Positions 1-58,855 of a DNA stretch of 58,855 bases are shown here, one piece after another. Source of the DNA: Granulosicoccus sp. (GTDB lineage Bacteria; Pseudomonadota; Gammaproteobacteria; Granulosicoccales; Granulosicoccaceae); NCBI GenBank assembly GCA_023301795.1, contig JALZVU010000168.1, forward strand, positions 1-58,855, in the 5' to 3' direction. The stretch's first letter is position 1. Each line of letters starts with the position of its first letter. Position numbers and translations under genes: made by a program. A model generated the notes under the pieces. The model searched no databases, was not told the DNA's origin, and was given only the letters and a program-made list of their open reading frames with translations.

Positions 1-681
1 GATGAGCGTGCGTTCCCGGCAGAGAAGCCTAAGCAAATCACTGATCTGTTTGACTTGGAGCGTTTTCCCGGTAAGCGAGCACTTCAACGCAGTCCGTCGG
101 CGTTGTTTGAGTGGGCTATGATGGCTGAAGGTGTACCTATCAGCCAGATATATGATTTGTTGAGCACCAAGCGAGGCTTACGTCTAGCCCTAAAGCGGCT
201 TGAGGCTCTGCGTGGTCACATCATCTGGTGGGACAAACCGGCAGAAGCTGTCGAGCTACTGTCGGGTGGTGATGTTGTTATGGCGTCAGGTTACAACGGC
301 CGATTTTTTGAAGCTTGGAGCCGTGGCGTGCCAATCAACATGATCTGGAATGGGCAGATCATTGATCGTAGTGTCTGGGCTATCCCACGACAGTCTAAAG
401 CCGATGAACAAACGATCCTGGCGTTTCTTCGCTTTGCACTGCATCCTGAGAGACTTGCCAGCATGTCTAGGCAAATTCCATACGGTCCATCGCGAATCAG
501 TGCCTTTGACTACATCGGTTTAAACACAGACACCGGCATTGTCATGAGCGATCATCTACCGACAGCCCCGCACCATTTAGCTAGGGCCCTACACCGTGAT
601 ACGCGATGGTATGCAAGTACATCCAGTCTCCGAGAGACGTACTTCTCACACTGGATGCAAGGCGATGTACTACCACCTTGA
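1..681 (+). CDS. Polyamine-type ABC transporter substrate-binding protein, C-terminal part (5' truncated by window)
   Basis: The frame is open from base 1, so the gene begins upstream and only the last 226 residues are visible. They resemble the C-terminal lobe of periplasmic PotD-type receptors of the spermidine/putrescine ABC class: the FPGKRAL segment near the left edge, then GDVVMASGYNGRF, the IWNGQI strand and the AFDYIGLN region near the end. Such proteins bind a small cationic or organic ligand in the periplasm and hand it to a membrane permease; the permease and ATPase genes would be outside the window. The substrate cannot be told. An internal TTG at 55 is not a credible start. The next gene is on the opposite strand and convergent; no clear terminator hairpin was seen in the 214 bp between them. 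Confidence 0.8.
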   Translation, partial: DERAFPAEKPKQITDLFDLERFPGKRALQRSPSALFEWAMMAEGVPISQIYDLLSTKRGLRLALKRLEALRGHIIWWDKPAEAVELLSGGDVVMASGYNGRFFEAWSRGVPINMIWNGQIIDRSVWAIPRQSKADEQTILAFLRFALHPERLASMSRQIPYGPSRISAFDYIGLNTDTGIVMSDHLPTAPHHLARALHRDTRWYASTSSLRETYFSHWMQGDVLPP

Positions 682-895
682 CGAGCATTTTTTGCGCTTT
701 CAACATCAATATCGCGCAGCGGGCACCCAGTTGCCCTGCCCGCCTCTGCCTTGTGCGGCATCCATCGCCCTTCTGTGGCTCTTTTAAGGGGTTAGCAAAT
801 CCCTGACGGCGGCGCACCTGCGTAAGCGTTCGAACTGAAACACAGTGGCAGGTTACTCATATCACTGAGTGAGCGGCATAATTGTGATCTTCTTT

Positions 896-1492
896 TCAGT
901 GGTTTCGTCGGTAAAATTTATCAAAGGATGCTCCATTATCGATATCGTGAAGTTGCATAACCTGTGCAACTCGATGCCCAGTCAAGACTGTCTCCAATGT
1001 ATCCTGAAGAGCGAACTGTGTTGACCACCGAACACCATGCATAAACCGCCATCCAGGTGAGCGAATTAGCCCACGCCCAACCAGCCAAAAACCACCATCA
1101 AACGCTGGACCAAACACGAGATCGTGTTCATCTAGCGCAGAAAATGAGGCTTCGATGTGGGATCTAGAAATCCCGTGAATATCACTACCAACGATAATGA
1201 CCTTTTTGTTTTTAAACCGTTCGAGCACGGAACGCATTCTGCTGCCTAGATCACCCTCAGATTGCACCAAACGGGACACACCGGAAAACAAGGGGTCTCT
1301 CGCGTCTTGCGCAGACGCCAACGAGATGTGAGTATGCCAATTGCCAACCCGCAATTCTTGCATCAGTTTAACGAGATTTTTCCGATAGAAATAGCAGGCA
1401 CGTAAATTGCCAACATCTCTTGCAAGCCTACGCTTCACGCGCCCGTAGCACGGGGCACGAGCAAAAATCACAACATGTCGATTATTCTGCAT
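896..1492 (-). CDS. DUF2064 / TIGR04282-type glycosyltransferase
   Basis: This 198-residue protein has the GT-A nucleotidyltransferase-like layout of the DUF2064 family. Visible motifs are VVIFARAPCYGRVKRRLA at the N-terminus (nucleotide-binding start), GDLGSRM near residue 80, the VIIVGSDIHGI strand near 97-107 with an acidic residue in the DXD position, and GPAFDGGFWLVG near 127-138. The family is often found beside GT2 transferases and is named after arsenosugar clusters, but no radical-SAM ArsS gene is in view, so arsenosugar synthesis is not supported here. The neighbours at 2257-4589 suggest a role in a polyprenyl-linked or envelope glycan. It lies divergent to the small exported protein at 1591 across a 98-bp gap. 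Confidence 0.75.
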   Translation of the reverse strand: MQNNRHVVIFARAPCYGRVKRRLARDVGNLRACYFYRKNLVKLMQELRVGNWHTHISLASAQDARDPLFSGVSRLVQSEGDLGSRMRSVLERFKNKKVIIVGSDIHGISRSHIEASFSALDEHDLVFGPAFDGGFWLVGRGLIRSPGWRFMHGVRWSTQFALQDTLETVLTGHRVAQVMQLHDIDNGASFDKFYRRNH

Positions 1493-1590
1493 GGTTTGAG
1501 GAACTCATCGCCTTATACGAAGTCAGTGAAGTGTAAGAGAGTCTGATCTCACAATTCGATACTTAAGAACTTAAATTACAGGGAAATTTG

Positions 1591-1974
1591 ATGCGCCAAC
1601 ATCTACTCACATTTATCACAGTCTTTGCGGTGCTTGTTAGTCCGTTAGCGATGGCTTCAGGTGGGGGCGGCTTTGGACAAGGTGGCTACTCGCAGAAGAA
1701 AGTAGACCAACAATACGAGCTTGGCAGATCATACTATAAGGCTAAGCAAGCAGACGGATCTACTCTGAGTTACTGTATCAAACGCGGTGATTCTTTAAGT
1801 AAATTGTCGCGAAAATCTGTCAAACCATACAAGAAAGGCGATGTGTCGGCCTTTGTTGACAGCCTGTACAGCTGCACCGACCCTGACCTTAAAATCGCTG
1901 AATTAGTTAACGACAGCCAAGGCGAAGCTATTCTGTATTACCTGAACAAGCGCTTCAAACTAAAGCTGAAGTAA
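1591..1974 (+). CDS. Small exported protein of unknown function
   Basis: A 127-residue protein with a clear Sec signal peptide (hydrophobic core LLTFITVFAVLV, probable cleavage after MAMAS-like small residues near 23), then a Gly-rich stretch and a Lys-rich basic body ending in KLKLK. Two cysteines (in SYCIKRG and YSCTDP) could form a disulfide in the periplasm. I do not recognise the family; there is no CxxCH haem site despite the cytochrome-like size. The ATG at 1591 is preferred over the adjacent TTG at 1588 because GGGA sits 7 bases upstream of it. The following 280 bp hold a weak GGCGTC/GACGCC hairpin but no U-tract. Confidence 0.6.
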   Translation: MRQHLLTFITVFAVLVSPLAMASGGGGFGQGGYSQKKVDQQYELGRSYYKAKQADGSTLSYCIKRGDSLSKLSRKSVKPYKKGDVSAFVDSLYSCTDPDLKIAELVNDSQGEAILYYLNKRFKLKLK

Positions 1975-2256
1975 GACCGGCGATAGTGGCGTCTTTGAGA
2001 TCACGCAAGGACGCCTGTCACCCCCAGATAATCACCCTGACCTCGGAAACAACACTGCAGTGTTCATTAGACTGCGTTGGCAATGAGTGCTTACTACAGG
2101 GACATTAGAATTGCCTGAATCGACGACGATGATATCCCTAAACTTCAGGGCATACAGGTGGCAGGTTTTTCGTCAAGTGATCTACCTGCAGCCAAGCTTG
2201 AAACTAATAGACCCAAAAAAGCGCTCATGAAACATGTTACTGAATTAATAGTCAGT

Positions 2257-3648
2257 TCACGATTGTATTCTGCGTCGAGAAATCAATACAATCCACACCG
2301 TTAAAGGTACTAGCAAAACCAAGGCATACTCCAGAACCAGTACACCAACTGGCAACTGGAGCGAATCGCTGCCTATTGCACCTACATTGCTGCCGTACCA
2401 ATAAGAGAGAAGTATCGTATAACTGGCCGTCCACGACCACCAACGCGGATACAGTGTGGCGAAGGGCAACAGCCAAGTAACATACCAAGGGTTTATCACA
2501 GGCAAGCAAAGTAAGAACAAGGCAAACAACCAATCTCCACGAAATGACGCCGGCGATTTTGCCCATTGTTGCTGCTTGTCATCATCGCTGGGTCTTGTAG
2601 ATCTCGCTTTATAAAACCTTCGAAAAAAGACCACTATGACATAGAGTACGAAACTTGCTAGCAGCATCATCTTGATACTTGAAAAACTCAACGCAGGTAG
2701 AAGCAGGTAATACAAAGGTGAATTGAATAGCCAACTTTCAGCCATAGCAAGCAGACCATCTGGAACCCAGATTTTTATAGTGCCGAACCATAGTGTGATT
2801 AAAGCCAAAGATAGTAAAGTAGCACTGCCCAAACGCCACCAGTAGCCTATCGCCCAAGTCCGAAAGAAGATAAATGGAACTACCAATAGCGCAAATATTT
2901 TTGCCCCCAATGCCAACCCCAAAACCAATCCCGCAAGCACAGCTCTCTGTCGATACGCAGCTACAATACTTATAAAGACTAATGCTACTGAGAATACGTC
3001 AGGGTGAGCCGTGAGCGAGTATTCTTTGAGAATCAATGGAGACCAAGCGTAGAGCAACAAGGCATTCCCAGCACCCAATCGGCTTAACAGGCATATAACA
3101 ACGACATCAGCAATAGCACTCATGAGCTGAAGTGGCCAAACCTCACCAGGTGCTATTTGATAGGCCAGTGCGAAAACCCACTGAACCACCGGACCATACA
3201 CAGTAGCGATCGCAGGATAGTTAATGTACGACAGAATCGTTTCAAAGACCTCTGGCACATCTTCATCAAAGTACTTTTCAGGAGCGTGAGAATACGGATC
3301 ATTCGTAGTGGCAGTTTGATAGCCATCCCACAAATACCGATAGAAATCGTCTTCAAACAGCGGATCTCCAGCGACTGACATGAGACGCAAAACAATGGCG
3401 GTCACCAGTATCCATCGAAAGGGCAACTTAAACGCCGTATTTTGACAGTGCCATAACACCACTAGAGTTGTGACAACCATAAGCAGAGCCAACAACAGGA
3501 ATTGTAACAATGCTGAACCACTTGGCTGTCTAGACAAAAAGCACACACCTGCCCACGCAGATATGACTATGAAAAGAGCAATCAAAAAGACAGTATGAAC
3601 CGATACACCGGAAATACGTCTGACTAGATTATCTGTTGACCGAACCAT
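2257..3648 (-). CDS. Polytopic membrane glycosyltransferase (GT87-like, polyprenol-phosphate sugar dependent)
   Basis: About 463 residues with ten or more hydrophobic segments. The early loop DPLFEDDFYRYLWDG (about residues 95-109) carries the acidic pair and YRYLWDG motif typical of GT-C mannosyltransferases that take sugar from a polyprenyl phosphate carrier, and SPLILKEY and NPWYVTWLLPF appear at positions usual for the family. It would act in the inner membrane, adding sugar to a lipid-linked or exported acceptor. The divergent gene at 3675 encodes a DPM1-like GT2 that could make the lipid-phosphate sugar donor. The longest frame begins at 3663 but overlaps the divergent gene's frame; the Met at 3648 leaves a short non-overlapping gap. 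Acceptor and sugar are unknown. Confidence 0.75.
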   Translation of the reverse strand: MVRSTDNLVRRISGVSVHTVFLIALFIVISAWAGVCFLSRQPSGSALLQFLLLALLMVVTTLVVLWHCQNTAFKLPFRWILVTAIVLRLMSVAGDPLFEDDFYRYLWDGYQTATTNDPYSHAPEKYFDEDVPEVFETILSYINYPAIATVYGPVVQWVFALAYQIAPGEVWPLQLMSAIADVVVICLLSRLGAGNALLLYAWSPLILKEYSLTAHPDVFSVALVFISIVAAYRQRAVLAGLVLGLALGAKIFALLVVPFIFFRTWAIGYWWRLGSATLLSLALITLWFGTIKIWVPDGLLAMAESWLFNSPLYYLLLPALSFSSIKMMLLASFVLYVIVVFFRRFYKARSTRPSDDDKQQQWAKSPASFRGDWLFALFLLCLPVINPWYVTWLLPFATLYPRWWSWTASYTILLSYWYGSNVGAIGSDSLQLPVGVLVLEYALVLLVPLTVWIVLISRRRIQS

Positions 3649-3674
3649 TAATAAAGTTATCACTCACAAACCAC

Positions 3675-4589
3675 ATGTATAGAGAAAGAGCCATCACCGT
3701 ACTCATACCGGCGCTGAACGAGGAGCAATCAATCGCTCGCGTTATCAACGAACTGTTTGCACTAAAGGTGTGCACGGGATGCAGCTGTTTTATTGAAAAT
3801 AATTCACAAGTAAACCGCAATTTTCAGTCAAATACCTTAACAGATACAAAAGCCTCCACAGACGAGCCATGTGCATGTAATCTTCATAGTCACGATGCGG
3901 TGGCTTTGGTTGATAACATCGTGTTGTGCGACAACGGCTCAATTGATAACACAGCAGCCATTGCTCGCGACTGCGGTGCAATTGTAGTTATTGAGGAAGA
4001 GAAGGGCTATGGAGCTGCTTGCCTTGCCGCTATAAGCGTTCCATTGGACAAAGACATTGTTGTATTCGTTGATGCAGATCATTCAGTTGACTGCAGCGAA
4101 CTACCTGCACTGCTAGAGCCACTTTACTCCGGAGCTGATCTGGTTATAGGCTCGAGGACGTTAGGAAATTGTGAATCAGGCGCACTTTCGATCCCACAGG
4201 CCCTAGGAAACCGACTCGCCAGTTTGTTAATGCGGATTCTATGGAAAGAGCGTGTCACTGACCTTGGCCCTTTTCGTGCTATCAGCAATAAAGTTCTCAA
4301 TGATCTACAGATGCAAGACAGGCAATTTGGCTGGACCGTAGAGATGCAAGTTAGAGCATTCCAATTGAACAAACACGTAGTTGAAGTTCCAGTTAGCACC
4401 CAAAAGAGGATTGGCCAATCAAAAATTAGCGGCACTGTAAGTGGTGTCATCGGTGCCTCAAAGGGAATATTAGGGACCATCGCTAAACTTTACTGGCGTG
4501 AATTGTTTGTGAAGTATGGGTCCACAGCCTCGGTAAAAATTGCTGACAATCACGTGGTTAAAGTCCATGACGATTCCAAGCCTATGTAG
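3675..4589 (+). CDS. GT2 family glycosyltransferase, DPM1/polyprenyl-phosphate type, with Cys-rich insertion
   Basis: A cytosolic GT-A enzyme that by family would transfer sugar from an NDP donor to polyprenyl phosphate. Seen: LIPALNEEQSIARVI at the N-terminus, LCDNGSIDNTAAIAR, the DXD-like VDADH at residues 133-137, LVIGSRTL, DLGPFRAI and a C-terminal RIGQSKISGTVSG. There are no long C-terminal membrane anchors. Between the first helix and second strand, where relatives have under ten residues, there are about 45 extra residues (roughly 3769-3900) with CTGCSC and CACNLH cysteine clusters. The ATG at 3675 is preferred over one at 3636, which would overlap the divergent gene and add a tail with no family similarity. 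Likely supplies the lipid-linked donor for the membrane transferase next door. Confidence 0.75.
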   Translation: MYRERAITVLIPALNEEQSIARVINELFALKVCTGCSCFIENNSQVNRNFQSNTLTDTKASTDEPCACNLHSHDAVALVDNIVLCDNGSIDNTAAIARDCGAIVVIEEEKGYGAACLAAISVPLDKDIVVFVDADHSVDCSELPALLEPLYSGADLVIGSRTLGNCESGALSIPQALGNRLASLLMRILWKERVTDLGPFRAISNKVLNDLQMQDRQFGWTVEMQVRAFQLNKHVVEVPVSTQKRIGQSKISGTVSGVIGASKGILGTIAKLYWRELFVKYGSTASVKIADNHVVKVHDDSKPM

Positions 4590-4637
4590 TTTGTTCATGG
4601 AAGCTGAGATTCTGTTATAAAAATATTAAAATCGTAG

Positions 4638-5504
4638 ATGAAAAACAAGAAATACATTCAAATATTCGTTGGCCTAGCTTTAGTTGTAACAGTCGCGCTA
4701 GGTTATAAGTTTTTAGTGGCTGACAGAAACAAGTCAGAGCTCGATACTCGTTGGGTTGCCTCAGTAGAGAGTAGCACCCAGGTTTTCGACCATTCCAACT
4801 GGCAAACGATACTTGATGACTACCTAATATCGGATACCGACTCTGGCGTTAACTTGTTCGATTACAGTGGAATAATTGACGATGGTCGTGAACCTTTGGA
4901 TGAATATCTCGATGCAATGACATCAGCTGATCCACTGTCATTAAATCGCGCTGAGCAAAAAGCCTACTGGATCAATCTATACAACGCAGTAACGGTCGCA
5001 GTAATCCTCGACAACTATCCGCTGGTCAGCATTACAAACATTGACGGTAAATTGAGCAGCTTTGGTCCATGGGACAATGACGCCGTGGAACTAAATGGGA
5101 TTGCATTGAGCCTTAATGACATTGAGCACAGGATTATCAGGCCCTTGTACAACGACTATCGAATCCACTTTGCCGTGAATTGCGCCAGTATTGGCTGCCC
5201 TAACCTGGCAGCCCAAGCATTTACCTCTGAAAATATGGAGCAGTTACTTGATACTGCAGCTGCTGAATACGTAGGCCACCCACGCGGTGTTACCGTAGAC
5301 GGCAGTAAACTGCAATTGTCCACATTGTTTGACTGGTATGGAAGTGATTTTGGATCTAGTCAAAAGCAGATACTGGAGACACTTAGCAAGCATGCTAATC
5401 CTGAAACCAAAAACGCACTGCTGACATTCAGCGGTGACCCAGACTACTTCTACGACTGGGCATTGAACGGCTACTGCAGCATTGATAATGAATGTGGAAG
5501 CTAA
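4638..5504 (+). CDS. DUF547 domain-containing exported or membrane-anchored protein
   Basis: A 288-residue protein: one N-terminal hydrophobic segment (about 8-25, uncleaved anchor or signal), then a DUF547 domain. Recognisable family features are the segment around LNRAEQKAYWINLYNAVTV, the DIEHRIIRP helix, the HFAVNCASIGCPNL motif with two cysteines and the C-terminal FDWYGSDF. The biochemical role of DUF547 is not established. It starts 48 bp after the GT2 gene on the same strand and is followed 52 bp later by an outer-membrane protein, so the three may form a transcription unit. In other proteobacteria DUF547 genes often sit near GT2/DUF2064 genes, which agrees with the context here. Confidence 0.8.
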   Translation: MKNKKYIQIFVGLALVVTVALGYKFLVADRNKSELDTRWVASVESSTQVFDHSNWQTILDDYLISDTDSGVNLFDYSGIIDDGREPLDEYLDAMTSADPLSLNRAEQKAYWINLYNAVTVAVILDNYPLVSITNIDGKLSSFGPWDNDAVELNGIALSLNDIEHRIIRPLYNDYRIHFAVNCASIGCPNLAAQAFTSENMEQLLDTAAAEYVGHPRGVTVDGSKLQLSTLFDWYGSDFGSSQKQILETLSKHANPETKNALLTFSGDPDYFYDWALNGYCSIDNECGS

Positions 5505-5556
5505 AGAGCATTCGATATTCCACTGACCCTACATTAGCGATAGACGAAACGATAAA

Positions 5557-6384
5557 ATGAGTAAAAAATTGTTAGTTGTGTTACTGCTGAGCGGTTCGAC
5601 AGCAGCTTACGCGGAGGGCTCACCTTGGCTCCTGGAAGATGGCGTTACCAACTTTGGAATCAGCCTGATCTCTGGCTCTTCAAGAGATTTTTTTATTGGT
5701 GAGACCAGTACCGATCTAGGGGGAGACCTCGAAGGGACCTTTGTCTGGCTAAACGCCAGCCACGGTTACGATGACATTTGGGCATTTGATTTTCGAACTG
5801 GATATGCCAGATCACAATTTGAAGATAATCCAGATGAACAAAGAGACATCAGTGACACTAGCTTGGGTGTGAGCTATCAATTTTTGAATGAATTTGAACA
5901 GGACAACGGTTTACCCACTGTTTCTGGCAGACTTGGTTACACCATTGGTGGAGACTACGAAACCGATCTGATCGATGCTATCGGTGACGGTGCATCCGGT
6001 TTTGATGTCAGCTTGTTAGTCGGGAAGAATCTAGCGCCTGCATTTTCTGTGTCTGGTGATCTCACATACCGACAACGCGATAGCAATGTTGCCGACGGTG
6101 TAAAATTCCTCCTCAGTGCTAACTACGCAGCCCCCCTGCCAGGTCTAAGTTTCCAGCTTGGTTATGGTCTCGTACGTACAGATAGTGACATCGACATCGG
6201 TGGCCCTGGGTTCGGTGTAGAACAGTTTTCACAAACGGATAGAGATTCTGATTGGTTGATAACTAGCGTAAATTATGCGTTTTTAAGCGGATTCGGGGTC
6301 AATTTCTCTCTTTCTACCGTCTTGGACGGTAGAAATGTGGCTGACACCAATATTGGAACAGTTAGCTTAAGCTATACACTGTAA
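5557..6384 (+). CDS. Outer-membrane beta-barrel protein of unknown function
   Basis: A 275-residue protein with a signal peptide (KKLLVVLLLSGSTAAYA, cleavage before EGS) and a body of alternating polar/hydrophobic strands with Gly, Asp and aromatic residues, ending SLSYTL. This is the pattern of small outer-membrane barrels; strand-like segments such as AFDFRTGYA, GVSYQFL, SGRLGYTIGG and FLLSANYAA can be picked out. No catalytic motif is visible. It follows the DUF547 gene by 52 bp and may be its functional partner at the cell surface, but that is only inference from position. MITE A copy 1 begins 17 bp after the stop codon. Confidence 0.6.
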   Translation: MSKKLLVVLLLSGSTAAYAEGSPWLLEDGVTNFGISLISGSSRDFFIGETSTDLGGDLEGTFVWLNASHGYDDIWAFDFRTGYARSQFEDNPDEQRDISDTSLGVSYQFLNEFEQDNGLPTVSGRLGYTIGGDYETDLIDAIGDGASGFDVSLLVGKNLAPAFSVSGDLTYRQRDSNVADGVKFLLSANYAAPLPGLSFQLGYGLVRTDSDIDIGGPGFGVEQFSQTDRDSDWLITSVNYAFLSGFGVNFSLSTVLDGRNVADTNIGTVSLSYTL

Positions 6385-6401
6385 AAGATTCACAGCTACC
6401 T

Positions 6402-6638
6402 AAACCCTAGTGTTGCATGAAATTCCGGTCCAGAAGCGCTTCGCTTCTTCTATAGCAGCATCTAAGCACCGGGGGCGGCCCCGACTGTACTCGTTTTTCC
6501 TGGATCTCACCTAGAGTCACTTGGCCTGCGCGGCCCGACTCAACCCAGTAAAAATTCCGTGCAGCCGAGGCCGCCTCCGATACTTATATACAGCTCTATA
6601 AGCTTCTGGACTCGAAATTTTATGCAACACTGGGGTCA
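6402..6638. mobile_element. MITE A, copy 1 (fold-back element, non-autonomous)
   Basis: About 237 bp with no coding potential and near-complete internal inverted symmetry. The left end reads AACCCTAGTGTTGCAT and the right end is its imperfect complement (ATGCAACACTGGGGT); complementarity continues inward through CCAGAAGC. A second copy lies at 55695-55916. Compared with copy 2, this copy has an extra GC-rich segment on each arm (6467-6485 and 6566-6582) whose cores, GGGGGCGGCC at 6471-6480 and GGCCGCCTCC at 6569-6578, pair with each other through ten pairs, one a G.U. No convincing target-site duplication can be read. The element ends 43 bp before the ATG of the lipoprotein gene at 6681. Confidence 0.8.
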
Positions 6639-6680
6639 AACTTTGTGATTAACAAGCGAATTAGACTCGCAGGACGGACA

Positions 6681-7667
6681 ATGAAATCAACACACTTATT
6701 CTTTCCAATGCTCACCGCGCTATTACTCTCAGCCTGTGGTGGCGGCTCCTCAGGCGTGTCAGCTGGTCCAGAGCCTGCGGATCCAAACCCTGGCACAGAT
6801 ACTTCGACCACTCTGCTATCAGGAAGGTTTGTTGATTCTGCGGTTGAGGGCTTACAGTACACCACCGAGTCGCAAACCGGAATCACAGGGGCCGATGGAT
6901 CATTTGCCTACCAAGCAGGCGAAAACGTCGTATTTTCCATAGGGGACATTGACTTGCCAAGCGTGGCCGGTGCTGCACTCATCACCCCACTATCCGTTTT
7001 TGCGACTGACAATATCACTGACCAACGTGTCATGAATTTAGCGCGTCTTCTGCAAACCCTCGATACGGATGGCGACCCAGTAGGTGGAATAACGATATCT
7101 AATGCAGCGATAGCCAGCGCCACCGGGCTTGAAGTCGACTTTTCATCACCCGCATTTGAAAATCAGGTCGGTAACCTTGTTGCCAACAGTGGCTCAGTCA
7201 ATACAGAACTAGTCAATATGATTGAAGCTGTTGATCATTTGCAAGAAACGCTTTTCATAGAAGGAATCGATGAGCGACCGGTAGCCCCGTTACCTCCTGA
7301 AAACCAACCCCCACCGTCCACAGACAATACGTCAACCCATCCATCAGTTGGCACAAGCGCTCAGTTCAGTGATCTCGCACACGATATCAGCGGTACCTTG
7401 ACCGTCATCGATGATCGAACGCTGGAGGTTAGCGATTTTTTCTATGACGGTGGCGGCGTTAACGTGTTCTTCTACACCGGAACCGATGGCAACTATCGAG
7501 ATGGTACGCCAGGAGCAGGGCCAATAGGCATCCGATTGAATGGAATGCGATACACAGGAGATACCATCAGACTCACTATCCCTGAGAACTTAACACTCGA
7601 TGACTTTAATGGCATCAGTGTGTGGTGCATCCCCTTCAACGCTAACTTCGGCGATGCGCAACTCTAA
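6681..7667 (+). CDS. Surface lipoprotein with FVDSxVxGL-type repeat domain
   Basis: 328 residues. The lipobox LLSAC lies at about residues 12-16, so the mature protein begins with lipidated Cys followed by a Gly/Ser/Pro linker. Next comes a domain often seen in gammaproteobacterial surface proteins: SGRFVDSAVEGLQY, TGADGSFAYQAGE, VVFSIGDI, ITPLSVF, then NLARLLQTLDTDGD. A Pro-rich hinge (PPPSTDNTS) leads to a C-terminal beta-rich domain of about 110 residues with no family I recognise. The GTG at 6645 gives a longer frame, but the ATG at 6681 puts the signal peptide at the N-terminus. Because MITE A ends just upstream, the promoter probably lies within or beyond that element. Confidence 0.7.
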   Translation: MKSTHLFFPMLTALLLSACGGGSSGVSAGPEPADPNPGTDTSTTLLSGRFVDSAVEGLQYTTESQTGITGADGSFAYQAGENVVFSIGDIDLPSVAGAALITPLSVFATDNITDQRVMNLARLLQTLDTDGDPVGGITISNAAIASATGLEVDFSSPAFENQVGNLVANSGSVNTELVNMIEAVDHLQETLFIEGIDERPVAPLPPENQPPPSTDNTSTHPSVGTSAQFSDLAHDISGTLTVIDDRTLEVSDFFYDGGGVNVFFYTGTDGNYRDGTPGAGPIGIRLNGMRYTGDTIRLTIPENLTLDDFNGISVWCIPFNANFGDAQL

Positions 7668-7745
7668 TATTTGATGTCTACCCCAGCCTGCCGCGGACTT
7701 GTTTGTTCGCGGTAGACTTTCCACACACAATATAAACGGAACACG

Positions 7746-8465
7746 TTGAATAAAATATCGGTTGTTATCCCGGTTAAGAAAGAGATGAAACTTCAATTCC
7801 ATCGTAAGATAATTGATAGCTATCAACCCTTTCCTAATTGTGAGCTGTTGTGGATCCTCGGGCCAAATGATGATGGCACCCATCAAGATCTCCTAGACAG
7901 AAAACAACGTGTACTTCTGACAAACTCTAACTCTCGTGCCGAAAGAATAAATATTGGTATCAAAGAGACTCAAAACGAGCTTGTCCTTTTGAACCATCCC
8001 CGATCTTTTTTATCCCATGAAGCGATTTCTACACTCTCTGATCTCGATTGCAGTAACGGAAATACGTGGGGCGGTTTCACCCACGAGTTTTATCAGTCAA
8101 ACCACTTTGCACTTAAATTCACGTCGTTCTATTCGAATAGAATACGCTTTGGCATGGCAGGCATTATCTATCTGGATCACTGCATTTTCTTTACAAAAGA
8201 CATTATTAGCGAACAAGACCCAGAACCAGTTCCAATGGTTGATATATTCGAGGACACTTTGTTTAGCAAAAAGCTACGTCAAAAAATAGCTCCTCTTCGA
8301 ATAAGAGAAAAGGCTTTTACGTCTCCAGTCAGATTCACTAGCAATGGAATATTTAAACAATCGCTAATGAATCAAAAATTAAAACTGAAACACAATCTCG
8401 GATTTTCTTCGCAAAAAATGAACCGAGATTACGAAAAAGACCTGAATCTTAACTCAGAATATTAG
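7746..8465 (+). CDS. Divergent GT2 (TIGR04283-like) glycosyltransferase
   Basis: A 239-residue protein starting from TTG at 7746, with no ATG nearby that keeps the first strand. KISVVIPVKKE resembles the first strand of GT2 enzymes; SRAERINIGIKETQNELVLLNHPRSF corresponds to the region where TIGR04283 proteins read ANAGxxxAxGDxLLFLHADT, with HPR in place of the usual HAD; MVDIFEDTLFSKKLRQ matches their MEDIELSRRLR helix. The metal-binding Asp is therefore altered and activity is uncertain. Base composition is clearly more AT-rich than the neighbours, and codons such as ATA and AGA are frequent, which suggests separate acquisition. The flanking genes have no obvious functional link to it. Confidence 0.5.
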   Translation: MNKISVVIPVKKEMKLQFHRKIIDSYQPFPNCELLWILGPNDDGTHQDLLDRKQRVLLTNSNSRAERINIGIKETQNELVLLNHPRSFLSHEAISTLSDLDCSNGNTWGGFTHEFYQSNHFALKFTSFYSNRIRFGMAGIIYLDHCIFFTKDIISEQDPEPVPMVDIFEDTLFSKKLRQKIAPLRIREKAFTSPVRFTSNGIFKQSLMNQKLKLKHNLGFSSQKMNRDYEKDLNLNSEY

Positions 8466-8772
8466 AATTCAACGCTTCTACTATGGCGCGCCCTCCCCTT
8501 CCCCCGCCGTCAGCCTAGCTGCTTCCTGAATCCAGAACCATTCAGGGGCAATACATGAACCATATTATGGCGTTATGTAGCAAGCCTGAATAAGCTTTCG
8601 ACTTTCACGCTTCCATTCGTAAAATCCGTGAAACAGCAGCGCACCCTGAAAACTGTCCAACTCCAGTGTTTCCAAATGAGGACTGATTCTGTAAGGTTAT
8701 TCACGGCATAGTGAGTAAACAGGTCAGGCATTATGAGTTCTTGCAGCAATCAGGGTTTGCTAGCGTTAAAGC
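8466..8772. other. Intergenic stretch, nothing assigned
   Basis: About 307 bp between the divergent GT2 and the sensor kinase gene. There is a C-rich tract (near 8488-8503) and no open frame of convincing length, no clear hairpin terminator and no recognisable repeat. The promoter for the sensor kinase operon is presumably in the right half. Confidence 0.4.
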
Positions 8773-10125
8773 GTGTTTGACCAATTAACGTGGTCACTTG
8801 GGATGTTTGCACAAACGGCCTGTGTGTTGTTTGCTGTGGGTTACTGCTGTAGACAGTCGGGTCTGGCGAAAGCTTGGTCTATCGAGCCCCATTCTGTTCA
8901 ACTGCAAAGCTTCGCATATAAGGTTTTTTGGCCAGCAGCAGGGTTGGCATTGATCTACATGCTCGAGCTTGCTTTTCTATTCTGGGCCTATGGTGGCCAG
9001 GATTCAACGGCTATGGATTGGGCCGTCGTTGTACTACTGTTGGGCGGTCTGGTGGTTAGCCCTATGGCAACAGCGCTAGCCACGTTACCAGCGTTGCTGG
9101 TAAGGGCAAGCTTCGTATTTGCCTATAGCGCCGATCCAACAACAAAATCCAGTTTCGATTCTTACGGACGTTGGTTGCTTAACAGTCGATTCTGGACTGA
9201 GGAGCAGTGGGTATGGATTGACCCCGGAGTACTATTGCTAATGTTCTCCGTATTGACGGCAATAATTGTCCAAGTATTTTGGAAAAAATGCCTGAAGCGT
9301 GGATTCCCGATATGGATTGGTATCCCTATAGCACTGATTACCCAGTCAACCTACGTATTGGCCATCGACTCACAGTGGGGCAGCTCAAGCGCACAACAAT
9401 ACCTGCAAGATGAAGCAGGCCCCGCGAGCATCTCACTGGCACTGGTCATCACCGCACTCATGGTTCTATTAACTTCGCTACAAGCTGCCAGAGATAAGCG
9501 ACGCATGCAAATGGCTGAACTAGAGTCGGCACGCAATGAACTGAAGTTTCTGAACGCACAAATCAAGCCTCATTTTCTCAACAACAGCTTGAATACAATA
9601 GCGGCTGTGGCCACCAATCAACCTGAACGTACGTCGGAGCTGATCAACAAACTGGCACTGCACTATCGAGCACAATGCGATGTCGCCAGTTCTCTGGTCA
9701 GATTTGAAGATGAATGGAAATTAGTCCAATGCTACATAGACATTGAAAAGATTCGGATGGGAGAGCGCCTTAAAGTGTACCAAGATATCCATCCTGCTTG
9801 CATGAACGTAACGTTACCTCGACTGATCATTCAGCCTTTGGTTGAAAACGCTATACAGCATGGCATCCTTGATTTAAAGGAAAACGGTGTGGTAAAAATC
9901 ATGGTGCAATTGTCCAAGGGGCGTTTTATAGTCACTGTGGAAGACAACGGTGTAGGCCAAATGAAAATTCCGAGCATTGACGAATTTGGGACCGGTCTGA
10001 GCAATGTTCAATCCCGGCTAAAGCATTTTTATGATGTGGATGCGTCACTGAATATTGAATCCGAATGGGGTGCTGGCACAACAGTCACTCTGAATATTCC
10101 TTCAAATAGCACAGTGCTGCTGTGA
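8773..10125 (+). CDS. LytS/YehU-type sensor histidine kinase
   Basis: A 450-residue kinase from GTG at 8773. The first about 235 residues hold some six hydrophobic segments, with a stretch around 115-140 likely exposed between them. A linker helix (QAARDKRRMQMAELESARNE starts it) leads to the His_kinase domain: QIKPHFLNN with the phospho-acceptor His at residue 267, then the ATPase domain with N-box QPLVENAIQHGI, G1 VEDNGVGQ and G2 GTGLSNVQSRL. This is the PF06580 class that pairs with LytTR regulators, and the next gene is one, overlapping by four bases (GTGA). The signal is unknown; the secreted GH114 gene downstream is a candidate target. Confidence 0.85.
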   Translation: MFDQLTWSLGMFAQTACVLFAVGYCCRQSGLAKAWSIEPHSVQLQSFAYKVFWPAAGLALIYMLELAFLFWAYGGQDSTAMDWAVVVLLLGGLVVSPMATALATLPALLVRASFVFAYSADPTTKSSFDSYGRWLLNSRFWTEEQWVWIDPGVLLLMFSVLTAIIVQVFWKKCLKRGFPIWIGIPIALITQSTYVLAIDSQWGSSSAQQYLQDEAGPASISLALVITALMVLLTSLQAARDKRRMQMAELESARNELKFLNAQIKPHFLNNSLNTIAAVATNQPERTSELINKLALHYRAQCDVASSLVRFEDEWKLVQCYIDIEKIRMGERLKVYQDIHPACMNVTLPRLIIQPLVENAIQHGILDLKENGVVKIMVQLSKGRFIVTVEDNGVGQMKIPSIDEFGTGLSNVQSRLKHFYDVDASLNIESEWGAGTTVTLNIPSNSTVLL

Positions 10126-10898
10126 ACAGCCACACACACCAAATACTGGTGGTTGACGATGAAACATTATCACGGCACTTACTCTCTGGCATGCTTCAGA
10201 GTGCAAGCAGTCGTGTTGAGATACATGAGGCCAAGAACGGAGAAGATGCACTGACGCATGTGTTTTCTCACCGTATTGATATAGCGTTTCTTGACATTGA
10301 TATGCCAGGTCTCAACGGGTTGGTATTGGCAGAGAATCTGCTGAAATTAGTAGACCCACCCATCATAGTGTTTGCTACCGGAGCAGCTCGGCACGCTGTA
10401 CGGGGGTTCGAACTGCAAGTGGTCGATTACGTGCTCAAACCTTTTCTTCAGGAGCGTGTTACAGAAGCGCTGACAAGAGCCATAAGAGCGTTATCAGCCG
10501 CCTCCGCCAAAAAAACCCATCTTGAGGGCATTCAACAAATTGTAAATCACTCATTGGCTGATGTTGACAAATTGTGGGCAGAGCGCGTCAACGGCGCACG
10601 TATGCTGGTTGACTTTGAATCGATTGGTTGGGCCCAAGCGAGAGAAAAGGAGGTGTTCGTACGAACCGCCACAGAGGAGTTAAAGATCCGTTTGACGCTT
10701 AATGCACTGCAGGAACGCTTGTCATCCCCACCATTCGTTCGCGTACATCGAACCTGGGTGGTCAACATCAATCTGGTGAGAGAGGTTATTCCCTGGGATA
10801 GCCACAGCATGACCCTGATTATGGGTGACAAGGGTAAGACAGAAATTCCGGTTAGTCGCACGTATACAGGTGCGTTGAAACACATAAGTGGCTGGTAG
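10122..10898 (+). CDS. LytTR-family response regulator
   Basis: 258 residues: a receiver domain (about 6-125) with acidic pocket VDDE, phospho-acceptor Asp58 in FLDIDMPG, the conserved Thr/Ala strand IIVFATGAA and Lys in YVLKPF; then a linker and a C-terminal LytTR DNA-binding domain (about 150-258) with FVRVHRTWVVNINLV and IPVSRTY. Translation begins at a GTG overlapping the kinase stop codon, so the two are translationally coupled. LytTR proteins bind paired direct repeats upstream of target genes. The next gene, an exported GH114 hydrolase, follows after about 100 bp on the same strand and may be co-transcribed or controlled by this regulator. Confidence 0.9.
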   Translation: MNSHTHQILVVDDETLSRHLLSGMLQSASSRVEIHEAKNGEDALTHVFSHRIDIAFLDIDMPGLNGLVLAENLLKLVDPPIIVFATGAARHAVRGFELQVVDYVLKPFLQERVTEALTRAIRALSAASAKKTHLEGIQQIVNHSLADVDKLWAERVNGARMLVDFESIGWAQAREKEVFVRTATEELKIRLTLNALQERLSSPPFVRVHRTWVVNINLVREVIPWDSHSMTLIMGDKGKTEIPVSRTYTGALKHISGW

Positions 10899-10999
10899 GG
10901 CGACTCAGCACACCCTGAGGGCTGTTCATCGCAATAGGGCTGCTTATTGCCGGCTAGAACCTACCCTGCAGGCTCTCTTGCTAACTCAGGGTTACCAAC

Positions 11000-12337
11000 G
11001 TGCATTCAACCACATTGTTTTTAAATCGCCTATCTGGCTCATTTCAACTTCCACAGGGAAAACTGCTTCCTGCTGCTCTGTTGCTTTCCTGCAACTGCCT
11101 TACATCAAGCCTGCTTTATGCTGGCGAATCCACAACCTTGCCTCCGATTAAGCTGACAACTGCGCAGGGAGAAGCCAGTGCGCAAGGAGTTGAGGCACTA
11201 GTAACAAAAGACGAACAAGCTGGATCAGATGACTGGCTGGATTACGTGGAATTCTACCCGGGCACCAAAGCTCTGGTCAGTATTATCGATTTTGAAGCAC
11301 CTATTAACTTTACCAACAAGACGCTCGAAAGCTTAACAGTCAATGCCCATTATCGAGGACCAGCAAAAAACGAACAACGCTGGCAGTGGCATATTCGGAA
11401 CTATTCCACTGACCGGTGGGTGAACTTAGGTGATAACGCGAAAGCCGCTGATTGGGAATGGACTTCTTTGACATACAGCGTTAGCGGTGATGCAACAGAT
11501 TATGTGAATACTCTTGGACGCTCACAGCTACGCTACAGTTCCCCCGCATCTTTAGATAATAGCAATCTGGATTCAGTGTCTATCGAACTCAATCTGCCTG
11601 ATCCAGCGCCCATTAAAGCGCCTACTGTCGATGGCAATATCTGGTCACCTTCGCCAGGGACAAGCTGGCAATGGCAGCTTACGGGCAGCATTGATACTAC
11701 GCTGGATGTGCAGATGTACGACGTCGATCTATTCGATGCCCCGCAGAGCGTCATTGATTCGCTAAAGACCAGGAATGTGGCTGTCATCTGTTATTTTAGC
11801 GCAGGCAGCTACGAGAACTGGCGTACAGATGCAAGCGCATTTCCGGCGAGCGTGTTGGGCAGTAACAATGGTTGGGTCGGTGAAAAGTGGCTGGATATAA
11901 GAGCGCTAGACGAACTGGCTCCTGTCATGCTCGCAAGGCTTGATCTGGCAGTATCTAAAGGCTGCGACGGAGTTGAGCCTGACAATGTTGATGGCTATGC
12001 CAATCAATCTGGATTTACATTGACTGCACAGGACCAACTCGACTTCAACATCTGGCTGGCTCAAGCTGCACACGATCGAGGATTATCAATTGGTCTGAAA
12101 AACGATCTAGATCAAGTTGTGCAGCTAGAGCCGTGGTTTGACTGGGCTTTGAACGAGCAATGCGTGCAGTACGATGAGTGTGAAATGCTTTTACCGTTTG
12201 TTGATGCAGGCAAGGCGGTGTTCGGTGTGGAGTATTCGGGCAACGCCGGCCAGGTATGCTCAACGACGAATGCACTGAACTTGGATTGGCTCATAAAAAC
12301 ACTGGATCTGGGTGTGCCAAGGCAGTCTTGTAGATAA
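11000..12337 (+). CDS. Secreted GH114 endo-alpha-1,4-polygalactosaminidase-like hydrolase
   Basis: 445 residues from GTG at 11000. A signal peptide (core LLPAALLLSCNCL, cleavage near LYA/GES around residue 41) is followed by a beta-rich domain of about 165 residues that looks carbohydrate-binding, then a GH114 barrel from about residue 215. Family motifs are plain: WQWQLTGSIDTT, YDVDLFDAP, VICYFSAGSYENWR, GEKWLDIR, GCDGVEPDNVDGY with the likely catalytic acidic residues, GLSIGLKNDL, and NEQCVQYDEC near the end. GH114 enzymes cut alpha-1,4-linked galactosamine polymers, as does the hydrolase domain of PelA. No pel genes are in the window, so the target may be a foreign or host-associated matrix. 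Confidence 0.8.
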   Translation: MHSTTLFLNRLSGSFQLPQGKLLPAALLLSCNCLTSSLLYAGESTTLPPIKLTTAQGEASAQGVEALVTKDEQAGSDDWLDYVEFYPGTKALVSIIDFEAPINFTNKTLESLTVNAHYRGPAKNEQRWQWHIRNYSTDRWVNLGDNAKAADWEWTSLTYSVSGDATDYVNTLGRSQLRYSSPASLDNSNLDSVSIELNLPDPAPIKAPTVDGNIWSPSPGTSWQWQLTGSIDTTLDVQMYDVDLFDAPQSVIDSLKTRNVAVICYFSAGSYENWRTDASAFPASVLGSNNGWVGEKWLDIRALDELAPVMLARLDLAVSKGCDGVEPDNVDGYANQSGFTLTAQDQLDFNIWLAQAAHDRGLSIGLKNDLDQVVQLEPWFDWALNEQCVQYDECEMLLPFVDAGKAVFGVEYSGNAGQVCSTTNALNLDWLIKTLDLGVPRQSCR

Positions 12338-12556
12338 ATACCGCTGTCGGCGTGATCAATGGAGTGATCGCGCACTTCATCAGTAATTTCAATACACATA
12401 GACGACGCCCTTTCCTCGTCGTAATGGCACGATTAACCACTGTCTTTGCAAATTACGCTCTACTAAAACACCGAGCATAAGCATCGTGCGAAAGCGCGTT
12501 ACTTCAACCTGAGCGGTTGTCTTTGCTCGCCTGTTTATTCTAGAGAGGATATAGCT

Positions 12557-13597
12557 TTGCTAATTAGCAGCATGGGAAGAATGATGGAAGAGCTTTCACC
12601 ATCTTCAGTCAATATATTGAAACCTTCACGCCCAGCAATCTCAAACGGTTTGAATCAACTGGTGTACCAACAGATGCGCCGTGACTTTATGGTGGCTGGA
12701 CCATTTGTGCTGCACAGTGAGATTCCCGAATTGCTGGCAGGAGCCTGGTCTTTGGTTCGCGAAACACTGTTTGTCGGACACGTTGATCGTGGCAGTAAGG
12801 AAACCGTTGCATGGGCGGTCTCAAAAGCCAATCAATGTCCATTTTGTGTAGATGCACACTTTGCGGCTGTACGAGCATCGAAGAACAATGATGCTCTGCT
12901 GGCATCGTGGGCTGAATCAACAGCAGATGCACACGCTACAGCCTTGAACAATCCGCCATTCACAAGCTCTGCAGCTGAATACATTGGTACCGCAGTGGCT
13001 TTCCACTATTTAAACCGAATGGTCAGTGTCTTTCTTGACAAAAAAATGATGCCGGTACCCGATTTACTGGATGGTATGTCTGAGGTCATGGCAAAAATAA
13101 TGATGGGTGGCATGGTTCGTAAAAGTAAGCACTTGACTAGTGGCGATTCGTTGAAGCTCTTACCTGATGCCGATGCTTTGCTGGCGTGGGCACCTCAATG
13201 GGCAGAGTCGAATCCTAATGTTCTAGGATCATTATCTGGGTGGTCATCAACTATCGAGGTGGTTGTACGATTACACTTTGACGAAAGCTTTATTAACAGT
13301 GTTAGTGAGCAAATAGATGAATGGGTCGGTGGTGCTGCGCCGCTGAACAGCCAGGCGCATGAGGAGGATAACAAGGCTTTTAGTCAATCAGATTTGCCTT
13401 GTGCTGAACTAGCACTTTGCACTGTTTATTCACCCTACAAGGTCACAGATGCCATGCTGGAAGGTGCACTCCAGTCAGCTGGATCACGCCAGGCATTGTT
13501 AGCTCTGGTTGCGTGGGCAGCCTATCGTGCCGCTAGGCGTTGCGGAGAATGGACTGCTTTGGCAGCCGGGTTATGCGAACCAAAGCACCCCATATGA
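12557..13597 (+). CDS. AhpD-like / carboxymuconolactone decarboxylase family protein
   Basis: 346 residues with an AhpD-like helical core near residues 70-125: ETVAWAVSKANQCPFCVDAHFAAVRA contains the CxxC pair (CPFC) and nearby His that in AhpD form the peroxidase-linked redox centre. The protein is twice the length of single-domain CMD proteins; the second half may be a degenerate second copy (a late LALVAWAAYRAARR helix) but lacks the CxxC. TTG at 12557 is taken as the start because GAGAGG lies 8 bases upstream; an ATG at 12572 is the alternative. It stands alone between unrelated genes. Substrate unknown; a role in peroxide or radical handling is inference from the fold. Confidence 0.65.
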   Translation: MLISSMGRMMEELSPSSVNILKPSRPAISNGLNQLVYQQMRRDFMVAGPFVLHSEIPELLAGAWSLVRETLFVGHVDRGSKETVAWAVSKANQCPFCVDAHFAAVRASKNNDALLASWAESTADAHATALNNPPFTSSAAEYIGTAVAFHYLNRMVSVFLDKKMMPVPDLLDGMSEVMAKIMMGGMVRKSKHLTSGDSLKLLPDADALLAWAPQWAESNPNVLGSLSGWSSTIEVVVRLHFDESFINSVSEQIDEWVGGAAPLNSQAHEEDNKAFSQSDLPCAELALCTVYSPYKVTDAMLEGALQSAGSRQALLALVAWAAYRAARRCGEWTALAAGLCEPKHPI

Positions 13598-14001
13598 TTG
13601 AAAATTCAAGCAATAATACCCAGCGAAAGATGAATCCGTAAGCACGCAACAAAAGCGATCGCCGTTGTCGTCTATTGCCACCACCCCATAGATTCAATTT
13701 TGTGTTTGTGCGTCCGCACTGTCCAGGTAGCACTTCGCCAGCGTCCTTGAGTGTGCGTGTAGCTTACAGCTAGCCAGCACATACCCCTCCAGCTGCCCGC
13801 TGCTGTATCAGACTCTTGTCATGGATAAAGCAGTGCGTCTCTTGAATATGCCTCAAATTCCGAGGATACTAGGCCGCTCCGCTCAAACACCTCAACGTTG
13901 ATCTCATTCTGATCACTTGACTAATGCCCTATCCCTTGTGGGTAAATATAGCCTTACAAGCAGCAATCACTCTTCACGTTTTGACGGTATGATGTGATGC
14001 T
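13598..14001. other. Intergenic stretch, nothing assigned
   Basis: About 404 bp between the AhpD-like gene and the CDP-alcohol transferase homologue. I see no credible open frame, repeat or terminator with a U-tract. A TTGACT hexamer near 13917 with an AT-rich TAAATA some 20 bases on could be a weak promoter for the next gene. Confidence 0.35.
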
Positions 14002-14601
14002 ATGAAACCTGACAGTTGGATACGCCGTTTCGCTAGCGTCTGCATTGCCCGCCCACTCAACGCCATTGGGGTGACGAGACTTCAGCTTATCGCTACGCGA
14101 CTGTTGCTTGGGGTACTCGCCGCATTGCTACTGGCTGTTGGTCCAGCATGGTTTTCAATGGCTGCAGCCTTGTTTCTTGTCATGATACTACTGGAACGTT
14201 CCGATAGTGGGCTCGCCAGCTTTACCAAACAAGCTAGCCCACCGAGCGATCGCCATGCACTCATATATGGCAGCTTGTCCAACGCACTGGTATTTGCAGG
14301 GCTCGGTGTGGGTATGCGCGACAGCGAATATGGCCTTACTGCCATCGCCATGGGTTTATTGGCAGCGTTTGGTGTAACCGCTCTTCCGTGGCTGGTCAAA
14401 CGCCTGGAGATAATAGACGGCGCACGCTCACCTGAGTTCGATGGCATCGCGGGTCTTGAACCTGAAGATGTCTTATTGCTCGCACCCGTAGCTCTTTGGG
14501 CGGGTTGGGCAGAAGGCGTTTTGCTGGTGACCGCATTCGGTGCAGGAACGTTCGCCTGTGCGTTATATTTGACCCACTATCGAAAATTTAAATCAAACTG
14601 A
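14002..14601 (+). CDS. CDP-alcohol phosphatidyltransferase homologue lacking the catalytic motif
   Basis: 199 residues with about five membrane segments, arranged like the CDP-alcohol phosphatidyltransferase fold. The family signature is DGx2ARx8Gx3Dx3D. Here residues 68-90 fit that spacing exactly but read D-S-x2-A-S-x8-S-x3-A-x3-G: only the first Asp and the Ala remain, while the Arg, both Gly and the last two Asp, which bind metal and act in catalysis, are replaced. The flanking QASPP and the later KRLE helix also match relatives. It is therefore probably catalytically inactive, perhaps a regulatory or scaffold membrane protein. Because the match rests on a degenerate motif, family membership is likely but not certain. 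Confidence 0.5.
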   Translation: MKPDSWIRRFASVCIARPLNAIGVTRLQLIATRLLLGVLAALLLAVGPAWFSMAAALFLVMILLERSDSGLASFTKQASPPSDRHALIYGSLSNALVFAGLGVGMRDSEYGLTAIAMGLLAAFGVTALPWLVKRLEIIDGARSPEFDGIAGLEPEDVLLLAPVALWAGWAEGVLLVTAFGAGTFACALYLTHYRKFKSN

Positions 14602-14837
14602 TGTTATGCCGAACGGCGCCCTGCTAATAGGCAAAGGGAGCTCCCGACCAAGCGTTGCCCACGAATTTTCTATTCGTATCGGAAATATCTAATATAGTCA
14701 TATTTTGACCTTGGCACAGCTCACCGGCGTCACACGTTCACAGTACTAGCTATTGATTTTGAGGGGCCGTCCCGCGTCCAGACACCAAGAAACTGTGTCA
14801 AGCTCGCTCGTTGTCGCAGTACCGCTGCTGCTAGCTG

Positions 14838-14849
14838 CGGAACGTTCCG
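14838..14849. promoter_or_regulatory. Perfect palindrome CGGAACGTTCCG, candidate operator
   Basis: A 12-bp perfect palindrome 51 bp upstream of the diheme peroxidase start, followed by an AT-rich stretch (ATTGTATTAATATTCGTATA) that could hold a -10 element. Its position suits an operator for a dimeric regulator of the peroxidase/sensor pair. No regulator gene is adjacent. The rest of the 298-bp gap (14602-14899) shows nothing else. Confidence 0.3.
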
Positions 14850-14899
14850 GCTATTATTCAGGTATTGTATTAATATTCGTATATATCAACACCGCTTGA

Positions 14900-15907
14900 A
14901 TGCACACTCACTACTACATATCTCTCATTTTGGGTATCTTTGCCTGTTCTGCAGTGCCTCTCTCGTTGTACTACCTATCCAACGAACAGAGCACCATACA
15001 AGCGGAGCAAGCAACTGTTTATCACTTTGAGAAAGTCTCTGGAGCTATCCAACCAATACCACGGCAAATAGAGATCGATACGCGGTGGGTCAGTCTGGGC
15101 AAAGCTCTTTTTATAACCCCCCTTCTCTCAAAAAACAATACAATTTCCTGCTCCTCATGCCATCTGGTTGACTTTGGAGGAGATGATGGCTTCCCTGTTT
15201 CAACAGGGATAGATAATGCCGAAGGTGAACGCAACTCTCCTACAGTGCTTAATTCAAGTTTCAATTTCAGGCAGTTTTGGGACGGACGGGCTAGCTCACT
15301 CAGCGACCAAATATCAGGACCAGTGCACAACCCGGTAGAGATGGGATCTTCATGGGCAGAGATCATCAAAAAACTGAGTGCCGATATTTATTTTAGTAGA
15401 GCCTTCCTTTCACTCGATCCGCATGGCGTTACCAGAGAGAATATTGTCAAAGCAATTACTACATATGAAGAATCATTGATCACACCCGACGCGCCAATCG
15501 ATCGTTACCTATTAGGAGACAATACTGCACTAACCGAGCAACAACAGCGTGGTCTACACCATTTTATAAATCACGGCTGTACGACCTGCCACCAAGGCAT
15601 TAATATTGGCGGTAACATGTATCAAAAACTGGGCAGGGTGAATACAATTCCAGACATATTAATTAAGGATTTAGGCAAATATCAGATAACTAAAAAGGAG
15701 CAAGACAGGAACGTATTTAAAGTGCCAAGCTTGCGGAATGTTGCTGATACCAGCCCATATTTTCATAATGGTGCCGTTGACAACCTACCTCAAGCAGTAC
15801 GTATTATGGCTAGCGCTCAGTTAGGAAGAGAGTTACCTGAACAAGAGGTCGAAGATATCGTTGCGCTACTGCATGCTTTCAGTTCGAAAGTCATAGAGGT
15901 GCAATAA
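14900..15907 (+). CDS. Diheme cytochrome c peroxidase (CcpA/MauG family)
   Basis: 335 residues, N-terminal hydrophobic segment (about 5-25) for export to the periplasm, then two c-type haem sites: CSSCH at residues 84-88 and CTTCH at 227-231. Family segments seen are LGKALFITPLLS before the first haem, RNSPTVLNSSFN, FWDGRASSLSDQ, GPVHNPVEMG, and FKVPSLRNVADTSPYFHNG in the C-terminal half. The usual reaction is reduction of hydrogen peroxide with electrons from cytochrome c; MauG-type members instead oxidise proteins or small molecules, and the two cannot be told apart here. The next gene starts two bases after the stop, so they are surely co-transcribed. Confidence 0.9.
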   Translation: MHTHYYISLILGIFACSAVPLSLYYLSNEQSTIQAEQATVYHFEKVSGAIQPIPRQIEIDTRWVSLGKALFITPLLSKNNTISCSSCHLVDFGGDDGFPVSTGIDNAEGERNSPTVLNSSFNFRQFWDGRASSLSDQISGPVHNPVEMGSSWAEIIKKLSADIYFSRAFLSLDPHGVTRENIVKAITTYEESLITPDAPIDRYLLGDNTALTEQQQRGLHHFINHGCTTCHQGINIGGNMYQKLGRVNTIPDILIKDLGKYQITKKEQDRNVFKVPSLRNVADTSPYFHNGAVDNLPQAVRIMASAQLGRELPEQEVEDIVALLHAFSSKVIEVQ

Positions 15908-15908
15908 G

Positions 15909-16799
15909 TTGAATTTGTCTAGATACATACCGGAATTTGCTTGTTTATTGCTGTTTACATTTTTTTCCTCCTTGTGGGTCAATTCACTCAAAGAGGATAA
16001 AACCACTAGCGAAAAACTTCGCCCACTGCTGGCGCTAGAGAAATTGATACCGCAACATGAGGTAGAACTGTTAAACGCAAATTTTAGTGATCAACTACAT
16101 TATGACCAGCTTGCACAGCTGCAATCTGAGGTAGAAGCGTTGGTATTCGATGTTAACGTCGGTGACACTGCAGAGCAATTGTTCAAAGATTACAAGGAGA
16201 CCTCATTAAGCTACATCCAACTCACCAGCATGCTGAAAACATCACAGCGCTTAATCAGTGAAAACGTCCGATCTGAAAATACGCAGCTGATGAACGTGAG
16301 CGACAATATTCGCTTAGAAATGTTCTCCTTTATTTCCACTCCCGACAAAACCGACAAGGCCACACTGATTAAGCTACTCAACAGCTTCGAAATCGACAGA
16401 GAACAGCAATCTAACTGGCGATATTTGCAACTCGTTAAGCTGCATAGCTTATTTATACTGGACAACTATGAGTTAACCGCTACATATCGCCGAAAGCTAA
16501 TCGGGATGCCGGTTATTGAAGCCATAGTTCAAGAGCGGGCACTGCTACAGCGACAGATAAGGCGAACCGACATAAAGCGATTTGTTGGCATTTTTGGCTC
16601 TGTTTCAGGCTTGGTGTTGCTGTTTATTGTGGTTATCAAACGACATGAATATGCGTTGAAAGAAACTTCCGAGCAGCACAAGGAGTTTGCCACGAGCCTC
16701 ATGAACATGCTTGGTCCTCATGCTGGAAAAGTGCAAGTTGAGCTTGCTCAAGACAATGACAATAAAGATAGACCGATTCAAATCCGAAGGCGCACATAG
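15909..16799 (+). CDS. Two-TM protein with periplasmic all-helical sensor-like domain, no output domain
   Basis: 296 residues from TTG at 15909, one base after the peroxidase stop codon. One membrane segment lies at about 9-25 and another at about 223-243; the roughly 195 residues between them are almost wholly helical by composition and end in RRQIRRTD just before the membrane. This resembles the helical sensor domains (DAHL-type or four-helix bundles) of histidine kinases and chemoreceptors. After the second segment only about 50 residues follow (a short helix and a charged tail RPIQIRRRT): no HAMP, kinase, GGDEF or MCP domain. It may report peroxidase state to a separate protein, or be a truncated sensor. 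No kinase remnant is visible downstream. Confidence 0.5.
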   Translation: MNLSRYIPEFACLLLFTFFSSLWVNSLKEDKTTSEKLRPLLALEKLIPQHEVELLNANFSDQLHYDQLAQLQSEVEALVFDVNVGDTAEQLFKDYKETSLSYIQLTSMLKTSQRLISENVRSENTQLMNVSDNIRLEMFSFISTPDKTDKATLIKLLNSFEIDREQQSNWRYLQLVKLHSLFILDNYELTATYRRKLIGMPVIEAIVQERALLQRQIRRTDIKRFVGIFGSVSGLVLLFIVVIKRHEYALKETSEQHKEFATSLMNMLGPHAGKVQVELAQDNDNKDRPIQIRRRT

Positions 16800-17002
16800 C
16801 TTACAGATAGTTTTCTGGAAAGAAATTCATCACTATGATCAAAAACTCGCTATAGACGACAGCAGGTTCAAGGCATGGCAATTGACCGGGGAGATGGCTT
16901 AGCCGATTTGTCCTGCCCTTTGCTGATAGGAGCACGAAGGCGGATTGCGTGCTCCCTGAGGTATGATTCATAGATAAACCCATAACTCAATTTCCTGCGA
17001 TC

Positions 17003-17611
17003 ATGATTGCTTTTCGAACCGTTTCTGTGGTGCTAGTGCTGTTCGGCTGTGCTGCTGCTATCACGACTCACCTTGTGGCGCTGCAGGTCAGCGGTCTGAA
17101 CCCTGTCTCCAGCCCTATCGGTGCTCTGGCCCAGAGTGAAGAGGCGGTCTGGTTTCGATATGGACTATGGCTGTTCGCGCTCGGACATCTCGGGCTTGTG
17201 CTATTGCTGCACCGGCCTGGAGCTGGTCGTTTCATACGAGGCGCGCAGTTCTTTCTTCTGCTAAACGCAGCACTGATCGTCTGGCTGCCTTTGCACTTTG
17301 CATCAGTATCTCAAATGGGGCAAACGATGGCAGATTCAGGTGGCCCGCTGTGGCTTCTTGGCGGTAGTGTTGGTTTTGCCATGACTTGTGTAGCGGGTGC
17401 GCTGTGGCGTAGTCATCACTCTACAGCTTTCCTTACATTGGTCTGCCTACTACTCTGGAGCGTGCTAGCACCCGTTTTTTTCGCTCTTGATCCAGAGTGG
17501 ATAGGTGCGTACCAGCGCTCAGTCGGCACGGTGCTGTTGTTCTGGACTGCGGCCCTAGCATTGCGGATCGGCTTCTTCGAGCAACCTGCACGCCCCTACG
17601 TGTCAACCTAA
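17003..17611 (+). CDS. DUF998-like integral membrane protein
   Basis: 202 residues with six probable membrane segments and very little loop sequence, the usual build of DUF998 proteins. The first loop has SGLNPVSSPIGALAQSE, close to the pattern where DUF998 members carry a conserved Pro/Ser/Leu-rich loop after the first segment, and FALDPEW appears before the last segment. The family's function is not known. It has no close partner: a 200-bp gap precedes it and the next gene is convergent. The Leu/Ala-rich composition gives little more to go on. Confidence 0.55.
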   Translation: MIAFRTVSVVLVLFGCAAAITTHLVALQVSGLNPVSSPIGALAQSEEAVWFRYGLWLFALGHLGLVLLLHRPGAGRFIRGAQFFLLLNAALIVWLPLHFASVSQMGQTMADSGGPLWLLGGSVGFAMTCVAGALWRSHHSTAFLTLVCLLLWSVLAPVFFALDPEWIGAYQRSVGTVLLFWTAALALRIGFFEQPARPYVST

Positions 17612-17871
17612 CCCCAATGACGGCACGTGGCATAAAAGTTAATATACGTCGTAGAGGAAATTGCTGGCTTATGCCGGTGACCACTAAAGCGGGGAAATCG
17701 TACGCGTACAGAAATAGTCTGACACCTGAGATTAGAAATTCAGAGTTTGTAACGCAGGCATCAGATCATAATTCGAAGTTAACTCGTGTACCCGCTTGGC
17801 TTCGTATATTGGTGAGAGCGAATCTACATCACCCCATCAATATTGGACTGTAACTTTCTGGGTAAGGGTTT

Positions 17872-18573
17872 TTAGTTAATAGCAAAACAGTAGAACAGCC
17901 CATCACCACCGGTACCTTGTAAATCAGTTTGACTGCAACCATTAGTACCATGCGCGTTAGTCCACGATGTGGGATTAGCGCCACCGCCTTCTCTATCATG
18001 ATGACCAACAAGCGCACTGCCTTCAGAATTACTTGTCCAGTTTGCGCAGGTTGTGTCGGCCTCATCGAGGGACGCTGTACCGTCAAGGTTAGTACCAGTG
18101 AGTATGTCATGACGGTTCGGTGTGTCTCCCCGCCCATTAATAACAGCACCTAATTCGCTTACCGCTGTTTCTTGGGTCAGGTTGTTCGCATCGGATATCA
18201 AATTCTCAGTACTTTGCGCCACAACAACACCGTTAGCATTAGTCCACGGGCCTTCACCAATTCGATCTATAGCGTTGATTCCGTCGGCTCCAGTGGTGCT
18301 CAAGAATGCACGCCATTCTCGGTCTTCAGAGCCTGCCGTTTCAGCTAAATTCGCACAGTGCACATCAGCACCTGCAAGACCGCCCAAATTAGCGCCATCT
18401 CCAGGACCTGCACTGGTCAAGAAGAAATCAAAATCTGCCAAAGTGGCTTCCGTGCTATCCGGATCGCCTTCTGTGACTAACGATGTGGCATCGTCATCCG
18501 AACTCGAACACGCTGTAGCCAGCAGCGCTGCGCTTAAAAATGCTGTGCGTATGATTGCGGTATATATCGTCAT
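17872..18573 (-). CDS. Lipoprotein with DUF1554/lectin-like domain
   Basis: 233 residues with lipobox LATAC near residues 18-22, then an acidic Ser/Asp linker. The rest matches the DUF1554 (C-type-lectin-like/endostatin-like) pattern: FFLTSAGPGDGANLGGLAG, ADVHCANLAETAG, WRAFLSTTG, GPWTNANGVVVA, HDILTGTNLDG, CANWTSNSEG, NGCSQTDL and the closing LFYCF. Four cysteines in the mature domain are placed for disulfides. It is predicted to sit on the cell surface or in the outer-membrane inner leaflet; lectin-like binding is a guess from the fold. It is divergent from the spondin gene at 18955 across 381 bp, and both may belong to a surface-protein locus. Confidence 0.7.
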   Translation of the reverse strand: MTIYTAIIRTAFLSAALLATACSSSDDDATSLVTEGDPDSTEATLADFDFFLTSAGPGDGANLGGLAGADVHCANLAETAGSEDREWRAFLSTTGADGINAIDRIGEGPWTNANGVVVAQSTENLISDANNLTQETAVSELGAVINGRGDTPNRHDILTGTNLDGTASLDEADTTCANWTSNSEGSALVGHHDREGGGANPTSWTNAHGTNGCSQTDLQGTGGDGLFYCFAIN

Positions 18574-18954
18574 AGTTTTTTCGCTATAGGGTCTGATGTT
18601 GAAGCTAGCGTATCACGTACATATTTTCAACTATTGGGAAAGTTTCTGATACCGCCCACCCTCGGACCACAGTGTCTGTCAGCATCGAGTCAGATTGCCG
18701 CGTTCAGAATACGAAACGACGCCTTACTCATTACGCAACTATTGCTATACATCGACCATGGCAGTATCAATCACGCGCTGATGACCAGTGAATTGGTTAG
18801 CCATACGTCGCACATCACTCGTGCAACGAATGTATAACAAATTTATAACGTTAATGGTGCTAGAGACTGTATTGGAGCAAGTAACAGTAAGTACTGCAAC
18901 TAAATATCACACAGCGTATCCGACATAACAACGTCCACCGGCACAAACGACACT
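18574..18954. other. Intergenic stretch between divergent surface-protein genes
   Basis: About 381 bp that must hold the promoters of two divergent genes. An AT-rich segment near 18830-18860 (ATAACAAATTTATAACG) is a possible promoter or operator for the spondin operon. One short open frame (18634-18837) has no start signal and no coding character. No repeats were seen. Confidence 0.35.
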
Positions 18955-19725
18955 ATGAAACTACGTACAATAACTCAAGCGGTTGCCTTGACTTTACTTT
19001 CAACAGGTGCAGCTCAGGCTGTTGAGTTGACGGTAAACATTACCAATCTTACCCAAGGCATGCTCTTCACCCCGCGCCTTTTGGTTGCGCATACTGCTAA
19101 CGTCGACTTATTCGAGCCAGGCACTACCGCATCGGAAGGCCTGACAGCAATCGCAGAAGGTGGCGATACCGGCATCCTTGCGGGCGCTCTGGATGCTGAA
19201 TTTGCAAACGATCAACGCAATCAAACTTTTGGTGGTCCACTTGCAGCAGCTAGCACAAGCGCTGACTATATATTTGAGACCGATGATCATCCTTACCTAT
19301 CACTGGTTACTATGTTGATTCCAACTAATGACGCTTTTGCCGGTCTGGATCATTGGGTAATACCTACCACCCCTGGAACATATACCGTTACGTTGAATGC
19401 TTATGATGCCGGTACAGAAGCTAACGATGAAATCAACAGCGGCACTAGCACGTTGACGGGACCTGGAGGCGTAGCGCTTGGTGGTGTCGGTGTTCCAGGA
19501 ATGGCTACTCCTGCTCCTACGCAGGCAAATCTGGGTTCAGGCGGAACAGGTGTAGCGTTAGAATCAGTAGGTGGTGTTCTTGAAGACAGCGGCGCTGAAG
19601 GCTCTGTGCATATTCATCGAAATGTGCTTGGTGATACTGATGCAACAGGCGGACGCAGTGATCTGGATTCTACTGTTCATCGTTGGTTGAACCCTGTAGC
19701 CCGCATGACTATCACCGTCAACTAG
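18955..19725 (+). CDS. Exported spondin-domain protein
   Basis: 256 residues with a signal peptide (TQAVALTLLSTGAAQA, cleavage before VEL) and a single spondin_N-like domain through the whole mature chain. Visible matches: VNITNLTQGMLFTPRLLVAHT, FEPGTTASEGLTAIAEGGD, YLSLVTMLIPTNDAF, YDAGTEANDE, and HIHRNVLGD before HRWLNPVARMTITV. In animals this domain is found in extracellular matrix proteins; in bacteria its role is unknown. There is no lipobox or anchor, so it is probably periplasmic or released. Gene 19739 encodes a lipidated relative 13 bp downstream; the two surely form an operon and probably arose by duplication. Confidence 0.85.
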   Translation: MKLRTITQAVALTLLSTGAAQAVELTVNITNLTQGMLFTPRLLVAHTANVDLFEPGTTASEGLTAIAEGGDTGILAGALDAEFANDQRNQTFGGPLAAASTSADYIFETDDHPYLSLVTMLIPTNDAFAGLDHWVIPTTPGTYTVTLNAYDAGTEANDEINSGTSTLTGPGGVALGGVGVPGMATPAPTQANLGSGGTGVALESVGGVLEDSGAEGSVHIHRNVLGDTDATGGRSDLDSTVHRWLNPVARMTITVN

Positions 19726-19738
19726 TGGGGGAATTATC

Positions 19739-20491
19739 ATGAATCACGTACTCAAGCTTGGGGCTATAACCCTCGCAACCACATTGCTAGCTGCATGTAG
19801 CAGTAGTAACGACGACGATAATGACGACGGCGAAACGGTAGTATCGCCCGTTGCAGAGCAAGATGCTATGTTCGAAGTTCGGATCACGAACCTTACAAAC
19901 GCACAGCCTTTGTCTCCTGTAGCCATCATGCTTCATCAAAGTGGATTTAACAGCTTTATCGATGGTGAGGCAGCCAGCTTGGCACTTGAGCTACTTGCCG
20001 AAGGCGGTGACAATGCCGACGTACTTGGAGAAGTCCAAGCTGCCACGCAACACATAGCATCAGCTTCTACTGACGGCCCTGTACCTCCGCAGTCTATCAG
20101 TGACGCCGTGAGTTTTACGGTTCCTACCGATGACCTTTCAGATGTTCGCCTAAGTGTAATCAGCATGCTAGTGAGTACTAATGATGCGTTCACTGGTGCC
20201 AACGCCGCTAACATCAGTAACATGATTGTCGGTGATGTGGTTACCATGAGTGGTCCTACTTGGGACTCAGGCACCGAAGCCAATACCGAAACCAGTGGGA
20301 CTATGCCTGGGCCAGGTTTCGGTGGCGAAGGATTCAATGGTGCACGTGACGACATACTGGACGTTGTCAGGTTTCACGGCGGCGTAGTGACAGGCGAAAG
20401 CGCTGAGTTTGGTTTGTCGACATCAGACCTTGAAGACGAACATCGTTTTCTCAACCCATCATCACGAATCGTTGTTACACGAGTTCAGTAA
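19739..20491 (+). CDS. Spondin-domain lipoprotein
   Basis: 250 residues with a lipobox (LLAAC at about 16-20), an Asp/Asn-rich linker (SSSNDDDNDDGE) and then a spondin_N-like domain: FEVRITNLTNAQPLSPVAIM, FIDGEAASLALELLAEGGD, DVRLSVISMLVSTNDAF, WDSGTEANTE and EHRFLNPSSRIVVTRV. These match the preceding gene segment by segment. The start ATG has a strong GGGGGAA ribosome site. The pair looks like a soluble form and a membrane-anchored form of the same module. Two perfect inverted repeats follow the stop codon. Confidence 0.85.
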   Translation: MNHVLKLGAITLATTLLAACSSSNDDDNDDGETVVSPVAEQDAMFEVRITNLTNAQPLSPVAIMLHQSGFNSFIDGEAASLALELLAEGGDNADVLGEVQAATQHIASASTDGPVPPQSISDAVSFTVPTDDLSDVRLSVISMLVSTNDAFTGANAANISNMIVGDVVTMSGPTWDSGTEANTETSGTMPGPGFGGEGFNGARDDILDVVRFHGGVVTGESAEFGLSTSDLEDEHRFLNPSSRIVVTRVQ

Positions 20492-20516
20492 GATCTATCT
20501 TTAAAATTACACTACC

Positions 20517-20556
20517 CAATTCCCTTTGAGCAGATAGTTCGAATTAAAGGGAATTG
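20517..20556. repeat. Inverted repeat, 11-bp perfect arms (possible terminator)
   Basis: CAATTCCCTTT at 20517-20527 and AAAGGGAATTG at 20546-20556, with an 18-base loop, 26 bp after the spondin operon stop. The AT-rich arms and lack of a U-tract make it an unusual terminator; an operator or transcript-end stem is equally possible. Confidence 0.45.
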
Positions 20557-20593
20557 ATGTAGCGTGCAAACATTCCTGAGTACTTTTCCAAGA

Positions 20594-20629
20594 GGCGATT
20601 AGTGTCAAATACTGATACCACTAATCGCC
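20594..20629. terminator. Inverted repeat, 11-bp perfect arms between convergent genes (possible bidirectional terminator)
   Basis: GGCGATTAGTG at 20594-20604 and CACTAATCGCC at 20619-20629 with a 14-base loop, lying 14 bp before the end of the convergent lipoprotein gene. The downstream sequence on the + strand is ACTTTAAACC, a weak T-tract. Position between convergent genes supports a shared terminator. Confidence 0.5.
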
Positions 20630-20642
20630 ACTTTAAACCAGT

Positions 20643-21995
20643 TTAACCGTTCTCAGCGATACCGAACGTGGTACCAATCACTGACGAGTCAGGCTGCATA
20701 ATGACTGGGCAGTTGATGATAGCGTTGGCTGGCATCAGACCAGCAATGAAATCATTGCTTGGACCTTCATTACCAATAAAATCAGTAATCAGACCCTCAT
20801 CGATAAGTTGTGATAGGTCGTCGATACTCGTGATAACACGCCGCTGGTTACCGTCAATCGCAGCCGATGTCCACATGCTTAGATGTGCGTCCCACATGGG
20901 TGAGTAGCGTGGGTCAGTTGGTTCGATCGGAAACACATTGGTTGGGTCTATAGTCTGATCAGTAGCACTTATGTTCAAACCCTGCGGTCCATTTGGCCCA
21001 TCAGCCAAACCGTTCACATTAGGGGAAAATCCTAGCCGTGAACCATCAGGAAAAACACCAGCCGTCGGTAAAAGTCCAACACGTGGCGCAAAAACACCCA
21101 GCTCTATAGCTGCTGCGTCAGGCACTGATGCATCTGTTACAAGGTGAAAGTAGTAGCGTTCATCATCCTGCCAGCCATCAAGAATTTGCAAGACCACCGC
21201 CCGGTTGGTGCGATCCAGATTTGGGTTGTTCTGATCATCCTGCCCGCTGTCGGGAATACGATCATGAATGCCAGTGGCGTTGGCCATCAACTGCGCATTG
21301 AGTACCAAGCCACTAGGCAATACCACAAGGGACGACCATTCAGCATCCGCAACGGCGCCGGGTGAGACTGCAGCTGGTGGAAACTCTGAACGCGTAATTG
21401 CGTTTGGTCCTTCAGTGGCATTTGGATCACCAGGCGTCACAGAGCGCGTTGGACTGAAATCCACCGTCCCAAGGAAATTCATGATGCCGTTATCTACTGT
21501 GACAGCCTGGCTTCCAGCTGTGTTTGCACCAGCGAGCATACGTGGTGAATAAATTATGCCGAGAAAGTCTGCAACAGCTTGATCTGAAGCTTCGGTGATT
21601 ATGTAGTCGACACTATTGCCAGCTGGGTCTAGACCACGATATAGCGGGAGTCTTGCAGTAGGACCTGACGCATTGAGATCAAGGTCGGTCTGCAAATCCA
21701 CGCCGGTGACACTGGGCATGAATACATTGTAGGCATCAGGGAATGCTGTAGGGTTCTGCGCGTCGAAGGCAGTCCCACCGTCTGCTACGAGAGCATCACG
21801 CAGTGCAACTGCGTCAATCATTGCTGGGCTTGTAGTATCTACTGTCGGCTCAGATGTATCTGGAATTTGAACGACTGGCTCACTTTCAACGCCATCATCA
21901 TTATCATCATCATCGTTACTACTACAGGCACTGAGTGCGAGCAGTATGGAGACCACCAGCACTGGCCGGTAGAACGTTTGCTTTTTTACTGTCAT
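20643..21995 (-). CDS. 450-residue lipoprotein of unknown function
   Basis: Signal peptide with lipobox LSAC (about residues 21-24) followed by an Asp-rich linker (SSNDDDDNDDG) almost the same as in the spondin lipoprotein across the convergent gap. The body has several conserved-looking blocks: EWSSLVVLPSGLVLNAQLMA, RAVVLQILDGWQDDERYYFH, PRYSPMWDAHLSMWT, then QRRVITSIDDLSQLIDEGL and a C-terminal IINCPVIM. The PRYSPMWDAHLSMWT block is typical of an uncharacterised family of secreted proteobacterial proteins that I recognise only as a recurring pattern. No enzymatic residues can be named. Surface or periplasmic location is supported; its partners may be the spondin proteins. Confidence 0.65.
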   Translation of the reverse strand: MTVKKQTFYRPVLVVSILLALSACSSNDDDDNDDGVESEPVVQIPDTSEPTVDTTSPAMIDAVALRDALVADGGTAFDAQNPTAFPDAYNVFMPSVTGVDLQTDLDLNASGPTARLPLYRGLDPAGNSVDYIITEASDQAVADFLGIIYSPRMLAGANTAGSQAVTVDNGIMNFLGTVDFSPTRSVTPGDPNATEGPNAITRSEFPPAAVSPGAVADAEWSSLVVLPSGLVLNAQLMANATGIHDRIPDSGQDDQNNPNLDRTNRAVVLQILDGWQDDERYYFHLVTDASVPDAAAIELGVFAPRVGLLPTAGVFPDGSRLGFSPNVNGLADGPNGPQGLNISATDQTIDPTNVFPIEPTDPRYSPMWDAHLSMWTSAAIDGNQRRVITSIDDLSQLIDEGLITDFIGNEGPSNDFIAGLMPANAIINCPVIMQPDSSVIGTTFGIAENG

Positions 21996-22500
21996 TTTGA
22001 TTCACCCAAGTTTATGAGAAAGATATGAACAATGCTTGGCTCACTGGCCGCTACATAGGCTCACGTACCGTGTGAATACATAAGTGTGAAGTGGTTCCCG
22101 AAATTTATAGCTGAGAATATGGGAACTAATCTGATCGATCGATATGAGAACGTTGGCCTTCTGCATTAAAAGCTTAGTCACACTTGTCGAACGATAGATA
22201 AAGCGCAACTTTCTGCATGGATATGTCAATGGATACGCGGATATAGACGCATTCTTCAAGAGCATGCGGGAGATAATAATTTGGACGTAGACGCGATTAA
22301 AACCACTGGCACCTTGTTCAACCGAGTCGTGTCATATCCTCGTAGCAGTCATGACGTATCGGCAAGGTTACGAATTGCACACACTCAACCACAAAACTAT
22401 CCCTGACAAATAATGCCGAACATGGCGACACGCGAGTACACTCTCAGCTCGCAAACAATATCAGTTTTGCGCTTTGTCTATATCACGTCAGTCCTCCCTA
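21996..22500. other. Intergenic stretch, nothing assigned
   Basis: About 505 bp between divergent genes. It contains small self-complementary motifs such as GATCGATCGATA near 22136 but no extended repeat, RNA-like fold or credible open frame (the longest, 22041-22265 minus, lacks coding character). Confidence 0.35.
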
Positions 22501-23355
22501 ATGCCGAATAGCCATATCCTGTTACTAATTGCCTGCAACTTATCCTGGGGATTCAATTTTGTTGCAGGAAAAATCGGAACAGATGTCTTCCCCCCATTGT
22601 TATTTAGTGCCGTAAGATTTGGCTTTGTAATTGTGCTGCTGTTACCTTTTCTACGATGGGTGCCAGGTCAGATGGGACGAATATTAGCAATCGGGCTTGC
22701 GTTAGGCGCAGGCCATTACCCCATCATGTTCTATGCAATTCATAAGGGCGACGTGCTCTCCATGGTGGCCATTGCCTCACAACTGGTGGTTCCATTGTCT
22801 ACTTTGCTTGCGGTGATCCTACTGGGCGAGCGTATTAAGCTTGTAAGATCCTTAGCCATAGCACTCTGCTTTCTTGGTGTGGTAACCATCGGCTTTGAAG
22901 CTGTGGGCCCCGACGATATATTGGCTCTGTCGCTTGCTGCCGCAGCAGCACTGGCAATGGCCATTGCAACGATACTGATGCGACAGTTAAAGAGTGTGGG
23001 TGTTTTTAACATACAAGCATGGATAGCACTTATTGCAACCCCTGTTATTACAATACTCTCACTGAGTATTGAGCAAACAGGCGTAGCAGATCTTACTTCC
23101 GTTGCGATCACAGACTACTGGTCACCCCTCTACTCTGGCGTAGGCGCTACCATCTTCGGTCACGGGGTAATGTACTGGTTATTGCAGAAGCATCCAATCA
23201 ATCAGGTCACACCGTTTATCACCTTGTCTACAGTGTTTGCTGTGGTATTCGGCATATGGCTGTTTAACGATGAACTCACCTTGCAATTCATCGTAGGTGG
23301 AATGATGACCTTGACCGGTGTGTTTATTATAAGTAAGCGGGCAAAGCCTTCATGA
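22501..23355 (+). CDS. EamA/DMT-family exporter
   Basis: 284 residues, ten hydrophobic segments in two EamA repeats. The first repeat has NLSWGFNFVAGKIGTDVFPP and AVRF; the segment end LGERIKLVRSLAIALCFLGV and, in the second half, YSGVGATIFGHGVMYWLLQKH, TPFITLSTVFAVVFG and NDELTLQFIVGGMMTLTGVF are classic for the family. It would export small metabolites, such as amino acids, from the cytoplasm, probably driven by protons; substrate unknown. The ATG at 22501 is preferred over a TTG at 22474 because EamA proteins begin just before the first segment. No partner gene; MITE B lies 120 bp downstream. Confidence 0.85.
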   Translation: MPNSHILLLIACNLSWGFNFVAGKIGTDVFPPLLFSAVRFGFVIVLLLPFLRWVPGQMGRILAIGLALGAGHYPIMFYAIHKGDVLSMVAIASQLVVPLSTLLAVILLGERIKLVRSLAIALCFLGVVTIGFEAVGPDDILALSLAAAAALAMAIATILMRQLKSVGVFNIQAWIALIATPVITILSLSIEQTGVADLTSVAITDYWSPLYSGVGATIFGHGVMYWLLQKHPINQVTPFITLSTVFAVVFGIWLFNDELTLQFIVGGMMTLTGVFIISKRAKPS

Positions 23356-23464
23356 ATCAAGTCGTAATATCAAGCTGTGCCTTTATTGTTTGAATACAAT
23401 CACTCGTAACTTCAACAGAGAATGATTGCATTGAACATCGACCCTTGACAGATACAGAGAACCG

Positions 23465-23605
23465 AACCTAGAGTGAATGGCACTTACTTAAGCCTGTCAT
23501 TCCCGCGCAAGCGGGAATCGATGTCACTATACACACAGATTCCCACCTACGTGGAAATGACAATTGGCGAGTTTTCGCTTAAGTCAGTGCCATTCAACCT
23601 AGAGT
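23465..23605. mobile_element. MITE B with 10-bp target-site duplication and nested REP-like hairpins
   Basis: The element proper spans 23475-23595 (121 bp). Its ends are 19-bp inverted repeats with one mismatch: GAATGGCACTTACTTAAGC on the left and, reading inward from the right, GAATGGCACTGACTTAAGC. The 10-bp sequence AACCTAGAGT flanks it on both sides (23465-23474 and 23596-23605), a target-site duplication. Inside are two opposed 24-bp units: one begins GTCATTCCCGCG and the other is its imperfect complement (GGAAATGAC end), each able to form its own hairpin; units of the form GTCATTCCCGCG-GCGGGAATC are common dispersed repeats in bacteria. There is no open frame. The right duplication overlaps the stop codon of the minus-strand gene at 23599. 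Confidence 0.85.
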
Positions 23606-24342
23606 CGGTTTTTTCTGAATGTAAAAATCCCGGCGAAGCCCAGTAGTACGAGAAACTCGAGGTAACTGACTAAACCACTACCGCCTGACGAGCCCTCTAC
23701 TTCCATTTCCGCATCCACGTCCGCATCGACGTCCACGTCCACGTCCACAGCTGTTATAACCGTTGTATTGCCCGCATCGAAGACCAGTTCGTTAATGTAT
23801 TCTTCACCGAATTCGACTTGAAGCAATGGGCTGAGAGTGTGTATGTTATTACTATTCTGAATTCTTCCCGTACCATCATTGCGCAATACGAACAGCGCTG
23901 GATGGAAACGTTCATTGTCTATTTCTTTGCCATCAAATCTGAAAACCACGTCTGCCCCAGATAACTCTGCAATTTGTACCCCATCATCGAGCACGGCAGC
24001 TTCATCAATCTGAAATTGCAAGGAACTGCCTTGCGCGTAAAATTCCTCTCCAGTGATTACTCGCTCCAGAGAAAATCTTGGAAACTCTGACGGTGTACCG
24101 ACGCTCAGGTCTCCTGAAACGCGGTAACTGACTGAAATAATTGGAGGATTGTCATAGATCCCAGCAGCCAATGGTGCATCAATTTCAATCACAAAATCAA
24201 AGTCATCAACATCACTGAACACATTAGTGACCTCGTAATCATCGCTTGAGGTCATCAGTTGCATGGTTTGCGCATGAAGTGGCAGCACTGCAAAACCTAC
24301 AACAAGTAGAACAATGAAGCTGAGTAATCTAGGCATAGTCAT
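23599..24342 (-). CDS. Exported protein with GlyGly-CTERM sorting signal
   Basis: 247 residues: signal peptide (LSFIVLLVVGFAVLPLHA), a mature region of about 180 residues that looks like a beta-sandwich, then an acidic Asp-Val repeat (DVDVDVDADVDAEMEVE), the tripartite C-terminus SSGGSG, a hydrophobic segment LVSYLEFLVLLGFAGIF, and basic TFRKNRL. This tail matches the GlyGly-CTERM type, known to be cut by rhombosortase before anchoring or type II secretion. No rhombosortase gene is in the window. The mature domain is unrecognised. Start could also be the Met at 24336; AAGGA lies 4 bases before 24342. MITE B has landed at its 3' end. Confidence 0.75.
   Translation of the reverse strand: MTMPRLLSFIVLLVVGFAVLPLHAQTMQLMTSSDDYEVTNVFSDVDDFDFVIEIDAPLAAGIYDNPPIISVSYRVSGDLSVGTPSEFPRFSLERVITGEEFYAQGSSLQFQIDEAAVLDDGVQIAELSGADVVFRFDGKEIDNERFHPALFVLRNDGTGRIQNSNNIHTLSPLLQVEFGEEYINELVFDAGNTTVITAVDVDVDVDADVDAEMEVEGSSGGSGLVSYLEFLVLLGFAGIFTFRKNRL
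23701..23750. repeat. Short tandem hexamer repeat encoding Asp-Val
   Basis: Imperfect GTCCAC/GTCCGC hexamers on the + strand, which encode the DVDVDVDADVDA tract of the GlyGly-CTERM protein on the minus strand. It can change length by slippage in steps of two residues without breaking the frame. Confidence 0.6.
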
Positions 24343-24604
24343 GTTTCCTTAAAATGAACCAGCACCCACAGCCTGTCGTGGCTGCCAATGCAGCCACCCA
24401 TATACCAATCCAGGGATTCAAAAATGGTGAGTGGTGTATTTGTAGTGGGCACCCTCCCAGTCTAAATCAAAAACACGTACTTGGCTCACGTCTATCATCA
24501 CGCTCACCAACGCGTGCAGCGGCCAGAACCCATCGCCGACAATGGTACACTCATCAGTAAGTGGCATCTCAGAACATCTAAATTTAGCCCTCTCTACATT
24601 GAAC

Positions 24605-25519
24605 CTAGTGTTTAAAACACCCCAACGTTGTTAAAATTTCTTTCAAACGACACGTCTGCGGTGGGCTTAGCTCGCTTAGCGGTCGGCGAGTGGTACCAAG
24701 CTGTATGTCTGACCAAGCTGACATTGCCTTTATAGACTGCGGCACTCCGTAGTATTTAAAAAACTGAAACAGCGGCTCTAACGTGGCAAATTGCTCAGCG
24801 CCCTTGGAGAAATCCCGGGCTCTCAGAGTTTGATGTAACTCTACAATTTGCCGCCCAAAAAGTGGGTGGAATGACCCTTCCCAACCGATGGCTCCGTATC
24901 GGTAGCTATCTAGAGCCACATTGTGTAGACCGCAATACAGAGAGAATCGATCACCGCAGAGAGCTCTAACGTCCCGCACACGCGTAGCGTCACCACTGGC
25001 ATCCTTGACCGAGTCAATCCCTTCGATGTCTGCCATATCGGCGATTTCGTCGGGCGTGCAATCATAGCGCGTGGTACTAGGAATGTTATAAAGTTTGATG
25101 GGGATATCTACTGCACCGGCAACCTCAGCGTAGTGGCGATGTGTTGCCGCACGACTTACACGCATAATGTAGGTTTGCATTTCCAGCATTAATGTTGCTG
25201 CACCACTTTTCTGCGCATGCTCTGCAAAATACAATACCTGGCGTGTCGATAGCGCGCCCACTCCAACATTAACGGGTACCCGCTTATGCGCAACGTTGCA
25301 AACGGTTTCCACTGCTGAAAATCGCTCTGACTCAGTAAGGTATACACCTTCCGTGGTACTCGCAACGCACGTCACACCATCGGCACCGTTATTGATTACT
25401 GCGTCAACGTAGCGTTCAAGTACAGCATGATCTATGTCACCTTGACTGTTAAAGGGAGTCATGATGTAACAATACATGCCGCCTTTCCGACCTACGGTTT
25501 GGTTACTCTCAGATTTCAT
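24605..25519 (-). CDS. DapA-family aldolase/dehydratase (dihydrodipicolinate synthase-like)
   Basis: 304 residues, class I aldolase barrel of the DapA/NanA family. Motifs: STTEG in place of GTTGE (near residue 55), YNIPSTTRYD with the catalytic Tyr, and SVKDASGD with the Schiff-base Lys near 175. The family acts on pyruvate or other 2-keto acids. Context argues against lysine synthesis: it is the last gene of a TRAP-permease operon with a cupin, and a ROK-type regulator lies divergent at the other end, so it probably splits or dehydrates a sugar acid or similar substrate imported by the permease. A GTGTTTAAAACAC palindrome near its stop codon has no clear role. Confidence 0.8.
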   Translation of the reverse strand: MKSESNQTVGRKGGMYCYIMTPFNSQGDIDHAVLERYVDAVINNGADGVTCVASTTEGVYLTESERFSAVETVCNVAHKRVPVNVGVGALSTRQVLYFAEHAQKSGAATLMLEMQTYIMRVSRAATHRHYAEVAGAVDIPIKLYNIPSTTRYDCTPDEIADMADIEGIDSVKDASGDATRVRDVRALCGDRFSLYCGLHNVALDSYRYGAIGWEGSFHPLFGRQIVELHQTLRARDFSKGAEQFATLEPLFQFFKYYGVPQSIKAMSAWSDIQLGTTRRPLSELSPPQTCRLKEILTTLGCFKH

Positions 25520-25567
25520 CTAGTTAGTATATAAAGTTAGCGCTATATCAATGAATACCTTGGGAGG

Positions 25568-25990
25568 CTAGGCTCGCTCACCCGTAAATTTATCGTCGGC
25601 TGAACCCACATCAACTACCTCGCCCGTTTTAGTGAACGTTCGATTCACATTTGATGACCCGTAGATAACCATCGCTAGCACAGGCTCATCGGTGTCATTG
25701 ATAAGTTCATGAGTCACACCAGCTGATATGAACGTAGAGTCATATTGACTACAAAACACCTCACGATCACCATCAAGGATAATCTTCATGGTCCCCTCCA
25801 GAACCGTTACTTGCTCTTCTGCGTTGTGGCTGTGAACTGGCACAGCAGTGCGAGCCGGCATGAGGGTAATGCCCGAGTGCAACGTCTTTGCGCCCACACC
25901 CTTACTAGCGATAGGCTGATTCACAATACCGTGACCACGAGTGACTTGCGGTAGGTCTTGATACTTGAGGTGATTTATACTGGGTTTCAT
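25568..25990 (-). CDS. Small cupin-domain protein
   Basis: 140 residues forming one cupin barrel: motif 1 is PVHSHNAEEQVTVLEGTMKI with metal ligands His-His-Glu, and motif 2 lies around FISAGVTHELINDTD with the last His. It is cytosolic and likely binds a divalent metal. Gaps of 44 bp to the permease gene upstream and 48 bp to the DapA-like gene downstream place it in the operon. Small cupins in sugar-acid operons often act as isomerases, lyases or sensors; no specific reaction can be assigned. Confidence 0.75.
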   Translation of the reverse strand: MKPSINHLKYQDLPQVTRGHGIVNQPIASKGVGAKTLHSGITLMPARTAVPVHSHNAEEQVTVLEGTMKIILDGDREVFCSQYDSTFISAGVTHELINDTDEPVLAMVIYGSSNVNRTFTKTGEVVDVGSADDKFTGERA

Positions 25991-26034
25991 TTGTTCAATT
26001 CTCCGTAGAATTTAAGGACTGCATTCGCAATGCC

Positions 26035-27321
26035 TTATCGGTACCAAAGCACTATGCTAGGAAATGCGGCGATTATTACTATGCAGACTAAGAGCGCAAA
26101 AAAGGCGGGTACCGCCTTTACAGCGATGCTTAGAAACGGTTCATCGCTGACAGTCGCGGCGGCAAATAGGTTGATGCCAACCGGTGGTGTAATAAATCCA
26201 ACCGACAGCGCACACACAACGAACACTCCAAAATGTACAGGATCGAAGCCCAGCTCTATACCAATAGGCAACAGAATTGGCATAACGACAAGAATGGCGG
26301 CAATCGGCTCGAGCACGCAGCCCACTATGAGCAACACAAGGATTATCAACCCTACCGAACCAACTTTTCCAACAGACAGATCAAGGAAAAATGTCACCAG
26401 ATCACCCGGAACTCGCAATATCGCCAGTGTCTCGCCGAACAAAACAGAGAACGCGATAATAGGGCCAAGTACTCCGGTAACAATGGCAGCACGACCAAAG
26501 GAGTCAACAAGATCACGAAAACCAATTGATCGATTGATGACCATCTCCACCACCAAAACATACCCCACTGCAACAGCTGCAGCCTCAGTCGGTGTGAATA
26601 CACCGCTATAAATACCGCCAAGGATGATCACCGGTGCTCCAAGACCAAACTTTGCTTGCCACAATGCTGATAAGGCACCACGTCCCGAAAATTTTCCGTG
26701 CTCTGCCACTCCCCACTCGGTGTGTTTGCAAACGAAATAGTTGGCGACGCACATACCCGTAGCAAGCAAGAGTCCTGGGAAAATCCCGCCCAGAAATAAT
26801 TCACCAATAGAGGTGCTGGTGGCAATACCGTAGATGATAAAGATCAGGCTTGGAGGAACAATGACACCCAATATTCCACCGGATGCCGCAAGTGCAGCAG
26901 CGTAGCTCGCTTGATAGCCGCGTTTTTTCATTGCCGGTATCATTATTCTGCCAATAGTGATCGTATCAGCAGAACTGGAACCACTTGTACCCGCAAAAAA
27001 GAAGCAGCCAAAAATGGTGGCCATACCCATACCACCTCGAATCCAACCTACCAAAGCGTCCCCTACTCGTACCAAATCTTGTGCTGTACGCCCACGCGAA
27101 ATAATCTCGCCAGCTAATATAAATAATGGCATTGCCAACAAGGCCCAACTGTCAATCGCACTGAAAGGCACCTCGCCAAAAACGTTAATTGAATATACGT
27201 CGCAGCCAATGATCATGGCTAACGCACCAAGTCCTAGCACTGCAAAAAGTGGCACGCCAATAGCCAGGTGAACCAGCATCAATGCGGCAACCACCAGTAT
27301 GACAATAGTGTTGTATTCCAT
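26035..27321 (-). CDS. TRAP transporter large permease (DctM type)
   Basis: 428 residues, about 12 membrane segments. Typical DctM stretches: ALLAMPLFILAGEIISRGRTA, GGMGMATIFGCFFFAGTSGSS, IPAMKKRGYQASYAAALAAS, GGILGVIVPPSLIFIIYG, GIFPGLLL, GVFTPTEAAAVAV and HFGVFVVCALSVGFITPPVG, all where they should be. It is the large, ion-coupled subunit that carries substrate across the inner membrane. Only 3 bp separate it from the small permease gene, and a receptor gene precedes that, so the uptake system is complete. A long open frame on the opposite strand here is only an antisense shadow. Confidence 0.93.
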   Translation of the reverse strand: MEYNTIVILVVAALMLVHLAIGVPLFAVLGLGALAMIIGCDVYSINVFGEVPFSAIDSWALLAMPLFILAGEIISRGRTAQDLVRVGDALVGWIRGGMGMATIFGCFFFAGTSGSSSADTITIGRIMIPAMKKRGYQASYAAALAASGGILGVIVPPSLIFIIYGIATSTSIGELFLGGIFPGLLLATGMCVANYFVCKHTEWGVAEHGKFSGRGALSALWQAKFGLGAPVIILGGIYSGVFTPTEAAAVAVGYVLVVEMVINRSIGFRDLVDSFGRAAIVTGVLGPIIAFSVLFGETLAILRVPGDLVTFFLDLSVGKVGSVGLIILVLLIVGCVLEPIAAILVVMPILLPIGIELGFDPVHFGVFVVCALSVGFITPPVGINLFAAATVSDEPFLSIAVKAVPAFFALLVCIVIIAAFPSIVLWYR

Positions 27322-27324
27322 TAG

Positions 27325-27831
27325 CTATGCTGTGTTTTGGTCGACCGTTTGCTCTTGCAACGGTTGGGTTAAAGGGTCAGTCCAATTTTGTAGAAGACGT
27401 ATCACAATCAACGTCCAACCCAGTGGCAGAGCCGCTTGCGCGAAAGCCATATTCACATCCGCAGCCCCCATAACGATCCCAACCGACCACTGAATCCCCA
27501 TGAGTTCAATCGAGAAATAAATGATGAATGCCGCTAATAGAAGTATCAAGCCATCGATATACAGCCGTAGTAATTTGGCTGCCACGCCACTCAATGCATT
27601 GGGTAGTAAATCGATACGTATATGTCGCCCTTGCCTGATACCTTCAGACGCCGCCACATAGGTGAGATAAACAAACGCATATCGCGCCGTCATCTCACCC
27701 CAGGGACTGGAGTCGCCGAAAGCGTAGCGCCTTACAACCTCAATCAATATTATTGAGCAAAAATAGGCATAGGTGCCTATGATGAACCACTTGATAATTC
27801 CACTATCGAGAAAGCGACCGACAACGTTCAT
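27325..27831 (-). CDS. TRAP transporter small permease (DctQ type)
   Basis: 168 residues with four membrane segments, the size and layout of DctQ proteins. Family traits include the early IIKWFIIGTYAYFCSIIL segment, RRYAFGDSSPWGEMTARYAFVYLTYVAASEGIRQGRHIRIDLL in the middle (shown here as the WGE-to-GRHIR core), and a closing membrane helix with PLGWTLIVIRLL. It pairs with the large subunit to form the permease. It is 25 bp from the receptor gene upstream and 3 bp from the large subunit downstream. Confidence 0.9.
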   Translation of the reverse strand: MNVVGRFLDSGIIKWFIIGTYAYFCSIILIEVVRRYAFGDSSPWGEMTARYAFVYLTYVAASEGIRQGRHIRIDLLPNALSGVAAKLLRLYIDGLILLLAAFIIYFSIELMGIQWSVGIVMGAADVNMAFAQAALPLGWTLIVIRLLQNWTDPLTQPLQEQTVDQNTA

Positions 27832-27856
27832 AGTATTTGCTCTTAGAGCTGAGGTA

Positions 27857-28921
27857 TCACACTAAGCTTGCAAGCTGCTCGTAGAGCTCTCGACCATAGC
27901 GATCTTTCAGCGATTCCCAAACCGGCAATGTATGCCCTACGGTGTCAGCCCAAACCTTCTTTTCATCTGCGCTTAGTACGTGAACTTGAATGCCCTGCGC
28001 TTTCCATTGTTCAATCATCGCTTTGTTTGCTGCCGCTTGCGCTGCTTGCTGGTACTCAAAACTCTCCGCTGCGGCACGATAGATCGCTTCTTGCACATCT
28101 TCAGGTAATTTGGAAAACCACTTTTGACTCAGTACGGTGACATGACAATTGAAATTGATTTCAGACATTGTCGCCGAACCTAGAGTTTCGAATATTTTGG
28201 TTGCAGTGAGTGGCCCAAGGCCTACGTTCAGAGCATCTGCCGCGCCTTGCTGCATCGCTTGATAAGTTTCACCCCAGGCAATGGATACAGGATTAGCTGG
28301 TGTGAGATTGAATACCTGCTGTTCAATCTTGGAACCGGTGACGCGAATCTTGATACCGTCTAGATCATCAGGCGTTTTAATCACGCGATCAGCTTTCTTT
28401 GAAACGCCCAGCACACGATACCCAGCGTTTGCCCACATACCTGGCAGCACTTCAAAACCCTTATCTCGTGGCTGTGAAATCAATGCGCTGGATTTGAAAT
28501 CATCGGTGGTGAGTATGTTTTCGAAACCCGCGTTTGTTGGGAACAAATACGGCATGTCAAGAATATTGAACGCATCAGAGTACGGGGTGAAATTTTGTGT
28601 AGACAGCTGACAACCCTGTATAGAGTTAGTGAGGACTTTTTGTGGCAAAACAGTCTGGCCGCCTAAACTGCCTGCTTCATGTACATCGATCAACAATTGG
28701 CCACCGGAATACTCCTCGGCTTTTTGTTTGAATAGATCAAGACCAGTAATCATTACATCTGCTGTGGCCGCCCCAAAGGTATGGCCGAACGTCATGGTGT
28801 GCGCAGCCTTTGCGCGCGCCGAAGACATTATCCACGGTGCTGTAATGCCGACTGCGGCAGCGGATCCAGCCTGCAACAAGGCCCTTCTGGATAACAATTT
28901 CTTGCTCATGAGCTTTGACAT
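27857..28921 (-). CDS. TRAP transporter solute receptor (DctP type)
   Basis: A periplasmic receptor of about 354 residues. The N-terminus SRRALLQAGSAAAVGITAPW has paired Arg and looks Tat-like; cleavage is near ARAKA. Mature motifs include GHTFGAATADV, GGQTVLPQKVLTNS, LDMPYLF, DGIKIRVTGSKI with the conserved Arg that binds carboxylates, and AWGETYQAMQQGAADALN. The ligand is probably an organic acid. The longest frame starts at GTG 28960; the ATG at 28921 (or 28909) gives a better signal peptide, but no strong ribosome site decides the matter. First gene of a five-gene operon running down to 24605. Confidence 0.88.
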   Translation of the reverse strand: MSKLMSKKLLSRRALLQAGSAAAVGITAPWIMSSARAKAAHTMTFGHTFGAATADVMITGLDLFKQKAEEYSGGQLLIDVHEAGSLGGQTVLPQKVLTNSIQGCQLSTQNFTPYSDAFNILDMPYLFPTNAGFENILTTDDFKSSALISQPRDKGFEVLPGMWANAGYRVLGVSKKADRVIKTPDDLDGIKIRVTGSKIEQQVFNLTPANPVSIAWGETYQAMQQGAADALNVGLGPLTATKIFETLGSATMSEINFNCHVTVLSQKWFSKLPEDVQEAIYRAAAESFEYQQAAQAAANKAMIEQWKAQGIQVHVLSADEKKVWADTVGHTLPVWESLKDRYGRELYEQLASLV

Positions 28922-28991
28922 CCTGTTTGAGTACACCTCGCTAGATACTTTGCTAGTCACCGGCGCGAGGAGGTTCGCCGACCTGAATCAA

Positions 28992-29016
28992 CATTAATTA
29001 CATAATGAAACTAATG
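28992..29016. promoter_or_regulatory. Candidate operator in the TRAP operon/ROK regulator gap
   Basis: CATTA at 28992-28996 and TAATG at 29012-29016 form an imperfect AT-rich inverted repeat in the 180-bp region between the divergent permease operon and the ROK regulator. Position, not motif knowledge, is the main support. Confidence 0.25.
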
Positions 29017-29103
29017 CAAGTGTTTTATTTCAACTATATCTGTACAGCAACCGCAGAGCATTGTTAATCTGCCTTGATACTTGAACATTTCCGGAGAATT
29101 TCG

Positions 29104-30306
29104 TTGACGTCGCCCAAGAACAAACCACCTGTAGCCGTCAAGCGACAACACCTCCGGGATATAAGAACGCGCAATCGCACGCGCTTGCTACGCCTGTTAT
29201 TGCGCAACGGCGCTTTATCGCGTCGCGACCTCAACGAGCTGTCAGGATTAACCCTTGCTTCAATCTCGCGTATTACCAAGGAGCTGATTGATGAAGGAAT
29301 CTGCTATGAGGGTGATTCCTATCGAACCGATAATTCCCGAGGCCGAAGCCGTGTAGAGGTCCGCATTAACCCACATGGTGCAACCGTCGTGGCCATTTGC
29401 CTGTCCGCCTATGCCTGGCAAATCGTCATAACCGACCTACTTGGCAACGCAAGTCATCGACAAAGGATACCGGCAAGGATCCAAAAGGATCCTCATGCAA
29501 CGGTTCAATTCATTGGCGAGTATTTAGACATGCTGATCGAAAATGGCGAAGTGCAGCGTGACAGATTACAAGGCGCAACCGTTGCTATCGCAGGGTCAAT
29601 AGATCATCAATCAGGCGAATTACTGGGCGCACCATTACTTGACTGGCAAGGTGTGCCAGTGAGGAATGAATTGCGCGCTGTGCTTGGCATACCGGTTCGC
29701 ATGCATAATATTGCCGACACATTGTGCATGTCGTATATCAGTGAGCCCGGTGAAGAGACCGAACACAACCAAAGTGTATTTCTCGTACACACGGCCATTG
29801 GCATGGGTGCAAGCTTGGCATTGAATGGTCAGATCGTTAGACGGCGTGGCGGCGAAGGCTGGATTGAACAAATGGTTGTTCCTGAATTTGATTCTGGAGC
29901 GCATCAAGCAATGCGCTTGGGTGAGATATCCTCAGGACGCGCTATTCTCGCTGCAATGGATGACGATGCTAAGAGCACCAAACGTAAGAAAATAGATACG
30001 GCGACACGACTTCAATCTGCCGTAGAAGATGCTAATAATTCAAGCCATAGAGAGCAAGCTTTGTTCGCCACAGCTGGACGGGCATTGGGCAGATCCCTAG
30101 TCAGCTTAACCGCGGCCTATCTGCCCGATCAAATTGTGCTGGCAGGCCCATTGGCCAGAGCGCAAGCTTACAGCGACGCTGTAAAAGAGGGCTTTCATGA
30201 GGTTGCTCGCGACACAGACTCGAAGCGGATCGAAATTACAACGAATCGCACAACCTATATTCAAGCGGCACAAAATCTGGCATTAAGCGAGTACATTTAT
30301 TCGTAG
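29104..30306 (+). CDS. ROK-family transcriptional regulator
   Basis: About 400 residues: an N-terminal winged helix-turn-helix (RDIRTRNRTRLLRLLLRNG then LSRRDLNELSGLTLASISR, about 18-70), then a ROK sugar-kinase-like domain with VAIAGSIDHQSG and GMGASLALNGQIVRRRGGEGWIEQ. The usual zinc-binding CxCGxxGCxE of ROK repressors is not visible. TTG at 29104 is chosen because CCGGAGAA sits 8 bases upstream; the longer frame from 29074 has no such site. It is divergent from the TRAP/DapA operon and most likely represses it, with the substrate or a breakdown product as inducer. Confidence 0.8.
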   Translation: MTSPKNKPPVAVKRQHLRDIRTRNRTRLLRLLLRNGALSRRDLNELSGLTLASISRITKELIDEGICYEGDSYRTDNSRGRSRVEVRINPHGATVVAICLSAYAWQIVITDLLGNASHRQRIPARIQKDPHATVQFIGEYLDMLIENGEVQRDRLQGATVAIAGSIDHQSGELLGAPLLDWQGVPVRNELRAVLGIPVRMHNIADTLCMSYISEPGEETEHNQSVFLVHTAIGMGASLALNGQIVRRRGGEGWIEQMVVPEFDSGAHQAMRLGEISSGRAILAAMDDDAKSTKRKKIDTATRLQSAVEDANNSSHREQALFATAGRALGRSLVSLTAAYLPDQIVLAGPLARAQAYSDAVKEGFHEVARDTDSKRIEITTNRTTYIQAAQNLALSEYIYS

Positions 30307-30741
30307 CTGCCGATTGGTACAAATGCTTCAGATGCTCACTTTATGCCAAGCTGACCCGCGAAATATCCCGTATCCACACGGGTAGGTATTGTCAGAGGCA
30401 GAAGCACTTTTCGCCCTACCTTGGAACCCAAGCCGTCCGATACGTGATCGGGTGGTTTGCCAACAATCAAAACTCAGCTTGGCTATGTCAGCTGCGAATT
30501 GAGTCTCAAGCCCTACTCGGACGATCTGCACAAATCAGTTCCGATTTTGTCACATGTGGCTACAGGGCAAATTATGCTGAAGCACATTGAGTGTCAGTAA
30601 CCTTGTATGCGATATTTAACCGAATAGGCTGTTCAGAAACCAGGTGTTCCAGTCGATAATTAGCACTCTGATGATCATTATCCTGATAGCTCCCACCGCC
30701 TGTAACTTCTCTGTTTCATCGATTCACCTGACACGCTTTTT
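30307..30741. other. Intergenic stretch, nothing assigned
   Basis: About 435 bp between the ROK regulator and the chemoreceptor. Contains a short TGATGATCATTATC self-complementary motif near 30671 and no convincing gene, repeat or terminator. Confidence 0.35.
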
Positions 30742-32658
30742 ATGAAAGTAACCATATTGTCCAACCTCTCTCTGCGTAAAAAATTTACGCTGCTTATTGG
30801 CGTGCCAACGGTTGCATTGCTTGCTCTAGCAGGCTTTGAGGGTGTTTCTATAAAGGCCGAAGCTAATAAGGCATTGCACTTTAGCGCGTTGGCAGAACTC
30901 AGTGAGCACACCAGTCAAGCATTACACGAGCTTCAGAAGGAGCGTGGTGCTTCAGCAGGCTATCTGGGCAGTGGTGGCAGCAAATTTGGATCCATCCTTA
31001 CCGAGCAACGCAAGACGGCAGATCGCAAAATCAACGTGCTTACGGATCAGCTCTTAACATTCGATAGGACACCGTACCAGACACATTTCCGGGAGTTACT
31101 TGGTTCGCTTGAAGCAAGCTTGAACCAACTGAGCTCAATGCGTCGTTCTGTTGATCAGCTAAGTGTCGGCATACCTGAACAAGTAGGTTTTTATACCGAC
31201 ATCAACACTATGTTGTTGGGTGTATCCGACGTTCTGGGTCGATACAGCCCCACCGGCTCTATTGCCAACACAGGCACTGCATTCGCTACCTTTATTCAAA
31301 GTAAAGAGCGCGCTGGGCTTGAAAGGGCAAATTTAAGTACCGCGTTTTCGAAGAAAAACTTCTCAGAGGGTGACTATCGGAAATTTACAGATCTTGTCAA
31401 TACGCAATCTGTCTATCTGGAAGTATTCGAAGCGAGCGCAACCCCCCTGATGCTTAAGGCCCTTGATGAGGCGCGTCGCGATCAGTCTTTTGACCAAGTT
31501 GATCAGATGCGTGCAATAGCAGTGGAGGCTTCAGTTTCTGGTGAGTTCGCGGTTGATCCTGAGCTGTGGTTCAACACAATCACTCGAAAAATAGGTCGTC
31601 TGAAAGAGGTGGAAGACATGCTGTTATCGGTGGTTCTGCAAGCTGCAGATGATCACGTAGCCTATGTTGAATTTAAAGGACGTAGTTTTATTGCACTTGT
31701 GGTAGTAGCTTTGTTGATATCTGTGCTTCTTGGCTGGATCATCTCACGCCAAGTGTTGGATTCCATCAGTCAGGCGAGGACCATCGCTTTAGCAATAAAC
31801 GATGGCTACCTGGACACGCCTATCAACGATGTGTCTAATGATGAGGTTGGGGAGCTTGTCGCGGCATTAGGCAGTATGCAAGGCCAGCTACAAGCCATTG
31901 TTGCCAGTACTCAGTCCGTGTCGTCGCAAATTAGCTCTGGCGCTCAGAGTATCCATTCCTCGGCAGTCAGTTTATCATCACGAACGATTGAGCAATCATC
32001 CTCATTGGAAAACACAGCCAGTAGTACCGAGGAGATCTCCTCTACGGTTCGGCACAATGCAGAGCGCGCGAGTGAAGCTCAGTCATTAGCACATGCTGCC
32101 CATGGACACGCTGAGACAGGCGGTAGCGTCGTAGATAGTGCGGTTGCGGCCATGAATGAGATTACTGAGTCGAGTCGCGAAATTGCTGAAATTATATCGG
32201 TTATTGATGACATCGCTTTCCAGACCAATCTACTTGCATTGAATGCTGCCGTTGAAGCTGCTCGAGCGGGCGAGCAAGGCCGTGGGTTCGCCGTTGTTGC
32301 CTCAGAAGTAAGAACCCTGGCGGGACGCAGTGCTGAAGCTGCTCGGGAGATCAAACAACTTATTACACGTAGTGTAGAAAAAGTCGAGTCTGGTAGCGAG
32401 ATGGTGGGTCGCTCTGGTGAGACGCTTAAGGAGATTGTTGCATCGGTGTCTGAGGTTCGTACACTAATGGATGCTATGGCCACAGCCGGACAAGAGCAGG
32501 CGATCGGCGTTGAAGGTATCAATAGATCCATGGTCGACATGGACAGCATAACGCAGCAAAACACCGTAATGGTAGAGGAAGTGTCGACAGCAAGTGAGTC
32601 GATGAAACTCCAATCCGAACTGCTGGTTGAGCAGCTTGCATTCTTCAAGAGTCGCTGA
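30742..32658 (+). CDS. Methyl-accepting chemotaxis protein with NIT sensor domain
   Basis: 638 residues: TM1 about 17-33, a periplasmic helical NIT domain (nitrate/nitrite-sensing class) with [16 protein letters not shown] near 65-80 and [16 protein letters not shown] near 190, TM2 near 312-332 ([19 protein letters not shown]), HAMP, then the signalling hairpin whose tip reads [20 protein letters not shown] and [19 protein letters not shown]. It would relay periplasmic signals to CheA/CheW, although no che genes are in the window. A C-terminal CheR tether pentapeptide is absent. A TAGCGTGC/GCACGCTA hairpin follows the stop codon. Confidence 0.93.
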
Positions 32659-32670
32659 AGCTGTCGAAGG

Positions 32671-32699
32671 TAGCGTGCTCTTCTCATAAGCGCACGCTA
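32671..32699. terminator. Hairpin after the chemoreceptor gene
   Basis: TAGCGTGC at 32671-32678 and GCACGCTA at 32692-32699 form an 8-bp perfect stem with a 13-base loop, 12 bp after the stop codon. There is no U-tract, so termination may need Rho or the stem may only protect the transcript end. Confidence 0.45.
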
Positions 32700-33152
32700 G
32701 CAGCTCAGGTTCTGTCGACAACTCATATTTCATACCGAAATATATCTGGACACATGCCGGCCTAGTCTGCTGACTTATCCGTTATGTCGGCGCTCGTTGT
32801 CGACATTATCCAACAGCAAAGCAGGCCGAAATTGTTTTCCGTCAGCCACTTAAAACATGCTTTATACTGCATGCTCTAAAAACTAAATTATCAAATATAT
32901 CTGTTCACAGAATGCAAGGGCATCCGAAGAATCGATAGCTTGAACCCAGCTGATGCAATCCACACTCCGTTAAATGTGCAGGTGCGTAATTAGCCGTCTA
33001 AGGGTGAGGATGCCAGCAGACTTAGGTGGCCGAGTTCGTCGTCGCCGACTTTGTGTATCTCCAACGGTTTTGATCCAATTTCCTGCTGATATGCTTTGGT
33101 ACTGACGTGGTTGACGGTATCATGAGTGTCACTTGATAAAGGAAGCAATCAA
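32700..33152. other. Intergenic stretch, nothing assigned
   Basis: About 450 bp upstream of the TAXI receptor gene. AT-rich segments around 32870-32900 may hold a promoter. No open frame or repeat stands out. Confidence 0.35.
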
Positions 33153-34412
33153 ATGTCCGTCCTGAGTAGTTATTTTCACCGCCTGACCACCACCTTCGTC
33201 GTCTTATTTGTCGTTCTGCCGTTGATGGCGACAGCCAGTACAGCATTTAAAATTCCTTCCGAGGAGGAGGCAAAACGGGTAAACGAAAACACTGTGGGTG
33301 TTGTCTTCACACACGAGGAGCTTTTCCATCAGGCTGTCCATAATATGGAAGATGAATTGGAACCCTACGACGGCCTGCGTATTGTGCCCATCATGGGTAA
33401 GAACCATGTGCAGAGCCTGTACGATCTGCTCTACCTGAAAGGCGTTGACCTTGCATTGGTCAGGGCTGATGCACTGGAGTACCTCAAGCGCCAAGAGGGC
33501 AATGATGTCATTGGCAAAGTGATTCGTAACATCACGAGTATCAGCACGGAAAAAATATCGATATTTGCCAGAACCGATATCAAAACCATGGACGATTTGA
33601 ATGGCAAGCGCGTTGCGCTGGGTCTTGCGGGATCTGGGGCTTACGTTACAGGCACTGTGGTGTTCGACCTCTTGGGTGTGGAAGCTGATCTTGTCGAGCT
33701 CGGCAGTCTCGAGGCTGCGCAGCAATTACGCAGTGGTGAGCTTGACGCCATGGTGTACCTGCTTCGCGAATCTGACGCGGTGATGGCGGCGGCAGATGCA
33801 GAATCCTCCAAACGCGTGCGTAATCTCAAGACCGTTGATGGATTACATATCCTGCCCATGCCGGAAAACGCCCAGCTAAGTACCGTCTATACCTCGACGA
33901 CGCTGACCGCGGAAGATCTACCAGGCGTTATTGCCGCTGATGATGCTGTAGACACCTATTCAGTTGACGCCATTCTGGCAGCTTACAAGTGGCGCGCAGA
34001 CAACCCGAGACAGGCACGCGTAGATCGTTTTGTCAGTGCCTTGGTGAATAGTATGGACGGATTGAAGACAGGTCCTTACCAACCCTTATGGTCACGTGTT
34101 TCTTTTGACACCGAAACACCAGGGGTCGAACGCCTGGATCTGGTAGACAACGCACTTGCGGAACGAGAAATTGCGGCCGCGGCGGCCCGGCAGAAGAGCT
34201 TTGCCGCACGTGAAGCACGCATTGAAGAACGACGCGCTGCCAAGGTCGCAGAGCTTGAACAGCAGAAAGAGTCGATCAACCAAAGATTGCGTGAACAGCT
34301 GAGCAATGCAGATTCGGAGGAACTGGTATCAATTCTTAAAAGAGTGGATACATTTTTGTCAGAACTCGACAAAGATGGTGAGCAGATAGATGGCGAGACC
34401 ACTGACAACTAA
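33153..34412 (+). CDS. Orphan TAXI-family TRAP solute receptor with C-terminal coiled coil
   Basis: About 419 residues from ATG 33153 (AAGGAAG lies 6-12 bases upstream; the longer frame from 33126 adds residues with no signal-peptide character). Signal peptide to about residue 32 (TTTFVVLFVVLPLMATAS), then a TAXI-type receptor fold: YDLLYLKGVDLALVRADAL, KISIFARTDIKTMDDLNGK, VALGLAGSGAYVTG, LRSGELDAMVYLL. Past about residue 335 comes a highly charged Ala/Glu/Arg coiled coil (REAREARIEERRAAKVAEL-like) and an acidic tail, an extension not usual for receptors. No TRAP 4TM/12TM permease lies nearby, so it may work with a distant permease or as a sensor input. Confidence 0.75.
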   Translation: MSVLSSYFHRLTTTFVVLFVVLPLMATASTAFKIPSEEEAKRVNENTVGVVFTHEELFHQAVHNMEDELEPYDGLRIVPIMGKNHVQSLYDLLYLKGVDLALVRADALEYLKRQEGNDVIGKVIRNITSISTEKISIFARTDIKTMDDLNGKRVALGLAGSGAYVTGTVVFDLLGVEADLVELGSLEAAQQLRSGELDAMVYLLRESDAVMAAADAESSKRVRNLKTVDGLHILPMPENAQLSTVYTSTTLTAEDLPGVIAADDAVDTYSVDAILAAYKWRADNPRQARVDRFVSALVNSMDGLKTGPYQPLWSRVSFDTETPGVERLDLVDNALAEREIAAAAARQKSFAAREARIEERRAAKVAELEQQKESINQRLREQLSNADSEELVSILKRVDTFLSELDKDGEQIDGETTDN

Positions 34413-34455
34413 GCTGTAAGGCACTTATCTACTCAGGACTCATGCAGCCTCAGCA

Positions 34456-34491
34456 TGCGGCATCTGCACCACAACTGGTGCAGATGCCGCA
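34456..34491. terminator. Strong hairpin between convergent genes (16-bp perfect stem, 4-base loop)
   Basis: TGCGGCATCTGCACCA and its exact complement TGGTGCAGATGCCGCA flank a CAAC loop. It is centred between the TAXI receptor and the convergent nuclease gene. Neither side has a U-tract, but the stem is stable enough to act as a bidirectional transcript end or barrier. Confidence 0.6.
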
Positions 34492-34584
34492 ACGTGTGCG
34501 ACTGAAGACGACAGGGCCGTGCAGGCAAGATGCTAGTTGTAGCCCTCACAACACAAGGATTGTCATCAGAATCGATGCAAGCAG

Positions 34585-37296
34585 TTAGTTACGTGTCGTC
34601 AGTGAAGTAAGCTGTGTACCGACTGAATTATCATTGCTGTCAAAAGCTTCAATGAAATATTCATAGGTGGTTCCAGACTCGAGTCCTGCTTGAAAGAAAC
34701 TACGACCACCCACTAACGCAAATAAAACGCCGTTGCGAGTGATCTCATAGCGGACAGGTACTGACCTTGACTCAGACACAGACCAGAAAAGTTCAAGGGC
34801 TGTCGGGGAGTAGACAATACCGCTGAAATCCTCGAACAGTGGCGAACTGACACCGCTGGATGCTCTGGTAGTGATAACTATAGTGTCAGTCACCTGCAGA
34901 ACGTTATTCAAAAAGCCCTCTACCGTATAAACATACTCGGTGTTTGATTGAAGCGAATCTTCAAAAAAACTAGTGCCACTAGTTGGCTGCAAAAGAACCC
35001 CATCACGATACACATCGTAGCGCTGAAATCCTGTCAGACGATCCCAGAACAATTCTATTGCGGAACTGGAGTACACATCAGCACGGAGCGCGAGATCAAT
35101 TGCAGGTGAAGGCGCAGAGCCTGATGGCGGGGTGTTGACGAAAATACTTTCAGATATCTGAAGTATAGAATCAGAGAACGCCTCTATCGTGTACACGTAT
35201 TCGCTGCCAGGCTCGAGGGTGTCATCGAAATAGCTGCCACCATCAGTCGCTAGTACCAATGTTCCATCACGGTATATATCGTAGCGCACCGAAGAGTCGA
35301 GACGATTCCAGAACAGCTCTGCTGCAGTGGTGGAGTAAACTTCTGATCGCAGTTGCAAGCCTACATCCGTTGCCGGGCCAAAGGACAAGGAGGCAACCAG
35401 TGGCTCATGATCGCTTGCCACTATTGAAGATGTCAGCCGGGGAAAGTCTGTATTGACATTCACGTATTCAACAACAGCGGTATCTCCCCTCAAGGCCTGG
35501 GTGACAAAGATATGATCCAGCACTTGCGAATTGCCTTCGAAAATGAACGAATAGGGATCTTCGTTGTTGTTACCAATAAGGTTAAATAGCACGGTGTCGC
35601 CGCCTGCTGCCGGTAATACTTCTGCAAGCTCGTCGGTGAATTCGAACGTATTCAAATCTCCCAGTACAACCACATTGGCTGTCGGATCACTCTCCAGAAT
35701 GTCTTCAACCAACTGATTCATGGCTAGCGCCTGCGCTGCACGATTATCTTCACCAGCCTGAACGAACGGTTGGGGTCCACCAAATATCGGACTGGAACCA
35801 AAGCGTGAAGAAAAGTGATTATTGAAAATAGTGATCTGCTGGTCATTGAATTCAAAAACTGCTTTTAGAGGGTCACGCGACGTATCAAACGCTGTCGTAA
35901 CGCTTACGCCATTTTGTGCCAGAACGTCGCGCGTTATTCCTTGAAACTCAAGTAACGTTACCCGTGCAGGGTTGTAGAGGTAGGCATTGCGGATATTACC
36001 CAATGACGCTCCGCCAAACGTATCCACGTTATCGCGGTTGTCATCATTGGTTTCCACCAGCGGATCTACAGTGAACCACGCGTAGTCAATGCCACCGGCA
36101 GCCTGTATGTCGTCAACAAGCCGCTGCAGCGTAACAGAGGCCTCCAGTACGCCAGAGCACGCAGAGACATCGTCCCCTGGGCAGTCACTGATATCGCCAT
36201 TGCTGTCCTGTACCTCTTGCAACGCGATAACATCGGGTTGCAGCAGGTTATTGACGATCTGTGAAGCTATCAATTCGCGCTGATCGTTGTCTGCATCCGC
36301 GCCACTGAGGTTCAGTACGTTGTAGCTTGCAAGTTTCATCGAGTTGCTTGTACCGGTGAAGCTTACTGTTTCTAGTTCAAGGCCACCATCATTAACGCTC
36401 ACCGGGCCCACCGCTAAGACTTCAAAGTTACCAAAGCTATAGCTCATCACTCCCGTGACGCTTGCCAGAGTGTCACCCACTTTTATCGGTGGGTAGTCGG
36501 TGCTGCCAAACAGAGTGCCGTCAAACTGAATCTGAACGCGTTCAGGATTCTGATCTCCTCGATTATCACGATCCGGTTGTAAGAGAATGCCGCCACGTCG
36601 TGTTCGTTGACTCAGCGAGCTTGGGTTCTCGCCATTATCGGTGAGCACAAACACTTCGGCACTGAAGGTGCCAAATTGTCGAATACCAGATATGGCAACA
36701 GGATTGTCTACCGTCACACGCATGCCTTCCAGTGATTCGTAGAAATCAATGCCATCCACCGAAGGGTTGAATGGCGTAGCTGCAGCATCGTCTGCATTTT
36801 GAAGATTGATGCCACCAATAATTTCACTCTCACTGATGACCACCTCGGCAGGAGGTAACCTGCCCGCCTCCCCTATCACTACAGGGATGGGTAACGCAAC
36901 ATCAGACATTGATTCAAGCACTTGTGAATCAATTAATGTGGTTACTGACAGGTTACCGCTGCCTGCGCCGCCGGCGATAACTTCAGCTACGGTTGCTGAC
37001 AGTCTAATGAAATCTCCCACTGCAGGTTTATCACCGCGCTCGGCTACATAGATACCATCTGCTGTTGCCTCATTCGAATCACCTTCGGGGTCTTGCAGGT
37101 AGTAACCACTGAACGCTACTGCTGTTACGACACCGCAGGTTTCGACAGGCTCATCGACAAGGGGCGACACATGGCTCGCTCCCTGAATGGTATACACGGG
37201 AGTGGAGACAGCACAGTCGGGCTGCGCATAAGCCACAGGGCTGCCTAGAGCAGCACCTGCAACTATCAGAACCAGGAGAGAGCGACAACGTGACAT
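34585..37296 (-). CDS. Large secreted nuclease: OB domain, EEP nuclease, three fibronectin-III repeats
   Basis: 903 residues with signal peptide (LLVLIVAGAALGSPVAYA). The N-terminal third has an OB-like domain (VVTAVAFSGYYLQDPEGD, then GDFIRLSATVAEV) typical of ExeM/NucH-type extracellular nucleases. An endonuclease/exonuclease/phosphatase domain runs from about 318 to 635: ASYNVLNLSG, VIALQEVQ with the catalytic Glu, FNNHFSSRFG, VVLGDLNTFEFTD, LDHIFVTQALR and SDHEPLVASL, so the active site looks intact. Three FN3-like repeats of about 85 residues close the protein, each with an ELFW core. Likely degrades extracellular DNA. No C-terminal sorting motif is present. Confidence 0.85.
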   Translation of the reverse strand: MSRCRSLLVLIVAGAALGSPVAYAQPDCAVSTPVYTIQGASHVSPLVDEPVETCGVVTAVAFSGYYLQDPEGDSNEATADGIYVAERGDKPAVGDFIRLSATVAEVIAGGAGSGNLSVTTLIDSQVLESMSDVALPIPVVIGEAGRLPPAEVVISESEIIGGINLQNADDAAATPFNPSVDGIDFYESLEGMRVTVDNPVAISGIRQFGTFSAEVFVLTDNGENPSSLSQRTRRGGILLQPDRDNRGDQNPERVQIQFDGTLFGSTDYPPIKVGDTLASVTGVMSYSFGNFEVLAVGPVSVNDGGLELETVSFTGTSNSMKLASYNVLNLSGADADNDQRELIASQIVNNLLQPDVIALQEVQDSNGDISDCPGDDVSACSGVLEASVTLQRLVDDIQAAGGIDYAWFTVDPLVETNDDNRDNVDTFGGASLGNIRNAYLYNPARVTLLEFQGITRDVLAQNGVSVTTAFDTSRDPLKAVFEFNDQQITIFNNHFSSRFGSSPIFGGPQPFVQAGEDNRAAQALAMNQLVEDILESDPTANVVVLGDLNTFEFTDELAEVLPAAGGDTVLFNLIGNNNEDPYSFIFEGNSQVLDHIFVTQALRGDTAVVEYVNVNTDFPRLTSSIVASDHEPLVASLSFGPATDVGLQLRSEVYSTTAAELFWNRLDSSVRYDIYRDGTLVLATDGGSYFDDTLEPGSEYVYTIEAFSDSILQISESIFVNTPPSGSAPSPAIDLALRADVYSSSAIELFWDRLTGFQRYDVYRDGVLLQPTSGTSFFEDSLQSNTEYVYTVEGFLNNVLQVTDTIVITTRASSGVSSPLFEDFSGIVYSPTALELFWSVSESRSVPVRYEITRNGVLFALVGGRSFFQAGLESGTTYEYFIEAFDSNDNSVGTQLTSLTTRN

Positions 37297-37466
37297 GGTG
37301 TTTGATCTCGATGGGATGGAATTACAGCCTACACTGTTCGCATCGAGTCAAGGTATATCTGCGCGCTCCTGATATGTCAGTTCCAAGTCGCGCCTGCGAT
37401 GGCATGGACTTGAGATACAACAACATTTAGGAGCCTATCCGCCGGTCTACTTTCCGTTATTACCGA

Positions 37467-38600
37467 TCAACTGAGCACAGGCAACTTGGCAATTGAGGAA
37501 TCGATATCGGCTAATTCATAGCCCAGCGCAGTGGCAACATGTGACTCCACAACTCTTCCTGCAATAACATTAAGCCCGTTACGTAAGTGGGTGTTTGCCA
37601 TCATTGCGGCGCGTGGCCCCATATCAGCCAGAGCCAAGATGAACGGCAACGTCGCATTGTTAAGTGCATAGGTTGAGGTGAGTGGCACGGCACCCGGCAT
37701 GTTAGCTACCGCGTAGTGCACAACATCATCGACGATATACACAGGATCAGCATGCGTGGTGGCATGTGACGTTTCAAAAGCTCCGCCCTGATCAATCGCC
37801 ACATCAACCAATACAGAACCCGCTTGCATACCTTTAACCATGTTGGCCGAAACCAGTTTGGGCGCAGTATCGCCAGTTACAAGCACAGCTCCAACAACCA
37901 CATCTGCTGTAGCCACATGCTCTTCAAGCGCGGTGCTCGTTGAATAGATTGTCGTGACTGCAGTACCCCATCGAGCAGCACACTGATCGAGGACAATGTT
38001 ACTACGATCAAGAATTGTTACATCACCACCTAAGCCTATAGCCATTTCAGCCGCGTGTTGCCCAACAACCCCTCCGCCAATAATTACGACCTTAGCGGGT
38101 GCAACACCTGGCACCCCACCAATTAACTTGCCACAACCACCGTTAGGTTGTTGCAAATAATTCGCCGCTGCCTGAATCGACATACGACCTGCGACTTTGG
38201 ACATTGGTGCTAATAAAGGCAGTGCATTGTTATAGTCAGTGACTGTTTCATAGGCGATGCAGGTAGCTCCACTGCTTACCAGATCCGAAGTTTGAGCGGC
38301 GTCAGGCGCGAGGTGCAAATAGGTAAACAGGGTGTGATCTTCGCGCAGCATCGCTCGCTCCACAGCCTGAGGTTCCTTTACTTTAACTATCATCTGACTT
38401 CCATCAAATACCGCAGCTGCATCCGGCGCAATTTGAGCACCCACAGCCATATAGGCGTCATCACTTGCGCCAATACCCACGCCTGCATTGCTCTCAACAA
38501 GGACTGAATGTCCGCGACGAGTGAGCTCAGATACGCTGTCCGGGGTAAGGCCTACTCTTTGTTCGTGGTTCTTGATCTCTTTCGGCAGTCCAATTCGCAC
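37467..38600 (-). CDS. ald: Alanine dehydrogenase
   Basis: 377 residues, full family length. N-terminal MRIGLPKEIKNHEQRVGLTP carries the substrate-binding Arg; Lys in VKVKEP and catalytic His in TYLHLAPD follow. The Rossmann nucleotide fold reads KVVIIGGGVVGQHAAEMAIG, and LVDVAIDQGGAFETS holds the catalytic Asp. It interconverts L-alanine with pyruvate and ammonia using NAD in the cytosol. The divergent Lrp/AsnC gene at 38747 shares its 146-bp promoter region and is its probable activator, as in many bacteria where alanine is the effector. Confidence 0.95.
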   Translation of the reverse strand: MRIGLPKEIKNHEQRVGLTPDSVSELTRRGHSVLVESNAGVGIGASDDAYMAVGAQIAPDAAAVFDGSQMIVKVKEPQAVERAMLREDHTLFTYLHLAPDAAQTSDLVSSGATCIAYETVTDYNNALPLLAPMSKVAGRMSIQAAANYLQQPNGGCGKLIGGVPGVAPAKVVIIGGGVVGQHAAEMAIGLGGDVTILDRSNIVLDQCAARWGTAVTTIYSTSTALEEHVATADVVVGAVLVTGDTAPKLVSANMVKGMQAGSVLVDVAIDQGGAFETSHATTHADPVYIVDDVVHYAVANMPGAVPLTSTYALNNATLPFILALADMGPRAAMMANTHLRNGLNVIAGRVVESHVATALGYELADIDSSIAKLPVLS

Positions 38601-38684
38601 TGTCTTCTCCTCAAATAATGTTCGGTGGAATTCTTGAAAACCAAGATACGGAATCAGCGCTAGAAGGTGTATGCGTGTTTGTCA

Positions 38685-38721
38685 CAAATATGCGATTTAT
38701 TGGAATTAATTGCGAAATTTG
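38685..38721. promoter_or_regulatory. Candidate Lrp-type operator between ald and its regulator
   Basis: An imperfect AT-rich inverted repeat with CAAAT at 38685-38689 and ATTTG at 38717-38721 flanking TGCGA-type half sites (TGCGATTTATT and AATTGCGAAATTTG). It lies in the shared divergent promoter region where Lrp/AsnC proteins usually bind. No binding-site model was applied. Confidence 0.35.
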
Positions 38722-38746
38722 AGAACTTTTATCGTACTATCTTCGA

Positions 38747-39220
38747 ATGAATGAACTAGACAGCATGGATCATACGATCATCAAAGCACTACAAGAAGAT
38801 GGTCGGATCACTAACGCAGAGCTTGCAGACAAGATAGGACTATCAGCCTCTGCGTGTCATCGAAGGGTTAGGCGCCTTGAGAGTGATAAATTCATTGAGC
38901 GCTATGCTGCGATCGTCAATAGAAGGCTTGTTGGTCGCGGAGTTTCTGTTTTTGTCGAAATTTCACTGGAATGCCAGAAAAAAGAAGCACTTAGTGAGTT
39001 CGAAGCAGCGGTGCTCAAAGTGCCGCATATTCAGAGCTGCCACCTGATGGCTGGTATGCCAGATTACTTGGTGCACGTGACCTGCGAAGATGTAGCAGGT
39101 TATGAAACCATCCATCGTGAGTGCATCGCCGGTCTGCCAGGCGTTGCACAAGTTCGCAGCAACTTTGCGATTCGCAGCGTTACAGATACCACTATTCTTA
39201 AATTCGACGACGCAGATTAG
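38747..39220 (+). CDS. Lrp/AsnC-family regulator
   Basis: 157 residues: an N-terminal HTH (LDSMDHTIIKALQEDGR, NAELADKIGLSASACHRRVR, about 3-60) and a C-terminal RAM ligand-binding domain with CHLMAGMPDYLVHVTCEDV and the GLPGVAQVRSNFAIRSV strand. It should form dimers or octamers that sense an amino acid. Placed head to head with alanine dehydrogenase, it probably controls that gene and itself in response to alanine. Starts at ATG 38747. Confidence 0.92.
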   Translation: MNELDSMDHTIIKALQEDGRITNAELADKIGLSASACHRRVRRLESDKFIERYAAIVNRRLVGRGVSVFVEISLECQKKEALSEFEAAVLKVPHIQSCHLMAGMPDYLVHVTCEDVAGYETIHRECIAGLPGVAQVRSNFAIRSVTDTTILKFDDAD

Positions 39221-39305
39221 CGCTATCTGGAAACGGGGCGCACATTTTTCCTACCCACCACTGACCAGTGAGGTATCCGTGAATCATCCTTGCTACGTTT
39301 GCAAG

Positions 39306-39764
39306 CTAGGCAGCTTTACTCGATGGTGATGCTGTATCTGCCTCGTCAAGACTAGCGAGAAGAGCATTAAATACATGATCACCTGACAGGTGTTCGGGGT
39401 TGAAGTTTGTCTCCTCAGCTATCATGAAAAAGCGATCGGCGGATGTGGAATCTTCTCCGACGTGGGCCATTGACCAATTGGGAAACGCTCTTTTTTCAAT
39501 TTGATTGAAATCCAGTATGACGATATCTGAATGTCGTCCATCACATTCAATACGATCAAAGGTTTTCTTAACGTTGTCACGAGGTCCTTCCAAGATTTGA
39601 GCAAAACAGGCGGTGTTGAACATCAGTGCACCTGTAATATCTTCCTTAACGTTCTTTTCCCGTGCCGATCTCAAAATTTGTACAATCTCTTTGCGAACAA
39701 TCGCCTCATCAGTTGAAATATTGTTACGGCTCAAATAGACCATTCTATATAAATCGCTATTCAT
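39306..39764 (-). CDS. BLUF-domain blue-light photoreceptor (short, single domain)
   Basis: 152 residues. The BLUF core spans about 5-100 with the flavin-site residues in place: Tyr10 in MVYLS, Asn38 in REKNVKEDITGAL, Gln56 in FAQILEG, Trp97 and Met99 in FPNWSM, and the DGRHSDI turn. These are the residues that rearrange their hydrogen bonds with FAD on blue-light absorption. About 50 residues with no known output domain follow, so it must act by binding another protein. The c-di-GMP enzymes elsewhere in the window are conceivable partners but are not adjacent. It is convergent with the Lrp gene. Confidence 0.88.
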   Translation of the reverse strand: MNSDLYRMVYLSRNNISTDEAIVRKEIVQILRSAREKNVKEDITGALMFNTACFAQILEGPRDNVKKTFDRIECDGRHSDIVILDFNQIEKRAFPNWSMAHVGEDSTSADRFFMIAEETNFNPEHLSGDHVFNALLASLDEADTASPSSKAA

Positions 39765-40313
39765 AGGGTTTCATCCTGTTTGGGTATGGATAAAGTTGTT
39801 TCTACTTTCGTCATAAAGCTCATTGGCTAGTATCAGTCCACTGATACCTTTGCCCATTGTGCTTTGGCACAACTGTTTAATTGCGAGCGCTGTGTATTCT
39901 TACCAGAATTTTTACTATCAAAAAATATATTTTATGGTCAGATAGATTGTTTCTGCATGAGTATGAAATGCTCATGAAAATTCTATTTGACAGAGAAATT
40001 GGATATCGAAAATTCTACAGCTATCACTGACGCACAAGTTTAGCGACCATTCCTTCTTCATATTTAACGAAGAATAACCGTATTCAGATATCCATCTCAT
40101 CGCTAAGCAATTCGTACCCAGTTCTCATCAATTCAGTGAGCTGGTTCTACTATTTGACTACTATCTGCATCGCTATCAAACACAGTTGCTCAGTGAGTCA
40201 GGATTTTGATCGCAACGTAATAAGGACAAACAGGATAGTTACTGTTGAAGCAGGCTGCTGTACAACAGGCTTGAGTGCAATGTTAGGTGTCGCTAGTCGC
40301 TGCTAGTAATCTA
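39765..40313. other. Intergenic stretch, nothing assigned
   Basis: About 549 bp upstream of the BLUF gene and downstream of the phospholipase gene. AT-rich (especially 39890-40010), with a TTCTTC/GAAGAA hairpin near 40050. No open frame, no clear RNA gene, no terminator with a U-tract. Confidence 0.35.
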
Positions 40314-42584
40314 CTATTTGAAAAACGTGCCAATGGAGAAGTAGAAACGTTCAACATCCTCGTCATTAGCGCCGTAGCCAAGATACACAGGGCCGATGGG
40401 TGAGTCGAGTCCGACAAATGCGCTACCTGCTACTGTTAGTTCATCCAACGAAACATCTGAGCGCTCCGTAAATACGTCACCTGCCTCCAGAGAGCCGCCC
40501 ACGTAAATCGGCAGGTCAAACAGAATGGATTGCTGGTTGATTCGGCGATAGAATACTCCTGAGAAAAGCATTGAATGCTGCCCACGCAGCTCATCTTCTG
40601 CGAATCCGGATAGGTGCAAGAATCCACCCAACCGTGAGCTAACACGCGAATCGCTATCGGGTCCATTGGTAGTAGAGAGAGTTCCTAGAAGCGTTAACGT
40701 ATTCGCACCTCTCGTCAAAGGCTTAACGAAGAGCAGCTCTGTTTCGGAATAGTCGAAATCTGCACTTGCAAAGCGGAAGTGCTCAACACGAGACACGCGC
40801 GCCAATATTCCCACGTGTGGCCAGGAAAGCTCATCAAGTGTATCGATTGTAATACGTGCGAATGCACTAGCATCACGTTCGTCAGGTAGCTCAGTGGGTT
40901 CGAAGCCATTGGAGTCTGTAGTGGTAACTGCAAGTGACTCAATATTGCTCGATCCATAGCGCACCCCGAATCGCAATTCGCCCCATCGATCAAACAGGAC
41001 TCCACCATCCACACCGATGCGGATTACGCCGTCGCGCTCAGCTCCCACTGGAACATCACCATCATCAAAAAACGGTGAATAGCCACGCGCAAGCAGTAGA
41101 CTTGGTTCGATAAAGTATCGCTGACGCGGCCCAAACGGTTGGTAGAATTCATTTTCGATGCGTGTAACATCACCGATAGTCACTCTGCCGCGGTACTCAC
41201 CACCTCGTCTGTTCACCTGCGGGCGTGTATAGGACATGCCGAGCGCAAATCGTGTATCCGCGTTCAGGTCTGAGTCCAGTGCTAGTCCGAAACGGTAGAA
41301 GCGCAGTTGGTCGCTATAGGCCTGTGCGTGTAGTGTCAATTCTCCTAGTGGATCGACGTCGTAGCTGATTCTCTTGAAAAGGCCAGTTGCATAGATGTCC
41401 TCGATATCGTTACCCAGAGAGACAGCGTCCAGTGGAACTCCAATCTCCAGGTCAATAAAGTCACGAATCAGATCATCTGACAAGCTTGAGTCTTGCTGGA
41501 TACTGATAGAGCTAACCAATGGCCGACTTGCTTTGATACGCGCGCGCGTAAGGATATGCGCTTGCCAGTCTTGCTCGTTCAGAGACAATGGCGCTAGTGT
41601 GCTCGAGAGTGCATGAACTGAAGCTTCGCCTCGTCGTATCATCGTCGCAGCATGCGAAAAACTTGCAAAACCAAATTCATCCAGAATAGGTTCGATAAGA
41701 ACGTCTGTGTCGCGTAGCGATGACCGCTGTGCACGCACGCTTGGATCTGTTAGCAGTTTCTGTGTCTGCCGTAGAACCCCCGAAAATCCGACTATAGAGT
41801 CCGCTGGTAGTGGTGCTGAGCCAACTGATACCACAATGACACGATCACTGCCCATATCGCGAGCAGTTGAGACAGGCAAGTTGTCGATGAAGCCGCCATC
41901 AATGAGTCGTCTTCCATCAATCTCGACCGGTGGAATCAATCCTGGCAGCGCCATGGAGGCGAGAGTTGCAGCAGCCAGATCGCCCTTCTCAAGAGTCACC
42001 ACAGAGCCCGTTGAAAGATCCATCGCCACTGCTCTGAACGGGATGGGAAGCTCATCAAAATGGCTGATTGCACGCGAATCAACCATCAATGTCGATAACG
42101 TGAGCCACAGACTTTGACCTTGAACGACACCATCGGGAAGAACCGGCTTGCCATTCTTGAACGACAGATAACTATCAGCAAGAAATCCGATATCATCACT
42201 CTTTCGACGAAAGGTTGCTCGTTCACGCACGGTACTGTCGTCGAATACAGCGGTCCAGTCCTGATTGACAGCGAAGGTTTCGAGTTCCGCTCCGCTGTAA
42301 CCTGCAGCGTATAGTGCACCGACAACCGAACCCATGCTTGAGCCTGCAATCGCGTCGATGGGTATACGCAATTCCTCGAGCGCTTTGATGACGCCGATAT
42401 GCGCTATTCCGCGCGCACTGCCACCACCAAGAACAAGGCCTATGCGTTCGCGCTCGAGATCCAGTGCTGCGGGAACCGTTGGATTGTCAGCGCTGGTCGT
42501 GCCTTCATTTGCATTCGCTAATGATACAAGAGCAGCAAGCAGAACAGAAAACAACAAATTCACATACGGAGAGCGAATACACAT
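40314..42584 (-). CDS. PlpD-like patatin phospholipase with POTRA and outer-membrane barrel (type Vd autotransporter)
   Basis: 756 residues. Signal peptide to about 26, then a patatin domain: oxyanion loop GGGSARG (53-59), nucleophile Ser83 in GSSMG, catalytic Asp229 in DGG followed by FIDNLPV. A POTRA-like domain (about 365-440, with LFKRISYDVDPLGELTLH) and a 16-stranded-type barrel of the BamA superfamily follow, ending FYFSIGTFFK with a terminal aromatic/Lys. Relatives such as PlpD are phospholipases A1 that export themselves. It starts 21 bp after the cis/trans isomerase gene, so both are in one operon and both act on membrane phospholipids. Confidence 0.87.
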   Translation of the reverse strand: MCIRSPYVNLLFSVLLAALVSLANANEGTTSADNPTVPAALDLERERIGLVLGGGSARGIAHIGVIKALEELRIPIDAIAGSSMGSVVGALYAAGYSGAELETFAVNQDWTAVFDDSTVRERATFRRKSDDIGFLADSYLSFKNGKPVLPDGVVQGQSLWLTLSTLMVDSRAISHFDELPIPFRAVAMDLSTGSVVTLEKGDLAAATLASMALPGLIPPVEIDGRRLIDGGFIDNLPVSTARDMGSDRVIVVSVGSAPLPADSIVGFSGVLRQTQKLLTDPSVRAQRSSLRDTDVLIEPILDEFGFASFSHAATMIRRGEASVHALSSTLAPLSLNEQDWQAHILTRARIKASRPLVSSISIQQDSSLSDDLIRDFIDLEIGVPLDAVSLGNDIEDIYATGLFKRISYDVDPLGELTLHAQAYSDQLRFYRFGLALDSDLNADTRFALGMSYTRPQVNRRGGEYRGRVTIGDVTRIENEFYQPFGPRQRYFIEPSLLLARGYSPFFDDGDVPVGAERDGVIRIGVDGGVLFDRWGELRFGVRYGSSNIESLAVTTTDSNGFEPTELPDERDASAFARITIDTLDELSWPHVGILARVSRVEHFRFASADFDYSETELLFVKPLTRGANTLTLLGTLSTTNGPDSDSRVSSRLGGFLHLSGFAEDELRGQHSMLFSGVFYRRINQQSILFDLPIYVGGSLEAGDVFTERSDVSLDELTVAGSAFVGLDSPIGPVYLGYGANDEDVERFYFSIGTFFK

Positions 42585-42605
42585 TGTGTCAGCTTCGATA
42601 CAAAC

Positions 42606-44963
42606 CTACCGATTCTCAAGCCGCCCATAGTCCAAACGACCATACTCAATCGGATTCTCTGCGTACAAGACCTGATGGATATCGTCACTAAACCTCCAGA
42701 AATCTGCATTGGTTCTTCGTACGCCGTAGTTGTCAAGCAAGGTCTCATAGTCTCTTTCGGATTGCAGGGAGACTATCTCATCAACAAATTTGGTTATGTC
42801 CGCACTCTGTACTCGCATGAATACATTGGGATAGTAACCAACAACCCCTTTTGTCACGGTGATGGTATTTTCCTCTGGAAGCAATCGTTGTCCCTCAGCA
42901 AACAAGGAGGTGATATTGGTACGTGCATTATTGCGTGTAATGGACACAAGTTGACTTTCATCAGAGTTGTCATTGATCACTTGCACAACCGAAAGCTCAG
43001 GCAAAAACCGGGTATTTGAGCCATTGAAATCGATGAGTCGCTCCAAATTTTCCACGACTTGTGGATCTTCCAGCTGTTCGAGTGAGCGGGCGTGCGACAA
43101 AACAGGTGACATCCGTTGCTCTATCAATTCATAGAGTTCCTTTTTGTGATCTGATGTTTGATACATCACATCTGATTTGATGACATTATGTGTACTGGCT
43201 AGGTCTACATAGGCAGCACAAGCCCGATTCGTTTCTCGGTACCATTTACTTCTCTGCTCTGCTCTAGTCTGTTCAGGCAATAAAAATAGAAAATTTGATT
43301 CTGCCTCAATTCGCAGGAAATCCATCTGCAATCGCGAAAGAATTTGATGACTAACATTACCGTAAATGTCAAAGCCCGCAACCAGCAGATAGTGAATTCT
43401 CTCAAGGATGGAATACGTAATAACCCACGCGGTTTCCGGCGGCTTGCCGATCAGACCCTTTTCAACGGAAGCGCTGTTAAAGTGTCGAAAAACTGTGAGT
43501 GCTGCGTTGTCATTAACACCATCACCATCCCAAAGCAGATCAAGATTAACCATGTTTTCAGCACTGAAATTCTTGACTATAAATTCCTTTCTTGCCTCTA
43601 ACAGGACGCGCTCTTTTTCCGAATACTTGAACCAGGTTGAAATAGGAACAAAATTATTACTATCTGCATTCGCAAGCTCTAGCTCAGCACTATTGGTGTG
43701 AATAAAATTAGCAATATTGTCACTCTGCTCCAGATCCGGATCGAGAAACAGCACCCAAAATTGATCACGAATTACGTTCAGTGCTATCTGCCCTCTACAC
43801 ACAGGGCCTTTTATGAAATTCATAATCGTAAACTGAGCTTCATCGAGTAAAAACTTATACCGCGACGTTACCGGTATTTCGGCAAAATTAATAAAAGGAT
43901 TGTTCGTCGTTTCGCTGCTGTAACCTGGCAGCTCACTGATTTGATAGTCAGCATCGATAAAAAGCGACTGCCAGAGTTGCTTGCGCTTTGCATTCAACGC
44001 ATACGGCAAATGAGTTTTCATAACGATCGACTCCAGCTCTGGAATCAATCGATAGTAAACTCTCTTGACCTTGGGATCTTCATAAGGACGGCGAGTTGAA
44101 ATGAGCTCGACCGGTTCTCCGGGAGGTGTTTTTGAACGTACAATTTTAAAAAACCTCTCTGCTGATACCTCATCAAAATAGATATGTGCGAGGAATAAGT
44201 GTTCATAAATATAACGACTGGACAATCTTGATTTAAGAGACTCTTGATTGAAAAATTGTTCCCACTCATTAACTTGCTGTTGCAATTCGTCGCTGATACC
44301 TTGTCTTGCGGTGTGTCGCGCACCTTGCGTCAGCCAACTCTTTAAAATTTCTTGCTCAACACTGTCAAGTTGTGGCAACCCATAAGGCATTCCCCATAGC
44401 GGATGTTCTCGTGCGAAGTTCTCAACCTGACCCGCTGCGGAACATGTATGTTCTCGACCCACGTTAAAATTGAAGTCTTCACCAGATAGAATTTTGTCGT
44501 TGGGTAGAGGGTGGCGTTCCTTAAGCTCAAGAAGCTGATGCATGACGCCTGCCTGTTGATTGGCCTCAGGCACATTCTCATGTTCATTTAGTACTGCGAA
44601 AAAACCCTTATCTCGCCAGTCCGCTGTGGTGTGTGCATCTTCAAATAGCCGAGAAAGCCCTGTGGCTTTGAGGCGCTTTTGATTGTAGATATCCTCTGTT
44701 GTCGCTCCTCGGTCGATGCCTTCTATCGCCGTCAGCTTCAATTGGCAAGGCGCATCGTAACAGGCATGACAGCTGATACAGCGTTTTTCCAGAATGGGTT
44801 TAACCTCAGACCAATAGTCGACCTGACCATTCTCCAATGCACTGACAACACGATTATGCGGTTCTGCATCTCCATATTGTTTACTAAAGTCTTTCGTAGC
44901 AACAAACGCACAGCCAGACAGTACCGCTACGCATAAAGCGAATATATAGAGTCTTTTTTTCAT
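42606..44963 (-). CDS. cti: Fatty acid cis/trans isomerase
   Basis: 785 residues, the length usual for Cti. N-terminal signal with lipobox-like LSGC (residue 18), then a c-type haem site CISCH (62-66) inside the typical CISCHACYDAPCQLKL block; later family stretches include HPLWGMPYGLPQL, SRYIYEHLFLAHIYF and GPVCRGQIALNVI. Cti is a periplasmic haem protein that turns cis double bonds of membrane lipids to trans without prior release, a rapid response to solvents, heat or salt. AAAGG lies just before its ATG. Followed by the phospholipase gene after 21 bp. Confidence 0.93.
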   Translation of the reverse strand: MKKRLYIFALCVAVLSGCAFVATKDFSKQYGDAEPHNRVVSALENGQVDYWSEVKPILEKRCISCHACYDAPCQLKLTAIEGIDRGATTEDIYNQKRLKATGLSRLFEDAHTTADWRDKGFFAVLNEHENVPEANQQAGVMHQLLELKERHPLPNDKILSGEDFNFNVGREHTCSAAGQVENFAREHPLWGMPYGLPQLDSVEQEILKSWLTQGARHTARQGISDELQQQVNEWEQFFNQESLKSRLSSRYIYEHLFLAHIYFDEVSAERFFKIVRSKTPPGEPVELISTRRPYEDPKVKRVYYRLIPELESIVMKTHLPYALNAKRKQLWQSLFIDADYQISELPGYSSETTNNPFINFAEIPVTSRYKFLLDEAQFTIMNFIKGPVCRGQIALNVIRDQFWVLFLDPDLEQSDNIANFIHTNSAELELANADSNNFVPISTWFKYSEKERVLLEARKEFIVKNFSAENMVNLDLLWDGDGVNDNAALTVFRHFNSASVEKGLIGKPPETAWVITYSILERIHYLLVAGFDIYGNVSHQILSRLQMDFLRIEAESNFLFLLPEQTRAEQRSKWYRETNRACAAYVDLASTHNVIKSDVMYQTSDHKKELYELIEQRMSPVLSHARSLEQLEDPQVVENLERLIDFNGSNTRFLPELSVVQVINDNSDESQLVSITRNNARTNITSLFAEGQRLLPEENTITVTKGVVGYYPNVFMRVQSADITKFVDEIVSLQSERDYETLLDNYGVRRTNADFWRFSDDIHQVLYAENPIEYGRLDYGRLENR

Positions 44964-45681
44964 GGATAGCCTTTCTTGATCGCGCTTACAAATTTCGACA
45001 CACGATTTAATCTTACCTTAATTTTCAGGCACCCTGTGATCAGCGAAGCATAAGCAAACCGCGGTACGCACCACCTAGTGTGCGACTGCTCGCAGAAGCG
45101 TGGTTTTTAACTAGGCAATCGTTGATGTTCACAACCAACGAGATTTTAGGATAGATCGCGCAGACTGCTGTAAATTGCACACCGTATGGAAACGGCGTTC
45201 TATTACCCATTACCTGCAAACTGTTGGCAGAGCCCGTCAACGGGAAAAGACATCGGTGAAAGGCAACAAATTTCATGCTCCATACGAGCTGACGATCAAT
45301 GATTTATATCGCATTATGTCAAGTTATGACCGAGCTAACCTCAGCATCGAATTTAGAATTGCTAATACTAGCGACTATCGGTTCTTATGGAGAATCACTA
45401 TTAGTTGTGGTTCCACAGTTGTCTGCGTCTATGTGCACAGCTACGGAAATATTTTCTTTAGGTCAATTACTCGAAGATCAACTGAGGTTGAAAATTTCCA
45501 GCCATATTGGATAAATCGACTTTAATGAATTCGTCGCGATCCTTCCGATATAGCTCATGATTCAATCACATGGCATGGCCAATTTCAGGCGGCTTACAAC
45601 CCCTACCTGTGCCGGAGTATCTAATAGCTTGGCGTCCACCTGCCCGGCCTATGCGCGAACACCAGGCCGTAAAATCGACGC
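44964..45681. other. Long intergenic stretch, no confident gene
   Basis: About 720 bp between cti and the terminator of the next gene. One open frame (45175-45525, plus strand, TTG start, 116 residues) shows no family similarity, no ribosome site and uneven composition; I do not call it. The right part (45560-45670) is more GC-rich and could be a remnant of an old insertion, but no motif proves it. Confidence 0.4.
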
Positions 45682-45705
45682 AAAAAAAGCCGCCATTAAG
45701 GCGGC
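45682..45705 (-). terminator. Rho-independent terminator of the beta-helix gene
   Basis: Stem GCCGCC (45689-45694) with GGCGGC (45700-45705), loop ATTAA, and seven A on the left (45682-45688), which become a U-tract in the minus-strand transcript. It lies 22 bp after the stop codon at 45728. Confidence 0.9.
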
Positions 45706-45727
45706 CTAATTCTCTATGACTAGAAAG

Positions 45728-48187
45728 CTACATTTGTTGAACTCTAAGCGACGATATGACGTCATTAAAGTTGATACCACGCAAGTCAGATACAGAGCCT
45801 GTAAAGGTCTCACATCTTCCTCCGAACCCACCATGCTGGCATGCATACACTTCATAGCCAGGTGCAATTTCGATTGCTGAAATCCGATCATTGCCGACGC
45901 TCGAAGCTCTTAACTCTCTGAAAGTAAGATCACCCTCGCCAACGCTAAGGGAACTACCTCGGAAATTGACATGCTGGTACACAGTGACTGGCAACGTCGT
46001 TACCTTACTTACCCGTAGCGACGATATGACATCATTAAAGTTGATACCACGCAAGTTGGATACAGAGCCTGTGAAGGTCTCACATCTTCCTCCAAACCCG
46101 CCGTGCTGGCATGCAAATACCACGTAGCCAGGTGCAATTTCGATCGACGAGATCCGATCATTGCCAACGCTCGACGTTCTTAACGCGCCAAAAGTAACAT
46201 CACCCTCGCCAACACTGAGGGAACTGCCCCCGAAGTTGACGTGCTGGTAGACAGTGACTGGTTGTGAGTCATTCACCAGATCACAAGCATCACCAATATT
46301 ATTATTGTTGGAATCAACTTGATCTTCATTAGTGATCGCAGGACAGTTATCTGAATCGTCGGGAATACCGTCGTTGTCACCATCTGGCTCAGCACAGTCA
46401 GGAATACCATCTCCGTCAGCGTCAGGTGATACGGATGTAGAGTCGAGCGGGTTGGATTCGCACTGTAATTCGTGCACGTCGGATTGCGAGTCGCCATCGT
46501 CATCGAGGTCGGCTCGATTACCAATACTGTCGTCGTCTGTATCGTCTCTTTCTGCCGCATCAAATGGAAAAGCATCTACGCCATTGTTAGCACCGTCGTC
46601 GTCAATATCAACATCACATATATCACCAAAGGGATCGCGATCGAGGTTGTCTTGATTTGCGTTTGCAGCTATGGGGCAATTGTCAACACTGTCATTCACT
46701 CCATCTTGATCAGAGTCGTCACAGGCATCACCGACACCATCACCAGGGCTAACGACATTCGATTGATTTGGATTAGGGGTTGCAGGGCAGTTATCTATAT
46801 CGTCCAGAATGCCGTCTTCGTCCATGTCGAATTCAATTATTTCGAACTCAAAAGAACCAATCTCACAATTGTCTATAACAATAACACCGCGTTGGTCAGC
46901 TGCCGCTGTGCAACCAAACTCGCCCGGCGCACCACCGGCGTCAATTGCTATGCTTCCAGGTTGAAGTGCAATAGTTGGCGTGGGACCACCGTTATCCTGT
47001 GGTGTACCGAATGTAAATAAATTCGCACCGTCTTCGATAATTGTGGCAGCGCCACACGTACCGTCATCGCTAATGTTGTTCTGCTGGAGGGCAAATAAAT
47101 TTTCGCTATTGGTTCCTGTTGCAGTACCCAGCTCGGCGCAATTCCGATTGCCGCCAGTAGTGCTGTTGCCAATGATCAAGTTAGCAGCAAGTGCCAATCT
47201 TGTTATTCGGCTTTCGATAAAAATGGCATCTCCGCCGTTACCACCAGTATTCCCAACCAGCGTATTGCGTGTCAGAAACGAGCCAGCAGCGCTGTCGTTC
47301 AGTGGCTGGAAAAACAAGGCACCACCACCAGTATCGGCGTTGTTGCTATAGAAAGTGGACAACGCGACTTCGATTTTCGATCGTGTCCAAATAGCTCCAC
47401 CAAGAGACTCTGCATCATTATTGGAAAAAGTAGACTCGGCTATGACAGTGGTACCCGTCTGGTTAATTGGAGCAATCGCACCTCCGCGGCTTGCTGAGTT
47501 TCCATTGAAAACCGATCGTAGGACTGAAATTTCCGAACCGTTGGTGGTAGCGATAGCGCCACCCGACGTCTCTGCACGAACTGAGTTCTCGGTACCGCCA
47601 TTCATAGCTATGGCTTGATTATTTTCAAAACTAGTAGATTCAATAAACAGTGAGGAGTCAGAAACTAAAATAGCACCACCAGCACCACTACCTACAATGA
47701 CGTTGTCGTTAAATGCACTATCAGAAACTTGCACTGGAATACCTGCGGAATAGACCGCAGCGCCGCCAGCTTCATCAACCGCCCCATCGACAGTGTCATA
47801 CCAACCGTCTTTGAAAGTCATTCGAGACAAAGTGAGACGTGAGATACCAAGAGGATCGCTATCAGTGATTTCCAGCAGTCTAAATGGCGTGATATCAGCA
47901 GCTGGTTGGATTGTTCCGTTTTCGATGGTGAGCAGATAACTGCCTTCGTTTGTAATCTTGATTGTGTTTGTCAGCTCAATTACGCCACCTTCAAGATCGA
48001 TAACATCATTTTCTTGATTAGTTGCACTGATCTCTAGTGCATCTAATAAATCTTGCTCACCGCTAACACGAAATGTCTCTGCCGAGGCGACGCCAATACC
48101 AGCAACGCAACTGACTAACAGTGCTGAAAAAAATCGGCCTGCTAATTTTGCCCTGACACGTGCCCTAGTTGCGACGAGATCCTGCAT
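45728..48187 (-). CDS. Secreted beta-helix protein with thrombospondin-3 repeats and two beta/gamma-crystallin domains
   Basis: About 819 residues from ATG 48187 (GGATGG lies 9 bases upstream; the longer frame from 48247 would bury the signal peptide). Signal peptide ends near VASA/ETF. Then a right-handed beta-helix of about 370 residues, many repeats carrying GGAI and NNxA turns, as in pectate-lyase-like and adhesin folds. Next a run of thrombospondin type 3 Ca-binding repeats (DxDxDGxxDxxDNCP, about 450-640), and two beta/gamma-crystallin domains (VTVYQHVNF start) that usually bind Ca. No cell-anchor tail is seen. Calcium-stabilised adhesion or matrix role is inferred. Confidence 0.8.
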   Translation of the reverse strand: MQDLVATRARVRAKLAGRFFSALLVSCVAGIGVASAETFRVSGEQDLLDALEISATNQENDVIDLEGGVIELTNTIKITNEGSYLLTIENGTIQPAADITPFRLLEITDSDPLGISRLTLSRMTFKDGWYDTVDGAVDEAGGAAVYSAGIPVQVSDSAFNDNVIVGSGAGGAILVSDSSLFIESTSFENNQAIAMNGGTENSVRAETSGGAIATTNGSEISVLRSVFNGNSASRGGAIAPINQTGTTVIAESTFSNNDAESLGGAIWTRSKIEVALSTFYSNNADTGGGALFFQPLNDSAAGSFLTRNTLVGNTGGNGGDAIFIESRITRLALAANLIIGNSTTGGNRNCAELGTATGTNSENLFALQQNNISDDGTCGAATIIEDGANLFTFGTPQDNGGPTPTIALQPGSIAIDAGGAPGEFGCTAAADQRGVIVIDNCEIGSFEFEIIEFDMDEDGILDDIDNCPATPNPNQSNVVSPGDGVGDACDDSDQDGVNDSVDNCPIAANANQDNLDRDPFGDICDVDIDDDGANNGVDAFPFDAAERDDTDDDSIGNRADLDDDGDSQSDVHELQCESNPLDSTSVSPDADGDGIPDCAEPDGDNDGIPDDSDNCPAITNEDQVDSNNNNIGDACDLVNDSQPVTVYQHVNFGGSSLSVGEGDVTFGALRTSSVGNDRISSIEIAPGYVVFACQHGGFGGRCETFTGSVSNLRGINFNDVISSLRVSKVTTLPVTVYQHVNFRGSSLSVGEGDLTFRELRASSVGNDRISAIEIAPGYEVYACQHGGFGGRCETFTGSVSDLRGINFNDVISSLRVQQM
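45748..46261. repeat. Tandem duplication of a 244-bp crystallin-encoding unit
   Basis: Units at 45748-45991 and 46018-46261, offset by 270 bp (90 codons), are about 85-90% identical by eye across their length, with changes mostly at third positions. They encode the two crystallin domains and show a fairly recent internal duplication. Confidence 0.75.
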
Positions 48188-48522
48188 TGAACTGCCATCC
48201 ATAGAATTGAAAAAAATTAGTACACTGAGTGCTGTAGATAGAGACATTAAGTCTCATGGCACAACCGCTTAAAGTGTACGGTAGTTCTGATAGACAGACA
48301 GTACTTTTGCCTAAGTCTTAGGCAATAAGTTTGCAGGATATATATTGCCGAGCTTCATCTGGACTACCGCGGCTACGCTGCTAACAACACATAATTCTAC
48401 TTTTAGGCTTTCCTCGATTTTGCGCTCTAGCTCACAAAAAACAGTAACTCTCAAGCCCTGTAAGTCGGCAATGGCAACCTATCGTGCTGGTGCTTGCAAA
48501 GCGATTTATCCAAGATGTTTTT
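48188..48522. promoter_or_regulatory. Upstream region of the beta-helix gene with a perfect 19-bp palindrome
   Basis: This 335-bp gap follows the GntR gene. It holds TTGCCTAAGTCTTAGGCAA at 48307-48325, a perfect palindrome about a central T. At 120 bp upstream of the beta-helix gene start it may be an operator for that gene, possibly bound by the GntR regulator next door. As a terminator it would lack a U-tract. Confidence 0.4.
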
Positions 48523-49290
48523 CTAGTGTGTAACTTCATCCATTGAATAGGCTTCACCTAGTATTTCTGCATTATCAAAGTATTCGGGGTATAGCTCTAG
48601 TATCTGAGGCAGCGTACCGAGGATATCGCGTAAGTGAGTTCTCATAGCCGATTGCGCCTGTGCAGGATTTTTCCCGTCGATACAATCTACAATATGTTGA
48701 TGCTGGTCTATCAGAGCATGCATCGGGTACTCATCTACCGCTATGAACCTTACCCGGTCGGTCTTTGATCGGGCAAGCTCCAGAAATTCCCAAACTCGCT
48801 GCATGCCGGCTGCTTCTGACAACGTATTGTGGAACTTGATATCCAGCGCAACAAACTCTTCAACAGAATCACTGGGACAGTAGCGCTGCTCCTGAAGTTG
48901 AGAGCGCAGCTCTGAAGTCAAAGAAGTATCCGCGCTTGCAGCAACCATTCTTACAATGTCAACCTCCACGGATTCCCGGACAAACCTGCCGTTCAATAAC
49001 GATGTAAGATCAATGCGCTTAACAAACGTGCCGCGATGTGGCAATATTTCTACAAAGCCTTCGCTATCCAGTGGAATTAAGGCTTCACGGATAAGTTGCC
49101 GGCTGACATTGAACTTTTTCGCAAGCCTCGTCTCCGAGATGCTTTCACCGGGATTGAGATCGTCACAAATTATCTGATGGCGAATAATATTTCGAATCTG
49201 TGGAACTACAGCCTGATTCTGATCAAGCTTCGATTGGTCAGAGTTGTTCAGTGTGCTGTACCGGTGAAATTTTAGGGTGAAAAATAGCAT
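48523..49290 (-). CDS. GntR-family regulator, FadR/FCD subfamily
   Basis: About 255 residues. Winged HTH of GntR type (QIRNIIRHQIICDDLNPGESIS, then FNVSRQLIREALIPLDSEGFVEI) and a C-terminal FCD helical ligand domain whose likely metal ligands are present: Asp and His in ALDIKFHNTL, His in HQHIVDCI, His in RTHLRDIL. FCD regulators sense small organic acids. The start is uncertain: the longest frame begins with TTG at 49335; I take the ATG at 49290, although neither has a strong ribosome site. No catabolic gene is adjacent; the beta-helix gene lies downstream on the same strand. Confidence 0.8.
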   Translation of the reverse strand: MLFFTLKFHRYSTLNNSDQSKLDQNQAVVPQIRNIIRHQIICDDLNPGESISETRLAKKFNVSRQLIREALIPLDSEGFVEILPHRGTFVKRIDLTSLLNGRFVRESVEVDIVRMVAASADTSLTSELRSQLQEQRYCPSDSVEEFVALDIKFHNTLSEAAGMQRVWEFLELARSKTDRVRFIAVDEYPMHALIDQHQHIVDCIDGKNPAQAQSAMRTHLRDILGTLPQILELYPEYFDNAEILGEAYSMDEVTH

Positions 49291-49641
49291 ACTTGCGTGC
49301 AGATATACAAGGTAAGCATCCCTTACCTCTCTCAACGACCAATACCGCTGAAGTTGCTACGGATTTATGACATGGATACCTAGCAGACACGGTTCAACGC
49401 ACGCGCAGCCGATAATTTGGCGTCAGGTATTGCTCTACGGAGCACTCTGAACCTGAACCAGCGGGCGTAACAAGGCCTCAAACTACAGAACGGTGGCACT
49501 AAGGATCGCTTAGCGATACTGTTTTCGCCCCTTACCAGAATACGAATAGTCAATTTAACCCGAACTCAGCATGACTAGGGCATGCGTGAAAATCAGGAAA
49601 ATTCATCAATTAGCGAGTCAACAATCTCAGATGGAAAGAAT
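49291..49641. other. Intergenic stretch, nothing assigned
   Basis: About 350 bp between the end of the FIST operon and the GntR gene. ATCGCTTAGCGAT near 49504 is a short palindrome. No terminator with a U-tract and no credible gene. Confidence 0.35.
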
Positions 49642-50229
49642 TTAAATCATCTTACTGTCGAAAGATCTTCGTGCTTCAGCCATGCGCTGATTAATGGAAG
49701 TAGCGCAGTTGATGCAGGTATGAAAACTACATCGCATCTCTTTTCCATTAGCTGGCCATAATTGTAATTCTACCAACTGCTGAAACTCAAACCACCGTTC
49801 ATCGTGCTCTAACCGATTACAGATACTGCACATTGTAAAGTCAGACTCGTCGGTGACATATTTTCTAATCAATCGACTGTCAGCGGGCCTTGGCTCATAA
49901 CCTAGCATCTTATTTAGAAATCCCACACGCGTTGAGGATGTTCTGGAGACCACTGCTCTAAGAAATACACAGTGAGTTTCAGTGTCGCAACGGTATGGAT
50001 AACTAATTGTCTCTGACGTTAACCGCACATGCTCAATTAGCGACTGGTGTAAATCAGCTGTACTAGCGTCGGAAAATATTTCTCTAAAACTAATTCGACG
50101 TTTTGGCTCAACCTGATCTGGATAAATATGTTGTTTACCGGCGATGTTCACGTTACAAACAAAGTCAAATTCATCAATCTCGAACGATTGCACCTCTTCA
50201 ATGCCAATTTGTCTATCTGTCTGATTCAC
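49642..50229 (-). CDS. Stand-alone PAS-like/CxxC-CxxC sensory domain protein
   Basis: 195 residues, cytosolic. The first about 120 residues are PAS-like in pattern, with SYPYRCDTETHCVFLRAVV matching the PYRCDSPxxRRxM segment seen in a group of bacterial PAS-like domains. A C-terminal module has two cysteine pairs: MCSICNRLEHDERWFEFQQL and, 35 residues on, CINCATSINQ. In relatives the order is CSWCK...W...CPxC, suggesting a zinc or other metal site. It is the third gene of an operon with a FIST sensor and a GGDEF-EAL enzyme (21 bp gap), so it may tune that pathway. Precise function unknown. Confidence 0.55.
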   Translation of the reverse strand: MNQTDRQIGIEEVQSFEIDEFDFVCNVNIAGKQHIYPDQVEPKRRISFREIFSDASTADLHQSLIEHVRLTSETISYPYRCDTETHCVFLRAVVSRTSSTRVGFLNKMLGYEPRPADSRLIRKYVTDESDFTMCSICNRLEHDERWFEFQQLVELQLWPANGKEMRCSFHTCINCATSINQRMAEARRSFDSKMI

Positions 50230-50250
50230 TATCAGTATTTCCTTTGAATC

Positions 50251-52152
50251 TTACCCCGCTTTACGGCGGCTATCAGTACGCGTCTGCGAGTAGTTTACTT
50301 CCTCACACCAGTCAAGAAATTCGGTCAACCTTAAAGGTCGTGAAAACAAATACCCCTGAATGTAGTCACACGATATATTCTGAAGAGCTGTGAATTGAAA
50401 CTCAGTCTCAACACCTTCAGCGACTACTTGCAAGTCTAGGCTGTGGGCAAAATTAACAATACCTTTGATCAATTTTATCTGTTTTTCAGCGCCCCCTAAT
50501 TCATCAATAAACGTTTTGTCAATTTTTAGAGTAGTTCCGGGGAATTTTTGTAAGTTAAGAAATGAAGATTGACCAGTACCAAAGTCATCAAACGAAAACC
50601 CAAACCCCTTGCTCTGTAGTTTTAGGATATTGCCAGAGACAGTTTCATCAATTTCGGACGCAACTATACGCTCACTTAACTCAAGTTCTATCTGATTGGG
50701 ATCTATGCCTGTTTCAGCCACAATCGAGGACAACTGTTCAGGCAGCTTGGGATCCAACAGTTGAACATCGCTTATATTGATAGCAACAATTCGGCCAGAA
50801 TCTGCACTTATCCAACCATGAAGATCCGACAACGCTTTCATGAACACCCACAGTCCAAGCTCACGTATACAGCCTGTATCCTCAGATATTGGAATAAATT
50901 CATCAGGAGAGTACAGCGATACACCATCAACCTCCCACCGCACTAACACCTCTACCTTGCAGCAACTCAATGATTGAGAACAAACAATTGGCTGGTAAGC
51001 CAATCTGAATTCCTGGTTATTCAGCGCAATTTTCAATCTCTTCTCAATTTCCGTTACGCGATTCAGAGCATTTTTCATATTAGGGCTAAATACGCTGAAG
51101 CAATTACGGCCTTCGTTCTTCGCATCGTATAACGCAATATCAGCATTCTGCATAATGGCCTGCGCAGAGCCTACATCTTGAGCTTCAGCTGCAACCCCAA
51201 TACTGACTGTTGGCTCTATGCGGTTTCTACACAAGAAAAGAGGCTGCAACAGTCTGGACTTAATTTTGTCGCATTGCGCACTCAGCGCTCCAGCATCTTT
51301 TTCACCTCTGAGAATAACTGCGAATTCATCACCGCCCATTCGAGCAATCGTATCGTTATCGCCAAGAACACCAGTCATTCGAAATGATATTTCGCTCAAC
51401 AATACATCACCAACATCATGACCGTATGTGTCATTAATGTGCTTGAAATTGTCCAAATCCAAAAATAGAACTGAAAATTTATTGTCCTTTTTCTGTAGCT
51501 CTTGATCGAGCCTTATATCAAACAGTGTTCGATTAGGGAGCCCAGTCAGCATGTCGTAGTATGCGTAGTAATCAAGCTTACTGACTAACATGTTTAGTTG
51601 TTCTATCTCACCAGCACGCACCACGGCCTGTGTTGCCAAGGGTGTGAATGTTGTCAACAAGCTAAGGTCTTTTTTGCGTAGTTTCTCAGTGTCTGTTCCA
51701 GCACAGATAATCAGCGTTTGTTGCCCGAGTCCCGGCAAAGAAACTAATATAGCTGAGCTTAACGAATTACCCTTCGATGTTTCAGACACAGGCCATTCCA
51801 TGACACGCGACAGGTCAGTCAGCACTGTAGAGCAACCATCCAAACACCGTTGAAATATGCCTACAATGGGTACTCTTGAAAATTTTAGCCTGTTATCAGT
51901 GCAAACGACTGTAGAAAGATTACCCTTTGATGTTTCAATCAATATTGCAGCGCATTCAAACGGAATCACTTTTTGCAGGGTACCTAAAATTTTACTGTAG
52001 ATATCCGAGACACTACTGCTTTCGTTCAGTATGCGAAGCCCTTTGATCAAGGTTTCAGATTGCTTGAGAGCCGTCTGTTCTTTTTCTCTCAAACGCTGTA
52101 TGTTGAGAAGAGATTCTCTAAGAGCCTCCTCATTCGAATCGCCAATGCTCAT
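50251..52152 (-). CDS. GAF-GGDEF-EAL cyclic-di-GMP enzyme
   Basis: 633 residues, soluble. A short coiled coil (about 10-45) precedes a GAF-like domain (about 50-190), then GGDEF (DMLTGLPNRTLFDIRL, LFLDLDNFKHIND, ARMGGDEFAVIL) and EAL (EVLVRWEVDG, NISDVQLLD, ELELSERIV, FDDFGTGQSSF, LKIDKTFID, VVAEGVETE). Both active sites look intact, so it could make and break c-di-GMP; the RxxD inhibition site is missing its Arg. The start lies 5 bp after the FIST gene's stop codon, so a FIST-bound signal probably controls it. It is the middle gene of a three-gene operon. Confidence 0.92.
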   Translation of the reverse strand: MSIGDSNEEALRESLLNIQRLREKEQTALKQSETLIKGLRILNESSSVSDIYSKILGTLQKVIPFECAAILIETSKGNLSTVVCTDNRLKFSRVPIVGIFQRCLDGCSTVLTDLSRVMEWPVSETSKGNSLSSAILVSLPGLGQQTLIICAGTDTEKLRKKDLSLLTTFTPLATQAVVRAGEIEQLNMLVSKLDYYAYYDMLTGLPNRTLFDIRLDQELQKKDNKFSVLFLDLDNFKHINDTYGHDVGDVLLSEISFRMTGVLGDNDTIARMGGDEFAVILRGEKDAGALSAQCDKIKSRLLQPLFLCRNRIEPTVSIGVAAEAQDVGSAQAIMQNADIALYDAKNEGRNCFSVFSPNMKNALNRVTEIEKRLKIALNNQEFRLAYQPIVCSQSLSCCKVEVLVRWEVDGVSLYSPDEFIPISEDTGCIRELGLWVFMKALSDLHGWISADSGRIVAINISDVQLLDPKLPEQLSSIVAETGIDPNQIELELSERIVASEIDETVSGNILKLQSKGFGFSFDDFGTGQSSFLNLQKFPGTTLKIDKTFIDELGGAEKQIKLIKGIVNFAHSLDLQVVAEGVETEFQFTALQNISCDYIQGYLFSRPLRLTEFLDWCEEVNYSQTRTDSRRKAG

Positions 52153-52157
52153 GGCTA

Positions 52158-53384
52158 TCAGCTCTTCTTTCGTTTAAATACAGTAACGGAAATCATCAAA
52201 TTTCCGTGTCTATTCTCCCCACCCATAAGACACCCTTGTTCACCAAAAGTAAAACATCCCAGGTACGGCTGGTTAAGCATGCTTTGGTTCAAAGGCTCAG
52301 AAATTTCATCCGCTCTAGGTTCCACTGCCAAAAGACATCCACCACAAAACACCATCAGCCCACCTATGACCTCACAATCGTCATTATCGGAATTGTGGAT
52401 CGCCTCATTGGCGACCCTACTAGGCCGGCCAATTATGTTATCAATTGACCCCGACATGAGCGTCAAACTCTGCCCTTCTGACACTTCGCAGAAGAATGTC
52501 AAGGCTAACTCTTCTGTGTAGCTTTCAGGATGGGCGAGATTAAAGTATGGAATTCCGCCGACATCGCCCACTGCAATACCAATCGGGCTAAGCGTACTTG
52601 ATCCAAGAACATTAACTGGTAGTGATGCAGTGGCCATATCAACGATTTGGTTAGCCCAACGATTATAGACTATCGCTGCAGGCTGGCCATCGATCTCGAA
52701 TACAGTACGTCCATCGCACTTCGTAGCAATTCCGTTTTCTGTCGTAGGAATATACCCACTTTGAAAGCTCGTACCAATTTCATAGCTTGAAAACAGAACG
52801 GTGATTGAAACACCGCTACTACCGATCTGACCACCGGCAAAACAGCTCCACCTCCCTTCCAGGCTTTCATCTGCCGCAGAACCGCCAACAACCGAGACGT
52901 CTCCACCAAAGAACTCATCCAGAGCATTAACTACAGCCCCTTCGTTCCCGGGAGACGCGTGCATCCAGATTAGACTAGGCAACTCACCATTACGGCCACT
53001 ATCTGCTAACGCTATATCCAGAGCGACAATCGTCGCATTAGCAACAATCGTTTGGTCTTCTACATCATCAAAGGCACAAAACCCCACCCCGTAATCACCT
53101 TGATCATCGCACAACCCCCAAAGAGCAATGTTAGATTCACCAAAAGCACACAGGCCTTCCGATGTAATTGCACCACGACAAGTAGATGCACCGGCGACTG
53201 AACTGCCGGGAAACATTACTCCAAGATTGTGAACCAACTCTGTAACATCAGCCAGACTTGAGTAGCTTGCCAAAATAAGGTCTGGCTTACCCTCCAATTT
53301 TTTCAAAAGTGAACTGGATGCACTGTTAAGATCAACTACAGAATTATAGGCAGTAGCCACTGTAGCAATTGGTGATCGCCCCAT
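52158..53384 (-). CDS. FIST-domain sensory protein
   Basis: About 408 residues from ATG 53384, which has an AGGA ribosome site 8 bases upstream; the longest frame from 53438 has none. FIST_N (about 15-210) includes DLILASYSSLADVTELV, GSSVAGASTCRGAITSEG, and SVVGGSAADESLEGRWSCFAGG; FIST_C (about 230-380) includes VFEIDGQPAAIVYNRW and GGLMVFCGGCLLAVEP. FIST domains are cytosolic sensors thought to bind small ligands such as amino acids. No output domain is fused here; the GGDEF-EAL protein next in the operon is the natural partner. Confidence 0.9.
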   Translation of the reverse strand: MGRSPIATVATAYNSVVDLNSASSSLLKKLEGKPDLILASYSSLADVTELVHNLGVMFPGSSVAGASTCRGAITSEGLCAFGESNIALWGLCDDQGDYGVGFCAFDDVEDQTIVANATIVALDIALADSGRNGELPSLIWMHASPGNEGAVVNALDEFFGGDVSVVGGSAADESLEGRWSCFAGGQIGSSGVSITVLFSSYEIGTSFQSGYIPTTENGIATKCDGRTVFEIDGQPAAIVYNRWANQIVDMATASLPVNVLGSSTLSPIGIAVGDVGGIPYFNLAHPESYTEELALTFFCEVSEGQSLTLMSGSIDNIIGRPSRVANEAIHNSDNDDCEVIGGLMVFCGGCLLAVEPRADEISEPLNQSMLNQPYLGCFTFGEQGCLMGGENRHGNLMISVTVFKRKKS

Positions 53385-53569
53385 ATTCCAATTCCTGCTG
53401 TTCCACTGCCTAGGTACGCGAGAATAGCGGCCTGACATCCAGTTACATTTGCATGTAAATATCAGTACAGCAGGCGAAAGCTCTGATTTTCCTCCATATC
53501 ATGACCCACCTCACAAGAATCATCCACGGCATCTCAGTACGTCTTGCACAGCGTGCCATGACCGCCTGA

Positions 53570-54526
53570 TCAATCACTTGGACAATGATTCTTACGGTAG
53601 TCAGTAGGCGACTGCCCATAGCGTTTTCTAAAAACCCGTGAGAAGCTCTGGAAGTTATTTATACCCCATGCAAATGCTATCTGACTGACCGAGTGCTGCT
53701 GCATTCGCGGGTCCACAAGTTCTCGTGCAATTCGTTCAAGACGTAATTCGCGAATCGCGCGTGAGATCGATGTACCTTCCTTTTGGTAAATTTCATTCAG
53801 GCGCCGTAACGACAAGCCGGCCCACGCTGCTACGATATTGCGATCAAGACAAGGATCAGAGAGATTTCTTTCTATGAAGGAATTTGTTCGCAGCAAGGTT
53901 TGCTGGTTAGGCGCATTGAGCTCATACGAGCCAGGAGCAAGTGAGGCAAGACCCATTACCAGTAGATCGATGATCGTGTGTTGCGCACCGATCTGTGCCA
54001 TCTTGGGCAGATCAGATAAGGCATCGACCAGCTTGACTAGCATCTCCGCAACCAGAGCGCCACATGGCGTCGCGGATGACAGCGTAACTCCAGTCAAGCG
54101 GTCTGCATTTGGAAGGTGCGACAACAGTGTATCTCGCGGCACTTGGACAACCAATTGACTGAAGCCATTGGGTAGTCGCAGTTGATATTGCCTTACACTG
54201 CTATACAGCACCAAATCACATTGCTTAAGCAATGCCAATCGACCGTCCTGTTGTACCGAACCATCCTCAGACAACTGCAAACTTACCAGAAACGTTTCTT
54301 CATCGCTTCGCGCAATATCCCGTTGTCGTCGAGTGACAATCTGATTGCTGCCTGATACGTAGGATGTTGACAGCTTTTCTCTGCGCGTTAGATCGATACT
54401 TCCAGAGAACTGCCCGGGAGTCGTGGTTTCACAATCCAGAAGTACATAGCTGTCGCACACTGCATCGCGCCAGAATTCAACACGTTCTGCAGATGATACA
54501 TCTTCGGTGCTGAACCTTTGTTCCAT
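53570..54526 (-). CDS. AraC-family regulator
   Basis: 318 residues: an N-terminal AraC-binding-like domain (about 15-180, WRDAVCDSYVLLDC at its start) as found in regulators related to those of aldoxime and nitrile clusters, and a C-terminal double HTH (about 215-315) with VAAWAGLSLRRLNEIYQKEG and ISQIAFAWGINNFQSFSRVF-like second helix, ending YGQSPTDYR. It is divergent from the nitrilase gene across 158 bp and most likely activates it. Start at ATG 54526. Confidence 0.87.
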   Translation of the reverse strand: MEQRFSTEDVSSAERVEFWRDAVCDSYVLLDCETTTPGQFSGSIDLTRREKLSTSYVSGSNQIVTRRQRDIARSDEETFLVSLQLSEDGSVQQDGRLALLKQCDLVLYSSVRQYQLRLPNGFSQLVVQVPRDTLLSHLPNADRLTGVTLSSATPCGALVAEMLVKLVDALSDLPKMAQIGAQHTIIDLLVMGLASLAPGSYELNAPNQQTLLRTNSFIERNLSDPCLDRNIVAAWAGLSLRRLNEIYQKEGTSISRAIRELRLERIARELVDPRMQQHSVSQIAFAWGINNFQSFSRVFRKRYGQSPTDYRKNHCPSD

Positions 54527-54684
54527 CGCACACTCTCGTCAATCTCACAGGCGGACCCGTAGATTTCGACTACCAATACCAACGGCCCATCGCTCAAATG
54601 TACACCATTCTCCGCCCAAAGTGGCAAGCAGCCCACCGGTATGTTCGCTAGCCTGAAATGAACCTAAACCAACCGGGAACACAC

Positions 54685-55686
54685 ATGACCGCGCCATTCA
54701 AAGTTGCCGCCGTTCAGGCTGCACCCATTTTTCTCGATCTTGATGCCAGCATTGATAAGGCGATTGGTCTTATTGAAGAGGCAGCCTCCAAAGACGTGAA
54801 ACTAATCGCGTTTCCCGAAACGTGGCTGCCCGGTTATCCGTGGTACATCTGGCTCGACGCGGCAGCGATGAGCATGCAATATGTTCCACGCTACGCTGCA
54901 AACTCGATCATCGAGGGCAGTCCACAGGATCAGCGTCTGGCGGAAGCCGCGAGAGCCAACAATATCCAAGTGTCGATGGGCGTATCTTGGAATGTAAATG
55001 GCACACTTTACATGGGCCAATGGCATTACGACGAAGACGGCAAGGTACTCTCGCGTCGGCGTAAACTGAAACCCACCCATGTTGAGCGAACCGTCTATGC
55101 TGAAGGCGATGGTAGCGACATGGTCGTCATGGACACTGCAATAGGTCGTGTCGGCGCTCTGTGCTGTTGGGAGCATCTACAACCACTGAGCAAATACGCC
55201 ATGTTTTCGCAGAACGAGCAAATTCACGTTGGTGCCTGGCCCAGTTTCTCGCTCTATGAAGGTGGAGCCTATGCATTAGGCCCAGAAGTAAACACCTCGG
55301 CCAGTCGCATCTATGCTGTCGAAGGCCAGTGCTTCGTGATTGCGGCCTGCGCCACGGTATCCGACGAAATGATCGAGCTGCTTTGCGACACACCAGTGAA
55401 GCAGCAGCTATTGAAGAAAGGCGGCGGGTACGCACGCATTTTCGCACCCGACGGCTCGCCCCTCGGCGAGAATCTGGCCCCTGATGAAGAAGGATTGCTG
55501 ATCGCAGAGATCGACTTGAATATGATTGCTATTGGCAAGGCTGCCGCTGACCCTTGCGGCCATTACTCGAGAACTGACGTGTTCCGACTCATGTTCAATG
55601 CCAAACCTGCCCCGGCTGTGATGGCGTTTGACAATGAAGAAGCACATTCAGCGGAAGTAAGATCCGACGACTCACCCACCAGTTAG
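54685..55686 (+). CDS. Nitrilase (carbon-nitrogen hydrolase, aliphatic-type)
   Basis: 333 residues, cytosolic. The catalytic triad is in place: Glu in AFPETWLPGYPW, Lys in RRKLKPTHVER, Cys in ALCCWEHLQPLSKY, where CWEHxxP is typical of true nitrilases that turn R-CN to carboxylate and ammonia. GAWPSFSLYEGG and NTSASRIYAVEGQCFV also match. Start at ATG 54685, with GGGAA 8 bases upstream; the alternative at 54658 lacks a site. The AraC gene is its likely activator. MITE A copy 2 begins 8 bp after its stop codon. Confidence 0.92.
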   Translation: MTAPFKVAAVQAAPIFLDLDASIDKAIGLIEEAASKDVKLIAFPETWLPGYPWYIWLDAAAMSMQYVPRYAANSIIEGSPQDQRLAEAARANNIQVSMGVSWNVNGTLYMGQWHYDEDGKVLSRRRKLKPTHVERTVYAEGDGSDMVVMDTAIGRVGALCCWEHLQPLSKYAMFSQNEQIHVGAWPSFSLYEGGAYALGPEVNTSASRIYAVEGQCFVIAACATVSDEMIELLCDTPVKQQLLKKGGGYARIFAPDGSPLGENLAPDEEGLLIAEIDLNMIAIGKAAADPCGHYSRTDVFRLMFNAKPAPAVMAFDNEEAHSAEVRSDDSPTS

Positions 55687-55694
55687 TCGTTGGT

Positions 55695-55916
55695 TAAACC
55701 CTAGTGTTGCATAAAATTCCGGCCCAGAACCGCTTCGCTGCTTCTATAGCAGCATCTAAGGGGCTGTACTCATTTTTCCTGGATCTCTCGGGGCCGCCCA
55801 GGCCTAGAGTGACTAGGCCTACGCGGCCCGACTCAACCCAGTAAAAATTCCGTGCAGCCCCTTATATACAGCTCTATAAGCTTCTGGTCTCGAAATTTTA
55901 TGCAATACTAGGGTTA
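55695..55916. mobile_element. MITE A, copy 2 (fold-back element, non-autonomous)
   Basis: About 222 bp filling the whole gap between the convergent nitrilase and CMD genes. Ends: ACCCTAGTGTTGCATAAAAT on the left and the imperfect complement (ATTTTATGCAATACTAGGGT) on the right. The arms pair through most of their length; AAGGGGCTG at 55758-55766 pairs exactly with CAGCCCCTT at 55855-55863, at the place where copy 1 has a different, longer paired segment. The tip adds GGGCCGC/GCGGCCC (55791-55797, 55823-55829) and AGGCCTAG/CTAGGCCT (55800-55807, 55813-55820). TTAA flanks the left and TAA the right, possibly a short duplication. Confidence 0.85.
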
Positions 55917-55918
55917 AC

Positions 55919-56329
55919 TTATAGCACCTGCTCCGCATCAAATATATTGTCTACGGGAACTTGCATGGCATTTAGCAGATGATTGGTCTTGCCTGCAGTC
56001 ATCACGATACGCAGAAACTCTGCGTGCTCGGGGTCCGTCATGCCACGGGCTTTCGCGGCAGCGGTATGCGAGTGAACACAGTACTGGCAGGCGTTGGCGA
56101 TAGACACAGCCAGATACACCATCTCTTTCGTCTTGAAATCCAGTAGCGTCTCCGTGGCCATCAAGTCGCGTACATCGGTCCATACGTTTTCCAGTAAATC
56201 GGCATCCATTGCTAAGTAACGCCACAAGTTATTGATGTAGTCGGTGCCTCTGAGTTGACGGATTTCATCGAAGACAACCTTAACGCGAGGGTTGTCCTCT
56301 GGGTTATTGATTGGATTAATTGTGCTCAT
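55919..56329 (-). CDS. Carboxymuconolactone decarboxylase (CMD/AhpD-like) protein
   Basis: 136 residues, single CMD helical domain. SIANACQYCVHSHTAAAKARG in the middle has the CxxC pair (CQYC) with a following His three residues on, the redox motif of AhpD-like proteins, and TKEMVYLAVS precedes it as usual. It probably forms hexamers or trimers. The gene follows the cyclase-family gene by 150 bp on the same strand, and similar pairs are seen elsewhere in proteobacteria; whether they share a pathway is unknown. Its stop codon sits 2-3 bp from the end of MITE A copy 2. Confidence 0.82.
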   Translation of the reverse strand: MSTINPINNPEDNPRVKVVFDEIRQLRGTDYINNLWRYLAMDADLLENVWTDVRDLMATETLLDFKTKEMVYLAVSIANACQYCVHSHTAAAKARGMTDPEHAEFLRIVMTAGKTNHLLNAMQVPVDNIFDAEQVL

Positions 56330-56482
56330 TTATGTTGCTAGGTTTGTTTTGGATGGGCTTAGGGTGATTAGAGGGAAAATCGTTGTGTGCAGCACACGAT
56401 GCATTGTGCGCTGCACTTTTCACACTACGATTACATATTCTTCTTCACAACCCTCGTTTAGTAGCGGTTATGGTTGCAGCTA

Positions 56483-57325
56483 CTACACCATGGCAAATAT
56501 GCGGCAAGGCCCACCTGTACCACCACGATGTTTTGGTGCACCAACTACAAGGGTTGCCCCGCTCCTGGGCAGCTTGTCCAGATTGGCAATGTTTTCGATA
56601 CCCCAACGGTTAGTGGGCAACCATGCGTAGTGCGACGCAAAGTCTGCAGACATACCTTGGTCAAGCGACAAGGTGTCGGATGCAATTCCGACAGCACCCG
56701 TCTCTTCCAATAGCATTTGAACAGCGTCAACATGGAAACCCGGGTAATGCTGCTTGCCCTCGGCATCGGCATTGCGGTACTTTTCTTCGTTGAGGTACCG
56801 GGCCCAGCCTGAATGCATCGCAACACAGGCCTTGTCTGGAATATCACCGTTAGCCGCTATCCATGCCTTGATATCCTCTGGTGTCAGTTGCGCATCTGCA
56901 TCGGATGCCGCGCGTTCAGCAATATCAATTATGCACAACGGCACTACCAAATTTTCTACCGGAATTTCAGCCACGGACTGGCCATCAGCTGAGAAATGCA
57001 GCGGAGCATCGATATGCGTGCCAGTGTGCTCGTTCATCGTGTAGTTAAATAAATTAAAACCGTTTTCGGCAAAATTGAACTGTTGTTCCATGGAGAAACC
57101 CGACTCACCAAAATACGTGGGAAAGTCGGGATGCAGTTCGTGCGTCAAATCTTCTACGCTCGATACACCCTGAGCAAGCGAGGGTGTAGCAACGGCTCCA
57201 GCTCCTGCAGCTACGGTGGCGCCGATGGCTGCACGTTTCAAAAAATCACGACGGGCAGTCATGTCTGGTGAACGCTCGTCTAACATCCTGTTCTTTACTG
57301 CGTTGATGACACATAGGTCGCACAT
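56483..57325 (-). CDS. Tat-exported cyclase-family hydrolase (kynurenine formamidase-like)
   Basis: 280 residues from ATG 57325, with AGAGG 8 bases upstream; the longest frame (57424) is unlikely. The N-terminus MCDLCVINAVKNRML precedes a twin-arginine signal TARRDFLKRAAIGATVAAGAG (starting near residue 23), so a CxxC pair lies ahead of the Tat motif. The PF04199 cyclase domain includes NEHTGTHIDAPLHF with the metal-binding HxGTHxDxP, DIAERA, CVAMHSGWARYL and GIASDTLSLDQG. It likely hydrolyses an amide or ester with a divalent metal in the periplasm. Substrate unknown; the nitrilase and CMD genes nearby hint at nitrogen-compound use. Confidence 0.85.
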   Translation of the reverse strand: MCDLCVINAVKNRMLDERSPDMTARRDFLKRAAIGATVAAGAGAVATPSLAQGVSSVEDLTHELHPDFPTYFGESGFSMEQQFNFAENGFNLFNYTMNEHTGTHIDAPLHFSADGQSVAEIPVENLVVPLCIIDIAERAASDADAQLTPEDIKAWIAANGDIPDKACVAMHSGWARYLNEEKYRNADAEGKQHYPGFHVDAVQMLLEETGAVGIASDTLSLDQGMSADFASHYAWLPTNRWGIENIANLDKLPRSGATLVVGAPKHRGGTGGPCRIFAMV

Positions 57326-57627
57326 GGAAACTACCTCTGAGTTTATGGTTGGATACCGATTTTTGAGCACTTGAAAGATCGGAGTAGACCATCCAGCGCG
57401 CGCCCCCAGTGTAATACGGTGCAAGAGTACGTCAATACTCTCAGGTGGACAGGATGCATTGGCGTACTGAGCTTTAATTCATGTGTAGACACGCCTCTGG
57501 GGGAACATTGGCGCAGATAACGTTTTTATCAATAAACATTGCGCGCAAGCGGCCGTTAACGGCGTATTGGCTGCCAGCACACCACACGTGCCCAGGCCAT
57601 TGATCACTCAGGATGGAGTCACGGGAC
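57326..57627. promoter_or_regulatory. Divergent promoter region with a perfect 12-bp palindrome
   Basis: About 302 bp between the cyclase-family gene and the EAL-HDOD gene. GCCGTTAACGGC at 57552-57563 is a perfect palindrome 65 bp before the EAL-HDOD start and a candidate operator. Otherwise no gene or repeat. Confidence 0.35.
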
Positions 57628-58821
57628 ATGTCGGCCTACTATATTGCTCGCCAGCCAATACTCGATGTAGTGGGTAATACATATGGCTACGAGTTGCTGT
57701 TCCGCTCTTCGCAGTCCAATGCGTACGACGCCAATGTTGATGGAGACACGGCCACTGCCCGAGTGTTGATCAACACGATACTTGAAGCGGGTCTGGAGTC
57801 TATTGTTGGTTCAGCGCTGGCGTTTGTAAACCTCACACAACGATTTTTGGAAAATCCTGACATCCTCGACCTTCTGCAGCCTGGGCGATGCGTCCTTGAA
57901 GTGCTGGAAGATGTAACGGTAACCGATGAGGTAGTTGCTGGGGTAGAGGCATTACGGGCAAAAGGTCATATAATTGCGCTAGATGATTTTGTCGATGTCG
58001 TACAGTTTCAACGTCTTTTGCCGTTGGCGCACATTATCAAGTACGACATTACTCAGCATACGATGCAGGAATTGGCCGAGCATAGGCTCAAAGATGAGCA
58101 AGCGGGACGGTTATCCTTGGCAGAGAGGGTGGAAACCATTGATGAATTCGACGCTCTAAAGGCGGCAGGATTTCATTATTACCAAGGCTACTACTTTGCA
58201 AAACCACGGATGATGAGTGGTGCCAAGGTTCCTCAGAACAAGGTGGCTGTGCTACAGCTGCTCGCTCAAATTAACGACCCGGCCGCCACTATCGAAGAGC
58301 TTGCAGAGACGATCAGTCACGACGTGGCACTGAGTGTACGTACGCTCAAGTATGTAAACTCTCCGATGTGTGCCCTGAACGCCGAAGTGACGTCCATTAG
58401 GCATGCGACCGTGATGCTAGGGCGGGAGCCGATCCGCAACTGGGTGACGCTACTCGTTATGACGGGTATGGACGGCAAGCCGGCCGAGTTGACAAAGATG
58501 GCGCTGACTCGCGCTCGATTCTGCCAACTTGTGGCCAAAGAGCGCAAGTTAGGATCTGACGCCATGTATTTCACGATCGGCCTCCTGTCCTTGTTAGGCG
58601 TCCTTATGGATTCCGAGCTTGTTGATGCGCTGGAGAAAGTCTCCATCAGTGACGATATGCGAAGTCAGTTGCTTGAACAAAGTGGCATAGGCGGCGAAAT
58701 GCTGCGAACGCTGGAAGTGCATGAAAGCGCGCGCACAGATAAAAACTCAGGTTCAGCTGAATTCGGATTTTTATACCAAGAGGCTATCCATTGGTCCGAG
58801 AAAACGTTCGGATTGCTGTAA
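57628..58821 (+). CDS. EAL-HDOD signalling protein (CdgJ/YuxH type)
   Basis: 397 residues. The EAL-like half (about 1-200) reads IARQPILDVVGNTYGYELLFR, where the EAL motif is ELL, then FVNLTQRFL, VLEVLEDVTV, IIALDDFVD, IIKYDITQ and QGYYFAKP; several metal and catalytic positions are altered, so it probably binds but does not cut c-di-GMP. The HDOD half (about 200-397) has NDPAATIEELAETISHDVALSVRTLKYVN and a closing helical domain. HDOD proteins act in regulation of motility and stress. ATG 57628 is preferred (GGAG 11 bases upstream) to ATG 57613. Confidence 0.9.
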   Translation: MSAYYIARQPILDVVGNTYGYELLFRSSQSNAYDANVDGDTATARVLINTILEAGLESIVGSALAFVNLTQRFLENPDILDLLQPGRCVLEVLEDVTVTDEVVAGVEALRAKGHIIALDDFVDVVQFQRLLPLAHIIKYDITQHTMQELAEHRLKDEQAGRLSLAERVETIDEFDALKAAGFHYYQGYYFAKPRMMSGAKVPQNKVAVLQLLAQINDPAATIEELAETISHDVALSVRTLKYVNSPMCALNAEVTSIRHATVMLGREPIRNWVTLLVMTGMDGKPAELTKMALTRARFCQLVAKERKLGSDAMYFTIGLLSLLGVLMDSELVDALEKVSISDDMRSQLLEQSGIGGEMLRTLEVHESARTDKNSGSAEFGFLYQEAIHWSEKTFGLL

Positions 58822-58855
58822 CTACGGCGATGGCCTCCTCTTGGCACACAGGACG

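Follow-up and report, generated by a model that had tools for sequence, protein, structure and literature searches.

The cti and patatin-Omp85 genes and their surroundings

The window, by which we mean the whole 58,855-nucleotide stretch of DNA that was analysed, carries a gene for a fatty acid cis/trans isomerase (cti) followed by a gene for a PlpD-type patatin-Omp85 protein. Both open reading frames are intact and lie on the same (minus) strand, and 21 bp separate the stop codon of cti from the start codon of the patatin gene. The original prediction had given this spacing, which was confirmed at its place and on its strand, and the shared strand and short gap are also consistent with the operon-like layout that it proposed. 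The pair stands in free space, with 764 bp to the upstream gene and 549 bp to the downstream gene. A terminator-like hairpin that follows the upstream gene perhaps sets the pair apart, and this is suggestive at most because terminator-like sites are no more common in the sequence scanned (4 sites) than in its shuffles (mean of 5.0). A search upstream of cti for a sigma-70-like promoter gave no match, and searches for non-coding RNAs and tRNAs within the window found none. The neighbouring genes encode a protein with thrombospondin type 3 repeats, whose C-terminal beta/gamma crystallin region is built of two similar halves, and a BLUF protein. The positions of the genes and of the features within them are collected in Table 1.

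Table 1. Genes and predicted features at the cti-patatin locus, in window coordinates
Feature	Position	Strand	Basis or remark
Protein with thrombospondin type 3 repeats and C-terminal beta/gamma crystallin region	45728-48247	-	
Terminator-like hairpin, 3' of upstream gene	45687-45707	-	pattern match, weak
cti, fatty acid cis/trans isomerase, 785 aa	42606-44963	-	first of pair; Pfam CTI
Cti lipobox LSGC, residues 15-18 of signal sequence, Ala at +2	44910-44921	-	pattern, strict test; coordinates computed from the open reading frame
Cti heme c motif CISCH (C62, C65, H66)	44766-44780	-	invariant in 30/30 aligned Ctis
Cti Met192, likely distal heme ligand (inferred equivalent of P. aeruginosa Met163)	44388-44390	-	sole invariant Met, 30/30 rows
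Gap from cti stop to patatin start, 21 bp	42585-42605	-	
PlpD-type patatin-Omp85 gene, 756 aa	40314-42584	-	second of pair; Pfam Patatin, PlpD chain 5fqu
Patatin domain, residues 50-241	41862-42437	-	
Predicted catalytic Ser83 of GSSMG	42336-42338	-	invariant in 28/28
Predicted catalytic Asp229 of DGG	41898-41900	-	invariant in 28/28
Single POTRA-like domain, residues ~357-425	41310-41516	-	AlphaFold2 strand/helix order; weak, below-cut-off BamA match at 357-409
16-stranded beta-barrel, residues 429-751	40332-41300	-	AlphaFold2 model; BamA/TamA matches; Omp85 Pfam below cut-off
BLUF blue-light sensor protein, next gene downstream	39306-39764	-	

The encoded proteins and their known relatives

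The window Cti scored 854 bits against the Pfam CTI profile (PF06934, cut-off of 25) and matched it at full length (positions 3-692 of 692), and the second protein scored 114 bits against Pfam Patatin (cut-off of 27.7) and 256 bits against PlpD of P. aeruginosa (5fqu, E 6.9e-75). These scores fit the gene identities of the original prediction, cti and a PlpD-like gene.

The N-terminus of the window Cti has a hydrophobic start and a lipobox, which by pattern form an export signal of the lipoprotein type. The protein is a predicted lipoprotein and hence would be tethered to a membrane, probably the outer one. A strict lipobox was found in all three of the Ctis that are linked to a patatin and in 70 of the 102 Ctis tested, where 0.6 would be expected from shuffled sequences; one of the 103 Ctis in the set, which is without the heme motif, was left out of this count. 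None of the Ctis with a strict lipobox has Asp at +2. In enterobacteria, lipoproteins without Asp at this position are sorted to the outer membrane, and by this rule the sequences point to an outer-membrane location. The soluble, Pseudomonas-type Cti looks like the minority form in this sample of 102 sequences. Conservation was assessed in an alignment of 30 of the 103 Ctis. The distal heme ligand of P. aeruginosa Cti is Met163 (PMC11727003), to which Met192 of the window Cti most likely corresponds. The model of the window Cti (pLDDT of 86.8) had no match in the PDB at E 0.001 or better, and the Z values from VIA-align were only middling. There is weak but repeated resemblance to SCP2 sterol/fatty-acid carriers in residues 630-785 (Z up to 6.1), and FoxE is a match for residues 46-218 (Z of 6.7); values of this size may arise by chance.

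In the AlphaFold2 model of the window patatin (mean pLDDT of 86) the patatin domain is followed by a single POTRA-like unit and a barrel of 16 strands, and its Foldseek matches include PlpD, BamA, and TamA. The Pfam Omp85 score was 20.2 bits, which is below the cut-off of 24. For conservation of the predicted catalytic residues, 28 of 38 patatins were aligned.

The Ctis of P. aeruginosa, P. putida, and P. oleovorans share with the window Cti the CTI domain, the heme c CXXCH motif, and the invariant Met matching the distal ligand. In contrast to the lipoprotein-type signal found here, ordinary signal peptides are reported for the Ctis of P. aeruginosa PAO1 and P. capeferrum (PMC11596728), and cti is described as monocistronically transcribed (PMC5847196), unlike the operon-like pair in the window. 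The window Cti resembles those of Halopseudomonas in signal type, since a lipoprotein signal was predicted there in six of the eight strains that carry cti; the passages on these strains make no mention of a linked phospholipase (PMC11596728). The Halopseudomonas strains assayed had no significant Cti activity, and since the Cti of H. oceani has an ordinary signal and is silent all the same, tethering alone does not explain this silence (PMC11596728). Like PlpD and FplA ("type Vd"), the window patatin has a signal sequence, a patatin domain with a Ser-Asp dyad, one POTRA-like unit, and a 16-stranded barrel. It differs from them in being encoded directly behind cti, and whereas dimer and topology are known for PlpD, the window protein is described from its sequence and model. 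Both families are known, so the novelty is in the arrangement and not in the kind of enzyme. A literature search, with subscription journals mostly outside its coverage, found among the papers listed none that joins Cti with a patatin or a phospholipase.

Further cti-patatin pairs and the frequency of linkage

The source genome (G000) is a draft of 5.78 Mb in 313 contigs with a contamination estimate of 2.95%. Another of its contigs, C138 (9.1 kb), holds a second cti-patatin pair, in which cti is again first and the genes overlap by 4 bp (ATGA). The patatins of the window and C138 are 78% identical (92% in the patatin domain) and are sisters in the tree (SH-aLRT of 100), with a dS of ~2.5, which is near saturation of silent sites, and a dN/dS of ~0.06. 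The high dS and low dN/dS, together with the identity of the patatin domains, indicate that both copies are old and constrained. The Ctis of the two pairs, by contrast, are 40% identical and fall in separate clades. The C138 Cti is sister to the Cti of a congener, G026 (61% identical, support of 100/100), whereas the window Cti belongs to a set of seven (100/98) with sequences from an uncultured Pseudomonadales bacterium, a Cellvibrionaceae bacterium, G976, and three congeners. In an AU test that took in 34 Ctis, sisterhood of the window and C138 Ctis was rejected (p of 0.0023) at a cost of 275 log-likelihood units. The trees were built from open reading frames of at least 600 aa scoring above 250 bits, which gave 103 different Ctis from 125 of 132 hits and 38 different patatins from 49 of 60 hits; one Cti row is a shortened copy of another (L129 of L117).

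Because the patatins are sisters and the Ctis lie in separate clades, two unrelated Ctis are each followed by a member of one patatin lineage, an arrangement that, as judged from the sequences, has been maintained for a long time. Both the tree of the Ctis and the AU test speak against duplication of the pair as one unit, which was rejected, and the identities in blocks agree on the whole. Compared in 13 blocks, the Ctis of C138 and G026 are about equally distant from the window Cti, including an equal last block; the exceptions are two blocks that are closer to the C138 Cti, the next-to-last by 11 points and a middle one by 9. There is thus little sign of a recombined 3' tract in the window Cti. 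The origin of C138 was also considered. Its GC content (51.6%) and tetranucleotide correlation (0.85) lie within the ranges of 18 other host stretches (46.6-52.7% and 0.777-0.922; two of 20 stretches, shorter than 5 kb, were omitted), and a gene flanking its pair has DNA identities of 86% to congener G025 and 82% to G027. Among the best 11 of 26 candidates, no second copy of this flanking gene was found in G000 at the DNA level. The composition and the flanking-gene identities indicate that C138 is native or comes from a close relative, and the argument from the two Ctis holds either way.

A third pair is found in G363, a draft genome from another family, in which the order is opposite: the patatin gene is first and cti follows 18 bp downstream. 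The linked Cti is distant (470 bits against Pfam CTI) and has an intact heme motif, and G363 carries a further Cti and a further patatin on other contigs. In G148, which belongs to the same genus, cti and patatin lie on different contigs, and among the five genomes of this family Cti is present in four, patatin in three, and an adjacent pair in one.

Linkage was then counted in larger samples, which overlap, and in which pairs split by contig ends or unscored third copies would escape. In the class sample (369 genomes), Cti was found in 44 genomes, patatin (E 1e-30) in 40, and both in nine, with adjacency in two (G000 and G363). Both genes occur in 22 genomes of the phylum sample (398 genomes, at most two candidates scored per genome), with adjacency only in G000. 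In the order around G208 (341 genomes, again at most two candidates per genome), at least 16 genomes have both and none has them adjacent, among the best 124 of 151 matching genomes. Besides G000 and G363, 36 genomes carry both genes with no adjacent pair among the matches listed, and linkage is therefore not required. Separate cti and PlpD genes are the pattern listed for seven genomes of one family (f160), presumably the Pseudomonadaceae. The flanks of 26 named Cti loci, up to 10 kb and in some cases shorter, hold no adjacent patatin. In the plasmid collection, a Cti relative occurs in 10 records and a patatin relative in 26; the record of Photobacterium sp. DA100 has both, more than 1 Mb apart, among the best 20 of the 26 patatin records.

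Within the family of the source genome the pair occurs in one of 48 genomes. Six other family genomes have Cti (G026 and five congeners), and in these no patatin adjoins Cti, nor is there a close full-length relative of the window patatin anywhere. The class, phylum, order, family, and named-locus counts reject a widespread cti-patatin operon. The original prediction had named adjacency in a single strain as the outcome that would speak against it and had called for a count of cti and type Vd patatin neighbours across genomes. The family count comes close to that outcome, which is countered by the second pair on C138 and the reversed pair in G363, and the count across genomes shows adjacency to be rare and present in both G000 and G363. 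The pairing thus seems to be rare and to have arisen more than once.

Other arrangements around cti were also noted. A same-strand open reading frame lies close behind Cti in 31 of the 99 loci with enough sequence, and none of the 10 that were checked in Pfam is a lipid enzyme. In congener G037 (L003:191-1495 / L040), cti overlaps by 1 bp a 435-aa TraF_2 gene (PF13729, 80 bits), which we take to be of an outer-membrane barrel type and so a possible outer-membrane protein. A Haliea MAG (L035:3668-11851) has a patatin gene ~4 kb before cti with three same-strand genes between them and was not counted as a pair. Searches with this patatin and the three intervening genes at E 1e-6 gave no match in four other Halieaceae loci (L031, L032, L036, and L038) or in L027, and one weak match in L033.

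Possible roles of the linked genes

Published work on both enzymes bears on how the pair could function. Pure P. aeruginosa Cti is reported to give 0% isomerisation of liposomal POPC or POPE alone; with free 16:1 it isomerised 3.3% of POPC, 15.1% of POPE, and 10.8% of a mixture, and no protein partner was needed (PMC11727003). Earlier purified Cti was active on free fatty acids and inactive on esters, and according to the 2024 liposome work the role of the free acid in activity on phospholipid "remains to be clarified" (PMC11727003). PlpD, the prototype of its group, is described as a homodimer with phospholipase activity whose patatin domain stays in the periplasm, and release of the passenger outside the cell (type Vd secretion) is disputed for PlpD itself (PMC11116518). 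Deletion of plpD raises many phospholipids and the protein probably removes endogenous lipids from the periplasmic side, while the exact role of PlpD-type proteins is given as unknown (PMC11116518).

Since the patatin domain of PlpD is periplasmic, both enzymes plausibly face the same compartment and would encounter each other at the leaflet on the periplasmic side. That Cti acted on liposomes only when free 16:1 was present better supports cleavage before or alongside isomerisation, and a patatin releasing acid beside Cti would supply what is required, which favours a feeding or priming role over isomerisation followed by cleavage. The apparently repeated origin of the pairing also suggests that the patatin helps Cti to reach its substrate. 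Our preferred reading as a whole, to which we give a probability of roughly 0.45, is that cti and the patatin-Omp85 gene form a bicistronic unit and that the patatin frees fatty acids in the periplasm-facing leaflet, feeding and unlocking the lipoprotein Cti. The co-transcription, the co-localisation, and the feeding or priming step are what we infer for the source organism. The unit would remodel lipids in the outer-membrane leaflet that faces the periplasm. As a lipoprotein, Cti would be anchored in a membrane, which is probably the outer membrane, and the patatin-Omp85 protein, by analogy with PlpD, would be an outer-membrane protein whose phospholipase domain lies in the periplasm. In stressed cells, cleavage of phospholipids by the patatin would yield lysophospholipids and free unsaturated fatty acids. 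These acids would be a good substrate for Cti and may also loosen the leaflet, so that Cti could reach acyl chains still held in phospholipid, and conversion of these chains from cis to trans would stiffen the membrane.

This reading departs from the original prediction in two respects. The patatin had been called self-exported, which is outdated given that the PlpD patatin domain stays in the periplasm (PMC11116518), and isomerisation had been placed first and cleavage second, which is less likely given the inactivity of Cti on liposomes without free 16:1 (PMC11727003). Its suggestion that the enzymes may supply each other agrees with the need of Cti for free acid, by analogy with the P. aeruginosa enzyme (PMC11727003). 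Several observations count against the preferred reading: linkage is absent from most genomes that have both genes, G363 has unlinked copies of each besides its pair, the six other family genomes with Cti have neither an adjacent patatin nor a close full-length relative of it, no sigma-70-like promoter match precedes cti in the window, G000 and G363 are both drafts, and Cti worked in the liposome assay without a partner protein (PMC11727003).

The alternative that survives best, although we consider it unlikely, is that the genes share regulation only, both answering outer-membrane lipid stress and travelling together while neither enzyme affects the reaction of the other. Both enzymes act on envelope lipids, and the 36 other genomes in which no adjacent pair was listed are as this alternative would have them. 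The occurrence of a single patatin lineage behind Ctis that are unrelated to each other speaks for a tighter connection, though selection for co-regulation alone could still produce this arrangement. Slightly less probable is the sequence closest to the original prediction, in which isomerisation by Cti comes first and the patatin afterwards clears the trans-acyl phospholipids, resetting the membrane after stress. We know of no patatin with a preference for trans chains, and the gene order, with cti first in two of the three pairs and reversed in G363, points both ways. The effect of plpD deletion and the periplasmic action of PlpD fit such a removal (PMC11116518), which leaves unexplained why Cti requires free fatty acid (PMC11727003). 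Finally, it is very unlikely that the window pair is accidental and that contamination by a relative brought in the C138 pair: the draft state and contamination estimate of the genome and the single occurrence in the family would allow it, but the composition of C138 lies inside the host range, a foreign C138 would still mean two congeners with sister patatins behind unrelated Ctis, and the G363 pair is independent, with a chance of one adjacency among ~37 genomes of 0.01-0.02 by rough arithmetic, which is not a test.

Returning to the reading in which the patatin feeds and unlocks Cti, a bolder extension, which we regard as a long shot, is that lipoprotein Ctis, the majority form in our sample, depend on a phospholipase that releases free fatty acid next to them, with the cti-patatin operon as the physically joined version of a two-enzyme lipid isomerisation system, the parts of which usually lie scattered. 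If true, such a dependence would account for the inactivity of pure Cti on phospholipid, and perhaps also for the apparent silence of the Halopseudomonas Ctis, most of which are of the lipoprotein type. The question of how Cti reaches acyl chains that are part of a phospholipid is an old one, and a natural cti-patatin operon would propose one answer both to it and to the question of what PlpD-type proteins do.
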